From Planctomycetota bacterium (GTDB taxonomy: Bacteria; Planctomycetota; Phycisphaerae; Sedimentisphaerales; Anaerohalosphaeraceae), in NCBI GenBank assembly GCA_019456225.1, contig VRUI01000037.1:1-45943 (forward strand): DNA of 45,943 nucleotides. The letters run 5' to 3'. Below, piece by piece: positions 1 to 45,943 of the stretch (within the stretch, counting starts at the first letter, position 1; each line of letters begins with the position of its first letter). Both the position numbers and the translations under genes were made by a program. A model generated the notes under the pieces. That model did not search any database, was not told where the DNA came from, and saw only the letters and a list, made by a program, of their open reading frames with translations.

Positions 1-1
1 A

Positions 2-77
2 AACTTATCTCATGAAAGACAGCATAATGTCCACTAAATTTTATTTAATTTTAACCAACTTTATTGGATGAGAACCA
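2..77 (+). repeat. Terminal 76-bp repeat, left copy (end of an off-window element)
   Basis: These 76 bases are the exact reverse complement of 45868-45943. After base 77 the two copies diverge at once, one into the 3' flank of a transposase gene and the other into a cell-wall-hydrolase-like gene. The simplest reading is that both contig ends run into the same end of one multicopy mobile element whose body lies outside the window. Read from the junction into the element it begins TGGTTCTCATCCAATAAAG, which looks like an insertion-sequence end. The family cannot be named from this alone. Confidence 0.8.
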
Positions 78-139
78 CTTTTTATCTTGAAGTGTTGGTG
101 GACCTTCTCCGTATAATATTGTAAAACAGGACTACAAAA

Positions 140-1336
140 CTACGCAGTTTTTTTCAGTCTGTAGCCGGTAATTCGTGTTTGGCGAAAGAAGTGCTGTTCA
201 ATATTACATGGAACTGTTTTGGCATTACGTTCTGGCTTGTTTGGCTTATTGTTGAAATACACATCATCAGGTCGAAGCCCATCTAAGGTCATGTGCGGCC
301 GCCAGTTGTTGTACCATATTTCAAATTCCTTACACAGGTCAGTTAGATGATCGATGCCTTTAATGAAAGCAACTCGTTTGAGCCACTCATATTTAAGGGT
401 TTTATTTACCCGTTCTGTTACAGCGATCGAACCATGTTTTCCTATAGCCCCAAGTCGTGGTTTGATTTTATATTTGTCAAGCAACTCTGCAAACACCTCG
501 CCGGTAAAAACGTGAGCCTGATCTGAAATGATATGCTTAGGTGGCCCATACTTTTCAATGGCACTTTCCAGGGCATTGTTGATCCATCCGGCATTGGGGC
601 CTTCCAGCGGAGTCGTAGCCATGACTTTACGTGAGAAGTGATCGATGATAACACATATATGGATAGGCCAAAGCCCCCAGCAATTAACCATTGTGGTGTC
701 AATAGACCAAACGTGGTTGGGATACCAGGCAGGGATGGAACGAGGGACCTGACCTTCTGTTTTCTTCTGCTTAGGTGTCGATTTAGGACTCTTTCGAGGT
801 TTGGGTTCCTTAAGAATATTCCGTACTGTAGAAGCGGCCAGAAAGATATTTAACAACGCCAGTTGGTTGGCAACCCGAACCCGTCCCCAGCTGACATTAG
901 CTCTTGTTATTTCCCAGACAAGAGAGGCTATTTCCGTCGGTGTTTTGTTTACAGGAATCCTTGAGTTGTTTTGATCTTGTATCTTATGCAGCCATCGGTA
1001 AAGAGTTGATATGGCAATACCCAGATGCTCTGTTATCCTACATTTCGGTATCTGAAAAGTTTCCATGTGACAGATAATGAAAAGTCTTTCTCGAATGGTG
1101 TATCGAGGATTTTTTTGTTTCTTTCTGGTTCCTTTTTGAAGGATAGTTATCTGCATTTGCTGTTGATAGTTCTTGTCGCGAAGAAAGATGATTTCTTTGT
1201 CTTTCTCGTCAATATCCATTTTGGAAAGTCGCTTCAAGCTTCTTTTGCGAGCTCTTCCAGAGAATCGGCAAGCAATAATAGCTGCTTTGACGATAAGAGC
1301 AACAGCAGCATTAATGGTGTCGATATTATTTGTCAT
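140..1336 (-). CDS. IS transposase with rve/DDE integrase core
   Basis: A 398-residue transposase. The N-terminal part (about residues 75-120) is basic and contains a helix-turn-helix-like stretch around ITEHLGIAISTLYRWLHK. The catalytic core follows, with D213 in VWSIDTT, D272 in IISDQAHVF and E308 in AVTERVNKTLKYEW. This gives the D,D(35)E spacing of retroviral-integrase-type transposases (IS3/IS481-like). The C-terminal WRPHMTLDGLRPDDVYF is typical of the same group. The reading frame is intact. I could not find terminal inverted repeats or a target duplication around it, so element boundaries are not given. It lies directly beside the terminal repeat at 2-77 but need not belong to that element. 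Confidence 0.85.
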   Translation of the reverse strand: MTNNIDTINAAVALIVKAAIIACRFSGRARKRSLKRLSKMDIDEKDKEIIFLRDKNYQQQMQITILQKGTRKKQKNPRYTIRERLFIICHMETFQIPKCRITEHLGIAISTLYRWLHKIQDQNNSRIPVNKTPTEIASLVWEITRANVSWGRVRVANQLALLNIFLAASTVRNILKEPKPRKSPKSTPKQKKTEGQVPRSIPAWYPNHVWSIDTTMVNCWGLWPIHICVIIDHFSRKVMATTPLEGPNAGWINNALESAIEKYGPPKHIISDQAHVFTGEVFAELLDKYKIKPRLGAIGKHGSIAVTERVNKTLKYEWLKRVAFIKGIDHLTDLCKEFEIWYNNWRPHMTLDGLRPDDVYFNNKPNKPERNAKTVPCNIEQHFFRQTRITGYRLKKTA

Positions 1337-1800
1337 GATCAGTGCCTGGAGCTAAATAGAATGTTGGAACTTGCCAATTATCCATGGTATTATAGCATTC
1401 TAAATCGGAAAATGCCAAATGTAGCTCTAAATTGTAAATCCTTATTTTTCAGTGAGATACGAGTGTTTTTGGGGTGTCCCATTGATGCTTGACAACTACA
1501 ACCATTGTCGGCGAAAGGTCAACCGGAAATGAGAAGTTCTGTTTTTTTAGTGAAATTTGCGGGGGGAGATAAGCGTCTGTATAATTGGACGAAATGCTTT
1601 AGTAAAGAGAAATAATCTACTTAATTGCAGAGGCGTTTTAGCCGATACTATGAAATAGGAAAGTCCGATTACTGCACTGATAGTCCGTTTTTTTTGTTGA
1701 AATCTGGAACAATAAGGATTGCATTTTCGTGAATTTCGGTTAGTATGGCCTTTAAGGGAAATAAACCGCATTTTATCGGCCTTGCACGGATAACTTGAAC
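1337..1800. other. Intergenic, AT-rich, no gene recognised
   Basis: This stretch lies between the transposase start and the HEAT-repeat gene. It should hold the right end of the insertion sequence and the promoter of the downstream gene, but no convincing inverted repeat or -35/-10 pair stands out. Short open frames here have no recognisable features. Confidence 0.4.
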
Positions 1801-3933
1801 ATGAATCTCGACAGGATTAGTCTAATAATTTTTCTTACGGTAATAATTGCCGCCGGGACTGTTTGCGCTGCCGATGCTTCTGTTACCGCTGCTGATGCGG
1901 CTGCCAAGACCAAGGCCGATGCCGAAGCTGCCGACAAACTTCGATTTGTAAAAACGACGCTGCTGAATGGGCCGACCGTTCAGGATCGTCTTGATGCGGC
2001 AGTGGCACTGCTTTACGGCAAAGATAAGGCGGCAAGGCAGATCCTTTTGGAGACGCTTGCGATCAAGGACAATTCTCCGGCTCGTCAGGCGATCTGCAAT
2101 ACAATAATCAACAGCCGTCAGGCGATACCTGACAAGGCCGACTTCCGCAAGCCGCTGCTGGTGATCCTTGCCGAGTCTAACGGTCTGGATGCAAAGCTGG
2201 CTGCACAGGCAACGCTTATCTTTGAGTTTAGCGAGATCGAAGATGATCTTACGAAAATGGCAGCGGCGTCTGAAAATGTTCGTGATGTTCGTCTCAATGC
2301 ATTGTACGCTTTGCAGCAGCGACCGGTAGAAAAACAGGCAATCGCTACTATCGCTTCGCTTATCTCGGACCCGGACAAGCAGGTTGCCCAGGCAGCCCGT
2401 CAGGCACTGCCTTACTGGATCCCCGCCGGGATGAGCAGACCGGAAATTCTTCGGTACCTGAAACGATTGAGCCGCAGCGAGATTAGCCGCAAATGGATCG
2501 ACTTTCAGGAAAAAGAAGTTCGGCGACTTGAGAATGAACGGAAAAAATGGGAGGAGTTGTATATATCAAGCCTGAGCCGGGAATATGACAACGCCGACGA
2601 TACCGCCAAGGGCAAGATCCTCCTTGGACGTCTTGGAAGCGATCTTTCGCCGGTAAGGATCTGGGCGCTAGAGAAGGTTGGTACTTTGTCGCCTTCTGTA
2701 GCTAAGGTTCTTCCTCCGCAGTTCAATACTCAGCTTTTGGGTTTGATTTCTGATTCTGATAGGGACGTACGGCTGATCACTGCCCGGATGTTTTCACAAA
2801 TGGGTGACCGTAATCCCGCAGAAAAGCTTCTGGCGCAGTTTAAAGTGGAAGATTATGACGATATTAAACTGGAGCTTTTTAAGACTCTTGGCGAGGCGTG
2901 CTATTACGCGTTTCTGGGCGATGTGATCAAGCTGTCCGAGGATATACGGTCGGCTACGCTTATTATCGCAGAGCAATATCTGGGTGAAAACGATCCCGAT
3001 AAGGCCGCCGTCGCCGCCGAGGTTATCCGCAAGATGCTCGAGCCTAACGGCCTTGAACCGATACTGGTGACAAAATATCTCAAGCTTGTTTCGGCCCGGT
3101 TTGCCAGGGCTCAGAGTGAAGCCCCTGAACTGGCTGGAGAGATTCTTAGCGTTATGGCGAGCCTTTGCGGACAGACGGCGCACAGGGATATAACCTCCAG
3201 GCTCTATGGGACATATTTCCTGAACGGGCTTAAAAACAAGGACAATGAGGCAGTACGACGAACGTCGGTTACCGGGTTGATCAATATTGATAAAACTACG
3301 GCTTTCGAGAAATTCAAGGCTAACTCGATGATCGACGATCCCAGCGAGAATATACGTACAGCTATGATGAAACTTGCCGGAGAGACCGGAAAATCAGAGG
3401 ATATTACCTGGCTTATCGGCAGGCTGAAGGCAAATGGGGAGTCTGCAATCGCGTGGGAGGCCATCAAAGATATTTTGCAGCGTCAAAAATCCGCTGAGAT
3501 ATTCAAATGGACCACTAAGCTTGCCGCTAGCGGGCTGTCGCAGGAGCGAAAAATGGTTCTGCTTATTATGGCTGACAAGAAAGCCGAGCTGGAGAAAAAT
3601 ACCAAGGTTATCAATGCAGTCAGGACGAAGCTTCGACCTATGCAACTGGACGTTCATCTAAAGGCGGCTGCGTTTGACAAGGCCAGTCAGATCATTGCCG
3701 ACCGGCTTAAAGAGGGGGATATGTCCGGCGAGAATCCGCTTGCCAAGGTGATCGAGACGTTTATGTCGAGTGCTACGCTGGAGCTAAAGACTGCTTTTGT
3801 TAAAACACTGACAGCTGTTAGCTCAAAAGAGGTCTATATGACTGGACGCCCATCGTGGCAGCAGCTTATGGCGAAGTGGAAACAAATGCTGAAACCAACA
3901 CCTACGTCTGTGACAGTGCCGAAGCCCAGGTAA
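1801..3933 (+). CDS. Secreted HEAT-repeat protein
   Basis: A 710-residue exported protein. It begins with a signal peptide (MNLDRISLIIFLTVIIAAG, cleavage probably after VCA), then an Ala/Asp-rich linker, then helical repeats for most of its length. The repeat units, for example DRLDAAVALLYG, DVRLNALYALQQR, DRDVRLITARMFSQ and ENIRTAMMKLAGE, have the D-V-R pattern of HEAT/PBS-lyase repeats, which serve as protein-binding scaffolds. A basic coiled-coil-like stretch (EVRRLENERKKWEEL) interrupts them near residue 245. An in-frame TTG lies two codons upstream, but ATG at 1801 gives a normal signal peptide and was chosen. No enzymatic motif is visible. The partner is unknown. Confidence 0.75.
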   Translation: MNLDRISLIIFLTVIIAAGTVCAADASVTAADAAAKTKADAEAADKLRFVKTTLLNGPTVQDRLDAAVALLYGKDKAARQILLETLAIKDNSPARQAICNTIINSRQAIPDKADFRKPLLVILAESNGLDAKLAAQATLIFEFSEIEDDLTKMAAASENVRDVRLNALYALQQRPVEKQAIATIASLISDPDKQVAQAARQALPYWIPAGMSRPEILRYLKRLSRSEISRKWIDFQEKEVRRLENERKKWEELYISSLSREYDNADDTAKGKILLGRLGSDLSPVRIWALEKVGTLSPSVAKVLPPQFNTQLLGLISDSDRDVRLITARMFSQMGDRNPAEKLLAQFKVEDYDDIKLELFKTLGEACYYAFLGDVIKLSEDIRSATLIIAEQYLGENDPDKAAVAAEVIRKMLEPNGLEPILVTKYLKLVSARFARAQSEAPELAGEILSVMASLCGQTAHRDITSRLYGTYFLNGLKNKDNEAVRRTSVTGLINIDKTTAFEKFKANSMIDDPSENIRTAMMKLAGETGKSEDITWLIGRLKANGESAIAWEAIKDILQRQKSAEIFKWTTKLAASGLSQERKMVLLIMADKKAELEKNTKVINAVRTKLRPMQLDVHLKAAAFDKASQIIADRLKEGDMSGENPLAKVIETFMSSATLELKTAFVKTLTAVSSKEVYMTGRPSWQQLMAKWKQMLKPTPTSVTVPKPR

Positions 3934-4286
3934 AACCCGCTAAATTCTCATAGCTTAATCCGCGAAAAATGATACCATTATGACACCCTTTTGACACTGA
4001 TTTTCTGCTGCGTTTTTGAATGTCTGTAATGTCTCCTAAAATCACTCTTTTAGCGTGTTAGCGAGCGTTTTCCCGCTAAATACAATAACATAGAGCCAAG
4101 TATCTACTTCATCGGTTTTTTTGGCTGTTTTTTTGTGGGCTAGGATTTGGCTAGCATTGGCTATTCATTTTTTTGCAGTAATTTCATTTTTTTTGATACT
4201 AATATGCCTTTTTAACGTCTTAAAAATAGTTGATGGTCTTGCCGTATTTTGAATTATTAAGGGAATAACTGTACAGGAGATATTAC
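3934..4286. other. Intergenic with a small hairpin, no gene
   Basis: An AT-rich gap between two plus-strand genes. It contains a perfect 6-bp inverted repeat, TTAGCG at 4058-4063 and CGCTAA at 4074-4079, with a 10-base loop but no following T-run, so it is not a clear terminator. An AGGAGA ribosome-binding site lies about 8 bases before the ATG at 4287. Confidence 0.4.
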
Positions 4287-5362
4287 ATGAAGATCAGGAC
4301 GGTATTATTTATTTTGATAATTACAGGTGTTTTGTGCGGGATGAGTTTTGCCGGTATTCGGGGGCCGTGTAAGTATTCTGGTGTGGTTGTTTTTGACCGT
4401 TGGGGCGGTTGCACTTTGTACAGCGGTATCTATGTTATGTATGTGTCCGAGAGCGCATATTTGAACTTAAGGCCGGCGAAAAGAAACGCATCAAGATCAC
4501 GTTCGGTCTGGGTGAAGGCGAGTATGAATTTCTTTGCGGTTATGGCGGGGCGGTTCATGGAGGAAAAGTCTTAGCCAGTAAGCTTGTGGGGTTTGATGTT
4601 GACGCAAAGGGGCTGGCAAAGAATGTTCGTTTGATAAACCCTGAGTTGCTGGTGAAAATGCGATTTCATGGGGCCGCTCCTTTGGGAAGGATAGTTAAGT
4701 TGTATGACGAATCGGCTTTGCCGCGGTTTTATGAAATTCTTAAGGATGAGAGTCGTTCAGGACGTGAATTAGATATGGGGGTTATTTATATTGGCCTTAT
4801 CAGCAAAAGGGGGAATAAGGAGTCGGTTAAAGAACTGCTGGACTATTACAAAAGGAGTGTGGATTGGGATAAATGCCGTGATGACGAGCATGACTTAGAC
4901 AGTCATGTCTTTTCGAAATTTGATGCCCTGGGCTGGCTGGGGTTTATTGGCGGCGAAGATGTAGAAGAAGTGCTCAAAGATGCTATGACAGTTGACGGGG
5001 CAAAGGAATTGGCTAAAGAGTGGCTTGTTGATATTCCACAGACGACTTTTTCGGTGTTGGATAATTTGCGCGGTCATGCGGCATGCGGACTTGCATTTAG
5101 TGACAATAAAGAAATGCTTAAGCTTATTAAAGATGAATACGCAAAAGAACGGAAAGTCTGTCTTGATGCAGGCATAACATCAGATGGATACATTAATCAA
5201 TTAACCGAAGCTATGACGAGGATAGATATTGTCAAGGATATTGGCCTTGAGGGGCACCGGAAACTTCATGACGGCAAGGGTTCGTATTCGAATCTTTACC
5301 AGCAATATATTCGTAAGTATTTGCTGTTTAAGGCCGGACCGCCGGTTAAAAAGCAGTTCTGA
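4287..5362 (+). pseudogene. Secreted protein of unknown function, broken by a -1 frameshift
   Basis: The gene opens well, with AGGAGA then ATG and a signal peptide ending MSFAG. It reads GPCKYSGVVVFDRWGGCTLYSG until about 4451. The frame then drifts into a spurious 95-residue end, while a 300-residue continuation lies in the -1 frame: RIFELKAGEKKR onward, ending GPPVKKQF. Restoring one base at 4452/4453 (GAG-AG-CGC to GAG-AAG-CGC) gives a continuous YVSEKRIFELKAGEKKR, so a single A appears lost. The C-terminal part is helical and repeat-like (RFYEILKDESRSG, ESVKELLDYYK, MLKLIKDEYAKER), perhaps HEAT-like. It could be a true pseudogene or a sequencing error. Function not recognised. Confidence 0.7.
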
Positions 5363-5382
5363 AAATATTCTGGTGTTTTTTT

Positions 5383-5403
5383 GGGCACCCATAAGTGGTG
5401 CCC
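5383..5403. repeat. GGGCACC/GGTGCCC hairpin between convergent genes
   Basis: A perfect 7-bp stem (5383-5389 with 5397-5403) with a 7-base loop, lying between the stop codons of two convergent genes. The T-run is on the wrong (5') side for a plus-strand terminator, and on the minus strand the stem is followed by A's. It may be a dispersed palindrome rather than an intrinsic terminator. Confidence 0.45.
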
Positions 5404-5428
5404 CTACGGTTTTATCCTGCGTTTCGGA

Positions 5429-6739
5429 TTATTTGTTTATTTTGAAATTTGATGGTTTTTGTTTTTTGTTGATAACCTGGACATGCAGTGGGGTTCCCAG
5501 TTCTTTGCTTGCGGCGATCTTCCATACTATTTTTTTGCCGGGTGTTACTTCGAAGATTGGAAATAGGCCGTTGTAGGCGGTGCATATTGTGTTGCCGTTT
5601 TTTAGCCTTTGCATTCCTGACGCGTATTTTAGTTTCAGCTCGGGGAGATCTTCGGGGGTTAGCGACCATACGACTTTGCCTTTGGGATCCAGTTCGACAA
5701 AGCAGCTTCCGTATGAGGTGCTGACGAGGATGTTTCCGTTGTCGAGGAAGGCGACTGCGTGGGAGAAGCGGTGCTTGATTTTCTTTGGGAGTTTCCGCAA
5801 ATCAACGGTGCTCTTTGTAGTGCCGTCTGGGTTGAGGACGATCAGCCGCATTTCGCCGGAAGAGATGATCGCGTATTCGCCTTTTTTGTTCTTGCGGGCG
5901 CCTCGCATTTGCAGGTGTTTGTTGGCAAGCTTGATTTCGGTTACGGGTATCTCTCTGGTTACAATGCCGGTCTTGCCCAGTTCGATCAGTCTTGGCGGGG
6001 CGCTTTCTGCGACGAGTATGCCGCTTTTGGGCAGCGGCTGACAGGAGTGGAGTTCTCTTTTTTTGCCCTCGGTGACGGTGTACCGCATCAGGACCTTGCC
6101 GTCTTTGTCGAACCTGGTCAGGCCGATTTGTTCGGTTGCGATGACATCACCGTTTTCGAGCATCCAGGCGTCCTGGCAGGATTTGCGTGTTTTGAAGGTT
6201 TTTGTTACCTTGCCGTTTTCTACGATCACAGCGCCTCGCTTTCCGGCGGCGATTAGCATTTTTGGCGGGATGGGTTTGCCGTCTATTTCCATTATGTTGT
6301 CCATCGATGCCCCGTAGCCTGCGTTGAATTCGTAAACGCCGTCGGATTTCAGTTTAATGAAACCCCTGGTAACGGCGGTTCCACCTTTGGGGTATGGGGT
6401 GGGTGTTGTTCCGCCGAATGAGGTGAGTTTTTTTGTTTCTGCCGGGGTCATTTTGTCGTAGTCGGCAGTGGGGGAGTATGCGCCTGGATAGATTGAAACT
6501 ACGGGGTCTATAAATTGTTTTCCCCAGCGCGAGCTTCCGCCGCTTACCTGGCCTATGCCGACCATGTTGGATTGACCGGCGAGGATGTATACCTTGACGG
6601 GTTTGTTTTTGGCAGGGGGTGTGTTGTCTGGGTCCGGCAGTTGTGCGGGGATTTTCTTTGCCGCTGCCGATTGAACGATAAGCATTAAAGCCAGAACGGT
6701 CAGGCTTACTAGTGTTTTAATTCGAGTTTTTGTAGTCAT
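5429..6739 (-). CDS. Chimeric secreted protein: sialate-esterase N-terminal fragment + beta-propeller
   Basis: A 436-residue protein with a signal peptide ending QSAAA. Residues 48-75 carry the GQSNM block of sialate O-acetylesterase (SASA/SGNH) proteins, with a would-be nucleophile S57. Residues 110-155 look like the PA14-like insert of those proteins (KGGTAVTRGFIKLKSDGVYEF). The rest of the esterase, including any Asp-x-x-His block, is missing. From about residue 160 the chain changes to blade-like repeats (CQDAWMLENGDVIATE, RFSHAVAFLDNGNILVSTSYGSCFVELDPKGKVVWSL, QRLKNGNTICTAYNGLFPIFEVTPGKKIVWKI), as in PQQ/arylsulfotransferase-like propellers. The propeller is probably the functional part. 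The gene lies 27 bases downstream of a fucosidase on the same strand, suggesting a glycan-utilisation pair. Confidence 0.7.
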   Translation of the reverse strand: MTTKTRIKTLVSLTVLALMLIVQSAAAKKIPAQLPDPDNTPPAKNKPVKVYILAGQSNMVGIGQVSGGSSRWGKQFIDPVVSIYPGAYSPTADYDKMTPAETKKLTSFGGTTPTPYPKGGTAVTRGFIKLKSDGVYEFNAGYGASMDNIMEIDGKPIPPKMLIAAGKRGAVIVENGKVTKTFKTRKSCQDAWMLENGDVIATEQIGLTRFDKDGKVLMRYTVTEGKKRELHSCQPLPKSGILVAESAPPRLIELGKTGIVTREIPVTEIKLANKHLQMRGARKNKKGEYAIISSGEMRLIVLNPDGTTKSTVDLRKLPKKIKHRFSHAVAFLDNGNILVSTSYGSCFVELDPKGKVVWSLTPEDLPELKLKYASGMQRLKNGNTICTAYNGLFPIFEVTPGKKIVWKIAASKELGTPLHVQVINKKQKPSNFKINK

Positions 6740-6766
6740 GATCTTTTCCTATGTATTGATTTTCAA

Positions 6767-7891
6767 TTATTTTTTTTCTTTTAGCAGTTTTCCGATTTCT
6801 GCCAATGTCTTAATACTTGGTTCTCCAAAATTACCATTTTTGTCAGGAGCAACATTAAGCAGGAAATTTGAATTTCTACTGTGCGCTTTAGCCATGTTAC
6901 CCATCACGCCCTTTGCATTTCCAGCGTGAGACCCTTTCTTCCAGAACCATCCTGGCCCCAGTTTCCAGCAAGTTTCGCCCGGTGCCTCGTTGGTTTCCGG
7001 AAAGTGTCTCAATTCCTTTATACCAATATCCAAAAAAGGCTTTCCTTTTTTGCCCCAGCTCCACCAGTTCGAGCTGGTAAGAACTTGACGGGTAGTATTA
7101 AAGAAGGCCTTTGCTTCATCGGCGGGCATTACCTTGTCGTCGAGAGCGTCGTTCCAGATGTAGAAGACGTCCGGGTACTTTTCGATAAGTTCGGCGATTT
7201 GTTTCTTCTGAAATTCGTTCTGCTCTTTCAGGGTATGCGTAGCAGGGTCGCATTCAGGCGGAAGGACCTTATGTTTATTGGGATCACCAAAGCCCGGGTG
7301 ACGCCAGCAATAGTAAAGGCCGACTTTTAAACCGCGGCTTTTGAATGATTTGATGAACTGCGCGACGATGTCCTTCTTATACGGACAGTCAGGGTGCATG
7401 ACGTCATACGTGGTATATTTGCTGTCCCACAAGCAAAAGCCAGAAACATGTTTCGCTGTCAGAACTGCATACTTCATACCTGCGGATACCGCAGCGTCTG
7501 CCCATGCGTCGGTGTCGATCGTTCCGCCCGGATTAAAGGTAGAAGGATCATGATACCCCTTGACCCATTCGTCACCGGTATATGTTGCCATATTATAATG
7601 CATGAACAAACCGAATTCCAGTTTGCGGAAGTCTTGCTGTAACTCCTTGACCGTTTTCTTCTTGACGGGCGTCTCCTTGTCCTGTGTTACAGCCGTCCCG
7701 CCGCTGGCCGGGGCAGAGAGGATGCTGTCGGCGACTTTCCCTGAAAGATTGCCGGTGTCATGTACGTTGTTGGTCTTTGGGCGACCCAGCCGGATTACCT
7801 CGGCGTGGAGGTCGTCGATGGCAATGCCGTTTTCCGCCATGATCTTCGCCGCCAGTATACAGCAGATGACTAATAGAATCTTTCTGTTCAT
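6767..7891 (-). CDS. Secreted alpha-L-fucosidase, GH29
   Basis: A 374-residue glycoside hydrolase that would release L-fucose from glycans outside the cytoplasm. A signal peptide spans residues 1-19 (cleavage near KIMA). A 60-residue linker of unusual composition precedes the catalytic domain. GH29 hallmarks are FGLFMHYNMATYTG near 94, MKYAVLTAKHVSGFCLWDS near 139-157, GLKVGLYYCWRHP near 187, and YIWNDALDD with D248 at the position of the GH29 nucleophile. The C-terminal block SRNSNFLLNVAPDKNG is also typical. There is no carbohydrate-binding module. At 374 residues it is shorter than many GH29 enzymes. It is the upstream gene of the pair with the propeller protein. Confidence 0.88.
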   Translation of the reverse strand: MNRKILLVICCILAAKIMAENGIAIDDLHAEVIRLGRPKTNNVHDTGNLSGKVADSILSAPASGGTAVTQDKETPVKKKTVKELQQDFRKLEFGLFMHYNMATYTGDEWVKGYHDPSTFNPGGTIDTDAWADAAVSAGMKYAVLTAKHVSGFCLWDSKYTTYDVMHPDCPYKKDIVAQFIKSFKSRGLKVGLYYCWRHPGFGDPNKHKVLPPECDPATHTLKEQNEFQKKQIAELIEKYPDVFYIWNDALDDKVMPADEAKAFFNTTRQVLTSSNWWSWGKKGKPFLDIGIKELRHFPETNEAPGETCWKLGPGWFWKKGSHAGNAKGVMGNMAKAHSRNSNFLLNVAPDKNGNFGEPSIKTLAEIGKLLKEKK

Positions 7892-8314
7892 TGTTCAGCT
7901 ACCTTAAATTAAGTTTTGTTTTTAAATTATTACTTCGATTTCGTTTGCAGTTTGACTTCCGCGGCCAAGGGCGTCACAAACTTATATGTAGGTTTCGGTA
8001 TTTTCAGTGCCTGGATAAAGTTGTGGATTACAACAAATATTAACGTCCTATAAATTAGAATTATTGCATAGATTTGATGGAAAAAGTGTTTTATCAGGCT
8101 TATTTTTTAAAGGTTTTGGCTTTCAGGGGTGTAAATATACGGTTTTGGGGATGGGTTTATGCGTTTTTTTTGGATTTTTCGTTTTTTTTCGTTTTTTTGC
8201 AACATTTTTATCACAAATCCGTCTATAATAATGACGGAAGTAGTTTAGCTCTAGTTGCTCAATAGTAAATCTTAAAATGGGCCTATATTATGGTCAGGAC
8301 AAGGAGGTTGCAAA
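7892..8314. other. Divergent intergenic region, no gene recognised
   Basis: This spacer separates the minus-strand fucosidase from the plus-strand zinc-ribbon gene and must hold promoters for both. A TATAAT-like box occurs at 8224-8229 but its -35 partner is not convincing. A 63-residue open frame from 8074 is T-rich, lacks a good ribosome-binding site and is not called. Confidence 0.35.
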
Positions 8315-8542
8315 ATGATACGGTTTAGCTGTTCAAAATGCAATCACGAGTATCGCGTACCAGACGAATATGCAGGTAAAAGGGCACGTTGCAAGAAATG
8401 TAAGAATGTCAACGTTATTCCGGAACTACAGGCTGCTTTTGATTTTTCTGATGATTTCGATAGTGGAGCGGAATTCCATGATGTATTTCAGGAATTGCTC
8501 AAGTGGGAAAAACAAGCTCCGACTGCTGAAGTAGAGGAATAA
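8315..8542 (+). CDS. MJ0042-type zinc-ribbon miniprotein
   Basis: A 75-residue protein preceded by a strong AAGGAGG site. The first 38 residues form one zinc ribbon: CSKCNHEYRVPDEYAGKR followed by CKKC, that is two CxxC pairs as in the MJ0042/zinc-finger domains common in planctomycetes. The second half is acidic (FDFSDDFDSGAEFHD) and has no motif. There is no membrane segment. Such domains usually sit at the start of longer proteins. Here the domain stands alone, so it may act as a small adaptor. Function unknown. Confidence 0.7.
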   Translation: MIRFSCSKCNHEYRVPDEYAGKRARCKKCKNVNVIPELQAAFDFSDDFDSGAEFHDVFQELLKWEKQAPTAEVEE

Positions 8543-8802
8543 TTTTATTTATGATTGATTATTGAAGGATTAGGCCGGTTTTGTGCGCCGATACCTTTGT
8601 TTTTTGTGCACCAGCAGCAAATCAACTCTAATTCCAATTCATATCCCGGTTTTTCTTGTAAAATTGCTTATCTTGTGTATACTTTATATTGTTGGATTTT
8701 GTTTATTCTGGAGCCTTTGCTCCAGTTTGAATGAATTTATGGTTTGTAATGCAGGCCTGCCTCTTAGCGTCTGACATTATTGGGTATATTTGGATTGGGA
8801 TT

Positions 8803-9578
8803 ATGAGACAAAAAAAAGGTTTTACACTGATCGAACTTCTGGTTGTTATTGCTATTATAGCTTTGTTGCTGGCGATTATTATGCCATCGCTTAAAGTGGC
8901 CAAGAAGATGGCACAGGGTGTTATTTGTATGACGAATGTCAGGGGGCTTTCGTTGAGTTGGACCCTTTATACCAATGACTTTGACGGAAGGATGCCTCAT
9001 TGCAGTCCTGGAACAGCGTCGAATCGATGGGTTCAGCCGCCTCAGAATGCAGCCGGTAATACGGTGTCGGCGGTAAATGCTGCTCTTGAGGACCGTGTTC
9101 GCGGTATTGAGGCCGGTGCATTGTTTCCATATGTCGAGGATCATAAGCTATACCACTGCCAGGGCGATAAGAGGTTTTCGGGGGTACATCATAATTATCT
9201 CAGCTATGCCATGCCTGGTGCACTGGGCAATTATATCAAAAAAGTTACGGAGATTTCTCATCCCCAGGAAAAATATATTATCCTTGAAGAATCTGACACG
9301 CGTGCTTATATGAATGGCGGCTGGAGTATAGGAGTTTAGGAGTTGAGGAGCACAACAGAGATGGCTGGTGGGACGGTCTTGCTGTGTGGCACAATAAATC
9401 CAGCACATTCGGTTTTGGCGATGGACATGCTGAAAAACATAAATGGGTTAATAAGGAGACGCTTGAACGCGCCAGTCGTGACCTTACTGGTGGGGGCGCT
9501 TATGGTTACAAGAAGTATACCAGCGGGCCGAGAGATGATCTTGACTGGCTGCAGGCACATTGGCCATTTGCGAAATAA
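8803..9578 (+). pseudogene. Type II secretion-like pseudopilin disrupted by an 8-bp tandem duplication
   Basis: The start at 8803 gives RQKKGFTLIELLVVIAIIAL, a prepilin peptidase site with Gly/Phe and Glu at +5 and a hydrophobic helix. The planctomycete pseudopilin pattern follows (CMTNVRGLSLSWTLYTNDFDGRMP, HKLYHCQGD). The frame ends at a TAG within the second copy of TAGGAGTT, which occurs twice in tandem at 9329-9344. Removing one copy restores GGWSIGVEEHNRDGWWDG and then LAVWHNKSSTFGFGDGHAEK and WLQAHWPFAK to a stop at 9576-9578. The whole gene would be about 255 residues. An upstream in-frame ATG at 8731 would put 24 residues before the leader and is unlikely. Confidence 0.85.
9329..9344 (+). 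repeat. 8-bp tandem duplication (TAGGAGTT x2) breaking the pseudopilin frame
   Basis: TAGGAGTT at 9329-9336 is repeated exactly at 9337-9344. Eight is not a multiple of three, so the duplication shifts the frame and exposes a TAG. Deleting either copy restores one long frame through both halves of the gene. This is the footprint of a slipped-strand or short-repeat event and could be reversible. Confidence 0.9.
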
Positions 9579-9635
9579 ATAGCTAGTTATTTCTTTTTGT
9601 TATTCCGTCTTTCTGTATTGTTCGTATGAAACTTC

Positions 9636-10169
9636 ATGGAAGTTCAAGTTAATCATTCAGTTGTTGAGTTGATTGAGGGCGATATTACCGGCCTTGCGGT
9701 CGATGCTATCGTTAATGCGGCAAACGCTCAGCTTGTTTTGGGCGGCGGTGTTGCCGGGGCAATTGCACGAAAGGGGGGCGATTCCATTCAGCGCCAGTGC
9801 AATGAGATCGGCGGTGCAGTCGTAGGCGCAGCGGTTATAACAGGCGGGGGGGATCTTAAGGCCGCCCATGTCATCCATGCAGTCGGCCCGAGGCTTGGCG
9901 AGGGAGACGAGGATAATAAGCTCAGGGACGCTACGAGGAATTCACTGAAAGTCGCCGATGAGAATAAACTTGCAAGCATTGCGTTTCCAGCAATTAGCAC
10001 GGGGATATTCGGCTTTGCGATGGATAAGTGCGCAGCGATCATGCTAAGCGAGACGGTCGATTATCTCAAGGGCGAAACTTCTTTGAAGAAGGTTGTGTTC
10101 TGTCTTTATGATGAGGATGCTCTGGAGGTTTTTGTCCTGGCACTTCGGGAGATTTTAGGTCAGTCGTAG
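9636..10169 (+). CDS. Macro-domain protein (ADP-ribose / O-acetyl-ADP-ribose binding)
   Basis: A 177-residue single macro domain. Family marks are EGDITGLAVDAIVNAANAQL near residue 14, the glycine loop LGGGVAGAIARKGG, the second substrate loop ISTGIFGFAMDKCA near residue 120, and GAAVITGGGDLKAAHVIHAVGP in between. Proteins of this family (YmdB/MacroD-like) bind ADP-ribose and many remove it from proteins or deacetylate O-acetyl-ADP-ribose. The Asn of NAAN and the second loop are present, so catalysis is plausible. No ADP-ribosyltransferase partner lies nearby. The gene stands alone 57 bases after the broken pseudopilin. The ribosome-binding site is weak (GGAAG is not well placed). Confidence 0.85.
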   Translation: MEVQVNHSVVELIEGDITGLAVDAIVNAANAQLVLGGGVAGAIARKGGDSIQRQCNEIGGAVVGAAVITGGGDLKAAHVIHAVGPRLGEGDEDNKLRDATRNSLKVADENKLASIAFPAISTGIFGFAMDKCAAIMLSETVDYLKGETSLKKVVFCLYDEDALEVFVLALREILGQS

Positions 10170-10465
10170 CAGTACAGCCTTGACCGTGGTGATTTATATC
10201 TGGGCCCCCTTAAGCAAGGCTTTTCCTTATGGAAGTTAGGGAAATAGATATATTGCACCTGATATATGTGTAATGATAGGATGTGGTGTTGCAGCTTCAA
10301 ACGCGGAAATCAGAGGAGATACTGGATACTGAAACATCCACAAAATAAAAAACAGACCACAAACGTACCAGTTTCGTACCAGTTTTTCGAGGAGTTTACT
10401 GAGTGAAATCCACGTAATATCCTCGCGTAAAACTAATAGGAGCAAGAGAGATTTATCCATAATCC
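10170..10465. other. Intergenic with a short tandem repeat, no gene
   Basis: A 296-base gap between convergent genes. It holds an 11-bp tandem duplication of CGTACCAGTTT at 10364-10385 and otherwise nothing recognisable. A 137-residue minus-strand frame that enters from the next gene is a shadow. Confidence 0.4.
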
Positions 10466-12253
10466 TTATCCCTGCGCTTGCGTTTCGGGTTTCTGTTTGA
10501 TTATTTTTAATTCTTGTGTTACTTCTTTGAAGACTTCTTTCCAGTCGGCGTATTTTTTTTGTCTGAATAGTTTTAGTGTCGGGTACCATGGCGAGTCGCT
10601 GCGGTTCAGGAGCCATCTCCAGTCCGGTGAAAATTGTATCAGCGCCCATGTCGGTTTTCCCATTGCCGCTGCCAGGTGGAGTACGGCGGTGTCTACGGAG
10701 ATTACCAGGTCGAGGTTTTCTATCGCCGCGGCAGTGTCTGCGAAATTTTCGAGATAGTCCGCGACGTTTTCAATTTCAATTCCAAACTGGGCGATCTGTT
10801 TTGCCGCGTCTCCTTTTTGCAGGCTGAAAAGTTTTACCCCGTCTATTTTTGAAATTGGGGCGAAGTTGTTTAATTTGCATGAGCGGTTTGCGTCATTTCC
10901 GTGGGTTGGTTTACCTGCCCATACTATGCCGACTTTGTAACCGGCTTCTCCAATTATATCTTTCCACTTTTCGGATTTGTCTTTGTCGGCGAATAGATAG
11001 GGAATGCTCGCCGGTATTGTTTCCAGTGTTGTCTGGAAGATCGCCGGCAGGTCCATCAGGGCCGCGTAAAAGTCGAAATCCTCTGTGACGCCGCTTTGCG
11101 GTTTGGCTTCTACGAGGCGGTCTATGCCCGGAAAATCCTTAAGAAGATCCAGCATTGGTTTTCTTGCTTCGAAAAGAACGGTTGCTCCGAGTTCTTTTAG
11201 CTTTGGCAGGTACCTGATGAACTGGATGTTGTCTCCGAAACCCTGTTCGTAGTGGATGAGCAGGGTTTTGCCGTTTATTGGTCTGCCGTCCCACCTGGGT
11301 TTATCGTAGGTGTGGGGGTACGTGACGATGCCTAGTGACGGTTCTCTTCGCCACTGGTATTGACTGAAGCCCTCTGCGAGGTCGTCGCTTAGGAGCATGG
11401 CGAGAGAGCGGTTCCAGTATGCATCTGCGTAGTTTGGGTTTATCTCGATCGCGCGGGTGTAGTTTTCGATCGCTTCTGCGCACCGGCCCTTGTCGCGAAG
11501 TGAGTTTGCCAGGTTGTTGAATGCCTGGTAGAATGCCGGGTCCATTTCTGAGGCTTTTCTGTAATTTTCGATTGCTTCGTCGAAGGCGCAGAGGCCTTTT
11601 TTTGCGATTGCCATATTGTTATAGAGTTCGGCGTACTCTGGGTCTATGTAGATCGCTTTTTGGAAGGCGTTGACTGCTTCGATGTAGTTTGACTGGTCGG
11701 TTAGCAGGACGCCGAGGTGGTTGTATGCTTCTGCGTAGTCGGGTTTTAGTTCGGCGGCCTTCTGGAATAATACGGCTGCGTCGCGGAGGTGACCTAGCTG
11801 CTGGCGGCAATAGCCGAGTGTGTTGTAAGCCTGGGCGAAGGCCGGGGCGGCGGTTACAGCTTTTTTTGCGTTTTCGCAGGCGGTTTCGAAATCTCCGGCC
11901 GTCAGGTTGATGATCGCGATGTTGTGGTGGGCTTCTGCGTAGTCTGGTTTTATGGCCAGTGCAGTTTTGTAGCAGTTGAGAGCCTTTTCGGTTTGACCGA
12001 CTTCTTCTAGGAGCAAACCGAGGGTGTTGTGGAATTTGGGGAGTTTGCCCCTGCTGTCGATGGCCCGTTCGACCAGGTCGATGGCAGCTTTGACATTGCC
12101 GCGGCGGTACGCTATCGTGCCAAGCGAATACAATGCCTGATAGTGGGTGGGGTTGGTTTGCAGAACCATAAGGTACTCGGTCTCGGCATCGTCGATGCGG
12201 CCGGACAGGAAATACGCTTCTGCTTTTTCAAGTTGTTTTGTAAATATATCCAT
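10466..12253 (-). CDS. TPR-repeat protein with C-terminal glycosyltransferase-like domain
   Basis: A 595-residue protein. Residues 5 to about 285 form roughly eight tetratricopeptide repeats of 34 residues, with repeated A..Y..L/G and P-D-Y-A-E-A-Y/H-N motifs (KPDYAEAYNHLGVLL, NPNYADAYWNRSLAM). Residues 300-590 resemble the domain found after TPRs in bacterial OGT/GT9-like proteins: LLIHYEQGFGDNIQFIRYL, VGIVWAGKPTHGND, RSCKLNNFAPI, LVISVDTAVLHLAAAMGKPTW. The last block is the usual sugar-nucleotide-binding region. No signal peptide, so it is cytoplasmic. The donor and acceptor are unknown. Planctomycetes often carry several copies of this architecture. Confidence 0.8.
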   Translation of the reverse strand: MDIFTKQLEKAEAYFLSGRIDDAETEYLMVLQTNPTHYQALYSLGTIAYRRGNVKAAIDLVERAIDSRGKLPKFHNTLGLLLEEVGQTEKALNCYKTALAIKPDYAEAHHNIAIINLTAGDFETACENAKKAVTAAPAFAQAYNTLGYCRQQLGHLRDAAVLFQKAAELKPDYAEAYNHLGVLLTDQSNYIEAVNAFQKAIYIDPEYAELYNNMAIAKKGLCAFDEAIENYRKASEMDPAFYQAFNNLANSLRDKGRCAEAIENYTRAIEINPNYADAYWNRSLAMLLSDDLAEGFSQYQWRREPSLGIVTYPHTYDKPRWDGRPINGKTLLIHYEQGFGDNIQFIRYLPKLKELGATVLFEARKPMLDLLKDFPGIDRLVEAKPQSGVTEDFDFYAALMDLPAIFQTTLETIPASIPYLFADKDKSEKWKDIIGEAGYKVGIVWAGKPTHGNDANRSCKLNNFAPISKIDGVKLFSLQKGDAAKQIAQFGIEIENVADYLENFADTAAAIENLDLVISVDTAVLHLAAAMGKPTWALIQFSPDWRWLLNRSDSPWYPTLKLFRQKKYADWKEVFKEVTQELKIIKQKPETQAQG

Positions 12254-12327
12254 TTTATTTTGTCTAATGTCTATTGTCTAAATATGTATTTTTTAGAATT
12301 TTTTCGCTAGGCGTATTTTTGTTAGCG

Positions 12328-12801
12328 TTAATCGACAATGCCTAAGTCCTTATTATTTCCCTCTCCTCCTTTTTTTCCGTCAGCACCAAAGCTGTAAATG
12401 ACGAATTGACGTAAATTTTGTGGAGTATAATGGTAAATGAATTCATTTCCCCATGCATCTTTTGGAAGTACATTACTATTTAGATATCCATTAACATTCC
12501 AATTTACCGCGTTTTCAGGTTTTTCGACAAGAGCTTTCAATCCTTCCGAGTTACTGGGAAGGATTCCTGTATCAGCTTTAAATCTCTCAAGAGCATTAAT
12601 AAGTAGATGGATATAAGCTTGGGTTTTTATAGCCCGAGCACTTTCGGCATTCTCTTCAAGTTTGTCAATTATTATTGGACAGATAATTATAATGCTGGCA
12701 ACGCCTATAAGAAATGCAGCTATCACAAGAATTAATTTTCTTTTATAACTTGAGGAAGTTATATTTGCATGTTTTTCATTGTCGTATTGAAGATCAGCCA
12801 T
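12328..12801 (-). CDS. GspG-like protein with a plain membrane anchor (no prepilin cleavage site)
   Basis: A 157-residue protein. A cytoplasmic start of about 20 residues precedes one membrane helix (LILVIAAFLIGVASIIIICPIII, about 23-45) and an exported domain. That domain has the type II secretion major-pseudopilin pattern: INALERFKADTGILPSNSEG near 70-90, KDAWGNEFIYHYTP near 115, and YSFGADGKKGGEGNNKDLG at the end. The calcium-loop region of GspG is recognisable in the last block. The G-FTLIE leader is absent, so prepilin peptidase should not process it. It may be a divergent subunit or a membrane-tethered relative. It lies 74 bases upstream of the TPR-glycosyltransferase start on the same strand. 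Confidence 0.7.
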   Translation of the reverse strand: MADLQYDNEKHANITSSSYKRKLILVIAAFLIGVASIIIICPIIIDKLEENAESARAIKTQAYIHLLINALERFKADTGILPSNSEGLKALVEKPENAVNWNVNGYLNSNVLPKDAWGNEFIYHYTPQNLRQFVIYSFGADGKKGGEGNNKDLGIVD

Positions 12802-13102
12802 TTCTTTATCTTTCGAAGGAGAAAGCCTTTCAGTCTATATGTTATTATTGCAATTATTAGAATAATATAGATGATTGTCGGTCATTGTCAAGGAAATGTC
12901 TTTGGTTTGGTTATTTTGTGGCAATGTGCTGTCGGCATCCTGCCCGCAGGACGATTAATGACAAATCGTCCTGGCTCCTGTTTGTCCCTATAAAATATCG
13001 CTCACGTTACTTTAGGGTACACCAGGTTTTTTCGGCATAGTTATAAAAGTTGGTTTCTAAGTTATAAAAGCCGTTTGAAATTGTAAATTCACTCCTGTTT
13101 TG
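12802..13102. other. Intergenic with a 9-bp hairpin and a 10-bp direct repeat
   Basis: This gap holds a perfect 9-bp stem (AGGACGATT at 12948-12956 with AATCGTCCT at 12964-12972, 7-base loop) with no T-run. It also holds the direct repeat GTTATAAAAG at 13040-13049 and 13061-13070, 21 bases apart. Both lie upstream of the minus-strand GspG-like gene and downstream of the TSUP permease, so they could be regulatory or dispersed palindromic DNA. Confidence 0.45.
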
Positions 13103-13948
13103 TCAGCGTTTTATTCGGGGGGCTTGCGCCCCCGCGCTTTTGGGGCTATCAAGCATATTAAGTTTTATCGTATCTGTTGGCGTATCTTCTTTTATATATG
13201 TTTGGTATATTAGGTTTGCTATTGTCAGGGCTACTACTGTCAGGAAGAAGTATCTTATGAATTTTGTTCCTTTTCGGATTACCAGGTGCGATCCGATGGT
13301 CGCTCCGAGGAGTTGGCCGGTTCCCATTATTATGCCTGGGATGAACAGGACGTTGCCGCCGATGATGAATGCGGTCAGCGATATAATGTTTGAGGTGAAG
13401 TTCATTATCTTTGTGTGGGCGGTGGCTTTTTTAAGATTGTGGCCGAGCAGGAAGATAAAAGCGACAGCCCAGAACGAGCCTGTGCCCGGTCCGAAGAAAC
13501 CGTCGTAAAATCCGATGGTCAGGCCCGTGACGATATAAAAGGTCAGAGTTTTGATGCGGGCCTTTTTGTCCATGGCCCCCAGATCCGGCGAAAAGAGCAT
13601 ATATACAAAAACAATTGCGAGCATCGGCAGGATGATATGTGTTAGAAAAGATGAATCGATCAACTGAACCGAGTATGTGCCCAGCAACGCCCCGATAGCG
13701 GTGAAGAAAATCCCTTCAATGGTTTGCTTTACATCAACTAACCCGCTGCGGGCATAGTGGATCGAAGCGGTCAGGCTGCCGAACGAGGCCTGCAGCTTAT
13801 TGGTTCCCAGTGCCATATGCGGTTTAAACCCAAGGGCGAGAAAGACAGGAATCGTGATAATCCCGCCGCCGCCGGCAATAGAGTCGACGAAGCCTGCAAA
13901 AAAAGCGGTCAGCCAGAGAAGTACATAAGTTATAATACTTAATTCCAT
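13103..13948 (-). CDS. TSUP-family permease (TauE/SafE-like)
   Basis: A 281-residue integral membrane protein of the TauE/SafE (DUF81, TSUP) family, which exports or imports sulfite, sulfoacetate or related anions. About eight hydrophobic helices are visible. The first half carries the family motif FVDSIAGGGGIITIPVFLALG near residues 21-41 and ALGTNKLQASFGSLTAS. The second half repeats it as GFYDGFFGPGTGSFWAVAFI and TAHTKIMNFTSNIISL. The C-terminal 25 residues are polar. The substrate cannot be told from the sequence, and no sulfur-metabolism gene lies next to it. Confidence 0.85.
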   Translation of the reverse strand: MELSIITYVLLWLTAFFAGFVDSIAGGGGIITIPVFLALGFKPHMALGTNKLQASFGSLTASIHYARSGLVDVKQTIEGIFFTAIGALLGTYSVQLIDSSFLTHIILPMLAIVFVYMLFSPDLGAMDKKARIKTLTFYIVTGLTIGFYDGFFGPGTGSFWAVAFIFLLGHNLKKATAHTKIMNFTSNIISLTAFIIGGNVLFIPGIIMGTGQLLGATIGSHLVIRKGTKFIRYFFLTVVALTIANLIYQTYIKEDTPTDTIKLNMLDSPKSAGAQAPRIKR

Positions 13949-14209
13949 AAACAGATATCTGATTTAACAGTTTGCTATAAGTTTTGCTTTTGGCAGCCTG
14001 AGTTCTTAATAAACTCGTTATATTACTCGTTCTATATACTAAGATTATCTTCAACTGTCAAGGGTGTCGCTTTGGATGTTTTTTTGAGATACCCCTCATT
14101 TTGTCTATGGTTATCGGAGCTTGTGTATTAGGTCGTAAGCGAAAACCTGCATAAAAGCATAGGGAAATAGGAATTAAGTTGTTGTTGTTGAAAAAGTAAA
14201 CTTACAGCT

Positions 14210-14236
14210 TAACACTCATAAATCGCCTGTCGATAG
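14210..14236 (+). promoter_or_regulatory. Candidate sigma-28 (FliA) promoter of the chemotaxis operon
   Basis: TAAC (14210-14213), 15 bases, then GTCGATAG (14229-14236). This fits the flagellar/chemotaxis consensus TAAA-N15-GCCGATAA in 3 of 4 and 6 of 8 positions, and ends 54 bases before the cheA ATG. Sigma-28 control of chemotaxis operons is established in motile bacteria. Its use here is an inference. Confidence 0.4.
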
Positions 14237-14290
14237 TAATTTTATAGGTAAGTACCATTTTGTTAACGTTTGGTTTATTACGGGTGCATT

Positions 14291-16603
14291 ATGAGTGAAA
14301 GCAACGAATTTGTTGGTTTGGTTCAGCAAGCGGCTTCTGCGGTTAATATGGCAGGTGCCGGTGACAGTTCAGATATGAAAGCTTTGGAGGCTATATTTGA
14401 TAAGATCAACGCTGAGCTAAAGGAGATATCGGACTTCCCCGATCAATTGCAGGAAGAGGCTATTGATGCAACAGAGTCGGCAAAAAAGCTTGCAGGTGCG
14501 TTGGTTAGCGATGAAGTTGCCGATGCGCATGCGTCGTTGAACGTCTTATCAGATACCGTTGTCGCATTGCAGGAGATGGCCGATAAGGCAGCTTCTAATA
14601 CTCTAGACAGCGATTTCCAGGCAAAGTTCCCAGCCGTTAGCGATCAAGTTGACCGGCCAGCCGATGTCGAAGAACCTGTTGACGAGGCTGCCGCCGAAGT
14701 TGACGAGTTGATAATCCCCGAAGAGGATGCACCGATGGTACTGGATTTCATTGCCGAAGCTGGTGAGCATATCGAAGCTGCCGAGGCGGGACTTCTGGAA
14801 CTTGAAAACGCACCCGACGATACCGAGGCGATCAATACGATCTTCCGGGGCTTCCATACAATTAAAGGTATGGCCGGTTTTCTGAATCTTACAGAGATCG
14901 GTTCTCTTGCCCATGTATCCGAAAATCTTCTCGATCTTAGCAGGCAGGGTAAACTGCAGCTGGTCGGTTCTAATATGGATGTGATTTTTGAGTCGATAGA
15001 CCTGTTGAAAAAGATGAGCTCAGAGCTCCAGGACGCTATCGAAGCCGGTACCGCGGTTCCAGGTCAGCCGGAACTTGCCGCTATTGTTGCCAGGATCAAT
15101 GATTGTGCAGAGGGCAAAGCTCCGAATAGTGCTCCGGCCGAAACAGCTAAAACTGCTGAAACAACGGAAACAGTTAGCGAAGTCGCTCCAGAAACAACCG
15201 CTCAGGAACCCACAACAGAAGAGACCGTTGCCGAAGATACGACAGATATGCAAGAGGTCGCAGAGGTAGTAGAAGCTAAGCCAGAAACAACCGGTCCAGA
15301 GGCGGCGGTAAGTGAGCCTGCCACTGGGGTGGAAGTTGAGACTCAGCCGGAAACTCAATCCGCAGAGCCGCAGGAAACCGAGCCACAGGTTCAAGAGCAG
15401 GTAAAGCAGCAGGCCTCTGCGAAAGTTAAACAGATCTCCGACGAGAAGATCAAGGTTAGCACCAACCGCCTCGATGAGCTTGTTAATATGGCAGGTGAGC
15501 TTGTCATCGCACAGTCGATGGTAAGTCAGCAGGCCATTAACGTACTTGGCGACGATAACCCGCTATGTACGAAGATCAGCCACCAGGGCAAGATCGTTCG
15601 CGAACTTCAGGAATTGTCGATGCTTATGCGGATGGTTCCGATCCAGGGTGTATTCGGTAAAATGGCACGTCTTGTGCGAGATCTTTCCCGAAAGAGCGGC
15701 AAGCAGATCAACTTTGTAACTCAAGGTGAAGAGACCGAGTTGGACCGTAATGTTGTCGATCAGATTTCCGATCCGCTCGTTCATATGGTCAGAAATTCGA
15801 TCGACCACGGTATTGAAGCGTGTTCTGAGGACCGCGTCGCGGCAGGTAAAGAGTCTACAGGCGTGGTACAGTTGCGAGCGTTCCACCAGGCCGGTAATAT
15901 TGTTATCGAGATCGAAGATGACGGCAGGGGACTTGACAAGGAAAAGATTCTTGCCAAGGCGATTAAGAATGGTATTGTCGATCCCGGTCAGGATCTCAGC
16001 GACGCCGAGATTTACAAACTTGTCTTCCATGCCGGTCTTTCTACGGCAGAAAAAATTACTTCTATATCCGGCCGCGGTGTTGGTATGGATGTCGTTAAGA
16101 AGAATATCGAGTCTCTCAGAGGTAAGGTCGAGATCACTTCTAAAAAGGGTAAAGGGACGGTTTTTTCGATTCGTCTGCCTTTGACTCTTGCCATAATCGA
16201 AGGCCAGGTCATACGGATCGGCAATCAGAAGTATATCATTCCGATTTTGTCTATCGAGCGATGTCTGAGGCCATCCGAAAAACAGCTTTCTACCGTTCAG
16301 GGAAAAGGTGAGATGGCTCATGTTCAGGGCGAGCTGCTGCCGGTTGTAAGGCTATACAGACAGTTTGGAGTTACCCCGGACAGCGAAGACCCCACTAAAG
16401 CATCGCTTGTTGTCGTCGAAGAGGACGGTAGAAAGGGCGCGTTTATGGTTGACGAACTTCTTGACCAGCAGCAGACAGTTATTAAGAGTCTGGGTGAATC
16501 ATTCGGCAATATCAAGGGCGTTTCCGGCGGTGCTATCATGGGTGACGGGCGTGTGAGTCTGATTCTTGACGTGCCCGGGCTTTTGGAATCTGCAAGCTAT
16601 TAA
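14291..16603 (+). CDS. cheA: Chemotaxis histidine kinase CheA
   Basis: A 770-residue CheA. Residues 1-130 form an acidic helical extension not seen in standard CheA. The HPt domain follows, with the phosphorylated His189 in RGFHTIKGMAGF. Residues 280-385 are a Pro/Thr/Glu-rich linker with no recognisable P2 (CheY-binding) domain. The dimerisation domain starts at 387 (STNRLDELVNMAGELVIAQ). The kinase domain has the N box HMVRNSIDHGIE at 498, G1 DDGRGLDKEK at 543 and G2 SGRGVGMDVVKKNIESL. A CheW-like domain ends the protein. It heads cheA-cheR-cheD-cheB. ATG 14291 is preferred to a non-ATG start at 14270, though its ribosome-binding site is weak. Confidence 0.93.
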   Translation: MSESNEFVGLVQQAASAVNMAGAGDSSDMKALEAIFDKINAELKEISDFPDQLQEEAIDATESAKKLAGALVSDEVADAHASLNVLSDTVVALQEMADKAASNTLDSDFQAKFPAVSDQVDRPADVEEPVDEAAAEVDELIIPEEDAPMVLDFIAEAGEHIEAAEAGLLELENAPDDTEAINTIFRGFHTIKGMAGFLNLTEIGSLAHVSENLLDLSRQGKLQLVGSNMDVIFESIDLLKKMSSELQDAIEAGTAVPGQPELAAIVARINDCAEGKAPNSAPAETAKTAETTETVSEVAPETTAQEPTTEETVAEDTTDMQEVAEVVEAKPETTGPEAAVSEPATGVEVETQPETQSAEPQETEPQVQEQVKQQASAKVKQISDEKIKVSTNRLDELVNMAGELVIAQSMVSQQAINVLGDDNPLCTKISHQGKIVRELQELSMLMRMVPIQGVFGKMARLVRDLSRKSGKQINFVTQGEETELDRNVVDQISDPLVHMVRNSIDHGIEACSEDRVAAGKESTGVVQLRAFHQAGNIVIEIEDDGRGLDKEKILAKAIKNGIVDPGQDLSDAEIYKLVFHAGLSTAEKITSISGRGVGMDVVKKNIESLRGKVEITSKKGKGTVFSIRLPLTLAIIEGQVIRIGNQKYIIPILSIERCLRPSEKQLSTVQGKGEMAHVQGELLPVVRLYRQFGVTPDSEDPTKASLVVVEEDGRKGAFMVDELLDQQQTVIKSLGESFGNIKGVSGGAIMGDGRVSLILDVPGLLESASY

Positions 16604-16659
16604 ACCAGGGATAAAACAAAAAGCTGTATACCTGGATACATTAAACCTAAGAGAGTATA

Positions 16660-17505
16660 ATGATAGAATCAATTGTCAACGAAGTAACGCTAACCGAAAA
16701 GGATTTCATCAGGGTCAGCGACATGGTTTACAAGCATTGCGGTATTAATCTGCATTCCGGTAAGAAGGAACTTGTCCGGGCACGCCTTGCAAAACGGCTT
16801 CGTCTTCTAAAGATGACATCATTCCCCCAGTACATTGATTTTGCGTTCAACGACCCGACGGGTGACGAATTTACTGCTCTTGTGGATTCGCTTAGTACGA
16901 ACCTTACGAGTTTCTTCCGTGAAAACCAGCATTTTGAATATCTGAAAAAGGATTTTTTGCCAGGTGTTATGGCCGAGAAAGAAAAGAGCGGCGACCGGGT
17001 AATTCGCGCATGGAGTGCGGGGTGTTCTTCCGGTGAAGAGCCTTATTCAATAGCGATTACGCTTTTGGAAGCGATCAAGATGGAAAGAAGTTTGACAGCC
17101 AAGATACTTGCTACGGATATTTCCACGCAGATACTTGCCAAGGCCAAAGCCGGAGTTTATGACCCTGAAAGAGTTGCGCCCGTCCCTCCTGAGCTTAAGA
17201 ACCGTTACCTGGTTTCTGAAAAGGTTGATAATCAACAAGTTTTTAAGGTTGGCAGGGCACTTAAGGATATTATATTCTTCGGTCATCTGAATCTTATGGA
17301 TGAATGGCCGATCAAGGTCCCTCTGGATTTTATATTCTGCAGAAATGTAATGATATACTTCGATAAACCTACGCAGGAGCGATTGGTAAATCGTTACTGG
17401 CAGAATCTTAATCCCGGCGGTTTGCTGTTTACGGGCCATTCCGAATCGCTTACGGGTATCAACCATAAGTTCCGTTATGTTCAGCCGACAATATATGTTA
17501 AGTAG
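16660..17505 (+). CDS. cheR: Chemoreceptor methyltransferase CheR
   Basis: A 281-residue S-adenosylmethionine-dependent glutamate methyltransferase acting on chemoreceptor cytoplasmic domains. The N-terminal helical domain (residues 10-80) contains GINLHSGKKELVRARLAKRLR. The catalytic domain has the CheR marks TNLTSFFRENQHFEYL, the SAM loop AWSAGCSSGEEPYSIAI, ILATDIS, and DFIFCRNVMIYFDKPTQ. The end GGLLFTGHSESLTGINHKF is also typical. Length is normal for the family. The start lies 56 bases after cheA with TAAGAGAG as a modest ribosome-binding site. No receptor gene is in the window, so its targets are encoded elsewhere. Confidence 0.95.
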   Translation: MIESIVNEVTLTEKDFIRVSDMVYKHCGINLHSGKKELVRARLAKRLRLLKMTSFPQYIDFAFNDPTGDEFTALVDSLSTNLTSFFRENQHFEYLKKDFLPGVMAEKEKSGDRVIRAWSAGCSSGEEPYSIAITLLEAIKMERSLTAKILATDISTQILAKAKAGVYDPERVAPVPPELKNRYLVSEKVDNQQVFKVGRALKDIIFFGHLNLMDEWPIKVPLDFIFCRNVMIYFDKPTQERLVNRYWQNLNPGGLLFTGHSESLTGINHKFRYVQPTIYVK

Positions 17506-17513
17506 AATGTGCG

Positions 17514-17999
17514 ATGTATAAGACAAGAATTTTAGTAGACATATCAGATGCCGCGGTTTCGCGTGAGCCTGGAGACGTTCTGGCGACCTATTCGCTTGGG
17601 TCATGTATCGGGGTGGCGATTTATGATCCGGCTTCGAACGTCGGCGGTTTGCTTCATTACCAGCTTCCCGACTCGAAACTTGATCCGGAAAAATCCGCGG
17701 TTAATCCGTATATGTTTGCCGACACCGGGATGGCTAAGATGGTCAATGACATGTTATCAATTGGGGCGATCAAGAAACGTCTGAAAGTACGAATAGCCGG
17801 CGGTGCTTCCATGAATACCGGGCCCAAGGGTTTCGATATTGGTAAGCGAAACTACCTTGCGATCCGTAAGATACTTTGGAAGAACGGGTTGTTTATCGAT
17901 GGTGAGGACATCGGTGGAAGTTCGCCCAGAAATATGTATCTCAATATCCATGACGGTTCACTGACAATTCGCTGTGTTGGTGTTGAAAAGAAACTTTAA
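17514..17999 (+). CDS. cheD: Chemoreceptor glutamine deamidase CheD
   Basis: A 161-residue CheD, which deamidates glutamines on chemoreceptors to create methylation sites. The catalytic cysteine is C31 in YSLGSCIGVAIYD and the histidine is H48 in GGLLHYQLPDS. AGGASMN and DIGKRNYLAIRKIL are further family marks. The start is 8 bases after the cheR stop, so the two are probably translated together. CheD presence fits a Bacillus/Thermotoga-type adaptation system, where CheC is often the partner. No CheC is seen here. The stop codon directly abuts a 7-bp repeat array. Confidence 0.95.
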   Translation: MYKTRILVDISDAAVSREPGDVLATYSLGSCIGVAIYDPASNVGGLLHYQLPDSKLDPEKSAVNPYMFADTGMAKMVNDMLSIGAIKKRLKVRIAGGASMNTGPKGFDIGKRNYLAIRKILWKNGLFIDGEDIGGSSPRNMYLNIHDGSLTIRCVGVEKKL

Positions 18000-18047
18000 T
18001 TAGCAATTAGCAATTAGCAATTAGCAATAAGCGATTAGCGATTAGCA
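17999..18047 (+). repeat. (ATTAGCA)7 heptamer array between cheD and cheB
   Basis: Seven 7-bp units fill 17999-18047: four ATTAGCA, then ATAAGCG, ATTAGCG and ATTAGCA. The array starts at the last base of the cheD stop and ends 11 bases before the cheB ATG, filling the place of the cheB ribosome-binding site. Similar arrays lie at 35111-35187 and 44287-44321, and in reverse orientation at 40294-40328. Confidence 0.9.
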
Positions 18048-18058
18048 AAAGATAAATT

Positions 18059-19102
18059 ATGGTAACTTGCACAGATACAATAAAAGTGTTGATCGTTGAC
18101 GATTCTGCGATTGTACGCAAGGTCCTTACCGATCAGCTGGCGCAGGACCCGCAGATCGAAATCGTAGGTACTGCGCCCGATCCGTTTATTGCGCGCGATA
18201 AGATTCTACAGCTTCATCCGGATATTTTGACTTTGGATGTTGAAATGCCGAAGATGGACGGGATTACTTTTCTTCGCAAACTTATGGCGTCCAGGCCAAT
18301 GCCTGTTATCGTTCTTAGCTCGCTTACTCCGGAAGGGGGCAAGACGGCTATGGAGGCACTGGAAGCCGGGGCGGTTGAGGTTATGTGTAAGCCTGGTGCT
18401 TCTTACAGTGTCGGTGAAGCTTGCAGGGAACTTGCCGATGTGATCAAAGTTGCCGCCAAGGTCAGGGTTCAAAAGCGAAAGGAAACTTCCGTCACAGCAG
18501 GAGGTAGTCCAAGTCGTCTTGCGATGACCGAGACGACCAACAAGATATTTGCGATAGGTGCATCGACGGGCGGGGTAAATGCACTTACGAAAGTTTTGCC
18601 GCAACTTCCGGCGAATGCTCCGGGGACTTTGGTCGTTCAGCATATGCCCGCACAGTTTACAACTTCTTTTGCCGAGAGGCTAAACGGTCTTTGCCAGATG
18701 CAGGTAAAAGAGGCTGCCGACGGTGATACTGTTATACCGGGCAGGATTCTTATCGCTCCCGGCGGATACCACATGATGCTCCAGCGTTCCGGTGCGAATT
18801 ATCATGTTACGGTAAAGGACGGTCCGAAGGTCTGCAGACAAAAACCCAGTGTCGAGGTGATGATGAACTCGGTGGCCAAGTTTGCAGGCGCTAACGCTGT
18901 CGGTGTGATGCTTACGGGCATGGGTAGCGACGGTGCCCAGGGTTTGCTGAATATGAAAAATGCAGGTGCGCACACACTCGCACAGGACGAAGCGTCATGC
19001 ACAGTTTTCGGAATGCCAAAAGAAGCGATAAACGTAGGAGCAGCCGAAAAGATCGTCACACTACAGGACGTGGCAAAAACAATGATAGATTTTGTCAGAT
19101 AA
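18059..19102 (+). CDS. cheB: Chemotaxis methylesterase/deamidase CheB
   Basis: A 347-residue response regulator fused to the methylesterase that removes receptor methyl groups. The receiver domain (residues 8-130) has acidic residues D14-D15, phosphoacceptor D60 in LTLDVEMPKMDG, S88 and K111. After a short linker the catalytic domain starts near 160, with the triad S169 (GASTGG), H195 (VVQHMP) and D291 (TGMGSDGAQ). All key residues are present. Phosphorylation by CheA should activate it. The ribosome-binding site is poor because the heptamer array takes up the spacer, so expression may depend on coupling or on repeat number. Confidence 0.95.
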   Translation: MVTCTDTIKVLIVDDSAIVRKVLTDQLAQDPQIEIVGTAPDPFIARDKILQLHPDILTLDVEMPKMDGITFLRKLMASRPMPVIVLSSLTPEGGKTAMEALEAGAVEVMCKPGASYSVGEACRELADVIKVAAKVRVQKRKETSVTAGGSPSRLAMTETTNKIFAIGASTGGVNALTKVLPQLPANAPGTLVVQHMPAQFTTSFAERLNGLCQMQVKEAADGDTVIPGRILIAPGGYHMMLQRSGANYHVTVKDGPKVCRQKPSVEVMMNSVAKFAGANAVGVMLTGMGSDGAQGLLNMKNAGAHTLAQDEASCTVFGMPKEAINVGAAEKIVTLQDVAKTMIDFVR

Positions 19103-19113
19103 AGTGATGCTGT

Positions 19114-19530
19114 CTAGCCATCATGGCTTTTCAAGCCGGCTAATCCTCTTGCAAGATCCATGTACGAATAATCAACCCCGAATTTCTCGCCAATATCTTT
19201 GAATTTCCGCAGGGCCTTTTCCATTACTTCGCCTTGCTTTTCGTCGCTGCCTTTGCATTGGAATATTCTGCAGCCAGCAAAGCGGTTTTCGTAGACTGTG
19301 CATTTGCCGCCGGCCATGTACGGGCAGATCCCGTTTTGCATTGGTTTGATATTTTCGGTGCCGATGGCCTCTGTGAAATGTGTAAGTTCTACGCCGGTAA
19401 CAAAAAGCAGGTGGTCGTATTCGGTGAAGTTGCAGCAATCCCCGCAGCCGGTGCAGGTGTGGTCGATCTCCTGAGATTCGATCCACTCATAAAACTCTTC
19501 GACGGCTTTTGATACTTCGCTATTTTTCAT
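19114..19530 (-). CDS. YkgJ-type cysteine-cluster protein
   Basis: A 138-residue protein of the YkgJ/UPF0153 type, which binds a metal centre (zinc or Fe-S) through a Cys cluster. Visible are CTGCGDCCNF near residue 26, CPYMAGGKCTVYENRFAGC near 69, and IFQCKG. The biochemical role of the family is not known. It is convergent with cheB (11 bases between stops). It is followed upstream on the same strand by a second, diverged YkgJ-type gene, forming a tandem pair. Confidence 0.8.
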   Translation of the reverse strand: MKNSEVSKAVEEFYEWIESQEIDHTCTGCGDCCNFTEYDHLLFVTGVELTHFTEAIGTENIKPMQNGICPYMAGGKCTVYENRFAGCRIFQCKGSDEKQGEVMEKALRKFKDIGEKFGVDYSYMDLARGLAGLKSHDG

Positions 19531-19561
19531 TATACATTATACAATAATCATTATACATTTG

Positions 19562-20014
19562 TTACTTCGTCCACCATTTCTCTTGTTTTTTAAGCTTTTC
19601 AATTTCTTCGAAGCTGTAGTAATTCCCGCGGTTTATGCCCGGGCAGGTTAGTCCCGCAGAGTTCCACATGTCCGGGCTAAGCAGGTTCATCGACCAGAAG
19701 GGCCACGTTCTGCATTGGTTCGGCCGAACGTCGTAAACCTGGCACCCCTTGCCGCTGCCGTTTTGTTTCAGGAAGATGCAGTCTTTGGTCCTGGGCTCTT
19801 CGATGATACTGTAGCGCACGACGATCTTACGCAGATATTTCTCGGTAGCCTGTTTGACGGTCAGGCCAAGATGATCGGCAAGGAACGTGATCTCCGCCTT
19901 CTTGAGCCAGATAAAACCTTCGTCAGGCCCGCTGCAGCAGCTGCCGCAACCGATGCACTCAAAGTGCAAACCGCCGATATACCACTTCTTTGCTTTTGTT
20001 GGTTCTGTTGTCAT
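19562..20014 (-). CDS. YkgJ-type cysteine-cluster protein (second copy)
   Basis: A 150-residue member of the same Cys-cluster family, with FECIGCGSCCSGPDEGF near residue 18 and CQVYDVRPNQCRTWPFW near 91. Cysteines C79 and C124 are in similar places to those of its neighbour, but overall the two are well diverged and this one has a Trp-rich end. It lies 31 bases upstream of the first copy on the same strand and 13 bases after the next lipoprotein gene, so the three may be one transcription unit. Confidence 0.8.
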   Translation of the reverse strand: MTTEPTKAKKWYIGGLHFECIGCGSCCSGPDEGFIWLKKAEITFLADHLGLTVKQATEKYLRKIVVRYSIIEEPRTKDCIFLKQNGSGKGCQVYDVRPNQCRTWPFWSMNLLSPDMWNSAGLTCPGINRGNYYSFEEIEKLKKQEKWWTK

Positions 20015-20027
20015 ATAGCCTTACCAT

Positions 20028-20495
20028 TCATGACTCCCAGCGTTCCCATATTTCTATTACCCATTTGCCATTTTCATAGCGTGCAGTTCCCTTGCCTCCA
20101 CTGGCAGCCTCCATTCCATGGTAATCATTATACTCAACTTTAGCTGTTTTGCGATCTATCCATTTAATTATTTTAGCGGAGACAATATAACCTTGTTTGC
20201 CTGTCTTTGTTTTGAAAACTGAGCCATTCTTGTCCTTTACAGCTTCAGATGCTTTTCCAACTTTAACGTGCAAATCTGAAAATCTATCTAAAAATTCAGA
20301 TGGTGGGTCATTACCTTTATCGTAATCAATATACCATACCTCAACCCCTGTACGAGAAGATATGGCATACTTAAATACTGCTTCGCGAACAGCCAAAGTA
20401 CTTTCTGGAGTGTGAGTCATTTTCTTGTCGCAGCCCTGAATAAAAAAGCAGCAAAGAACTGTCGTCGTTAGTAGCAGTGGTTGCACAAGTTTCAT
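20028..20495 (-). CDS. Lipoprotein of unknown function
   Basis: A 155-residue predicted lipoprotein with signal peptide and lipobox FIQGC (Cys22), then a soluble domain with an NTF2-like feel: TLAVREAVFKYAISSRTGVEVWYID near the start and YNDYHGMEAASGGKGTARYENGKWVIEIWER at the end. The GxGxxxxxxxGxWVI ending is common in secreted NTF2-like domains. It lies 22 bases after ilvD on the same strand. Function not recognised. Confidence 0.6.
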   Translation of the reverse strand: MKLVQPLLLTTTVLCCFFIQGCDKKMTHTPESTLAVREAVFKYAISSRTGVEVWYIDYDKGNDPPSEFLDRFSDLHVKVGKASEAVKDKNGSVFKTKTGKQGYIVSAKIIKWIDRKTAKVEYNDYHGMEAASGGKGTARYENGKWVIEIWERWES

Positions 20496-20517
20496 AAGAA
20501 CCTCTTGATTAAGTCGA

Positions 20518-22197
20518 TTACCATTTCAGGACTGCCCCTGTGTCTGCGCTTGTTGCCATTGTTGCGTATTTCGCCAGGTAGCCCTTTGTAATGTTTGCCG
20601 GTCTTGGTTTCCATTGTTTTTTTCGTTCGGCTAGCTGGTCGTCGCTTAGGTTTACCTTTATCGTGTTGTTTGGTATGTCGATCTCTACGATGTCGCCTTC
20701 GTTTACCAGTCCGATCGGTCCGCCTACGGCTGCTTCGGGGCTTACGTGTCCGATGCATGCTCCGTGTGTTCCACCGGAGAATCTTCCGTCTGTTATCAGC
20801 GCGACCGATTCGCCGAGGCCTGCACCCATGATGTAGCTTGTCGGGCTTAGCATTTCCTGCATGCCCGGTCCGCCCTTGGGGCCTTCGTAGCGGATGATGA
20901 CGACGTCGCCTGCTTTGACCTTATCGGCGAGGATGCCTTCGCAGGCTTCTTCCTGGCTCTCGAAGATGACGGCAGGTCCCGAGTGGACGAGCATTGCTTT
21001 TGCAACGCCTGCGCTCTTGACTACGCATCCCTTAGGTGCGAGGTTGCCGTGGAGTATCGCAAGTCCGCCGGTTTTCGAGTATGCGTTTTCAAGAGTGTGT
21101 ATGCAGTCGGTGTTTTTGATCTCGGCTGCTGCGATGTTTTCGCCCAGCGTTTTTCCGGTGACGGTTTTGCAGTCAGTGTTGAGCATGCCGTCGATCTTAC
21201 TTATTTCTTTAAGAATGGCGCTGATTCCGCCTGCGGCGTCGACGTCTTCCATGTGCCATGCGCTGGAAGGGGAAACCTTGCAGATATTCGGACACTTATG
21301 CGATATTGCGTTGATGCGGTCAAGCCCGTATTCGATGCCCGCTTCGTTTGCGATAGCCAGTGTATGCAGAACCGTGTTCGTCGATCCTCCCATTGCCATG
21401 TCCAGGACGAAGGCGTTGTCGAAGGATTTTTCCGTGACGATGTCGAGGGGCTTGAGGTCTTTTTCTACCAGTTCGAGTATCTGTTTGCCGGCTGCTTTGT
21501 AAAGGTCCTGGCGTTTCGGGTCAATGGCCAGTATCGTTCCGTTGCCCGGCAGTGCCATTCCGATAGCTTCACACAGACAGTTCATGCTGTTGGCGGTGAA
21601 CATTCCCGAGCAGCTTCCCTCAGAGGGGCAGCTTGCGCATTCAAGTTCGTGCAGTCGTTCTTCGGTGATCTTGCCGGCGTTGAATTCGGCGACTCCTTCG
21701 AATACTGTGATGAGGTCTGCGACTTTACCGTCTTTGGTTTTGCCCGCAGCCATCGGTCCGCCAGAGACAAAAATCGTCGGGACGTTGAGCCGCATAGCTG
21801 CCATGAGCATACCGGGGATGACCTTGTCGCAGTTTGGTATGCAGACCAGTCCGTCGAGGCTGTGGGCATTGACCATCGTTTCGACCGAGTCTGCGATTAT
21901 CTCACGTGAGGCGAGCGAATACTTCATGCCGCCGTGTCCCATAGCGATACCGTCGCAGATGGCGATAGTGTTGAACTCGAAAGGTACGCCGCCTGCCTCG
22001 CGGATCGATTGTTTGACCGTCTTCGAGACCTCGTCGAGGTGGACGTGGCCCGGTACGATCTCGCAAAAGCTGTTGGCGACAGCGATGAACGGTTTCTTGA
22101 TGTCAGAATCAGTAAGTCCCGTCGCTCTCATAAGCGAGCGGTGAGGGGCACGTTCAAAACCTTTTTTTACAGTATCACTTCTCATATTATTCTCCAA
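20518..22197 (-). CDS. ilvD: Dihydroxy-acid dehydratase
   Basis: A 559-residue IlvD, the Fe-S enzyme that dehydrates 2,3-dihydroxy-isovalerate and -methylvalerate in valine, isoleucine and leucine synthesis. Signature blocks are [55 protein letters not shown], and near the C-terminus [24 protein letters not shown]. The Fe-S cysteines in PNCDK and SCSG are present. Length matches the family. Other ilv genes are not in the window. The gene opens the minus-strand group that continues with the lipoprotein and YkgJ genes. The antisense strand has long open frames that are artefacts of codon bias. Confidence 0.96.
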
Positions 22198-22395
22198 TTT
22201 TCAGTTTTTATCGGATAGACTTAATTTTTACATCGATTATTAGCGATTATTTGCAAATAAATCATTATACAAATTTTATTGATAAAGTCAGCCTAAAAGG
22301 CGCGTCAAAATGCAAAATGTCGTGAAAAAGATGGTTAATCAGTTGTTTTTGTAGGAATTTTTTAAAAAACTGTAAAAGATAAGAAAGAATATGTA

Positions 22396-22423
22396 TTGCC
22401 ATGACGAATAAAGTATATATAAT
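22396..22423 (+). promoter_or_regulatory. Sigma-70-type promoter for the lipoprotein gene
   Basis: TTGCCA (22396-22401), a 16-base spacer and a perfect TATAAT (22418-22423), 53 bases before the ATG at 22477. A strong AAGGAG ribosome-binding site follows at 22465-22470. The rest of the 22198-22476 gap is AT-rich with no gene. Confidence 0.65.
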
Positions 22424-22476
22424 GAAGATGGTGTTAATGTGAAACTGGACAATTATTGTATTATAAGGAGCGTGTT

Positions 22477-23442
22477 ATGTCGCAAAAAATGCTTGTTGCT
22501 TTAACTGTTGTATCTTTGACTATAGTAATGTTTTTCGCTGGTTGTGGGACTGAACTTGCAATAAAGTTCAATCCGGATGACATTTCTACATACAAAGTCG
22601 GTTATCAGACGAAACAGTCTGTTATACTGGATATGGCTGCAGATACAAAAACCGGAGATCAATATACCTCTAAAAATGTAGATGTTACGTTTACCCAGGA
22701 GATCCAAAGCATAAACGATGATTTAACTGCTCTGGCTAAGATCACAATAATGGATATAATGTTCAATACTAAGGATAACAAAGGAGCGAGTTTTAGTTTC
22801 GACAGCCGCAAGGATGAGGACAGAAAAAGGCCGTTAAATGCCATTATAGGCAAGAGCTACACGATCAATATCTCCACAGACGGAAGGGTTACCCTGGCAG
22901 ATGCTACGGATATTCGCAAAGTTAGAGTTTCCGGTACCACCGAGAGGAGAGTTGCCGAAAGTTTACTCACTGAAGCCGAGATAATCAAACGTCATGAAAT
23001 TCATCTTCCGAATAAAGAAATTTCGACGATCAGCAGGGGCAGAGGCTGGAGCAAGGTCGTCTGGTCGCATCCGAAGGTCATGGCTGTAAAGTCTTTCGAG
23101 AAGAATTATGTCCTCAAAAGCATTACTGATGATGGTATCGCTAACGTGACGATGACAGCTTATGAAACCGACAAGATCGCAGATGGACAGCCGCCTAAGC
23201 CCGGCTTGTTTGCGTTATTGGCCAAGTCGTTCGACAGCCAGGAAAAGTATACCGGACAAATGCAGATAGACCTCGAAAGCGGTAAAGTTGTCAAATGGAG
23301 TGAAACGTGTGATGCTGCCTATATTATTACACAAGAAGACCTTAGCAAAAGCTTCAATAAAGGCTCTGGAAAGAGCAAGGATGATTCTGCTTCGTTGAAG
23401 ATGTCGCTGCTCCATACGATAAGCTTAGAAAAGCTGGACTGA
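22477..23442 (+). CDS. Lipoprotein of unknown function (paralogue 1)
   Basis: A 321-residue predicted lipoprotein: MSQKM start, hydrophobic segment and lipobox FFAGC. ATG 22477 follows AAGGAG at 6-base spacing and is preferred over an in-frame start at 22456. The mature domain is beta-rich with no catalytic motif. It shares a layout with the next gene: a YKVGYQT-type strand after the lipobox, a GKSYTINISTDGRVTLAD block in the middle, and a late MQIDLESGKVVKW segment. The pair resembles the uncharacterised envelope lipoproteins common in planctomycetes (DUF6263-like is possible). The substrate or partner is unknown. Confidence 0.6.
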   Translation: MSQKMLVALTVVSLTIVMFFAGCGTELAIKFNPDDISTYKVGYQTKQSVILDMAADTKTGDQYTSKNVDVTFTQEIQSINDDLTALAKITIMDIMFNTKDNKGASFSFDSRKDEDRKRPLNAIIGKSYTINISTDGRVTLADATDIRKVRVSGTTERRVAESLLTEAEIIKRHEIHLPNKEISTISRGRGWSKVVWSHPKVMAVKSFEKNYVLKSITDDGIANVTMTAYETDKIADGQPPKPGLFALLAKSFDSQEKYTGQMQIDLESGKVVKWSETCDAAYIITQEDLSKSFNKGSGKSKDDSASLKMSLLHTISLEKLD

Positions 23443-23520
23443 CAGTTGAACTCAAACAGATCTGTCAGACGGGTTGAGGTTTTGTCGCAATTAACTTGAG
23501 AATGGATTTTCGGGAAGGAA

Positions 23521-24498
23521 ATGATCTTGCGTAAAGTTACTTTTTTGTTTTGCCTTGCATTTTTGCTGTCGCTGACGGCGTGTCAACCGGCCTCCAGAAA
23601 AGAAAAGGTTTGGCTGGTAGTGGACTTTCAGTCTCAGGTTCCCTTGAAATACAAACTGGTTTCTGAAAGAGATTCATTTGTGACTTTCGATGCCAAGTCG
23701 TCTAAGATGAAACCGGACAAGACCTACGAAAAGCTCGAGTTGGTTATTTCATATAAGCCCGTCGGAAAGCCGGATGTGTATGGTTTGACGACGATTGAGG
23801 CGACGTGCCATTCGGCGAAGGTGACCAGAAAAGCAAAAAATAAACCGTCCGGCAAAGATGCTGTCGAGGGACTGGCCGGCAGGAGCTATACTTTCAAAGT
23901 CTCTGCGACCGGAAAGATCACCGATTATTCCAATCTTGACAAACTGGCGGCTGAACTTGGGGCTAAGGCGATTAGTGAAACCAGTCAAGGCAGGATAAAA
24001 GCGCCTGATATGGTCGCGGATTTTGTTTGTTTGCAATGGCACTTGTGGGATTCTGTGGCAACGTCCGGCCAGACAACATCCGGGCTGAAACCGGGTGCGT
24101 CATGGACGACAAAACAGTTTATTCCGCTTCCCATTCCGATTGGTTTCGTCAGGAATACGACATATACGCTTGGCGATGTAGAGACAGGTGCCCAGGAACA
24201 AAAGAAAGTTGCTATCGACAGTACTTATACCACCGGAGAGGGCGGACTGGAGCACTGGCCGAAGATTTATACCGGTGGTTTCAGGATGAAGGGCATGTTT
24301 GGTTTTCTTCGAAGATTCAATGTTGCTTCTGTCGAGGGGGCGGGCAGGCAGATATTTGACGTCGAAAAAGGATTGCTGGAAAAAGATACTCAGCAGTACA
24401 AGGTTAAAATTTTGGCGAACATTTTTGGGAATCTTCCGGGTGTTTCGCCCGAGATAACCGTCGATCAGAAAATGACGGTTGAACTTCTTGACAATTAA
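23521..24498 (+). CDS. Lipoprotein of unknown function (paralogue 2)
   Basis: A 325-residue predicted lipoprotein with lipobox LTAC (Cys21). The mid-protein block AGRSYTFKVSATGKITDYSNLDKLA matches GKSYTINISTDGRVTLADATDIRKV of the upstream gene in position and pattern, and GRQIFDVEKGLLEKDTQQYKVKI parallels its late segment. The two thus appear to be diverged tandem paralogues. It is likely exported and anchored. A GGGAAGGA site precedes the ATG. Its stop overlaps an in-frame ATG of the next frame, so it is probably cotranscribed with the HIT gene. Function unknown. Confidence 0.6.
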   Translation: MILRKVTFLFCLAFLLSLTACQPASRKEKVWLVVDFQSQVPLKYKLVSERDSFVTFDAKSSKMKPDKTYEKLELVISYKPVGKPDVYGLTTIEATCHSAKVTRKAKNKPSGKDAVEGLAGRSYTFKVSATGKITDYSNLDKLAAELGAKAISETSQGRIKAPDMVADFVCLQWHLWDSVATSGQTTSGLKPGASWTTKQFIPLPIPIGFVRNTTYTLGDVETGAQEQKKVAIDSTYTTGEGGLEHWPKIYTGGFRMKGMFGFLRRFNVASVEGAGRQIFDVEKGLLEKDTQQYKVKILANIFGNLPGVSPEITVDQKMTVELLDN

Positions 24499-24515
24499 TG
24501 CCTTGGAGGGAGAAA

Positions 24516-25025
24516 GTGCAACCAAAAAATCTCTGGGCTCCGTGGCGAATCGAATATATCAGAGGCTTAAACGAAGAAAGCGAATGCTTCGTTTGTGATT
24601 ATATTGCCGCTCCTGAAAAGGATGCCGAAAATCTGGTTCTGTGGCGAACTGACAATTTCCTGGTGCTTTTTAACAGGTTCCCCTACAACAACGGCCACAT
24701 GCTGATCTGTCCGAAACGCCACATCGACGATCTTGACTCGGCAACCGATGTTGAGCTTGCCGAGATGATGAAGCTTACCCGCGATTGTAAGACGGTTCTT
24801 TCGGCGACGATCCATCCGCATGGTTTTAACGTGGGGATCAACTTTGGCAGGTGCGCAGGCGCCGGGCTGCCCGAGCATATGCATATCCACATTGTCCCCC
24901 GCTGGAATGGAGATACCAATTTTATGGCAGTTTGCGGGCAGACTGATGTTATAAGCCAGGGGCTCAAGGCTCTTTATACGGATCTAAAACAAAAAAGTGC
25001 CGAACTTAATTTGCCGAACCTCTAA
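24516..25025 (+). CDS. HIT-family nucleotide hydrolase/phosphorylase
   Basis: A histidine-triad protein of about 169 residues. The triad HMHIHIVPRW is near the C-terminus, and the upstream block FNRFPYNNGHMLICPKRHIDDL is typical of the Ap4A phosphorylase/branch-3-like HIT group. A CFVCDY pair near the start suggests a metal site. The start is a GTG at 24516 behind GGAGGGAG. An alternative ATG at 24498 overlaps the previous stop and would add six residues. HIT proteins act on dinucleoside polyphosphates or nucleotidyl-linked substrates. Being 2 bases from a dGTPase gene suggests a shared nucleotide-clean-up role. Confidence 0.85.
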   Translation: MQPKNLWAPWRIEYIRGLNEESECFVCDYIAAPEKDAENLVLWRTDNFLVLFNRFPYNNGHMLICPKRHIDDLDSATDVELAEMMKLTRDCKTVLSATIHPHGFNVGINFGRCAGAGLPEHMHIHIVPRWNGDTNFMAVCGQTDVISQGLKALYTDLKQKSAELNLPNL

Positions 25026-25027
25026 CC

Positions 25028-26125
25028 ATGGATTACAACCTTTCATCTTTTGCAGTTACCGTTAAGCAAAGCGCGGGCAGACGTTTTGCTACGGAACCAC
25101 ATCCTTACCGGACAGATTTCGACCGCGACCGCGACCGGGTCATACATAGCCAGGCCTTCAGACGGCTTGAGGGTAAGACACAGGTATTTACCCCGGGTAT
25201 CAATGACAGCTATCGAAACCGCCTTACTCACAGTATTGAGGTTGCCCAGATCGGCAGGACCATTGCCCGCGCTGTCGGGCTTAACGAAAGCCTTACCGAG
25301 GCGATCTGTCTCGCTCACGACATTGGCCACAGCCCGTTCGGTCATACCGGTGAATCCGTGCTAAACAAACTTACCGAAGGAATTGGCGGTTTTGAGCACA
25401 ACAAACAAGCGCTTAGAATTGTCGATCTTCTCGAACACCCGTACCCCGGTTTCCAGGGGCTAAATCTCATGTACGAGACAAGGCTTGGCCTTGCAAAGCA
25501 CTCCAGCCCGTACGATAAACCCGGTGCCGGCGAATTTAAGCAGTTGCAAAGCTCGCTGGAAGGGCAGATCGCCGATGTCGCTGACCGCATCGCCTACAAC
25601 TGTCACGATCTGGAAGACGGGCTCAGGTCCAAACTGATAACCGAAGATCAGCTTAAGGGGATCGACCTTTTTTGCCAGGGCAGGGAAATGATCGGTGCCG
25701 AAGATATCCAGGACTATACTCTTCGCAGGATACGGACGGCAAAGTCGATCATAGATATTCTCGTAAGCGATGCCATTGAGGCAAGCAGGGTAGCTATCGA
25801 AAAATCGAAAGTCAAAACGCTTCAGGACGTTTACCAGTCGCCAAAGAGGCTGATAGTGGTCACAGACCAAGCCGACAAAGATCTGCAGGTGCTTGAAAAG
25901 TTCCTGCTGGAGAATATGTATCTAAGTCCGACGCTGCGTGAGACGGCAAAACAGATTGACCTGTGGCTCAGCGAGTTATTCGCCAGGATCCTGAAGAAAC
26001 CGGAGATAATGCCGCCATACTTCCAGAACTTCATACCAGATGAAGGTCTCGAAAGGACCGTATGCGACTACATAGCTGGAATGACCGACCGGTTTTGTCT
26101 TTCGACACTGGAGGGGGCAATCTGA
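25028..26125 (+). CDS. dgt: dGTPase-like deoxynucleotide triphosphohydrolase (HD domain)
   Basis: A 365-residue HD-superfamily enzyme that would split dNTPs into deoxynucleoside and triphosphate. The N-terminal marker is RTDFDRDRDRVIHSQAFRRL, followed by THSIEVAQIGRTIAR, CLAHDIGHSPFGHTGE (the HD metal site) and the later metal ligand in ADRIAYNCHDLEDGL. The end AGMTDRFCLSTL is typical. The length fits the short, Thermus-type dgt subfamily rather than the 505-residue E. coli form. ATG follows the HIT stop after 2 bases, so the two are translated as a unit. Confidence 0.92.
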   Translation: MDYNLSSFAVTVKQSAGRRFATEPHPYRTDFDRDRDRVIHSQAFRRLEGKTQVFTPGINDSYRNRLTHSIEVAQIGRTIARAVGLNESLTEAICLAHDIGHSPFGHTGESVLNKLTEGIGGFEHNKQALRIVDLLEHPYPGFQGLNLMYETRLGLAKHSSPYDKPGAGEFKQLQSSLEGQIADVADRIAYNCHDLEDGLRSKLITEDQLKGIDLFCQGREMIGAEDIQDYTLRRIRTAKSIIDILVSDAIEASRVAIEKSKVKTLQDVYQSPKRLIVVTDQADKDLQVLEKFLLENMYLSPTLRETAKQIDLWLSELFARILKKPEIMPPYFQNFIPDEGLERTVCDYIAGMTDRFCLSTLEGAI

Positions 26126-26167
26126 TCTATCGGCCAGTTTGCAATTACGAATGACGAATTTTGGATA

Positions 26168-26181
26168 CGGCCTTATGGCCG
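26168..26181 (+). terminator. Possible weak terminator after dgt
   Basis: CGGCC-TTAT-GGCCG (5-bp stem, 4-base loop) followed by a T-rich stretch (ATTTTTATGTTTTT). A longer pairing of TATCGGCC near 26129 with GGCCGATA near 26177 is also possible. It lies 43 bases after the dgt stop. Confidence 0.4.
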
Positions 26182-26213
26182 ATACAATTTTTATGTTTTT
26201 GTCATTTTTTTAT

Positions 26214-26257
26214 TTGACTATGTAGTTAAGTAGCGTATAGTATATATGTGAACTATA
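26214..26257 (+). promoter_or_regulatory. Promoter with overlapping MarR-type operator
   Basis: TTGACT (26214-26219), 16 bases, TATAGT (26236-26241) form a good sigma-70 promoter. The -10 is also the left half of a 22-bp inverted repeat, TATAGT-N10-ACTATA (26236-26257), placed where a bound repressor would block transcription. The next gene is a MarR regulator, so autorepression is likely. Confidence 0.6.
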
Positions 26258-26283
26258 TGTTTTTTTGGGAAAGGAAACCGAAA

Positions 26284-26760
26284 ATGTCACTCGAAAAAGA
26301 GCTAAGTCTTAATGTCCCCTTCACTCTCAAGAGTCATGAGTCGCTTTTGAATGTCTATTTTACCGCGACCTGCATCAAAAAGCAGGGGACAGAGTTTTTG
26401 AGTCAGTTTGACCTTACCGCTGTCCAGTTGAACCTGATGATGATGCTCGGTCACCAGGCAGGCGACACCGGGGGCTTAAGTCAGGCCAGGCTCAGCGAGA
26501 TGATGCTGGTCAACCGTGCCAATGTTACTTCCCTTGTTGACCGCATGGAAAAGGCCGGGTTTGTAATTCGTACCGCCGCCGAAGGTGACAGGCGGTATAA
26601 TATTATCAAACTGACCAGAAAGGGTAAGAATTTGCTTAAAAAAGTGGAACCTCTTTACGGCAAAGAGGTTCAAAGAATTATGTCGCCGCTAAACGAACGC
26701 GAGCAGAAGAAATTAGTGAATATGCTTGAAAGGGTAAGAGAGAATATGAAAAATTCTTGA
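26284..26760 (+). CDS. MarR-family transcriptional regulator
   Basis: A 158-residue winged-helix regulator, cytoplasmic and dimeric by family. The DNA-binding core reads LSQARLSEMMLVNRANVTSLVDRMEKAGFV then GDRRYNIIKLTRKGKNLLKK, the classic recognition helix and wing with the DRR motif. The dimerisation helices flank it. ATG 26284 follows GGAAAGGA and is preferred to an upstream ATG at 26248, which would fall inside the operator. It begins a plus-strand series of two alpha/beta hydrolases, an SGNH hydrolase and an Lnt-like acyltransferase, which it may control. The ligand is unknown; MarR proteins often sense aromatics, lipids or oxidants. Confidence 0.88.
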   Translation: MSLEKELSLNVPFTLKSHESLLNVYFTATCIKKQGTEFLSQFDLTAVQLNLMMMLGHQAGDTGGLSQARLSEMMLVNRANVTSLVDRMEKAGFVIRTAAEGDRRYNIIKLTRKGKNLLKKVEPLYGKEVQRIMSPLNEREQKKLVNMLERVRENMKNS

Positions 26761-26787
26761 AAGTACTCCTGAAAAGGACGGTGAAAA

Positions 26788-27615
26788 ATGCGAAAAAGTA
26801 AGATCAAAATTAATTCAGTCAGGGGGTTGTTGAGAAAGGGGCTGGTTTTGCGGCTGGCTTTGATGCTGTTATATGTTCCGTTTGCGCAGGCGATGATCTT
26901 TTCTCCGCCGCCGGCCAGTTACCTGGACGGGCCGGGGATCATTAAGATCGAAGTTGGCAATGGTGAGGCCATCCGCGGGCGTTACCTGTTAAATCCGGAC
27001 GCCGAGTTTACTATTCTTTACAACCATGGCAATAACGAGGATATCGGGATGAACATCCGCTGGCTGCAGCGTTTCCGCGAGAGGGGTTTTTCCGTGCTTA
27101 CTTATGATTATCGCGGATTCGGGCTTAGTAAGGGAAAGTCGACCGAGAAGAATACCTATCGTGACGCCCAGGCCGCTTATGATTATCTTGTCAAAAAAAG
27201 GAACGTTCTGCCGGCGAAGATAATCGTTATGGGCAGATCGCTCGGCGGCGGTGTCGCTGTTGAACTGGCAAGCAGAAAACCCGTAGCCGGCCTGATAATG
27301 CAAAGCACCTTTATTTCTGTCAATCGTGTTGTCGCCGGCGGACAGGTTGTCCCGTTCGACAAGTACAAGAGTATCTCAAAGATCGGCAGGGTAAAATGCC
27401 CGACTCTGGTTATCCACGGGACCGCCGATTCGCTGGTGAAATTCTGGCATGGTGAAAAGCTCTACGAAGCTGCGAAACAGCCAAAAGGGTACTTGTGGGT
27501 TAAAGGCGCAGACCACGAAGACGATATTGCCGCGATCGCCGGAGCGAAATACTGGCAGGCAATAGACAGCCTTATCGATAAGATCAAAAAAGGCGGCAAA
27601 TATACGAAAAAATGA
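26788..27615 (+). CDS. Alpha/beta hydrolase, membrane-anchored or exported
   Basis: A 275-residue serine hydrolase of the ABHD13/17-like type. A hydrophobic segment (LVLRLALMLLYVPFAQA, residues 19-35) suggests export or anchoring. The oxyanion region is ILYNHGNNEDIG. The triad is S151 in MGRSLGGG, D214 in HGTADSLV and H243 in GADHEDD, all spaced as expected. FSVLTYDYRGFGLSKG is the family block before the nucleophile. It starts 27 bases after the MarR gene with AAAAGGA, so it belongs to the same unit. The next gene encodes a paralogue. The substrate is unknown; an ester or thioester of an acyl chain is plausible. Confidence 0.82.
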   Translation: MRKSKIKINSVRGLLRKGLVLRLALMLLYVPFAQAMIFSPPPASYLDGPGIIKIEVGNGEAIRGRYLLNPDAEFTILYNHGNNEDIGMNIRWLQRFRERGFSVLTYDYRGFGLSKGKSTEKNTYRDAQAAYDYLVKKRNVLPAKIIVMGRSLGGGVAVELASRKPVAGLIMQSTFISVNRVVAGGQVVPFDKYKSISKIGRVKCPTLVIHGTADSLVKFWHGEKLYEAAKQPKGYLWVKGADHEDDIAAIAGAKYWQAIDSLIDKIKKGGKYTKK

Positions 27616-27664
27616 TCCGGATTGACAAACAAGTCAGCCTAAGATGTCGTATTAAGGATAGCAT

Positions 27665-28501
27665 ATGCGAAAAGAGACTCTCAAAAAAATCTTCATCGGT
27701 AAATTGAGCTTTAAAAGGCTCGTGCGATCTGTCGTGTTCATTTATCTTTCCTGCGTACTCATCGGCTGCACGCTTTCCGATCGCATGATTTTTATCCCGC
27801 CTGCTCCGAGCTATTCTTTCGAGCCGAAAATGGTCATGATCGAGACACCCTCCGGCGAAAAGATATGCGCCTACTACTTTAAAAATTCCAAGGCCCGGTA
27901 TACTCTTCTCTACAGTCACGGCAATGCCGAAGACATCGGGCAAAACCGCTTCGTCTTCGAGCGTTTTGTCAACCAGGGTTTCTCTATTTTGGCCTATGAC
28001 TACCGCGGCTATGGGCTAAGCGAGGGCAAGCCGTCGGCGAAAAACGCCTACGAAGACGCCGCCGCCGCATACGCCTATCTAACCGAAGTCGCCGGTGTAC
28101 CTGCAAATAAGATCATCCCATACGGCAGGTCAGTCGGCGGGTCGATGGCTGTCGATATCGCCGCCAAAAAACCGGTCGCCGGACTGATCCTCCAGAACGC
28201 CTTCACATCGGCATATCGTGTCCTTACGCGTATACCGATCCTGCCGTTCGATAAATTAAATAATATGAGCAAGATAAAAAAAATAAACTGCCCTGTCCTG
28301 ATAATGCACGGATCCAAAGACAGGATCATAAAACCATGGCACAGCAGGGCACTTTTCAAGGCCGCCAAAGAGCCGAAGTCATACCTGCTGGTAGAAAATA
28401 TCGGCCACAATGACGACATGGCATCGGCGGCATGGAAAGAATACTGGCAGAAAATCGAAAGCTTTATGGAAGAAGTTAGAAACGCAGACTCAGGGCTATA
28501 A
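27665..28501 (+). CDS. Alpha/beta hydrolase lipoprotein (tandem paralogue)
   Basis: A 278-residue paralogue of the preceding hydrolase. It carries a lipobox (VLIGC, Cys35), so it is probably lipid-anchored outside the cytoplasm. The triad is S156 in YGRSVGGS, D219 in HGSKDRII and H248 in NIGHNDD. The blocks LLYSHGNAEDIG and ILAYDYRGYGLSEGKPSAKNAYEDA match the neighbour nearly position for position. The start codon follows AAGGA. The duplicate with a different anchor suggests the two enzymes act at different membrane faces or on related substrates. A regulator target is inferred from position only. Confidence 0.85.
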   Translation: MRKETLKKIFIGKLSFKRLVRSVVFIYLSCVLIGCTLSDRMIFIPPAPSYSFEPKMVMIETPSGEKICAYYFKNSKARYTLLYSHGNAEDIGQNRFVFERFVNQGFSILAYDYRGYGLSEGKPSAKNAYEDAAAAYAYLTEVAGVPANKIIPYGRSVGGSMAVDIAAKKPVAGLILQNAFTSAYRVLTRIPILPFDKLNNMSKIKKINCPVLIMHGSKDRIIKPWHSRALFKAAKEPKSYLLVENIGHNDDMASAAWKEYWQKIESFMEEVRNADSGL

Positions 28502-28575
28502 ACGTTGAATCTTTTTTTGTTGAAATAGTTCATATGTAAACAGTTCATAGGTTAACATTACGAAAGGAGTCTATT

Positions 28576-29523
28576 ATGGCTAAGATGCGATGGTATTTGT
28601 TCAGGTGGAAGATGATGCTTCTGGGGTTTGTTTTGATCGTAATGGCGACCGGTTATGCCGCGTGGAGAATTCACCTTGTTACACGGGTTCTGCCTATGGG
28701 CACCGGTCCTGCCGGCCCTGTTATCAGTAGTGAGGTTTTTCAGGAAGAGTGGTCCGATCAGAAATTTGTGATGGTTGGGGTTGGTGACAGCATTACTCGC
28801 GGTCTGGGTGCTTCAAAGAGGCATTCTCATTTTCAGCTTCTCCAGCAAAACGATGACGCTCAATATCCTGATATGAAAGGATGTGACCTGTCGACTGTTA
28901 TACCAAAATTGCAGTCAAAGAACTGGGCTCGGGATTTCACGGTTTCCCAGGAGCACATCGACGATCAATTTCCGCTGGTGGAAGTCTACCCGCCTGATGT
29001 CCATGGCATCGTCGTTGTGACTTCCGGTGGAAACGACCTGATACACGATTACGGCCAAAGTAAGCCCGTCGACGGGGCAATGTACGGCTGTAGCTATAAG
29101 CAGGCCACCGTCTGGACGGAAAACATTAAGCGGCGGGTGACAACACTTGTAGAAGGGCTTATGGAGAAATTTCCGGGCGGCTGCGATATCTTCCTTGCCA
29201 ATATTTTCGACCCCACTGACGGGGTAAGCGACCCGCAAGCTATAGGTCTGCCGCGATGGCCAGCCGCCTCGAAAATAGTACGCCTCACTAACCGCAAGAT
29301 CGCTGAGATATGCAGCCGATACGAAAACGTTCATCTGGTCGATATTCACACGGAATTTCTTGGCCATGGAATCCACTGCACAGAGAGATGGCGCAAGCAC
29401 TACCACAAGGAAGACCCGGGCCATTGGTACTATCATAACCTCGAAGACCCGAATCGCCGCGGATATGACGCCATAAGAAGGCTTTATCTAAAGGAAATTG
29501 TCAGTGTCTTTGCAGAAAAGTGA
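28576..29523 (+). CDS. SGNH/GDSL hydrolase, membrane-anchored
   Basis: A 315-residue lipase/esterase-like protein. One hydrophobic segment (MMLLGFVLIVMATGYAAW, about 13-30) anchors or exports it. The SGNH blocks are GVGDSITRGLGAS with nucleophile S72, the glycine block near VVTSGGNDLIHDYG (Asn of GGND), and a C-terminal block in DPNRRGYDAIRR, where the usual D-x-x-H appears altered. The DIHTEFLGHGIHC stretch could supply the histidine. It starts after AAAGGAG and lies 75 bases after the second alpha/beta hydrolase. It is probably a carbohydrate or lipid esterase. The exact C-terminal catalytic histidine is uncertain. Confidence 0.78.
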   Translation: MAKMRWYLFRWKMMLLGFVLIVMATGYAAWRIHLVTRVLPMGTGPAGPVISSEVFQEEWSDQKFVMVGVGDSITRGLGASKRHSHFQLLQQNDDAQYPDMKGCDLSTVIPKLQSKNWARDFTVSQEHIDDQFPLVEVYPPDVHGIVVVTSGGNDLIHDYGQSKPVDGAMYGCSYKQATVWTENIKRRVTTLVEGLMEKFPGGCDIFLANIFDPTDGVSDPQAIGLPRWPAASKIVRLTNRKIAEICSRYENVHLVDIHTEFLGHGIHCTERWRKHYHKEDPGHWYYHNLEDPNRRGYDAIRRLYLKEIVSVFAEK

Positions 29524-29581
29524 AAGGAGTGTTTCAGTAGTCAGCATGTAAACAGTAATTACATCTAGAAAGGAGACGGTC

Positions 29582-30997
29582 ATGTTTACGCCTAAGGAAA
29601 TTTGCTGCAGGGTTTGTGGGATTCTTAGCGGTCTTTTATTGGGTTTGCCCAATCTGTTTGGCGCACTTGCACCTGTCCAGTGTTTTGCGTTGCTGCCGGT
29701 TCTGGTGTGCGCCGCAAGGTGGAAATTGAGCCGCGGCGTTCTTATTACCGCCGGTACCTATATGGCTCTTGGATATACTTTGCCGCAGGTGATCGTTCTT
29801 CTTTTGCCGTTGCCGATAGTTGTCATTTTAATTCTGGATTATGTTATTGTAATGATGGTCCTTGTCCTGGCGGCAAGTAGTTTGCTAAGCAGGCCCACCG
29901 TTCTCAGGTGTTTTGTTTTCGCGGCATTGGTCGTCGTTCTTGACTGGGCTAATTTTACCGCGATACCCATCTGGGGGACGGCCCAGTCCATCGTTCGTCC
30001 CTGGTCCAGCTGCCGCCATTTGATCGCCTTTACCAGTGTTACCGGTATGGGCGGGATACTATTTCTGCTTGCATTTGTTCAGGCTGCCGCTGTCTGCATG
30101 ATCAATGCCGGGTGGATCAATAAGCCCATGCTAAAGGCCGTCTCTGTTACCCTCGCTGTCTTTGCCATAGTAAATGTCATCAGCTTAACCGGCAAGCCGG
30201 TCAATACTATCAAGGTCGCCGCGGTCGGCTGGAACGAGGCGGCTGTTGAGCGGTTTGGCGACCCTGAAAGCGGCGGCGGCTTCGAAAATCTCCTCGCCGC
30301 ACCTGTAAGATCCGCTGCCGCCCAAGGCGCAAAACTCGTCATTTCCCCGGAGATGGGCTTCTATGTTGACCAGTTCAACAGGTCTGTTTGGATAGAAATG
30401 GTGACAGCCCTTGCTTTGGCTAACAATGTCCATCTCGCCGTCGGTTATGCCGATGCACCGCGGAATGAAAATCGAATGCTGCTCGTAGACAATTCCGGCA
30501 GGGTGGTTGACGAGTATACAAAGAGATACCTCACCCCGTACGAAAATTTCAACAAGGGCGACGGTCAGCCCAGGTTCATCGATATTGGCGGCGTAAAGAT
30601 CGGTGCGATGATCTGCCATGACGACAATTACACGTCCATCTCCCGCAGATACGGCAGGGCGAAAGCGGGCCTTATCGCAGTTCCCACGCTCGACTGGAAG
30701 CAGATACGCTTTGCCCACATGCAAAATTGCATCCACCGGACGATAGAGTCCAGGTACGCCCTTGTTCGGGCCTCCTACGAGGGGATAAGTGCCGTGATCT
30801 CTGCCAGGGGCAAGGTCATCGCCAGCTATGACCACGTAACAGACGGCCACGGAATGATAATCGCAGACGTTCAAGTTTACGACCAGCGAACAGTATTCAG
30901 CATACTCGGTAACTGGTTTGTACTGGCAAGCGGGATTTTCGTCGCCGGATACATTATAAAATCCAAATGGTTGACAAAGCCTGAAAACGCGGTATGA
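29582..30997 (+). CDS. Lnt-like apolipoprotein N-acyltransferase / membrane CN-hydrolase
   Basis: A 471-residue protein with several N-terminal membrane helices (about residues 10-200) and a nitrilase-fold domain (residues 210-440). The Glu-Lys-Cys triad is visible: Glu in VISPEMGFY, Lys in EYTKRYLTPYENF, Cys in IGAMICHDDNY. This is the layout of apolipoprotein N-acyltransferase, which acylates lipoprotein N-termini. The ICHDD block departs from the usual IC-Y/F-E form, and the chain is shorter than E. coli Lnt (512), so it may be a diverged acyltransferase. A final helix anchors the C-terminus. It lies 58 bases after the SGNH hydrolase behind AAAGGAGA. Confidence 0.75.
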   Translation: MFTPKEICCRVCGILSGLLLGLPNLFGALAPVQCFALLPVLVCAARWKLSRGVLITAGTYMALGYTLPQVIVLLLPLPIVVILILDYVIVMMVLVLAASSLLSRPTVLRCFVFAALVVVLDWANFTAIPIWGTAQSIVRPWSSCRHLIAFTSVTGMGGILFLLAFVQAAAVCMINAGWINKPMLKAVSVTLAVFAIVNVISLTGKPVNTIKVAAVGWNEAAVERFGDPESGGGFENLLAAPVRSAAAQGAKLVISPEMGFYVDQFNRSVWIEMVTALALANNVHLAVGYADAPRNENRMLLVDNSGRVVDEYTKRYLTPYENFNKGDGQPRFIDIGGVKIGAMICHDDNYTSISRRYGRAKAGLIAVPTLDWKQIRFAHMQNCIHRTIESRYALVRASYEGISAVISARGKVIASYDHVTDGHGMIIADVQVYDQRTVFSILGNWFVLASGIFVAGYIIKSKWLTKPENAV

Positions 30998-31021
30998 TAG
31001 ACCGGCGTAAAGGAGATTATC

Positions 31022-31219
31022 ATGGCAAAACGAAAAACGCAGAAGATCGAAATTGGTCAAGGCGGAGAGTTTACTATCTGTCCGGAGTGTGGATATGCAG
31101 ATGGCTTTCATAGTGTTTTTGAGGGCTTAAACGCGTCGAAACCGGCAAAGTGGCTTTTGATATGCCCAAGATGCTCGTCAAAGTATGATATAGGCTTGAA
31201 ATATGATACACATAAATAA
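31022..31219 (+). CDS. Small zinc-ribbon protein
   Basis: A 65-residue protein with two CxxC pairs (CPECGYADGFHSVFEG and ICPRCSSKYDIG), forming a four-cysteine zinc ribbon. The tail overlaps the start of the ArfB gene by 17 bases, and a GGAG site precedes the ATG. There is no other domain. The tight overlap suggests coexpression with the ribosome-rescue factor. Function unknown. Confidence 0.65.
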   Translation: MAKRKTQKIEIGQGGEFTICPECGYADGFHSVFEGLNASKPAKWLLICPRCSSKYDIGLKYDTHK

Positions 31220-31616
31220 ATCGACAGCGATTTCCGAAGACGAACTTACGTACGACTTTTCCAGGTCCTCCGGCCCGGGCGGTCAGAACGTCAACAAGGT
31301 CAATACGCGCGTAACGCTGTACTTCGACGTAAAAAACTCCCCATCGCTGACCGGCTTCAAGAAAAAAGCAATAACCTCAAAACTAAGAACCCGCATAAAC
31401 AAAGAAGGCGTGCTAAGAGTGATCTCCCAAAAGCACAGAACCCAGGCAGCAAACAAAAAAAACGCCACAGAACGATTTGTGGAATTGCTCAAAGATGCGC
31501 TAACATTCAAACCACCAAGAAGAAAAACAAAACCAACAAAAGGCTCAATAAAAAGACGCCTCGAAAGCAAAAAACAAAGAAGCCAAACAAAACAACTAAG
31601 AAAACCGGTAATATAA
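31203..31616 (+). CDS. arfB: Ribosome-rescue peptidyl-tRNA hydrolase ArfB
   Basis: A 137-residue ArfB (YaeJ/ICT1) protein that releases peptide from ribosomes stalled at the end of truncated mRNA. The GGQ catalytic motif is in RSSGPGGQNVNKVNTRVTL near residue 27. The long basic tail (RRKTKPTKGSIKRRLESK and onward) is the part that enters the empty mRNA channel. No stop-codon recognition domain is present, which distinguishes it from prfA/prfB. It overlaps the zinc-ribbon gene and precedes a membrane protein and prfB, so the section has a translation-termination theme. Confidence 0.92.
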   Translation: MIHINKSTAISEDELTYDFSRSSGPGGQNVNKVNTRVTLYFDVKNSPSLTGFKKKAITSKLRTRINKEGVLRVISQKHRTQAANKKNATERFVELLKDALTFKPPRRKTKPTKGSIKRRLESKKQRSQTKQLRKPVI

Positions 31617-31629
31617 GGAGCAAGAACTT

Positions 31630-32202
31630 ATGCCGTCAGAAATGGGTATGTTTATTACTATTACAGTTTTTATATGGCTCTTTTTTGTTTTTCTAGCCAC
31701 TCTGGTATATTTTATATTTCTTAGAGGCCGGTTGCGTTATATAGTGATTTTTCTATTGGTTACTATTGGTGTTTTTGCAATTGCATCAGTAAAATATTAT
31801 AAAGGGGTTCAGAAAACAAAAAGAGTTACTAATCTGTTGAAAGATGGATTTAATGAATCTTCGCGACTTGAAGTTAGTCACCTGTCATGGTCAGATGAGG
31901 GTGAGGATGAAAAAATAGTATACAAAACTCAAAACCCAGAAGATATACAAAAGATCGCAGAATTACTTTCTTTTGGCATTTCTCTTAATGATTCAATATG
32001 CAAATGTACGGGAGATATGAGATTTGACCTTTATAAGGGTGACCAATTGCATTTGTCTTTTACGCTGCACCACCAGCATCATATAAGAATCAAGGGTTTT
32101 TCATTCGGTGATGTTAATATGACTCCAGAGTCAATAGAAAAACTAAAAAAGTGGCAAGTTGACTTGGGGATCACGAAACTTCTTGAAGAACAAGATCGTT
32201 AG
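31630..32202 (+). CDS. Two-helix membrane protein of unknown function
   Basis: A 190-residue protein with two N-terminal hydrophobic segments, about residues 8-28 and 38-53, then a soluble domain. The domain contains a small cysteine pair (CKC) and a His-rich patch (LHHQHHIRIKGFSFG). No known motif is recognised. An AAGGAG site precedes the ATG, 13 bases after arfB. Base composition is more AT-rich than its neighbours, which may hint at acquisition. It could be an envelope stress or signalling protein, but this is a guess. Confidence 0.6.
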   Translation: MPSEMGMFITITVFIWLFFVFLATLVYFIFLRGRLRYIVIFLLVTIGVFAIASVKYYKGVQKTKRVTNLLKDGFNESSRLEVSHLSWSDEGEDEKIVYKTQNPEDIQKIAELLSFGISLNDSICKCTGDMRFDLYKGDQLHLSFTLHHQHHIRIKGFSFGDVNMTPESIEKLKKWQVDLGITKLLEEQDR

Positions 32203-32216
32203 TTATATTTGTTTTT

Positions 32217-32243
32217 AATCCGTGTAATCCGCGAAATCCGCGG
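32217..32243 (+). repeat. Three 9-bp AATCCG(T/C)GN units
   Basis: AATCCGTGT, AATCCGCGA, AATCCGCGG in tandem at 32217-32243, followed by TTTCATTTTTT. The last two units can also pair as CCGCG/CGCGG, so the array might act as a weak terminator before prfB. A sister array lies at 42356-42383. Confidence 0.75.
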
Positions 32244-32344
32244 TTTCATTTTTTCCCCCGGATTTCTTGCTTTGGGTGGATTTTTCTGTTATAAGATGTG
32301 CTCACAATCATATTTTTCCAGTTTTTTTAAGGTTTATGTATATT

Positions 32345-33458
32345 ATGGAAGTATCAGAACTTAAGGCAGCTATCGCCGAACTTGAGGCCCGGGTCGAAAA
32401 TATCCGGGAGTGGCTTTGACTTACCTGCCAAGATCGCTTTAAAAGAAGAATTAGAACAAAAAATGTCCCAGCCCGGTTTCTGGGATAACCCCGACGGTGC
32501 AAAGGAAGTAACCTCCGGCATTAGCGCGGTCAAATCCGTAATAGACCCAGCCGAGGAGGCACGCGTCGCTATCCAGGACATCGCCGAACTCTTCGAGCTT
32601 GCAGTCGATGAGGACGACGCCGAAACACTCGAATCTATCGAAGCCGACCTCGACGACCTGACCAAAAAGTGCGACAAGATCGAAGTCTCCGGAATGCTCG
32701 ACGGCCCCGACGATATGCGGGCATGTTTCTTCAGCATCCACGCCGGCGCAGGCGGCACGGAAAGTTGCGACTGGGCGAATATGCTTCTCCGCATGTACAC
32801 CCGCTACTTTGAGCGAAATAAGTACAAATTCGCCGAATACGACATAACCCCCGGCGAGGAAGTCGGCATCCGCTCGATCACTCTGAAAGTAAGCGGTCCG
32901 TTCGCTTTCGGCAAGCTCAGCTGCGAAACCGGCGTCCACCGCCTGGTCAGGATAAGCCCCTTCGACTCCCAGAGCAGACGCCACACGAGCTTCGCCGCCG
33001 TTGACGTCATCCCGGAATTCGAGGACAACAAGGATATTGACATTGCCGATGACGATATGCGGATGGATTTTTACCGAGCAAGCGGAGCAGGCGGACAGCA
33101 CGTAAACAAAACAAGCTCAGCGGTCCGCATTACCCACCTGCCTACCGGAATAGTCGTCCAGTGCCAGAATGACCGCAGCCAGCACAAAAACAAAGCCGAA
33201 GCAATGAAGATGCTCAAGGCCCGCCTGTATATGCTCGAACAGCAAAAACGCGACGCCGAGCTCGCCAAACTCTACAGCAACAAGGGCGAGATCGCCTGGG
33301 GCAACCAGATACGAAGTTACGTAATGCAGCCATACCAGATGGTAAAGGACCACCGAACAGACCACCAGACCGGTAATGTCGACGCGGTAATGGACGGCGA
33401 CATAGAAAAGTTCATAGAAAGCTACCTGAAGTTCAAAAGCAGCAAAAAGAGCAAATAA
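32345..33458 (+). CDS. prfB: Peptide chain release factor 2, with programmed +1 frameshift
   Basis: RF2 of about 370 residues, assembled from two frames. ATG at 32345 starts 24 codons ending NIREWL, then CTT-TGA-C at 32414-32420. Slipping +1 at CTT reads GAC and continues DLPAKIALKEELEQ to 33458. This is the conserved autoregulatory site of prfB, where scarce RF2 favours the frameshift at its own UGA. Domain marks are FSIHAGAGGTESCDWANMLLRMYTR, the SPF stop-codon-reading tripeptide in ISPFDSQSRRHTSF, and the GGQ in RASGAGGQHVNKTSSAV. A Shine-Dalgarno-like GGGAG lies just upstream of the slip site. A start within the second frame (for example 32382) should not be used. Confidence 0.96.
32404..32420 (+). 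promoter_or_regulatory. prfB +1 frameshift site
   Basis: CGGGAGTGG followed by CTT TGA C. The internal Shine-Dalgarno-like GGGAG sits a few bases before the slippery CTT and the in-frame UGA, as in other prfB genes. Low RF2 lets the P-site tRNA slip forward one base. Confidence 0.92.
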
Positions 33459-33583
33459 CCGGTAGGATGGGCTATGCCCATGCTGTAAGCGATTTATCTA
33501 AATTGACGGCTTAAATTTGCCGATAATCTGTTAATAGCTTTAATGCGATTTGATAAACTTAACATAATAAAGGGATTTTTAGT

Positions 33584-35116
33584 ATGGCCAGAAAAATAAT
33601 CAGCACAACAGTAAAAACAAAAGCGGCGGCTCCGGTATCCGTTAAATCAGACATCCTCGCAATCGGCGTATTCTCCGACGAAGGCAAACCCGGAAAACTC
33701 GCCGGCCAGATTAACAAGAATCTTAAAGGAGCAGTCAAAAAACTCCTCGCCCTCGGCGACTTCAAGGCCAAATGCGGATCAACTGCAGTCATATACACAG
33801 ACGGCAAGATCGCACCCGCACGTGTTTTACTCGTTGGCCTCGGCCAGCGTAAAAAACTCACCTCCGACTGCATCCGAAAAGCAGCATCGATCGCCGCAAA
33901 CACAGCCGTAACCCTGAAAGTTGCCACTATTACAGTAGCCCTCAACCAGCAGCTCCCGGCAAAAATATCTCCCGAAACCATCGGTCAGGCCATAACCGAA
34001 GGCCTCTACTTCGGCAGCTACCGTTACGACGAATTCTTGTCGGCAAGCAAGGACAACAGGCTCGATTCACTCAAATGCACCATCGTTGACGACGCACCCG
34101 AAAAGATCAAGGCAATGTCCAAAGGCGTAAAAGCCGGCACCATAATCGGCAAGGCCCAGTCCTATGCACGTACCATCGCAAACCGACCCGGCAACATAAT
34201 CAACCCGCCTAAGCTAGCCGCCCAGGCCCGCAAGGTCGCAAAAGCCGATCCGTCGCTTACCTGCAAAATATTCGACGAAAAGGCACTCATCCAGATGAAC
34301 GCAGGCGGTATACTCGCAGTCGGTGCAGGCTCTGCTTCACCGCCGAGAATGATCGTCCTGAAATACACACCAAAAGGCGCAGCCGCCAAGGCGAAGAAAC
34401 CAATCGCTCTCGTTGGTAAAGCGGTAACATTCGATTCAGGCGGAATCAGCATCAAACCGTCGGCTGGCATGGAAGAGATGAAGTTCGACAAATCCGGCGG
34501 AATCGCCGTACTCGGAGCAATGAAAGCTATCGCGGCCCTGAAGCCCGCACAAACGATTTACGGCATCATCCCATCCGCTGAAAACATGCCCGACGGTTCT
34601 GCATGCCGTCCCGGCGACATCATCACAACGATGAGCGGAAAAACCGTCGAGATCAAAAATACCGACGCAGAAGGCAGACTCATACTATGCGACGCGATCC
34701 ACTACGCGACAAAACAAAAGTGCGAAGCTATTGTAGACATCGCAACCCTGACAGGTGCATGCGTCGTCGCCCTCGGCAAATACATGGCCGGTCTTATGGG
34801 CAATGACGACAACCTCATCGAACAGCTAAAGGCAGCCGCAAAATCAAGCGGCGATAAAGTATGGCACCTGCCATGTACCGATGAATATTCAGAAGATATG
34901 AAGAGCGGAATCGCCGACATCTGCAACATAGGAAAAACCCGCTGGGGCGGAGCGATAACCGCTGGAGCATTCCTGAAGGCATTCGTAGGCGAAACCAAAT
35001 GGGCACATATAGACATGGCCGGAATGGACATGTTCTCAAGTAAAAAGCACGGCAGCGAAGGTTCGCCGGGCTACGGAGTAAGACTGCTAACAGCATTCGC
35101 GATTAATTATAAATAG
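33584..35116 (+). CDS. pepA: Leucyl aminopeptidase (M17)
   Basis: A 510-residue cytosolic M17 metallopeptidase that cleaves N-terminal residues. The catalytic half has the signature blocks LVGKAVTFDSGGISIKPS, IIPSAENMPDGSACRPGD, and NTDAEGRLILCDAIHYA with the family NTDAEGRL motif carrying two metal ligands. The N-terminal half is the usual macro-like domain. Residue spacing and length fit PepA. The stop TAG falls inside the first unit of an 11-copy heptamer array, and an intrinsic terminator follows at 35202. The gene stands apart from its neighbours. Confidence 0.95.
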   Translation: MARKIISTTVKTKAAAPVSVKSDILAIGVFSDEGKPGKLAGQINKNLKGAVKKLLALGDFKAKCGSTAVIYTDGKIAPARVLLVGLGQRKKLTSDCIRKAASIAANTAVTLKVATITVALNQQLPAKISPETIGQAITEGLYFGSYRYDEFLSASKDNRLDSLKCTIVDDAPEKIKAMSKGVKAGTIIGKAQSYARTIANRPGNIINPPKLAAQARKVAKADPSLTCKIFDEKALIQMNAGGILAVGAGSASPPRMIVLKYTPKGAAAKAKKPIALVGKAVTFDSGGISIKPSAGMEEMKFDKSGGIAVLGAMKAIAALKPAQTIYGIIPSAENMPDGSACRPGDIITTMSGKTVEIKNTDAEGRLILCDAIHYATKQKCEAIVDIATLTGACVVALGKYMAGLMGNDDNLIEQLKAAAKSSGDKVWHLPCTDEYSEDMKSGIADICNIGKTRWGGAITAGAFLKAFVGETKWAHIDMAGMDMFSSKKHGSEGSPGYGVRLLTAFAINYK

Positions 35117-35187
35117 CAAATAGCAAATAGCAAATAGCAAACAGCAATTAGCAATTAGCAATAAGCAATTAGCAATTAGCAATTAGC
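35111..35187 (+). repeat. (AATTAGC)-type heptamer array, 11 units
   Basis: Eleven 7-bp units: four AAATAGC, one AAACAGC, then AATTAGC with one AATAAGC among them. The pepA stop codon TAG (35114-35116) is within the first unit. It is the same family as 17999-18047. Confidence 0.9.
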
Positions 35188-35201
35188 TAAAAGATACGGG
35201 T

Positions 35202-35241
35202 AGCACCTTCAAGCCGAAAGCTTGTGGGTGCTTTTCTTATT
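35202..35241 (+). terminator. Rho-independent terminator after pepA
   Basis: Two-part stem AGCACC-TT-CAAGC, loop CGAAA, GCTTG-TG-GGTGCT (35202-35232), followed by TTTTCTTATTT. It ends plus-strand transcription before the convergent mraY. Confidence 0.8.
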
Positions 35242-35256
35242 TCAGAGGGGTAATCC

Positions 35257-36396
35257 TTACCTGATCTTCAGCGTGGCAAGCGCTATCGTCGCGAATCCAA
35301 CCGCCATCAGCCAGAACCTTACTACCACCTGCGGTTCGCTCCAACCGGCCAGGTGGAAGTGGTGGTGGATCGGTGCGCATCTGAATATTCTTTTGCCCCC
35401 GGAGTATTTGAAGTACCCTACCTGCAAGATCACGCTTACCAGTTCTATCACGAATACCCCTCCTATCAGCAGCAGCAGTATTTCGTGCCGCGTAACGATC
35501 GCACCAAACCCCATCGCCGCCCCCAAAGGCAGAGACCCGATATCACCCATGAACACTTGTGCCGGGTGGCAGTTAAACCAAAGGAATCCCAGTATCGCCC
35601 CCATCACTGACGCATAAAAAATGCAAAGCTCGCCCGATCCAGGGATATGCGGTAAATTCAAGTAACCCGCCCACGTAATTGTTCCCGTCGGAGTCATTTT
35701 TTCCGATGCCACATAACACAGTATCACCAGCACAGCTGCAACGATCCCGATACACCCCGGCGCAAGTCCGTCCATACCGTCGGTCAGGTTCACCGCGTTG
35801 CTCGTCGCCGAGATATACAAAACGGTGATAATTGCAAACATAAACGGTGCAAGAGGGATGCCATCCTTATAGAATGGTACCCAGAACATATGTGCATCTT
35901 TAATATTTTCGAAGTCCCGCAACAAAAATATAGCGATAAGCACGGCCCCGCCAAACTGGAGGATAAGTTTTTCCCAGGCGTATAGCCCGGTGCGGCTTCG
36001 TTGTTTGATCTTGCTGGTCAGCTTAAGCCAGTCGTCAACGGCCCCGATGAGCCCGAACCAGATAATAATAAAAATCGCTTTATGAATAAACGGATTACTG
36101 AGCTTTGCCCACAGCAGTGTGCTCACCAGGATCGACATAAGAATGATAAGACCGCCCATCGTCGGCGTATTGGCACGTTCCCGCATAAGCTCGTTCAACG
36201 CGGTATGATTGAACTCCGGACGGTCGCCGATCTTTTTGCGGATAAGCCACCGAATGATCCGCGGGCCTGCAAGAATAGCGATGATCAGGCTGGTAAGCGC
36301 CGCCAGCATCGTACGAAACATAACATTCTCGTACCCATAAAATCCGATCTTATAGGTGAACTCTTCTTTGAAATAATTAAGCAAATGATAAATCAA
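35257..36396 (-). CDS. mraY: Phospho-N-acetylmuramoyl-pentapeptide-transferase
   Basis: A 379-residue integral membrane enzyme that moves phospho-MurNAc-pentapeptide from UDP onto undecaprenyl phosphate, giving lipid I. Family blocks are ERANTPTMGGLIILMSI, the DDWLK motif, NAVNLTDGMDGLAPG, GAILGFLWFNCHPAQVFMGDIGSL and HHHFHLAGWSEPQVV. About ten hydrophobic helices are visible. The start is a TTG (MIYHLLNY), which fits the conserved MxYHLL opening, with an AAGG about 10 bases upstream. It is the last gene of murE-murF-mraY. Its presence argues that this organism makes peptidoglycan. Confidence 0.96.
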   Translation of the reverse strand: MIYHLLNYFKEEFTYKIGFYGYENVMFRTMLAALTSLIIAILAGPRIIRWLIRKKIGDRPEFNHTALNELMRERANTPTMGGLIILMSILVSTLLWAKLSNPFIHKAIFIIIWFGLIGAVDDWLKLTSKIKQRSRTGLYAWEKLILQFGGAVLIAIFLLRDFENIKDAHMFWVPFYKDGIPLAPFMFAIITVLYISATSNAVNLTDGMDGLAPGCIGIVAAVLVILCYVASEKMTPTGTITWAGYLNLPHIPGSGELCIFYASVMGAILGFLWFNCHPAQVFMGDIGSLPLGAAMGFGAIVTRHEILLLLIGGVFVIELVSVILQVGYFKYSGGKRIFRCAPIHHHFHLAGWSEPQVVVRFWLMAVGFATIALATLKIR

Positions 36397-36442
36397 TTAT
36401 ATAAACCTTAAAAGGTGCACCGGCCCGCACACGAATACCGCA

Positions 36443-37804
36443 TTAACTAAATATTTTCGCGATCCGTTCCACGGCAACCTCAAGCTGTCCGCTTCGCGAT
36501 CCCTTAACTAGTATAATATCGTCAGTACGCACATAATTGATGATATTTTCACAAAGTTCGTCGGTGCTGACGAAAGCAAATACCTCCGCATCACCACCTG
36601 ATCGCCGAATCGCCTTTGCGACCCTATCGGCCTGTCGTCCGGTAACAAGCACAATTTTAACCTTAGCCTCTGCGATAACCTCTCCAAGCTCTGTATGCAG
36701 GCGGTCTGATTCGTCTCCAAGCTCCGCCATATCGCCGCAAACAAACACGCTCCGTTTTTTTTGCTCGCCTGCTAAAGACATAAGAAACTCGACCGCGTTT
36801 TTCATAGAAGCCGGGTTTGCGTTATAGCAATCGTCAATCACCGTAACCGCCCCGAACTCTTTGACATCCATCCGCATCGAAAGGGGACTCAGAGTTTTTA
36901 CCGCTTCGGCAAACTGCTCTGCTGAAATCCCAAACTCGAGGCAAATAGCCCACGCCGCGATAGCATTATGCAGATTGCCAATTCCGCCGAGCGGCACAAA
37001 AACATCGACACCTTCAATACTGACAGAGCCGCTAAAACCATCCGAAACAAGCTTTTCGGCCTTGATATCGCAACCGGCATCGGTCCCGAAACTGACAAAA
37101 TCAAAACCGCTCTTTTGGCAATACTGAGCCAAACCCGCAAAATCACCATTGATCAGCAATTTGCCCCCGCCTTTCAAACCCTCTGCTATGGACGCCTTTT
37201 CTGCGATGATCCCTTCGATCGACCCAAGCCCGGCCAGGTGAGCCGGGAAAATATTATTCACCACTGCGATGTCCGGTTCTGCGATAGCCGTAAGCTCTGC
37301 GATCTCACCGGGATTATTGGTGCCGATCTCAGCCAGGACGATCTCGCACCCATCGCTCGCTCCCAGCAGCGTAAGCGGCAGACCGATATTGTTATTGAAA
37401 CTCTTTTCGGCTTGGTGGCACTTAAAATGCTTGCTAAGCACGTGACAGGCGATCTGCCGCACAGTAGTCTTACCCACCGACCCCGTGATCGCGACAACCT
37501 TAAACTTAGAATCATTACGACAAAAATTCGCCAGCCGCCCCAAAGCCTTTACGGTATCGTCAACTTTGACAATAACATTGTCGCCGCATTCAACATCCCG
37601 GCTGCAAACCGCGCAAACCGCCCCAGCTGCAAAAGCCTGCTCAACATACTCATGCCCGTCAAAATTCTCCCCGGCTATCGCAAAAAAAACATCCCCCTCA
37701 GTAACCGACCGAGAATCAATACAAACCCCACGCGCAACCGTCGAGACATCACCAACGCAGCCCCCAACAACAGCCGCCAATTTCTTAACACTAATCGCTA
37801 TCAT
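36443..37804 (-). CDS. murF: UDP-MurNAc-tripeptide--D-Ala-D-Ala ligase
   Basis: A 453-residue Mur ligase that adds D-Ala-D-Ala to UDP-MurNAc-tripeptide, using ATP. Blocks are CIDSRSVTEGDVFFAIAGENFDG near residue 28, the P-loop VAITGSVGKTTVRQI near 105, the Glu-rich AEIGTNNPGEIAEL, and VIDDCYNANPASMKNAVEFL. The C-terminal Rossmann domain ends VLVKGSRSGQLEVAVERI. All match MurF rather than MurE. It lies between murE and mraY. It is 46 bases upstream of the mraY start. Confidence 0.95.
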   Translation of the reverse strand: MIAISVKKLAAVVGGCVGDVSTVARGVCIDSRSVTEGDVFFAIAGENFDGHEYVEQAFAAGAVCAVCSRDVECGDNVIVKVDDTVKALGRLANFCRNDSKFKVVAITGSVGKTTVRQIACHVLSKHFKCHQAEKSFNNNIGLPLTLLGASDGCEIVLAEIGTNNPGEIAELTAIAEPDIAVVNNIFPAHLAGLGSIEGIIAEKASIAEGLKGGGKLLINGDFAGLAQYCQKSGFDFVSFGTDAGCDIKAEKLVSDGFSGSVSIEGVDVFVPLGGIGNLHNAIAAWAICLEFGISAEQFAEAVKTLSPLSMRMDVKEFGAVTVIDDCYNANPASMKNAVEFLMSLAGEQKKRSVFVCGDMAELGDESDRLHTELGEVIAEAKVKIVLVTGRQADRVAKAIRRSGGDAEVFAFVSTDELCENIINYVRTDDIILVKGSRSGQLEVAVERIAKIFS

Positions 37805-37907
37805 AAAAATTTAATCTTTTTGTTTATTAATCTTTTCTCTTAGTTCTCTTGTTTTCTCTTTGTCCTCTGTGGCAAAATAACCGTCCAATAACATAAAACC
37901 TGATCAA

Positions 37908-39413
37908 TTAGCCAATAACATTAGCAAGTGCATACTTGGCAATCTGTCTGTCATCAAAGTCATACTTAGTCTCGCCGATTATCTGGTAAGTCTCATGTCC
38001 TTTGCCTGCGATAAGCACAATATCATCCTTATTTGCCGAGCTTATAGCAAACTCAATTGCCGCCCGCCGATCCTCGATTGCTGTCACGTCCAGGCTGTCA
38101 ATATCCGTAAACCCCGCCATGATATCATCAATGATCAGCCCGGCGTTTTCGGTTCTCGGATTGTCGCTTGTTACTATGATCCGGTTGGCAAGAGCCTGTG
38201 CCTCTTTGGCCATTCTCGGTCGTTTGGTCTTATCCCTGTCACCGCCGCACCCGAACACAACCGTAAGCTTACCGGTGCACAACGGGCGCAGCGTGCTTAG
38301 TACATTCTTCAGCGCATCGTCAGTATGAGCATAATCGACCAGCACTGAAAACTCCTGCCCGCAGTCAACACTTTCAAGCCTCCCGTCAACTGCCACAAGC
38401 CCGCTAAGCCCCTTAGCGACCGTCTTCAGGTCGATCCCTGCCGCGATCGCCAATCCCGCGGCCGCAAGATGATTGCTGATATTATGCCTGCCGATAAGCG
38501 AGGTCGTTACCTCCTCGCATTGCCCGTCGAAATGCAAATTATAAACCGTCCGGCCGATCTCCATAGAAACGATCTCAGCGGCCACATCGGCATCAACATC
38601 AATACCATACCACAATATCTTCGCAGCCGTATTCTCGGCGATAGCATTACTTTCCGGCGACTGCCGGTTAAGCACAGCCGTCGCCGACGCGTCCAGCTTC
38701 TCAAAAAGCAAACTTTTCGCTGCCAGGTAATTTTCTCTGCTATTGTGATAATCCAGGTGATCGCCGGTAAGGTTTGTAAACGCCGCTGCCGAAAACTTTA
38801 GCCCGGCAAGCCTCCGCTGACTAAGCGCATGGCTCGAAGCTTCTATCGCCATAAACTCAGCCCCATTGTCCACCATTGAAGCTGCAAGCTGTGCGATCTG
38901 ACCGGCATCGGGAGTAGTCAGAGGAGCGTCATTTTGCTCGGCACCTGTATCGTATAGGATCGTCCCGATAAGCCCGCATCTTTTCTCGGCAGCTTCAATG
39001 ATCGCCCGCGTCAAAAAGCAAACCGTTGTCTTGCCGTTTGTCCCCGTAACCGCAAGGTTAATCAGTTTATTTGAAGGATAACCGAATTTCGCCTGTGAAA
39101 GCACCCCGAACGCCTCGGCCGTGTCTTCAACAACAACCATTTTCTCTTCAGGGCAGCTGCACTCTTTACTGCAAATAATATACTCGGCCCCATTTTCCAG
39201 AGCCCTTAGAACGAAATCATGCCCATCTGCCACCGCCCCCTCGATAGCCGCAAAAACATCACCGCCCTTAACCAGCCGCGAGTCAATACAGACATCGGCA
39301 TCTGAGTGGCAAATAAATTCAACAAGTCCGGCAAAATCCAAATCAAAATCCTTTATAACTAGTATCGCAGGCATCCTGCCGGCATAGTCTCTTAATAATC
39401 TGGCCGGTAGCAT
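37908..39413 (-). CDS. murE: UDP-MurNAc-tripeptide synthetase, meso-diaminopimelate type
   Basis: A Mur ligase of up to 501 residues that adds the third amino acid to UDP-MurNAc-L-Ala-D-Glu. The P-loop is NLAVTGTNGKTTVCFLTRA. EASSHALSQRRLAGL and FTNLTGDHLDYHNSRENY are MurE marks. The DNPR motif (VTSDNPRTE) is the one linked to meso-diaminopimelate choice. LIAGKGHETYQI closes the protein. The N-terminus is uncertain: ATG 39413 or ATG 39374 (MPAILVIKDFD), the latter closer to the start of the conserved domain. Upstream sits a bitopic coiled-coil gene. No ftsI (penicillin-binding protein) gene is adjacent. Confidence 0.95.
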   Translation of the reverse strand: MLPARLLRDYAGRMPAILVIKDFDLDFAGLVEFICHSDADVCIDSRLVKGGDVFAAIEGAVADGHDFVLRALENGAEYIICSKECSCPEEKMVVVEDTAEAFGVLSQAKFGYPSNKLINLAVTGTNGKTTVCFLTRAIIEAAEKRCGLIGTILYDTGAEQNDAPLTTPDAGQIAQLAASMVDNGAEFMAIEASSHALSQRRLAGLKFSAAAFTNLTGDHLDYHNSRENYLAAKSLLFEKLDASATAVLNRQSPESNAIAENTAAKILWYGIDVDADVAAEIVSMEIGRTVYNLHFDGQCEEVTTSLIGRHNISNHLAAAGLAIAAGIDLKTVAKGLSGLVAVDGRLESVDCGQEFSVLVDYAHTDDALKNVLSTLRPLCTGKLTVVFGCGGDRDKTKRPRMAKEAQALANRIIVTSDNPRTENAGLIIDDIMAGFTDIDSLDVTAIEDRRAAIEFAISSANKDDIVLIAGKGHETYQIIGETKYDFDDRQIAKYALANVIG

Positions 39414-39485
39414 GGGCTGCGGGCATGCAGATAATTATTAGTTTATTCTTTCATTTACAAATCGGCCATCATGTCAGGTTGAGCC

Positions 39486-39899
39486 TCATTTATCCAACAA
39501 TGCTTTCAAATTTGCGTTTTCTATATTTAATTTGAAGATTGAAGCCATAAGTTCCTTATTCTTCTTTTCGCATTTTTTAAGGTCTTCGAGAAGTTCTTCT
39601 TCGGTTTTTAGAGATTCTATTTTTGTCTCCAGGCCATCGATTTTCTTCTCATGTTCTTTAATCGTCTCTTTGCATTCTTTAAGTTCATCGTTCGCTGAGA
39701 CCAGATTTTCGGTAACATTCTTGATGCCATTTCTAAGCCGTTCGTTATTGTTTTTATACGCGCCGAGTGTCCTGTTCTCGAAACTTATCCAGCCGCCCAC
39801 AACTCCGCTTGCCAGGAGCGTCACGGCAAGGACCATCGCAAGAGTTGAAGCAATCTTTCGCCACCGCTGAAGTTCTTTTTTGTCGGAACTGTTTACCAT
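39486..39899 (-). CDS. Bitopic coiled-coil protein, FtsL-like by position and shape
   Basis: A 137-residue protein with a short cytoplasmic start, one membrane helix (ASTLAMVLAVTLLASGVVGGWI, about 17-38), and a long extracytoplasmic coiled coil with heptads (NNNERLRNGIKNVTENL to the end). The last part is Lys/Glu-rich (ELKECKETIKEHEKKIDG). It lies 72 bases upstream of murE on the same strand. In the dcw cluster that place usually belongs to ftsL-ftsI. FtsL proteins share this shape but little sequence. A generic coiled-coil protein is an equal alternative. Confidence 0.6.
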   Translation of the reverse strand: MVNSSDKKELQRWRKIASTLAMVLAVTLLASGVVGGWISFENRTLGAYKNNNERLRNGIKNVTENLVSANDELKECKETIKEHEKKIDGLETKIESLKTEEELLEDLKKCEKKNKELMASIFKLNIENANLKALLDK

Positions 39900-40293
39900 A
39901 ATAACCGTCCTGAATATAATGGATTATCTTATTAAAAGCATTATATGCGCATACGAAATAATCTCAACAGAATAAAACCACCGGAAAATGAAATCAAGAA
40001 TAACAGATGCTAATAGATATGGTCATCGAAACGGGTAGCACCTCTCCACAGGATACGCCTGCCGTTCCTTACTGACAGGTGGGCAAAATCACTATTTCCA
40101 CCTGCCGGAGAAGTATTGATCGTGTTTGGCCAAAAACGGTTTGCACTTATCGTTTTTTTATCTTCTACGGAAAAAAACTGACAAAAGATGCCCAAAAAAC
40201 TCCCTCACTATCTTATTATCAGATGCGAGCAATAATTGCCGTTCCTCTTTGCTGATAGCTGTTGAGCGAGGCGAAATCCCGATTTGACGGGAC

Positions 40294-40328
40294 TGATTGC
40301 TGATTACTAATCGTTGATTGCTAATCGC
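40294..40328 (-). repeat. Heptamer array in reverse orientation, degenerate
   Basis: Five 7-bp units (TGATTGC, TGATTAC, TAATCGT, TGATTGC, TAATCGC). Read on the minus strand they resemble GCAATTA/GCGATTA, so this is a decayed copy of the array family at 17999, 35111 and 44287. Confidence 0.7.
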
Positions 40329-40389
40329 CAAATGTGTCATACTATCTCACGATCCTGTCAAGTTTAATGAAATTGAGCAGAAAAAAACC

Positions 40390-40579
40390 GCCTGTGCTTC
40401 CATGTTATTTTTAAGACTTTTTTTCGCGATAGAAACGCAGATTTTCTCTTAGTCACAGAGGCGACAGGCAGTTATATTGTAAGTATCCCTGTAAAACAGG
40501 GCTATTTTCATGATTAGTGCTTTTTCCATTAACAAAACTCAATTGGCAGCAATAAAAAAGTTTTATTGCTGCCTTTTTT
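40390..40579 (+). ncRNA. Possible structured small RNA ending at an intrinsic terminator
   Basis: A 190-base stretch with no coding potential but with a long-range pairing GCCTGT (40390-40395) to ACAGGC (40464-40469), a CCCTGT-AAA-ACAGGG hairpin (40487-40501), and a strong terminator at its end. Nothing on the plus strand upstream needs that terminator, since the upstream genes are on the minus strand. It may be a free small RNA or an attenuated leader of the gene at 40789. It does not match any RNA family I recognise (not 6S, SRP, tmRNA or RNase P). No clear promoter was found, and part of it resembles dispersed repeat text (CTCTTAGTCACAGAGG). Confidence 0.35.
40545..40579 (+). terminator. 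Strong rho-independent terminator with no upstream gene
   Basis: A 13-bp perfect stem GGCAGCAATAAAA (40545-40557) with TTTTATTGCTGCC (40561-40573), a 3-base loop, and a six-T tail. It works only on the plus strand, where no coding gene lies upstream for over 5 kb. Confidence 0.88.
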
Positions 40580-40788
40580 ACTTAAGACAATAATATCATC
40601 GGCAATTGTGTGCAGATTTCTTTAGTCTTAAATGCTGTTTCGAGGAAAAGACGGCAATTACTCCCGAGGATATTCCTTAAGTCCCATAGTATCTCTTTTC
40701 GGTACTTGCAACTGCCGATATCTATTGATATAATGGGTCGAAAGTTAAATATGTTTTTTTAAAAAAATTAAAAGTGAGGATTCAATTT

Positions 40789-42276
40789 ATGAAAACGTCA
40801 GCTATTTTCCTTCTGTCGGCGGTAATCTGTCTCCTAACCACATCCTGCTCAAAACCTGTTAAGTACTCAGGTTTGCCCGAGACAGAATACTATGCCCTGA
40901 TGATGGACGCCAAGAAGATCGGTTATGTCGAAAGTCGCCGGGCAGTCGGCGATGATATTGTCACGACTACCGAGAAAACAAAAATGACCATCGGCAGAAT
41001 GGGCGTCATGATGACCGTGACCTCGTCGGATACCAGCGTAGAGACCGCTGCCGGCAAACCGATATCCTTTGAATCCGTTATGGATGCCAGTATTATGAAG
41101 TCCAGAACTACCGGTAAATTCCTCGCAAATGGAAAGGTTGAGATCACTTCTAATCAGATGGGGACGGTCCAGAAAAGGATTGTTGATTACCCCAAAGATG
41201 CTTTGATGGTAGAGGGACTTCGTCTGCTGCAGATCGAAAAAGGTCTCAGTGAAGGAACCGCATATACTGCAAAGTTGTTCGTTCCTCAGTTCCAGTCAAC
41301 CGTTAACGCCCAAGTCATGATCGGCCCGAAAGCCCAGACGGATCTTTTCGGCAGGGTGGTTTCGCTTGCCGAGATAAAGGTGACGATGAATATGCCGGCG
41401 GCGCCCGGTATGGCGTCAACTAAGATCAGCACCACCAGCTATGTCGATAAGGACTTCCGTGCCCTGAAGACTATTGTCCCTGCGCTGGGGATGAAACTGG
41501 AGATGATCGCCTGCGACAGGGAGTTTGCCTTTAGCGAAGACGACCAGGTTGACTTTCTTGATAAACTGCTTATCGACAGCCCCAGGAAATTGAAGCTTGA
41601 CGGCAAGATCGTAAAGGGAAAACTGACCTATACCCTCAAGCCGAAGGACCAGGCAAAGATCAATATCCCATCCGGCGACAACCAGAAGGTCGAGCGAAAA
41701 AAAGATGGGACGGTAATCGTCACCGTCGATCCGGCAACTCCGAAAGAAAATGTCAAGTTCCCCTACAAAGGCAAAGACCCGAAGATACTTAAGATGCTAA
41801 AGCCGACGATGTATTTGCAAAGCGATGACAAAAAGATAATCGCCCTGGCAAAGCAGGCGACAAAAGGCATTGATGGCGCCGCAAAAGCAGCCAAAGCGAT
41901 CGAAGTATTCGTCGGAGAGTATATCAGTGAAAAGAACCTCGCGGTAGGTTACGCAACCGCTTCGGAAGTCGCGGTCAGCAAGCAGGGCGACTGCTCCGAG
42001 CACGCCGTCCTTACCGCGGCAATGTGCAGGGCTGTCGGCATTCCTGCAAGAGTAGTAGTGGGTCTCGTCTATGTCGAAGAGTTTGGACACAGAAAAAACA
42101 TATTCGGAGGTCACGCCTGGAACCAGGTATATATAGGCGGCAAATGGATAGGAATCGACGCAACAAGAGGCTTCGGAGCAGGCCACATCGAACTGGCAAC
42201 AGGAGCAGGAGAACCATCAGACTTCTTCTCAATGATAACCACCCTGGGATACTTCAAAATCGTGGAAATCAAATAA
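40789..42276 (+). CDS. Transglutaminase-like cysteine-protease-fold lipoprotein
   Basis: A 495-residue exported protein. The signal ends LLTTSC, a lipobox, so it is probably a lipoprotein. ATG 40789 after TGAGGA is chosen over an in-frame GTG at 40774. The first 320 residues are beta-rich and unassigned. The last 150 residues form a transglutaminase-like domain: KQGDCSEHAVLTAAMCRAVGIPAR holds the catalytic Cys, GGHAWNQVYIGGKW the His, and IGIDATRGFG the Asp. Such domains in secreted bacterial proteins are usually peptidases or amide-transfer enzymes. It is preceded by the terminator at 40545. The 3' end is unusually A-rich. Substrate unknown. Confidence 0.85.
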   Translation: MKTSAIFLLSAVICLLTTSCSKPVKYSGLPETEYYALMMDAKKIGYVESRRAVGDDIVTTTEKTKMTIGRMGVMMTVTSSDTSVETAAGKPISFESVMDASIMKSRTTGKFLANGKVEITSNQMGTVQKRIVDYPKDALMVEGLRLLQIEKGLSEGTAYTAKLFVPQFQSTVNAQVMIGPKAQTDLFGRVVSLAEIKVTMNMPAAPGMASTKISTTSYVDKDFRALKTIVPALGMKLEMIACDREFAFSEDDQVDFLDKLLIDSPRKLKLDGKIVKGKLTYTLKPKDQAKINIPSGDNQKVERKKDGTVIVTVDPATPKENVKFPYKGKDPKILKMLKPTMYLQSDDKKIIALAKQATKGIDGAAKAAKAIEVFVGEYISEKNLAVGYATASEVAVSKQGDCSEHAVLTAAMCRAVGIPARVVVGLVYVEEFGHRKNIFGGHAWNQVYIGGKWIGIDATRGFGAGHIELATGAGEPSDFFSMITTLGYFKIVEIK

Positions 42277-42355
42277 AGCTAATTTGAATAACCAATATGG
42301 TACATCCGGCAGTAGTGACGGAACGAACAAGGAACACCCAATAACCAATAAAAAT

Positions 42356-42383
42356 AATCCGTGTAAATCCGTGAAATCCGTGG
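42356..42383 (+). repeat. Three 9-bp AATCCGTGN units
   Basis: AATCCGTGTA, AATCCGTGA, AATCCGTGG in tandem (42356-42383), followed by TTAGGTTTTT, between the convergent transglutaminase and recJ genes. It is the same family as 32217-32243. Confidence 0.75.
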
Positions 42384-42411
42384 TTAGGTTTTTCGGCTGA
42401 GCGAACTGATT

Positions 42412-44160
42412 TTACTCAAACTGAATATCTTCCAGCACAAACTGCACGGTTGAATTTCCGTTATAGTGGTTCATTTTTGGTTCGTATGCTACGCTGAATG
42501 ACTCAACTTCCTGCAGTTTCTTTTCCAGCCTGCCCATGTTGAACCCGATGCATCTTACAGAGCCGGTGTTATCCCGTATCGACAGTTGCAGGTGGTCGCC
42601 TTTTGCCCCGACCTTTCTCGGCGGAGCTATCAGACGCACTCCCCTTGTTGCAAAGACCGGTTTTCTGTTACCTTGACCGGAAGGGTCGAGCAGGCCAAGT
42701 TGATTTATGATATTCTGATTAAAACCGCCGATGTTGCAAATCGCGTCGATTTTCAGCGTGCTGACCAGCAGTTCCTCTTTGAGGTTTTCCAGTGCGTACT
42801 CCTCGAACGCGTCGGCGAATTCGTCGATCTTTTCGTTTCGTATCTGAAGCCCGGCAGCCATCTCATGTCCTCCGAACCCCTCCAGCAGTTCGCTGCACGC
42901 GGCGATAGCGGCATGCATATTAAACCCCGGCAGCGATCTGGCAGAGCCCGAGCAGATCTTTTCCTGTGAGTTTATCAGGATTGCCGGCCGGCAGTAATCT
43001 TCGACGATCCGTGACGCGACAATGCCGATAACCCCCGGGTGCCACGCATCGTTTGCAAGTACGATGGTTTTTCTGTCCGGGTGGTTGTACCCTTTTAGTG
43101 CGACCAGTTCGCGTGCCTGTTTGTAGATGTCGCGCTGGCATTTCTGGCGGAGTTTGTTTTGTTCTTTCAGGTACTCGGCGATCTGAGTGCATCGCATTTC
43201 GCTGTCGCTGGTGAGCAGTTCCACGGCCAGCCGCGCATGGCCCATCCTGCCGGCAGCGTTAATCATCGGTGCAAGCCGAAACGCAATGTGGTAGCTGTCG
43301 ATTTTCTGGCTGCCAAGTTCTGATGATTCGATGAGTGCGACAATACCTGCAAGCTTAGATTCGGGCAATGCCTTAAGCCCGTAGCTCGTCAGTATCCGGT
43401 TTTCGCCGCGCAGGTCCACGACGTCTGCGATAGTTCCGATAGCTGCCAGTGTTGTCGCGTTGAGCAGGTACTGTCGAAGCTCGGGCGGGGTTTGGCGGTT
43501 TCCGAGGTGCTGTTTGACGACGGCCCAGGCCAGCTTGAACGCGACCATCGCACCGCAAGAATCCGGATTGGCGTACGATTCTTCCAGCAGCGGGTGGACG
43601 ATGGCAGCTGCTTTGGGGAGTTTGCCATCGGCGATCTGGTGGTGGTCGGTTATTATAAGGTCAACGCCGAGTTCGGCGGCAAGGTCGGCGGCGGCGAAGG
43701 CATTTATTCCGCAGTCTACCGTTATTATCAGGTTAACGCCGGTTTCGGCAAGCTGTTTGATGGCATCGTCGTTTAGGCCGTAGCCTTCGTCGATGCGGTG
43801 GGGGATGTAGTATTCGACGCGGGCGGCCATGTTCGTCAGCAGGTGCCATAATATAGATACGCTGGTGATCCCGTCGACGTCATAGTCGCCGTAGATGGCG
43901 ATCTTTTCGTCATTGGCAACGGCCTGGAGAATCCGCTTGGCCGCCGCCACGGCTCCGGGCATTAGCGACGGTTCGATAAGGTCGACGAGCTTTGGAGCCA
44001 GAAAGCTATGCGCCTTGGCCTCATCGTCAACCCCGCGGTTGATAAGCACCTGCGCCAGGATCGGCGAGATATTGAGTGCGCGGGCGAAATCAGCGGCGTT
44101 TTCGGCAGCGGGCGAGATATCCCAGGTCTTTTTTTGCGAGCGGGCAGATCGGGTTTTCAA
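42412..44160 (-). CDS. recJ: Single-stranded-DNA-specific exonuclease RecJ
   Basis: A 582-residue RecJ, a 5'-to-3' single-strand DNA exonuclease for repair. DHH-family metal motifs are IAIYGDYDVDGITSVSILWHLL near residue 95, NLIITVDCGINAF, and DLIITDHHQIADG, which names the DHH. The DHHA1 part has SGSARSLPGFNMHAAIAACS and LEGFGGHEMAAGL. A C-terminal OB-like domain follows (LSIRDNTGSVRCIGFNMG). Length is normal for the family. ATG at 44158-44160 was used. The 500-base region upstream of the start contains three repeat arrays. Confidence 0.95.
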   Translation of the reverse strand: MKTRSARSQKKTWDISPAAENAADFARALNISPILAQVLINRGVDDEAKAHSFLAPKLVDLIEPSLMPGAVAAAKRILQAVANDEKIAIYGDYDVDGITSVSILWHLLTNMAARVEYYIPHRIDEGYGLNDDAIKQLAETGVNLIITVDCGINAFAAADLAAELGVDLIITDHHQIADGKLPKAAAIVHPLLEESYANPDSCGAMVAFKLAWAVVKQHLGNRQTPPELRQYLLNATTLAAIGTIADVVDLRGENRILTSYGLKALPESKLAGIVALIESSELGSQKIDSYHIAFRLAPMINAAGRMGHARLAVELLTSDSEMRCTQIAEYLKEQNKLRQKCQRDIYKQARELVALKGYNHPDRKTIVLANDAWHPGVIGIVASRIVEDYCRPAILINSQEKICSGSARSLPGFNMHAAIAACSELLEGFGGHEMAAGLQIRNEKIDEFADAFEEYALENLKEELLVSTLKIDAICNIGGFNQNIINQLGLLDPSGQGNRKPVFATRGVRLIAPPRKVGAKGDHLQLSIRDNTGSVRCIGFNMGRLEKKLQEVESFSVAYEPKMNHYNGNSTVQFVLEDIQFE

Positions 44161-44253
44161 AGTAACAACCTCAGCGTAAATAAATGATCAATTTAGCTGA
44201 TATGGTACTATATTATGCAAACATCGTCAAGGATGCATAGATTTGCCTGGAAT

Positions 44254-44283
44254 TGTACTGTTTTGTACCGTTCTGTACCGATT
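44254..44283 (+). repeat. 3 x 10-bp array TGTACYGNTY, first copy
   Basis: TGTACTGTTT, TGTACCGTTC, TGTACCGATT in tandem. The 10-bp period equals about one DNA turn. A second, related array lies at 44404-44433, and CGTACCAGTTT occurs twice at 10364-10385. Confidence 0.75.
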
Positions 44284-44286
44284 TTT

Positions 44287-44321
44287 TAACAGCAATAAGC
44301 AATTAGCAAGTAGCGATTAGC
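44287..44321 (+). repeat. Heptamer array, 5 units
   Basis: TAACAGC, AATAAGC, AATTAGC, AAGTAGC, GATTAGC: a degenerate member of the ATTAGCA family, 3 bases after the first 10-bp array. Confidence 0.75.
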
Positions 44322-44403
44322 TTTTTGAGCCGCCGTTGGCGGGACTTGTTTAATTTTCGTTTTTCATGTCCATTATGCTTTCCCCTTAACAGGGTTGTCC
44401 AGG

Positions 44404-44433
44404 TTTACCGTTTTTTACCGATTTTTACCGTTT
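44404..44433 (+). repeat. 3 x 10-bp array TTTACCGWTT, second copy
   Basis: TTTACCGTTT, TTTACCGATT, TTTACCGTTT in tandem, 150 bases from the first array at 44254. Confidence 0.75.
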
Positions 44434-44612
44434 TTGAAATAGACCAAAAAACATTGCCCGTAATATCCTGTATCTGTCTGGCATTAATTGCCCTTACATA
44501 TTTAGCACGAACATGCGCGATCGATTCGAAAATGGGGGATTTTTTCTGGGGTCGAAATCGCTAAGTGCGTTGGGGGCAAGGAGATAAAAAATTTTATTTT
44601 TTTGGTCAATAG

Positions 44613-44786
44613 CAAGATAGTGTCAGCGCAATTGGTTCGAATATTTCAATTGAAGCCAGAGATAGTTATCCAGACATAACACTTCATAGTATGGATTCAG
44701 ATTTTGAATTATTGGGTAAGGTTTTGGGGATTCCTACTCAAGTGCGCAAAAAGCGTGAAATCTTGAAAGAATTAGGGCGACTCTGA
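44613..44786 (+). pseudogene. Possible 3' remnant of an unknown gene
   Basis: A 57-codon open stretch between two stops has a protein-like composition, ending HSMDSDFELLGKVLGIP then VRKKREILKELGRL before TGA at 44784. An internal ATG at 44691 would give 31 residues but has no ribosome-binding site. It may be a decayed gene end or chance. The family was not recognised. Confidence 0.25.
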
Positions 44787-44795
44787 TTTGCGGGT

Positions 44796-45881
44796 TTATG
44801 GTCTTATTATTTTTATGTGTCCGTTGAAGTTTCCTTGTTTTAGTTTTGATATGTGCAGGGGTGATGGGCCTGCGTGTATTATTTTGTCGTTTTCGTCCAG
44901 TATTCCGTTTTTGTTTGTGTCGCTGTGGAGGGCTCCTATGTGGGCGTATTGGCGGCTTGAGGGGTATTTTACGGCTATGAAGTCGCCGGGTCTTATGTCT
45001 GTTTTCCAGCTGATGTTTTTTGGGCAGGTTCCGTCTGACATGTCGAACTCGGCTACTTTGGTTAAACCGCTGGCCAGCATTGATACGTTGTAGTCTTTGG
45101 ACGTTGGTTTGTTTTTCCACTTTCCGTAGGCGGCCATCAGCACGTCTGCGCAGTCGACGCCGATGTAATTATTGCTCTGGCGGGTGGCCGACCCGAAGAT
45201 GCCGGGGACGTTATAGAATGACGTCAGGTAGCCGAGATAGCCTCCGCCATCACGCACAGACAGACGGAAGACTTTCGGGCTGATCCCCTGGTTGGTGCTT
45301 TCTCTCAGACCGGCAGACCTTTGCAACTTGCCGCCTGCGATGACGATCGCCTGGTACCAGAAGCTGCCGACATCCTTATGGTAGAAGGGCGAGAGGGTGA
45401 TCTTGTCGGCGGTCGTTATTACGGCGGGGCGACCAGTCGAAGCGGCACGTTTAACCAGCGGCTTAATTTCCCACTTGCCCCGAAACCGGGTAAGCTCTTT
45501 TTTGACGTACCCGATCTTGGCGAATCCCTTCCATTTGTAGGCGTCTTTGTCCCACGGCCAGTTGGCGTTGTTATAATCCTTTGTAATATCCGGGATGATC
45601 TGGTACCAGCGGATTGCGGCGTTTGCGATACGGCCCACTTTTAGCGTAACGGCCTGGCCCTTCAGCGGGCAGATAGCCGGGATGGTTTTCCACGGACCGG
45701 TAGCGATCTTCGACTGAATCTTAATCGCAGGTTTTGCAGGCATTCGGTATTGGCTCAGGTCGCCAAGATTGTCATCTATTATCTTTCCGGCGGGCGGATT
45801 ACTCTTATGGGGCTTTGGTGAAGTGGGAGCCGGTTTAAGTGTGCCCGTCTTTGAGAATTTACTTTTATGGTTCTCATCCAA
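44796..45881 (-). CDS. 5'-truncated NlpC/P60-like cell-wall hydrolase with an EF-hand loop
   Basis: The open frame gives 361 residues, but its only possible start is a TTG inside the terminal repeat, and a stop (TAA) lies just upstream within that element. There is no signal peptide, so the original 5' end was probably removed when the element inserted. The C-terminal half looks like an NlpC/P60-type papain-fold peptidase: C244 in NNYIGVDCADVLMAAYG, PGDFIAVKYP, H314 in YAHIGAL and H336 in IIHAGPSPLH. Between them is a calcium-loop sequence DTNKNGILDEND (321-332). The first 60 residues are Pro/Lys-rich. The substrate would be peptidoglycan or a related wall polymer. Confidence 0.65.
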   Translation of the reverse strand: MDENHKSKFSKTGTLKPAPTSPKPHKSNPPAGKIIDDNLGDLSQYRMPAKPAIKIQSKIATGPWKTIPAICPLKGQAVTLKVGRIANAAIRWYQIIPDITKDYNNANWPWDKDAYKWKGFAKIGYVKKELTRFRGKWEIKPLVKRAASTGRPAVITTADKITLSPFYHKDVGSFWYQAIVIAGGKLQRSAGLRESTNQGISPKVFRLSVRDGGGYLGYLTSFYNVPGIFGSATRQSNNYIGVDCADVLMAAYGKWKNKPTSKDYNVSMLASGLTKVAEFDMSDGTCPKNISWKTDIRPGDFIAVKYPSSRQYAHIGALHSDTNKNGILDENDKIIHAGPSPLHISKLKQGNFNGHIKIIRP

Positions 45882-45943
45882 TAAAGTTGGTTAAAATTAA
45901 ATAAAATTTAGTGGACATTATGCTGTCTTTCATGAGATAAGTT
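45868..45943 (-). repeat. Terminal 76-bp repeat, right copy (end of the same element)
   Basis: The exact reverse complement of 2-77. The junction with unique DNA is at 45867/45868, inside the first codons of the truncated NlpC/P60-like frame. Both window ends therefore stop at the same element end. Confidence 0.8.

Follow-up and report, generated by a model that had tools for sequence, protein, structure and literature searches.

The window, a stretch of 45,943 nucleotides, belongs to a planctomycete genome of 4.45 Mb in 152 contigs. It carries a block of five genes on the plus strand, flanked by a dGTPase gene that ends at position 26125 and by a small ORF that precedes ArfB (31203). Open reading frames and profile searches identified a MarR-family regulator (26284–26760, 158 aa; Pfam MarR/MarR_2), alpha/beta hydrolase 1 (26788–27615; Hydrolase_4, 9e-21), alpha/beta hydrolase 2 (27665–28501; Hydrolase_4, 1e-20), an SGNH hydrolase with an N-terminal membrane anchor (28576–29523; Lipase_GDSL_2, 2e-11) and LntL, a divergent apolipoprotein N-acyltransferase-like transacylase (29582–30997; CN_hydrolase, 7e-16). 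The gene content and the shared strand given for this place in the first-pass annotation, including its SGNH hydrolase and Lnt-like acyltransferase, are thereby confirmed. The intergenic gaps measure 27, 49, 74 and 58 nt, in this order. Close protein relatives belong to Planctomycetota, one of them named Sedimentisphaerales. A scan for terminator-like sites found none that was convincing between the block genes; its six sites are about the level of shuffled sequence. A strong promoter-like site (11 of 12 matches) is located at the block end (30971–30998).

The marR gene is preceded by a sigma-70-like promoter (26214–26241, plus strand), composed of TTGACT, a 16-nt spacer and TATAGT with 10 of 12 matches. 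A predicted operator, the 22-bp palindrome TATAGTATATATGTGAACTATA (operator 1, 26236–26257, no strand), starts at the -10 element and covers this element and the transcription start. The 22-mer pattern, scanned with up to three mismatches, had a single match in the window, with 0.01 expected, so the self-operator of the first-pass annotation is real. The same arrangement occurs before marR in relatives from other genera, and in most relatives inspection by eye showed TTGAC before the operator with comparable spacing. The regulator contains a winged-helix MarR domain, scoring above the cut-offs of PF12802 (46.5 bits; MarR_2, E 4e-12) and PF01047 (43.4 bits). ATG 26284 is most likely its start. 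The alternative GTG 26248 is disfavoured, because it would coincide with the transcription start.

Operator 2 (28524–28560, no strand), which the first-pass annotation does not mention, is a pair of overlapping palindromes spaced 15 bp apart and lies immediately 5' of the SGNH ribosome-binding site. A single five-gene operon transcribed from one promoter was therefore rejected; the block probably forms two units under one regulator. Separate promoters had been named beforehand as a finding against joint regulation. Two control points do exist, but both bear the same operator.

Twelve sites located upstream of MarR in the window's family served to build a symmetrised position weight matrix. Operator 1, itself one of the training sites, scores 30.9 bits. 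The palindromes of operator 2, neither of which was in the training set, score 24.6 and 15.1 bits. In 420 kb of loci, sites of 19–33 bits are also found ahead of SGNH, LntL or the gene that directly follows MarR, whereas Markov shuffles of the loci gave no site of at least 15 bits and 0.3 per scan at 14 bits. Each of the 16 family genomes with MarR possesses a second site at one of these places, which opposes a MarR that regulates only itself, another of the doubts raised initially. Two further genomes (G031, G023) have the second site; MarR was not found there. The MarR gene of G009 has no upstream site of at least 12 bits. Loci with LntL, alpha/beta hydrolase or SGNH but without MarR have no strong site. 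No site of at least 11 bits was detected at the LntL-only loci (L017, L018, L019, L091, L101, L102, L111), the alpha/beta hydrolase-only loci (L106–L109) and the SGNH-only loci (L113, L114), and L115 contains one site of 14 bits and one of 11.3 bits.

The matrix was also applied to 36 of 37 fetched MarR loci of other families (G038 was left out), none of them used in training. At 30 of the 36 loci, the 150 nt before MarR contain a site of at least 15 bits; chance would give about 1.7 sites over the whole 445 kb of these loci. Among the other six, G055 offers only 14 bases upstream of MarR, G097, G155 and G041 carry a strong site further upstream, G114 (214 bases of upstream sequence) has a site downstream of MarR only, and no operator site was found in G145. 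Fifteen of the 36 loci have a site up to 1 kb downstream of MarR. In the window's genome (G000), the strict 16-mer AGTWHAYATRTDWACW is limited to two places, the two operators; G006, a single-contig genome, likewise has it at two places, again within the block. It was found in none of the nine MarR-less genomes of the family. Two MarR-carrying genomes (G013, G011) yet lack a strict match. The restriction to the block in G000 and G006 indicates a local regulon, at least in the window's family. In other families, the strict 16-mer occurs also elsewhere in the genome among 35 MarR-carrying genomes, and in 6 of 30 MarR-less genomes, so that only for the window's family can a restriction to the locus be taken as firm.

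LntL scores 80.6 bits with the Lnt profile TIGR00546, under the cut-off of 132.9. A canonical Lnt is encoded elsewhere in the same genome (G000:C26, 224.5 bits), and 36 of 39 family genomes have one above the cut-off. LntL is thus not the genome's only Lnt, a candidate role that was rejected, but a second, diverged copy whose Glu-Lys-Cys triad is intact. The residues E257, K314 and C345 are invariant in 17 of 17 LntL proteins and in register with canonical Lnt. The catalytic cysteine is part of [IV]C[QH]DDN in all 17 (as IC[QH]DDN or VCHDDN), compared with ICYE in seven of seven canonical copies. The glutamate after the catalytic lysine is placed at Lys+7 in every LntL and at Lys+8 in the seven canonical copies, where it corresponds to Glu343 of Escherichia coli. 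Tyr-Glu after the catalytic cysteine is essential in Lnt; LntL has neither this pair nor the glutamate at Lys+8. In view of these departures, LntL could be an amidase.

The structure model of LntL (pLDDT 91.6) has Lnt chains as its best structural matches, with Z-scores of 31–33 over 437–452 residues and Foldseek TM values of 0.70–0.76. Like Lnt, the modelled protein comprises an N-terminal helical membrane domain and a periplasmic CN-hydrolase domain. LntL is shorter than Lnt and has its own regulator. On the basis of predicted fold and aligned triad, it is classified as an Lnt-type transacylase, not as an Lnt equivalog. AatD of enteric bacteria provides a precedent for a regulated second Lnt. 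Its gene adjoins those of the Aat transporter and is controlled by the AraC-type regulator AggR; the enzyme acylates Aap (PMC7478709). LntL is likewise an Lnt-like extra copy in a regulated operon, apart from the housekeeping Lnt, but its block contains MarR and lipases instead of such a transporter. LntL may act as a regulated lipoprotein N-acyltransferase that catalyzes the housekeeping reaction for some lipoproteins only, or only in a particular situation, with the lipases as side partners. Besides AatD, the full-length Lnt fold, the invariant triad, a predicted lipoprotein in the window block and an Lgt gene in the same gene run of the relative G014 as LntL, Aas and PlsC agree with such a role. 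It is nevertheless rather doubtful, given the score under the Lnt cut-off, the alteration of the ICYE motif and of the PFGE glutamate in all 17 LntL and the widespread canonical Lnt in the family.

The two alpha/beta hydrolases are paralogues with 45% identity, in accordance with the two paralogous serine hydrolases noticed before. Nucleophile elbows were recognized by eye as GRSLG in the first and GRSVG in the second. The lipid anchor assigned to one of them belongs to alpha/beta hydrolase 2, a predicted lipoprotein with a LIGC lipobox (by eye). The lipobox cysteine is missing in alpha/beta hydrolase 1 (by eye), which is probably secreted. The latter weakly matches an acyl-homoserine lactonase model (60.9 of 400 bits). 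The SGNH hydrolase was compared in a set of 16 proteins, including the window copy. GDS(I/V)T and GGND are present in all 16, an N-terminal anchor is common to most, and the tail is strongly conserved. A clear DxxH block bearing the catalytic histidine was not recognized; an invariant EDP..RG takes the expected place, and the model is weak at residues 275–292. The model (pLDDT 77) matches GDSL esterases with a best Z-score of 18.5. A sequence match in the PDB was sought and gave only weak GDSL matches. A relation to acyloxyacyl hydrolase was set aside: Foldseek gave an E-value of about 1e-4, and the enzyme was absent among the best 50 matches of a second structure comparison.

MarR regulators often sense toxic small molecules. 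The block might accordingly serve defence or detoxification, with MarR sensing a toxic ester, lactone or membrane-active lipid, the hydrolases destroying it and LntL repairing the membrane; the lactonase match of alpha/beta hydrolase 1, weak as it is, would suit this function. The block has no efflux-type transporter, however, and related gene runs hold biosynthetic lipid enzymes (PlsY, Lgt, Aas, PlsA-like) and not detoxifying ones, which makes a detoxification set very improbable.

Of 161 genomes of the order, 53 encode an orthologue of the regulator; the matches go as low as 153 bits, in the case of a partial hit. Among 392 sampled genomes of the phylum, no match outside the order exceeded 128 bits, while matching members of the order reached at least 248 bits, except G038 (89.8). 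Fifty MarR loci were parsed, leaving out G004 and G019 (MarR at contig edges) and G038 (weak match). An acyl-lipid enzyme is encoded directly downstream of MarR at 37 of the 50. The remaining 13 comprise nine loci without an acyl-lipid cluster in the parsed downstream run and four that end at a contig edge; in G011, one of the nine, SGNH and LntL occur further down. Downstream genes include LntL at 15 loci, plasmalogen-synthase-like BcrAD/BadFG-DUF2229 proteins of about 1,500 aa at 15, SGNH at nine, alpha/beta hydrolases at eight, plus the window type at three, and LplT-PlsC-Aas or its AMP-ligase (acyl-ligase) part at eight. LntL and the BcrAD/BadFG-DUF2229 protein are found together in G102, G044 and G104. 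None of the listed acyl-lipid clusters was detected among the genes upstream of MarR at the 50 loci. The order of genes in G014 is MarR-SGNH-LntL, with Lgt (136.6 bits, cut-off 118.9), LplT-PlsC-Aas (1364.9 bits, cut-off 1221) and a PlsC-type acyltransferase further down. G017 shows MarR-PlsY-(FeeM/aminotransferase)-LntL.

In the window's family, MarR is associated with LntL (14 of 16 versus 7 of 23, p 0.0008) and with SGNH (11 of 15 versus 2 of 20, p 0.0002), in genomes that are not independent of each other. A conserved neighbourhood, the check proposed at first, does exist: MarR, SGNH and LntL stay together between differing flanks in this family, and MarR still has acyl-lipid enzymes as neighbours in further families of the order, a comparison that included all 37 fetched loci. 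In G006 only LntL accompanies MarR, and in G005 MarR adjoins neither LntL nor SGNH, so no single enzyme is indispensable. The regulated genes vary across the order, and acyl-lipid enzymes recur. The variable gene content of relatives, together with the nine loci without any acyl-lipid cluster, would also be expected if a real regulator controlled an incidental, fast-changing set of genes without a common pathway. This is improbable, since acyl-lipid clusters lie downstream of MarR and not upstream, and the operators move with the first enzyme gene. The remodelling of envelope lipids or lipoproteins suggested in the first-pass annotation is supported, and the Lgt, LplT-PlsC-Aas, PlsY and PlsA-like genes of relatives strengthen it.

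The BcrAD/BadFG-DUF2229 proteins are taken here to be PlsA-like, with homology to PlsA presumed from domain make-up. The window has no such protein, and a BcrAD/DUF2229 query yielded only activase-size matches of about 300 aa in its genome. PlsA/PlsR convert ester to vinyl-ether lipids (PMC9702350), and a modified PlsA was proposed to make ether lipids (PMC8788747). FabT is a MarR-type regulator of fatty-acid synthesis that acts on fab genes; acyl-AcpB enhances its DNA binding, and palindromes occur in the promoters of lipid genes and of FabT itself (PMC9083066). The window MarR resembles it in these palindromes but adjoins envelope acyl enzymes, not fab genes, and reaches 36.7 bits with the FabT profile NF050133 (cut-off 200). 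In E. coli, Lnt leaves 2-acyl-glycerophosphoethanolamine, which is imported by LplT and re-acylated by Aas (PMC4666226). LplT-PlsC-Aas fusions are located downstream of the same MarR in relatives; the window block lacks them, and its hydrolases may substitute.

LntL, LplT-PlsC-Aas, PlsC and lipases all occur next to one MarR, which points to a module for transacylation and lysolipid handling, with hydrolases in the window's version. The block is somewhat likely to be a cassette that remodels envelope acyl chains under local regulation and MarR repression, combining acyl transfer from phospholipids with lysophospholipid clean-up. Gene content, operators, genome-wide confinement, linkage, triad and fold form the basis of this reading, and we infer repression, ligand, acceptor and all catalysis. 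Without signal, MarR dimers would occupy operator 1, over the -10 element and the start of the regulator's own promoter, also shutting off both alpha/beta hydrolases, which would be read through from the marR promoter. Dimers on operator 2 would shut off SGNH-LntL. A ligand, most likely fatty-acid- or lysolipid-like, would release MarR. LntL would then take an acyl chain from a membrane phospholipid by its Glu-Lys-Cys triad and pass it to an amine acceptor other than the housekeeping Lnt substrate, leaving a lysophospholipid behind. The SGNH and both alpha/beta hydrolases, outside the cytoplasm, would remove this lysophospholipid or the transferred chains. By analogy, LplT-PlsC-Aas may fill the same step in relatives.

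Regulator, operator and linkage are well supported. A wider proposal is more tentative: an order-specific, lipid-sensing MarR may govern a modular membrane-remodelling regulon, in which the second Lnt would acylate an amino lipid, a peptide or a secreted protein in place of lipoproteins. Depending on the lineage, this step would be coupled to the recycling of lysolipids (Aas/LplT), to their hydrolysis (SGNH, alpha/beta hydrolases) or to ester-to-ether conversion (PlsA-like). Little seems to have been described on how planctomycetes control the lipid composition of their envelope. The parts of the literature covered by the search contained no MarR-controlled Lnt copy and no system with this gene content, in line with the first impression, and no paper joining 'Sedimentisphaer' and 'MarR' was found in the literature searched. 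A single conserved operator defines the regulon by sequence and ties a second Lnt-like enzyme to lysolipid recycling and plasmalogen-synthase-like proteins. The locus supplies direct candidates for tests of the acceptors of Lnt paralogues and of the signals behind membrane remodelling.

G097, G146 and G087 carry, upstream of MarR and in divergent orientation, a pair of genes for phosphatidylserine synthase and decarboxylase (annotated for G087). Among operator-like 16-mers outside the block, that of G014:C5 reaches 11.5 bits only, and that of G004:C387 is probably due to chance. The 16-mer of G012:C78, located 168 nt before a dehydratase/activase pair, may mark a further MarR target.

In related genomes, further genes were found at loci of the MarR regulator or of its partner enzymes, among them LntL, the divergent Lnt-like transacylase. 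In genome G017, a PlsY and a fusion of a FeeM-like N-acyltransferase with a PhnW-like aminotransferase are placed between MarR and LntL (locus L090, 2657-4919), possibly as parts of an acylated aminophosphonate or amino-acid lipid pathway. Locus L088 carries an Lgt fusion (5158-7167), the C-terminal part of which falls into one cluster with lipase-like proteins from other MarR loci. A membrane protein occupies the slot after MarR in loci L094 (10805-11923), L097 (578-1636) and L099 (5069-6112). In L093 (8952-9971), it adjoins the gene of the membrane-anchored SGNH hydrolase, without MarR. A Pfam scan of three of these four copies yielded no match.

Operator-like sites, resembling the palindromic putative MarR sites, also occur apart from MarR. 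One in genome G012 (locus L147, 4102-4123; 21.3 bits in the matrix from 12 MarR-upstream sites) is distant from MarR and located 168 nt 5' of a gene pair for a 2-hydroxyacyl-CoA-dehydratase-like protein and an activase. A predicted double operator in G023 (locus L150, 373-409) lies near the LntL block, upstream of an ORF of 210 aa without family assignment. MarR was not found in this genome, which is 84% complete.

In the window, LntL is followed 3' by a short ORF (31023-31205), whose paired Cys motifs resemble a zinc ribbon by eye. It is preceded by a promoter-like site (30971-30998) with 11 of 12 matches. Upstream of the MarR block, positions 22456-24498 encode a tandem pair of predicted lipoproteins, whose DUF6263 matches in Pfam are weak or barely above the cut-off. 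The neighbourhood of ilvD, this pair and HIT recurs in genome G035 (locus L115).
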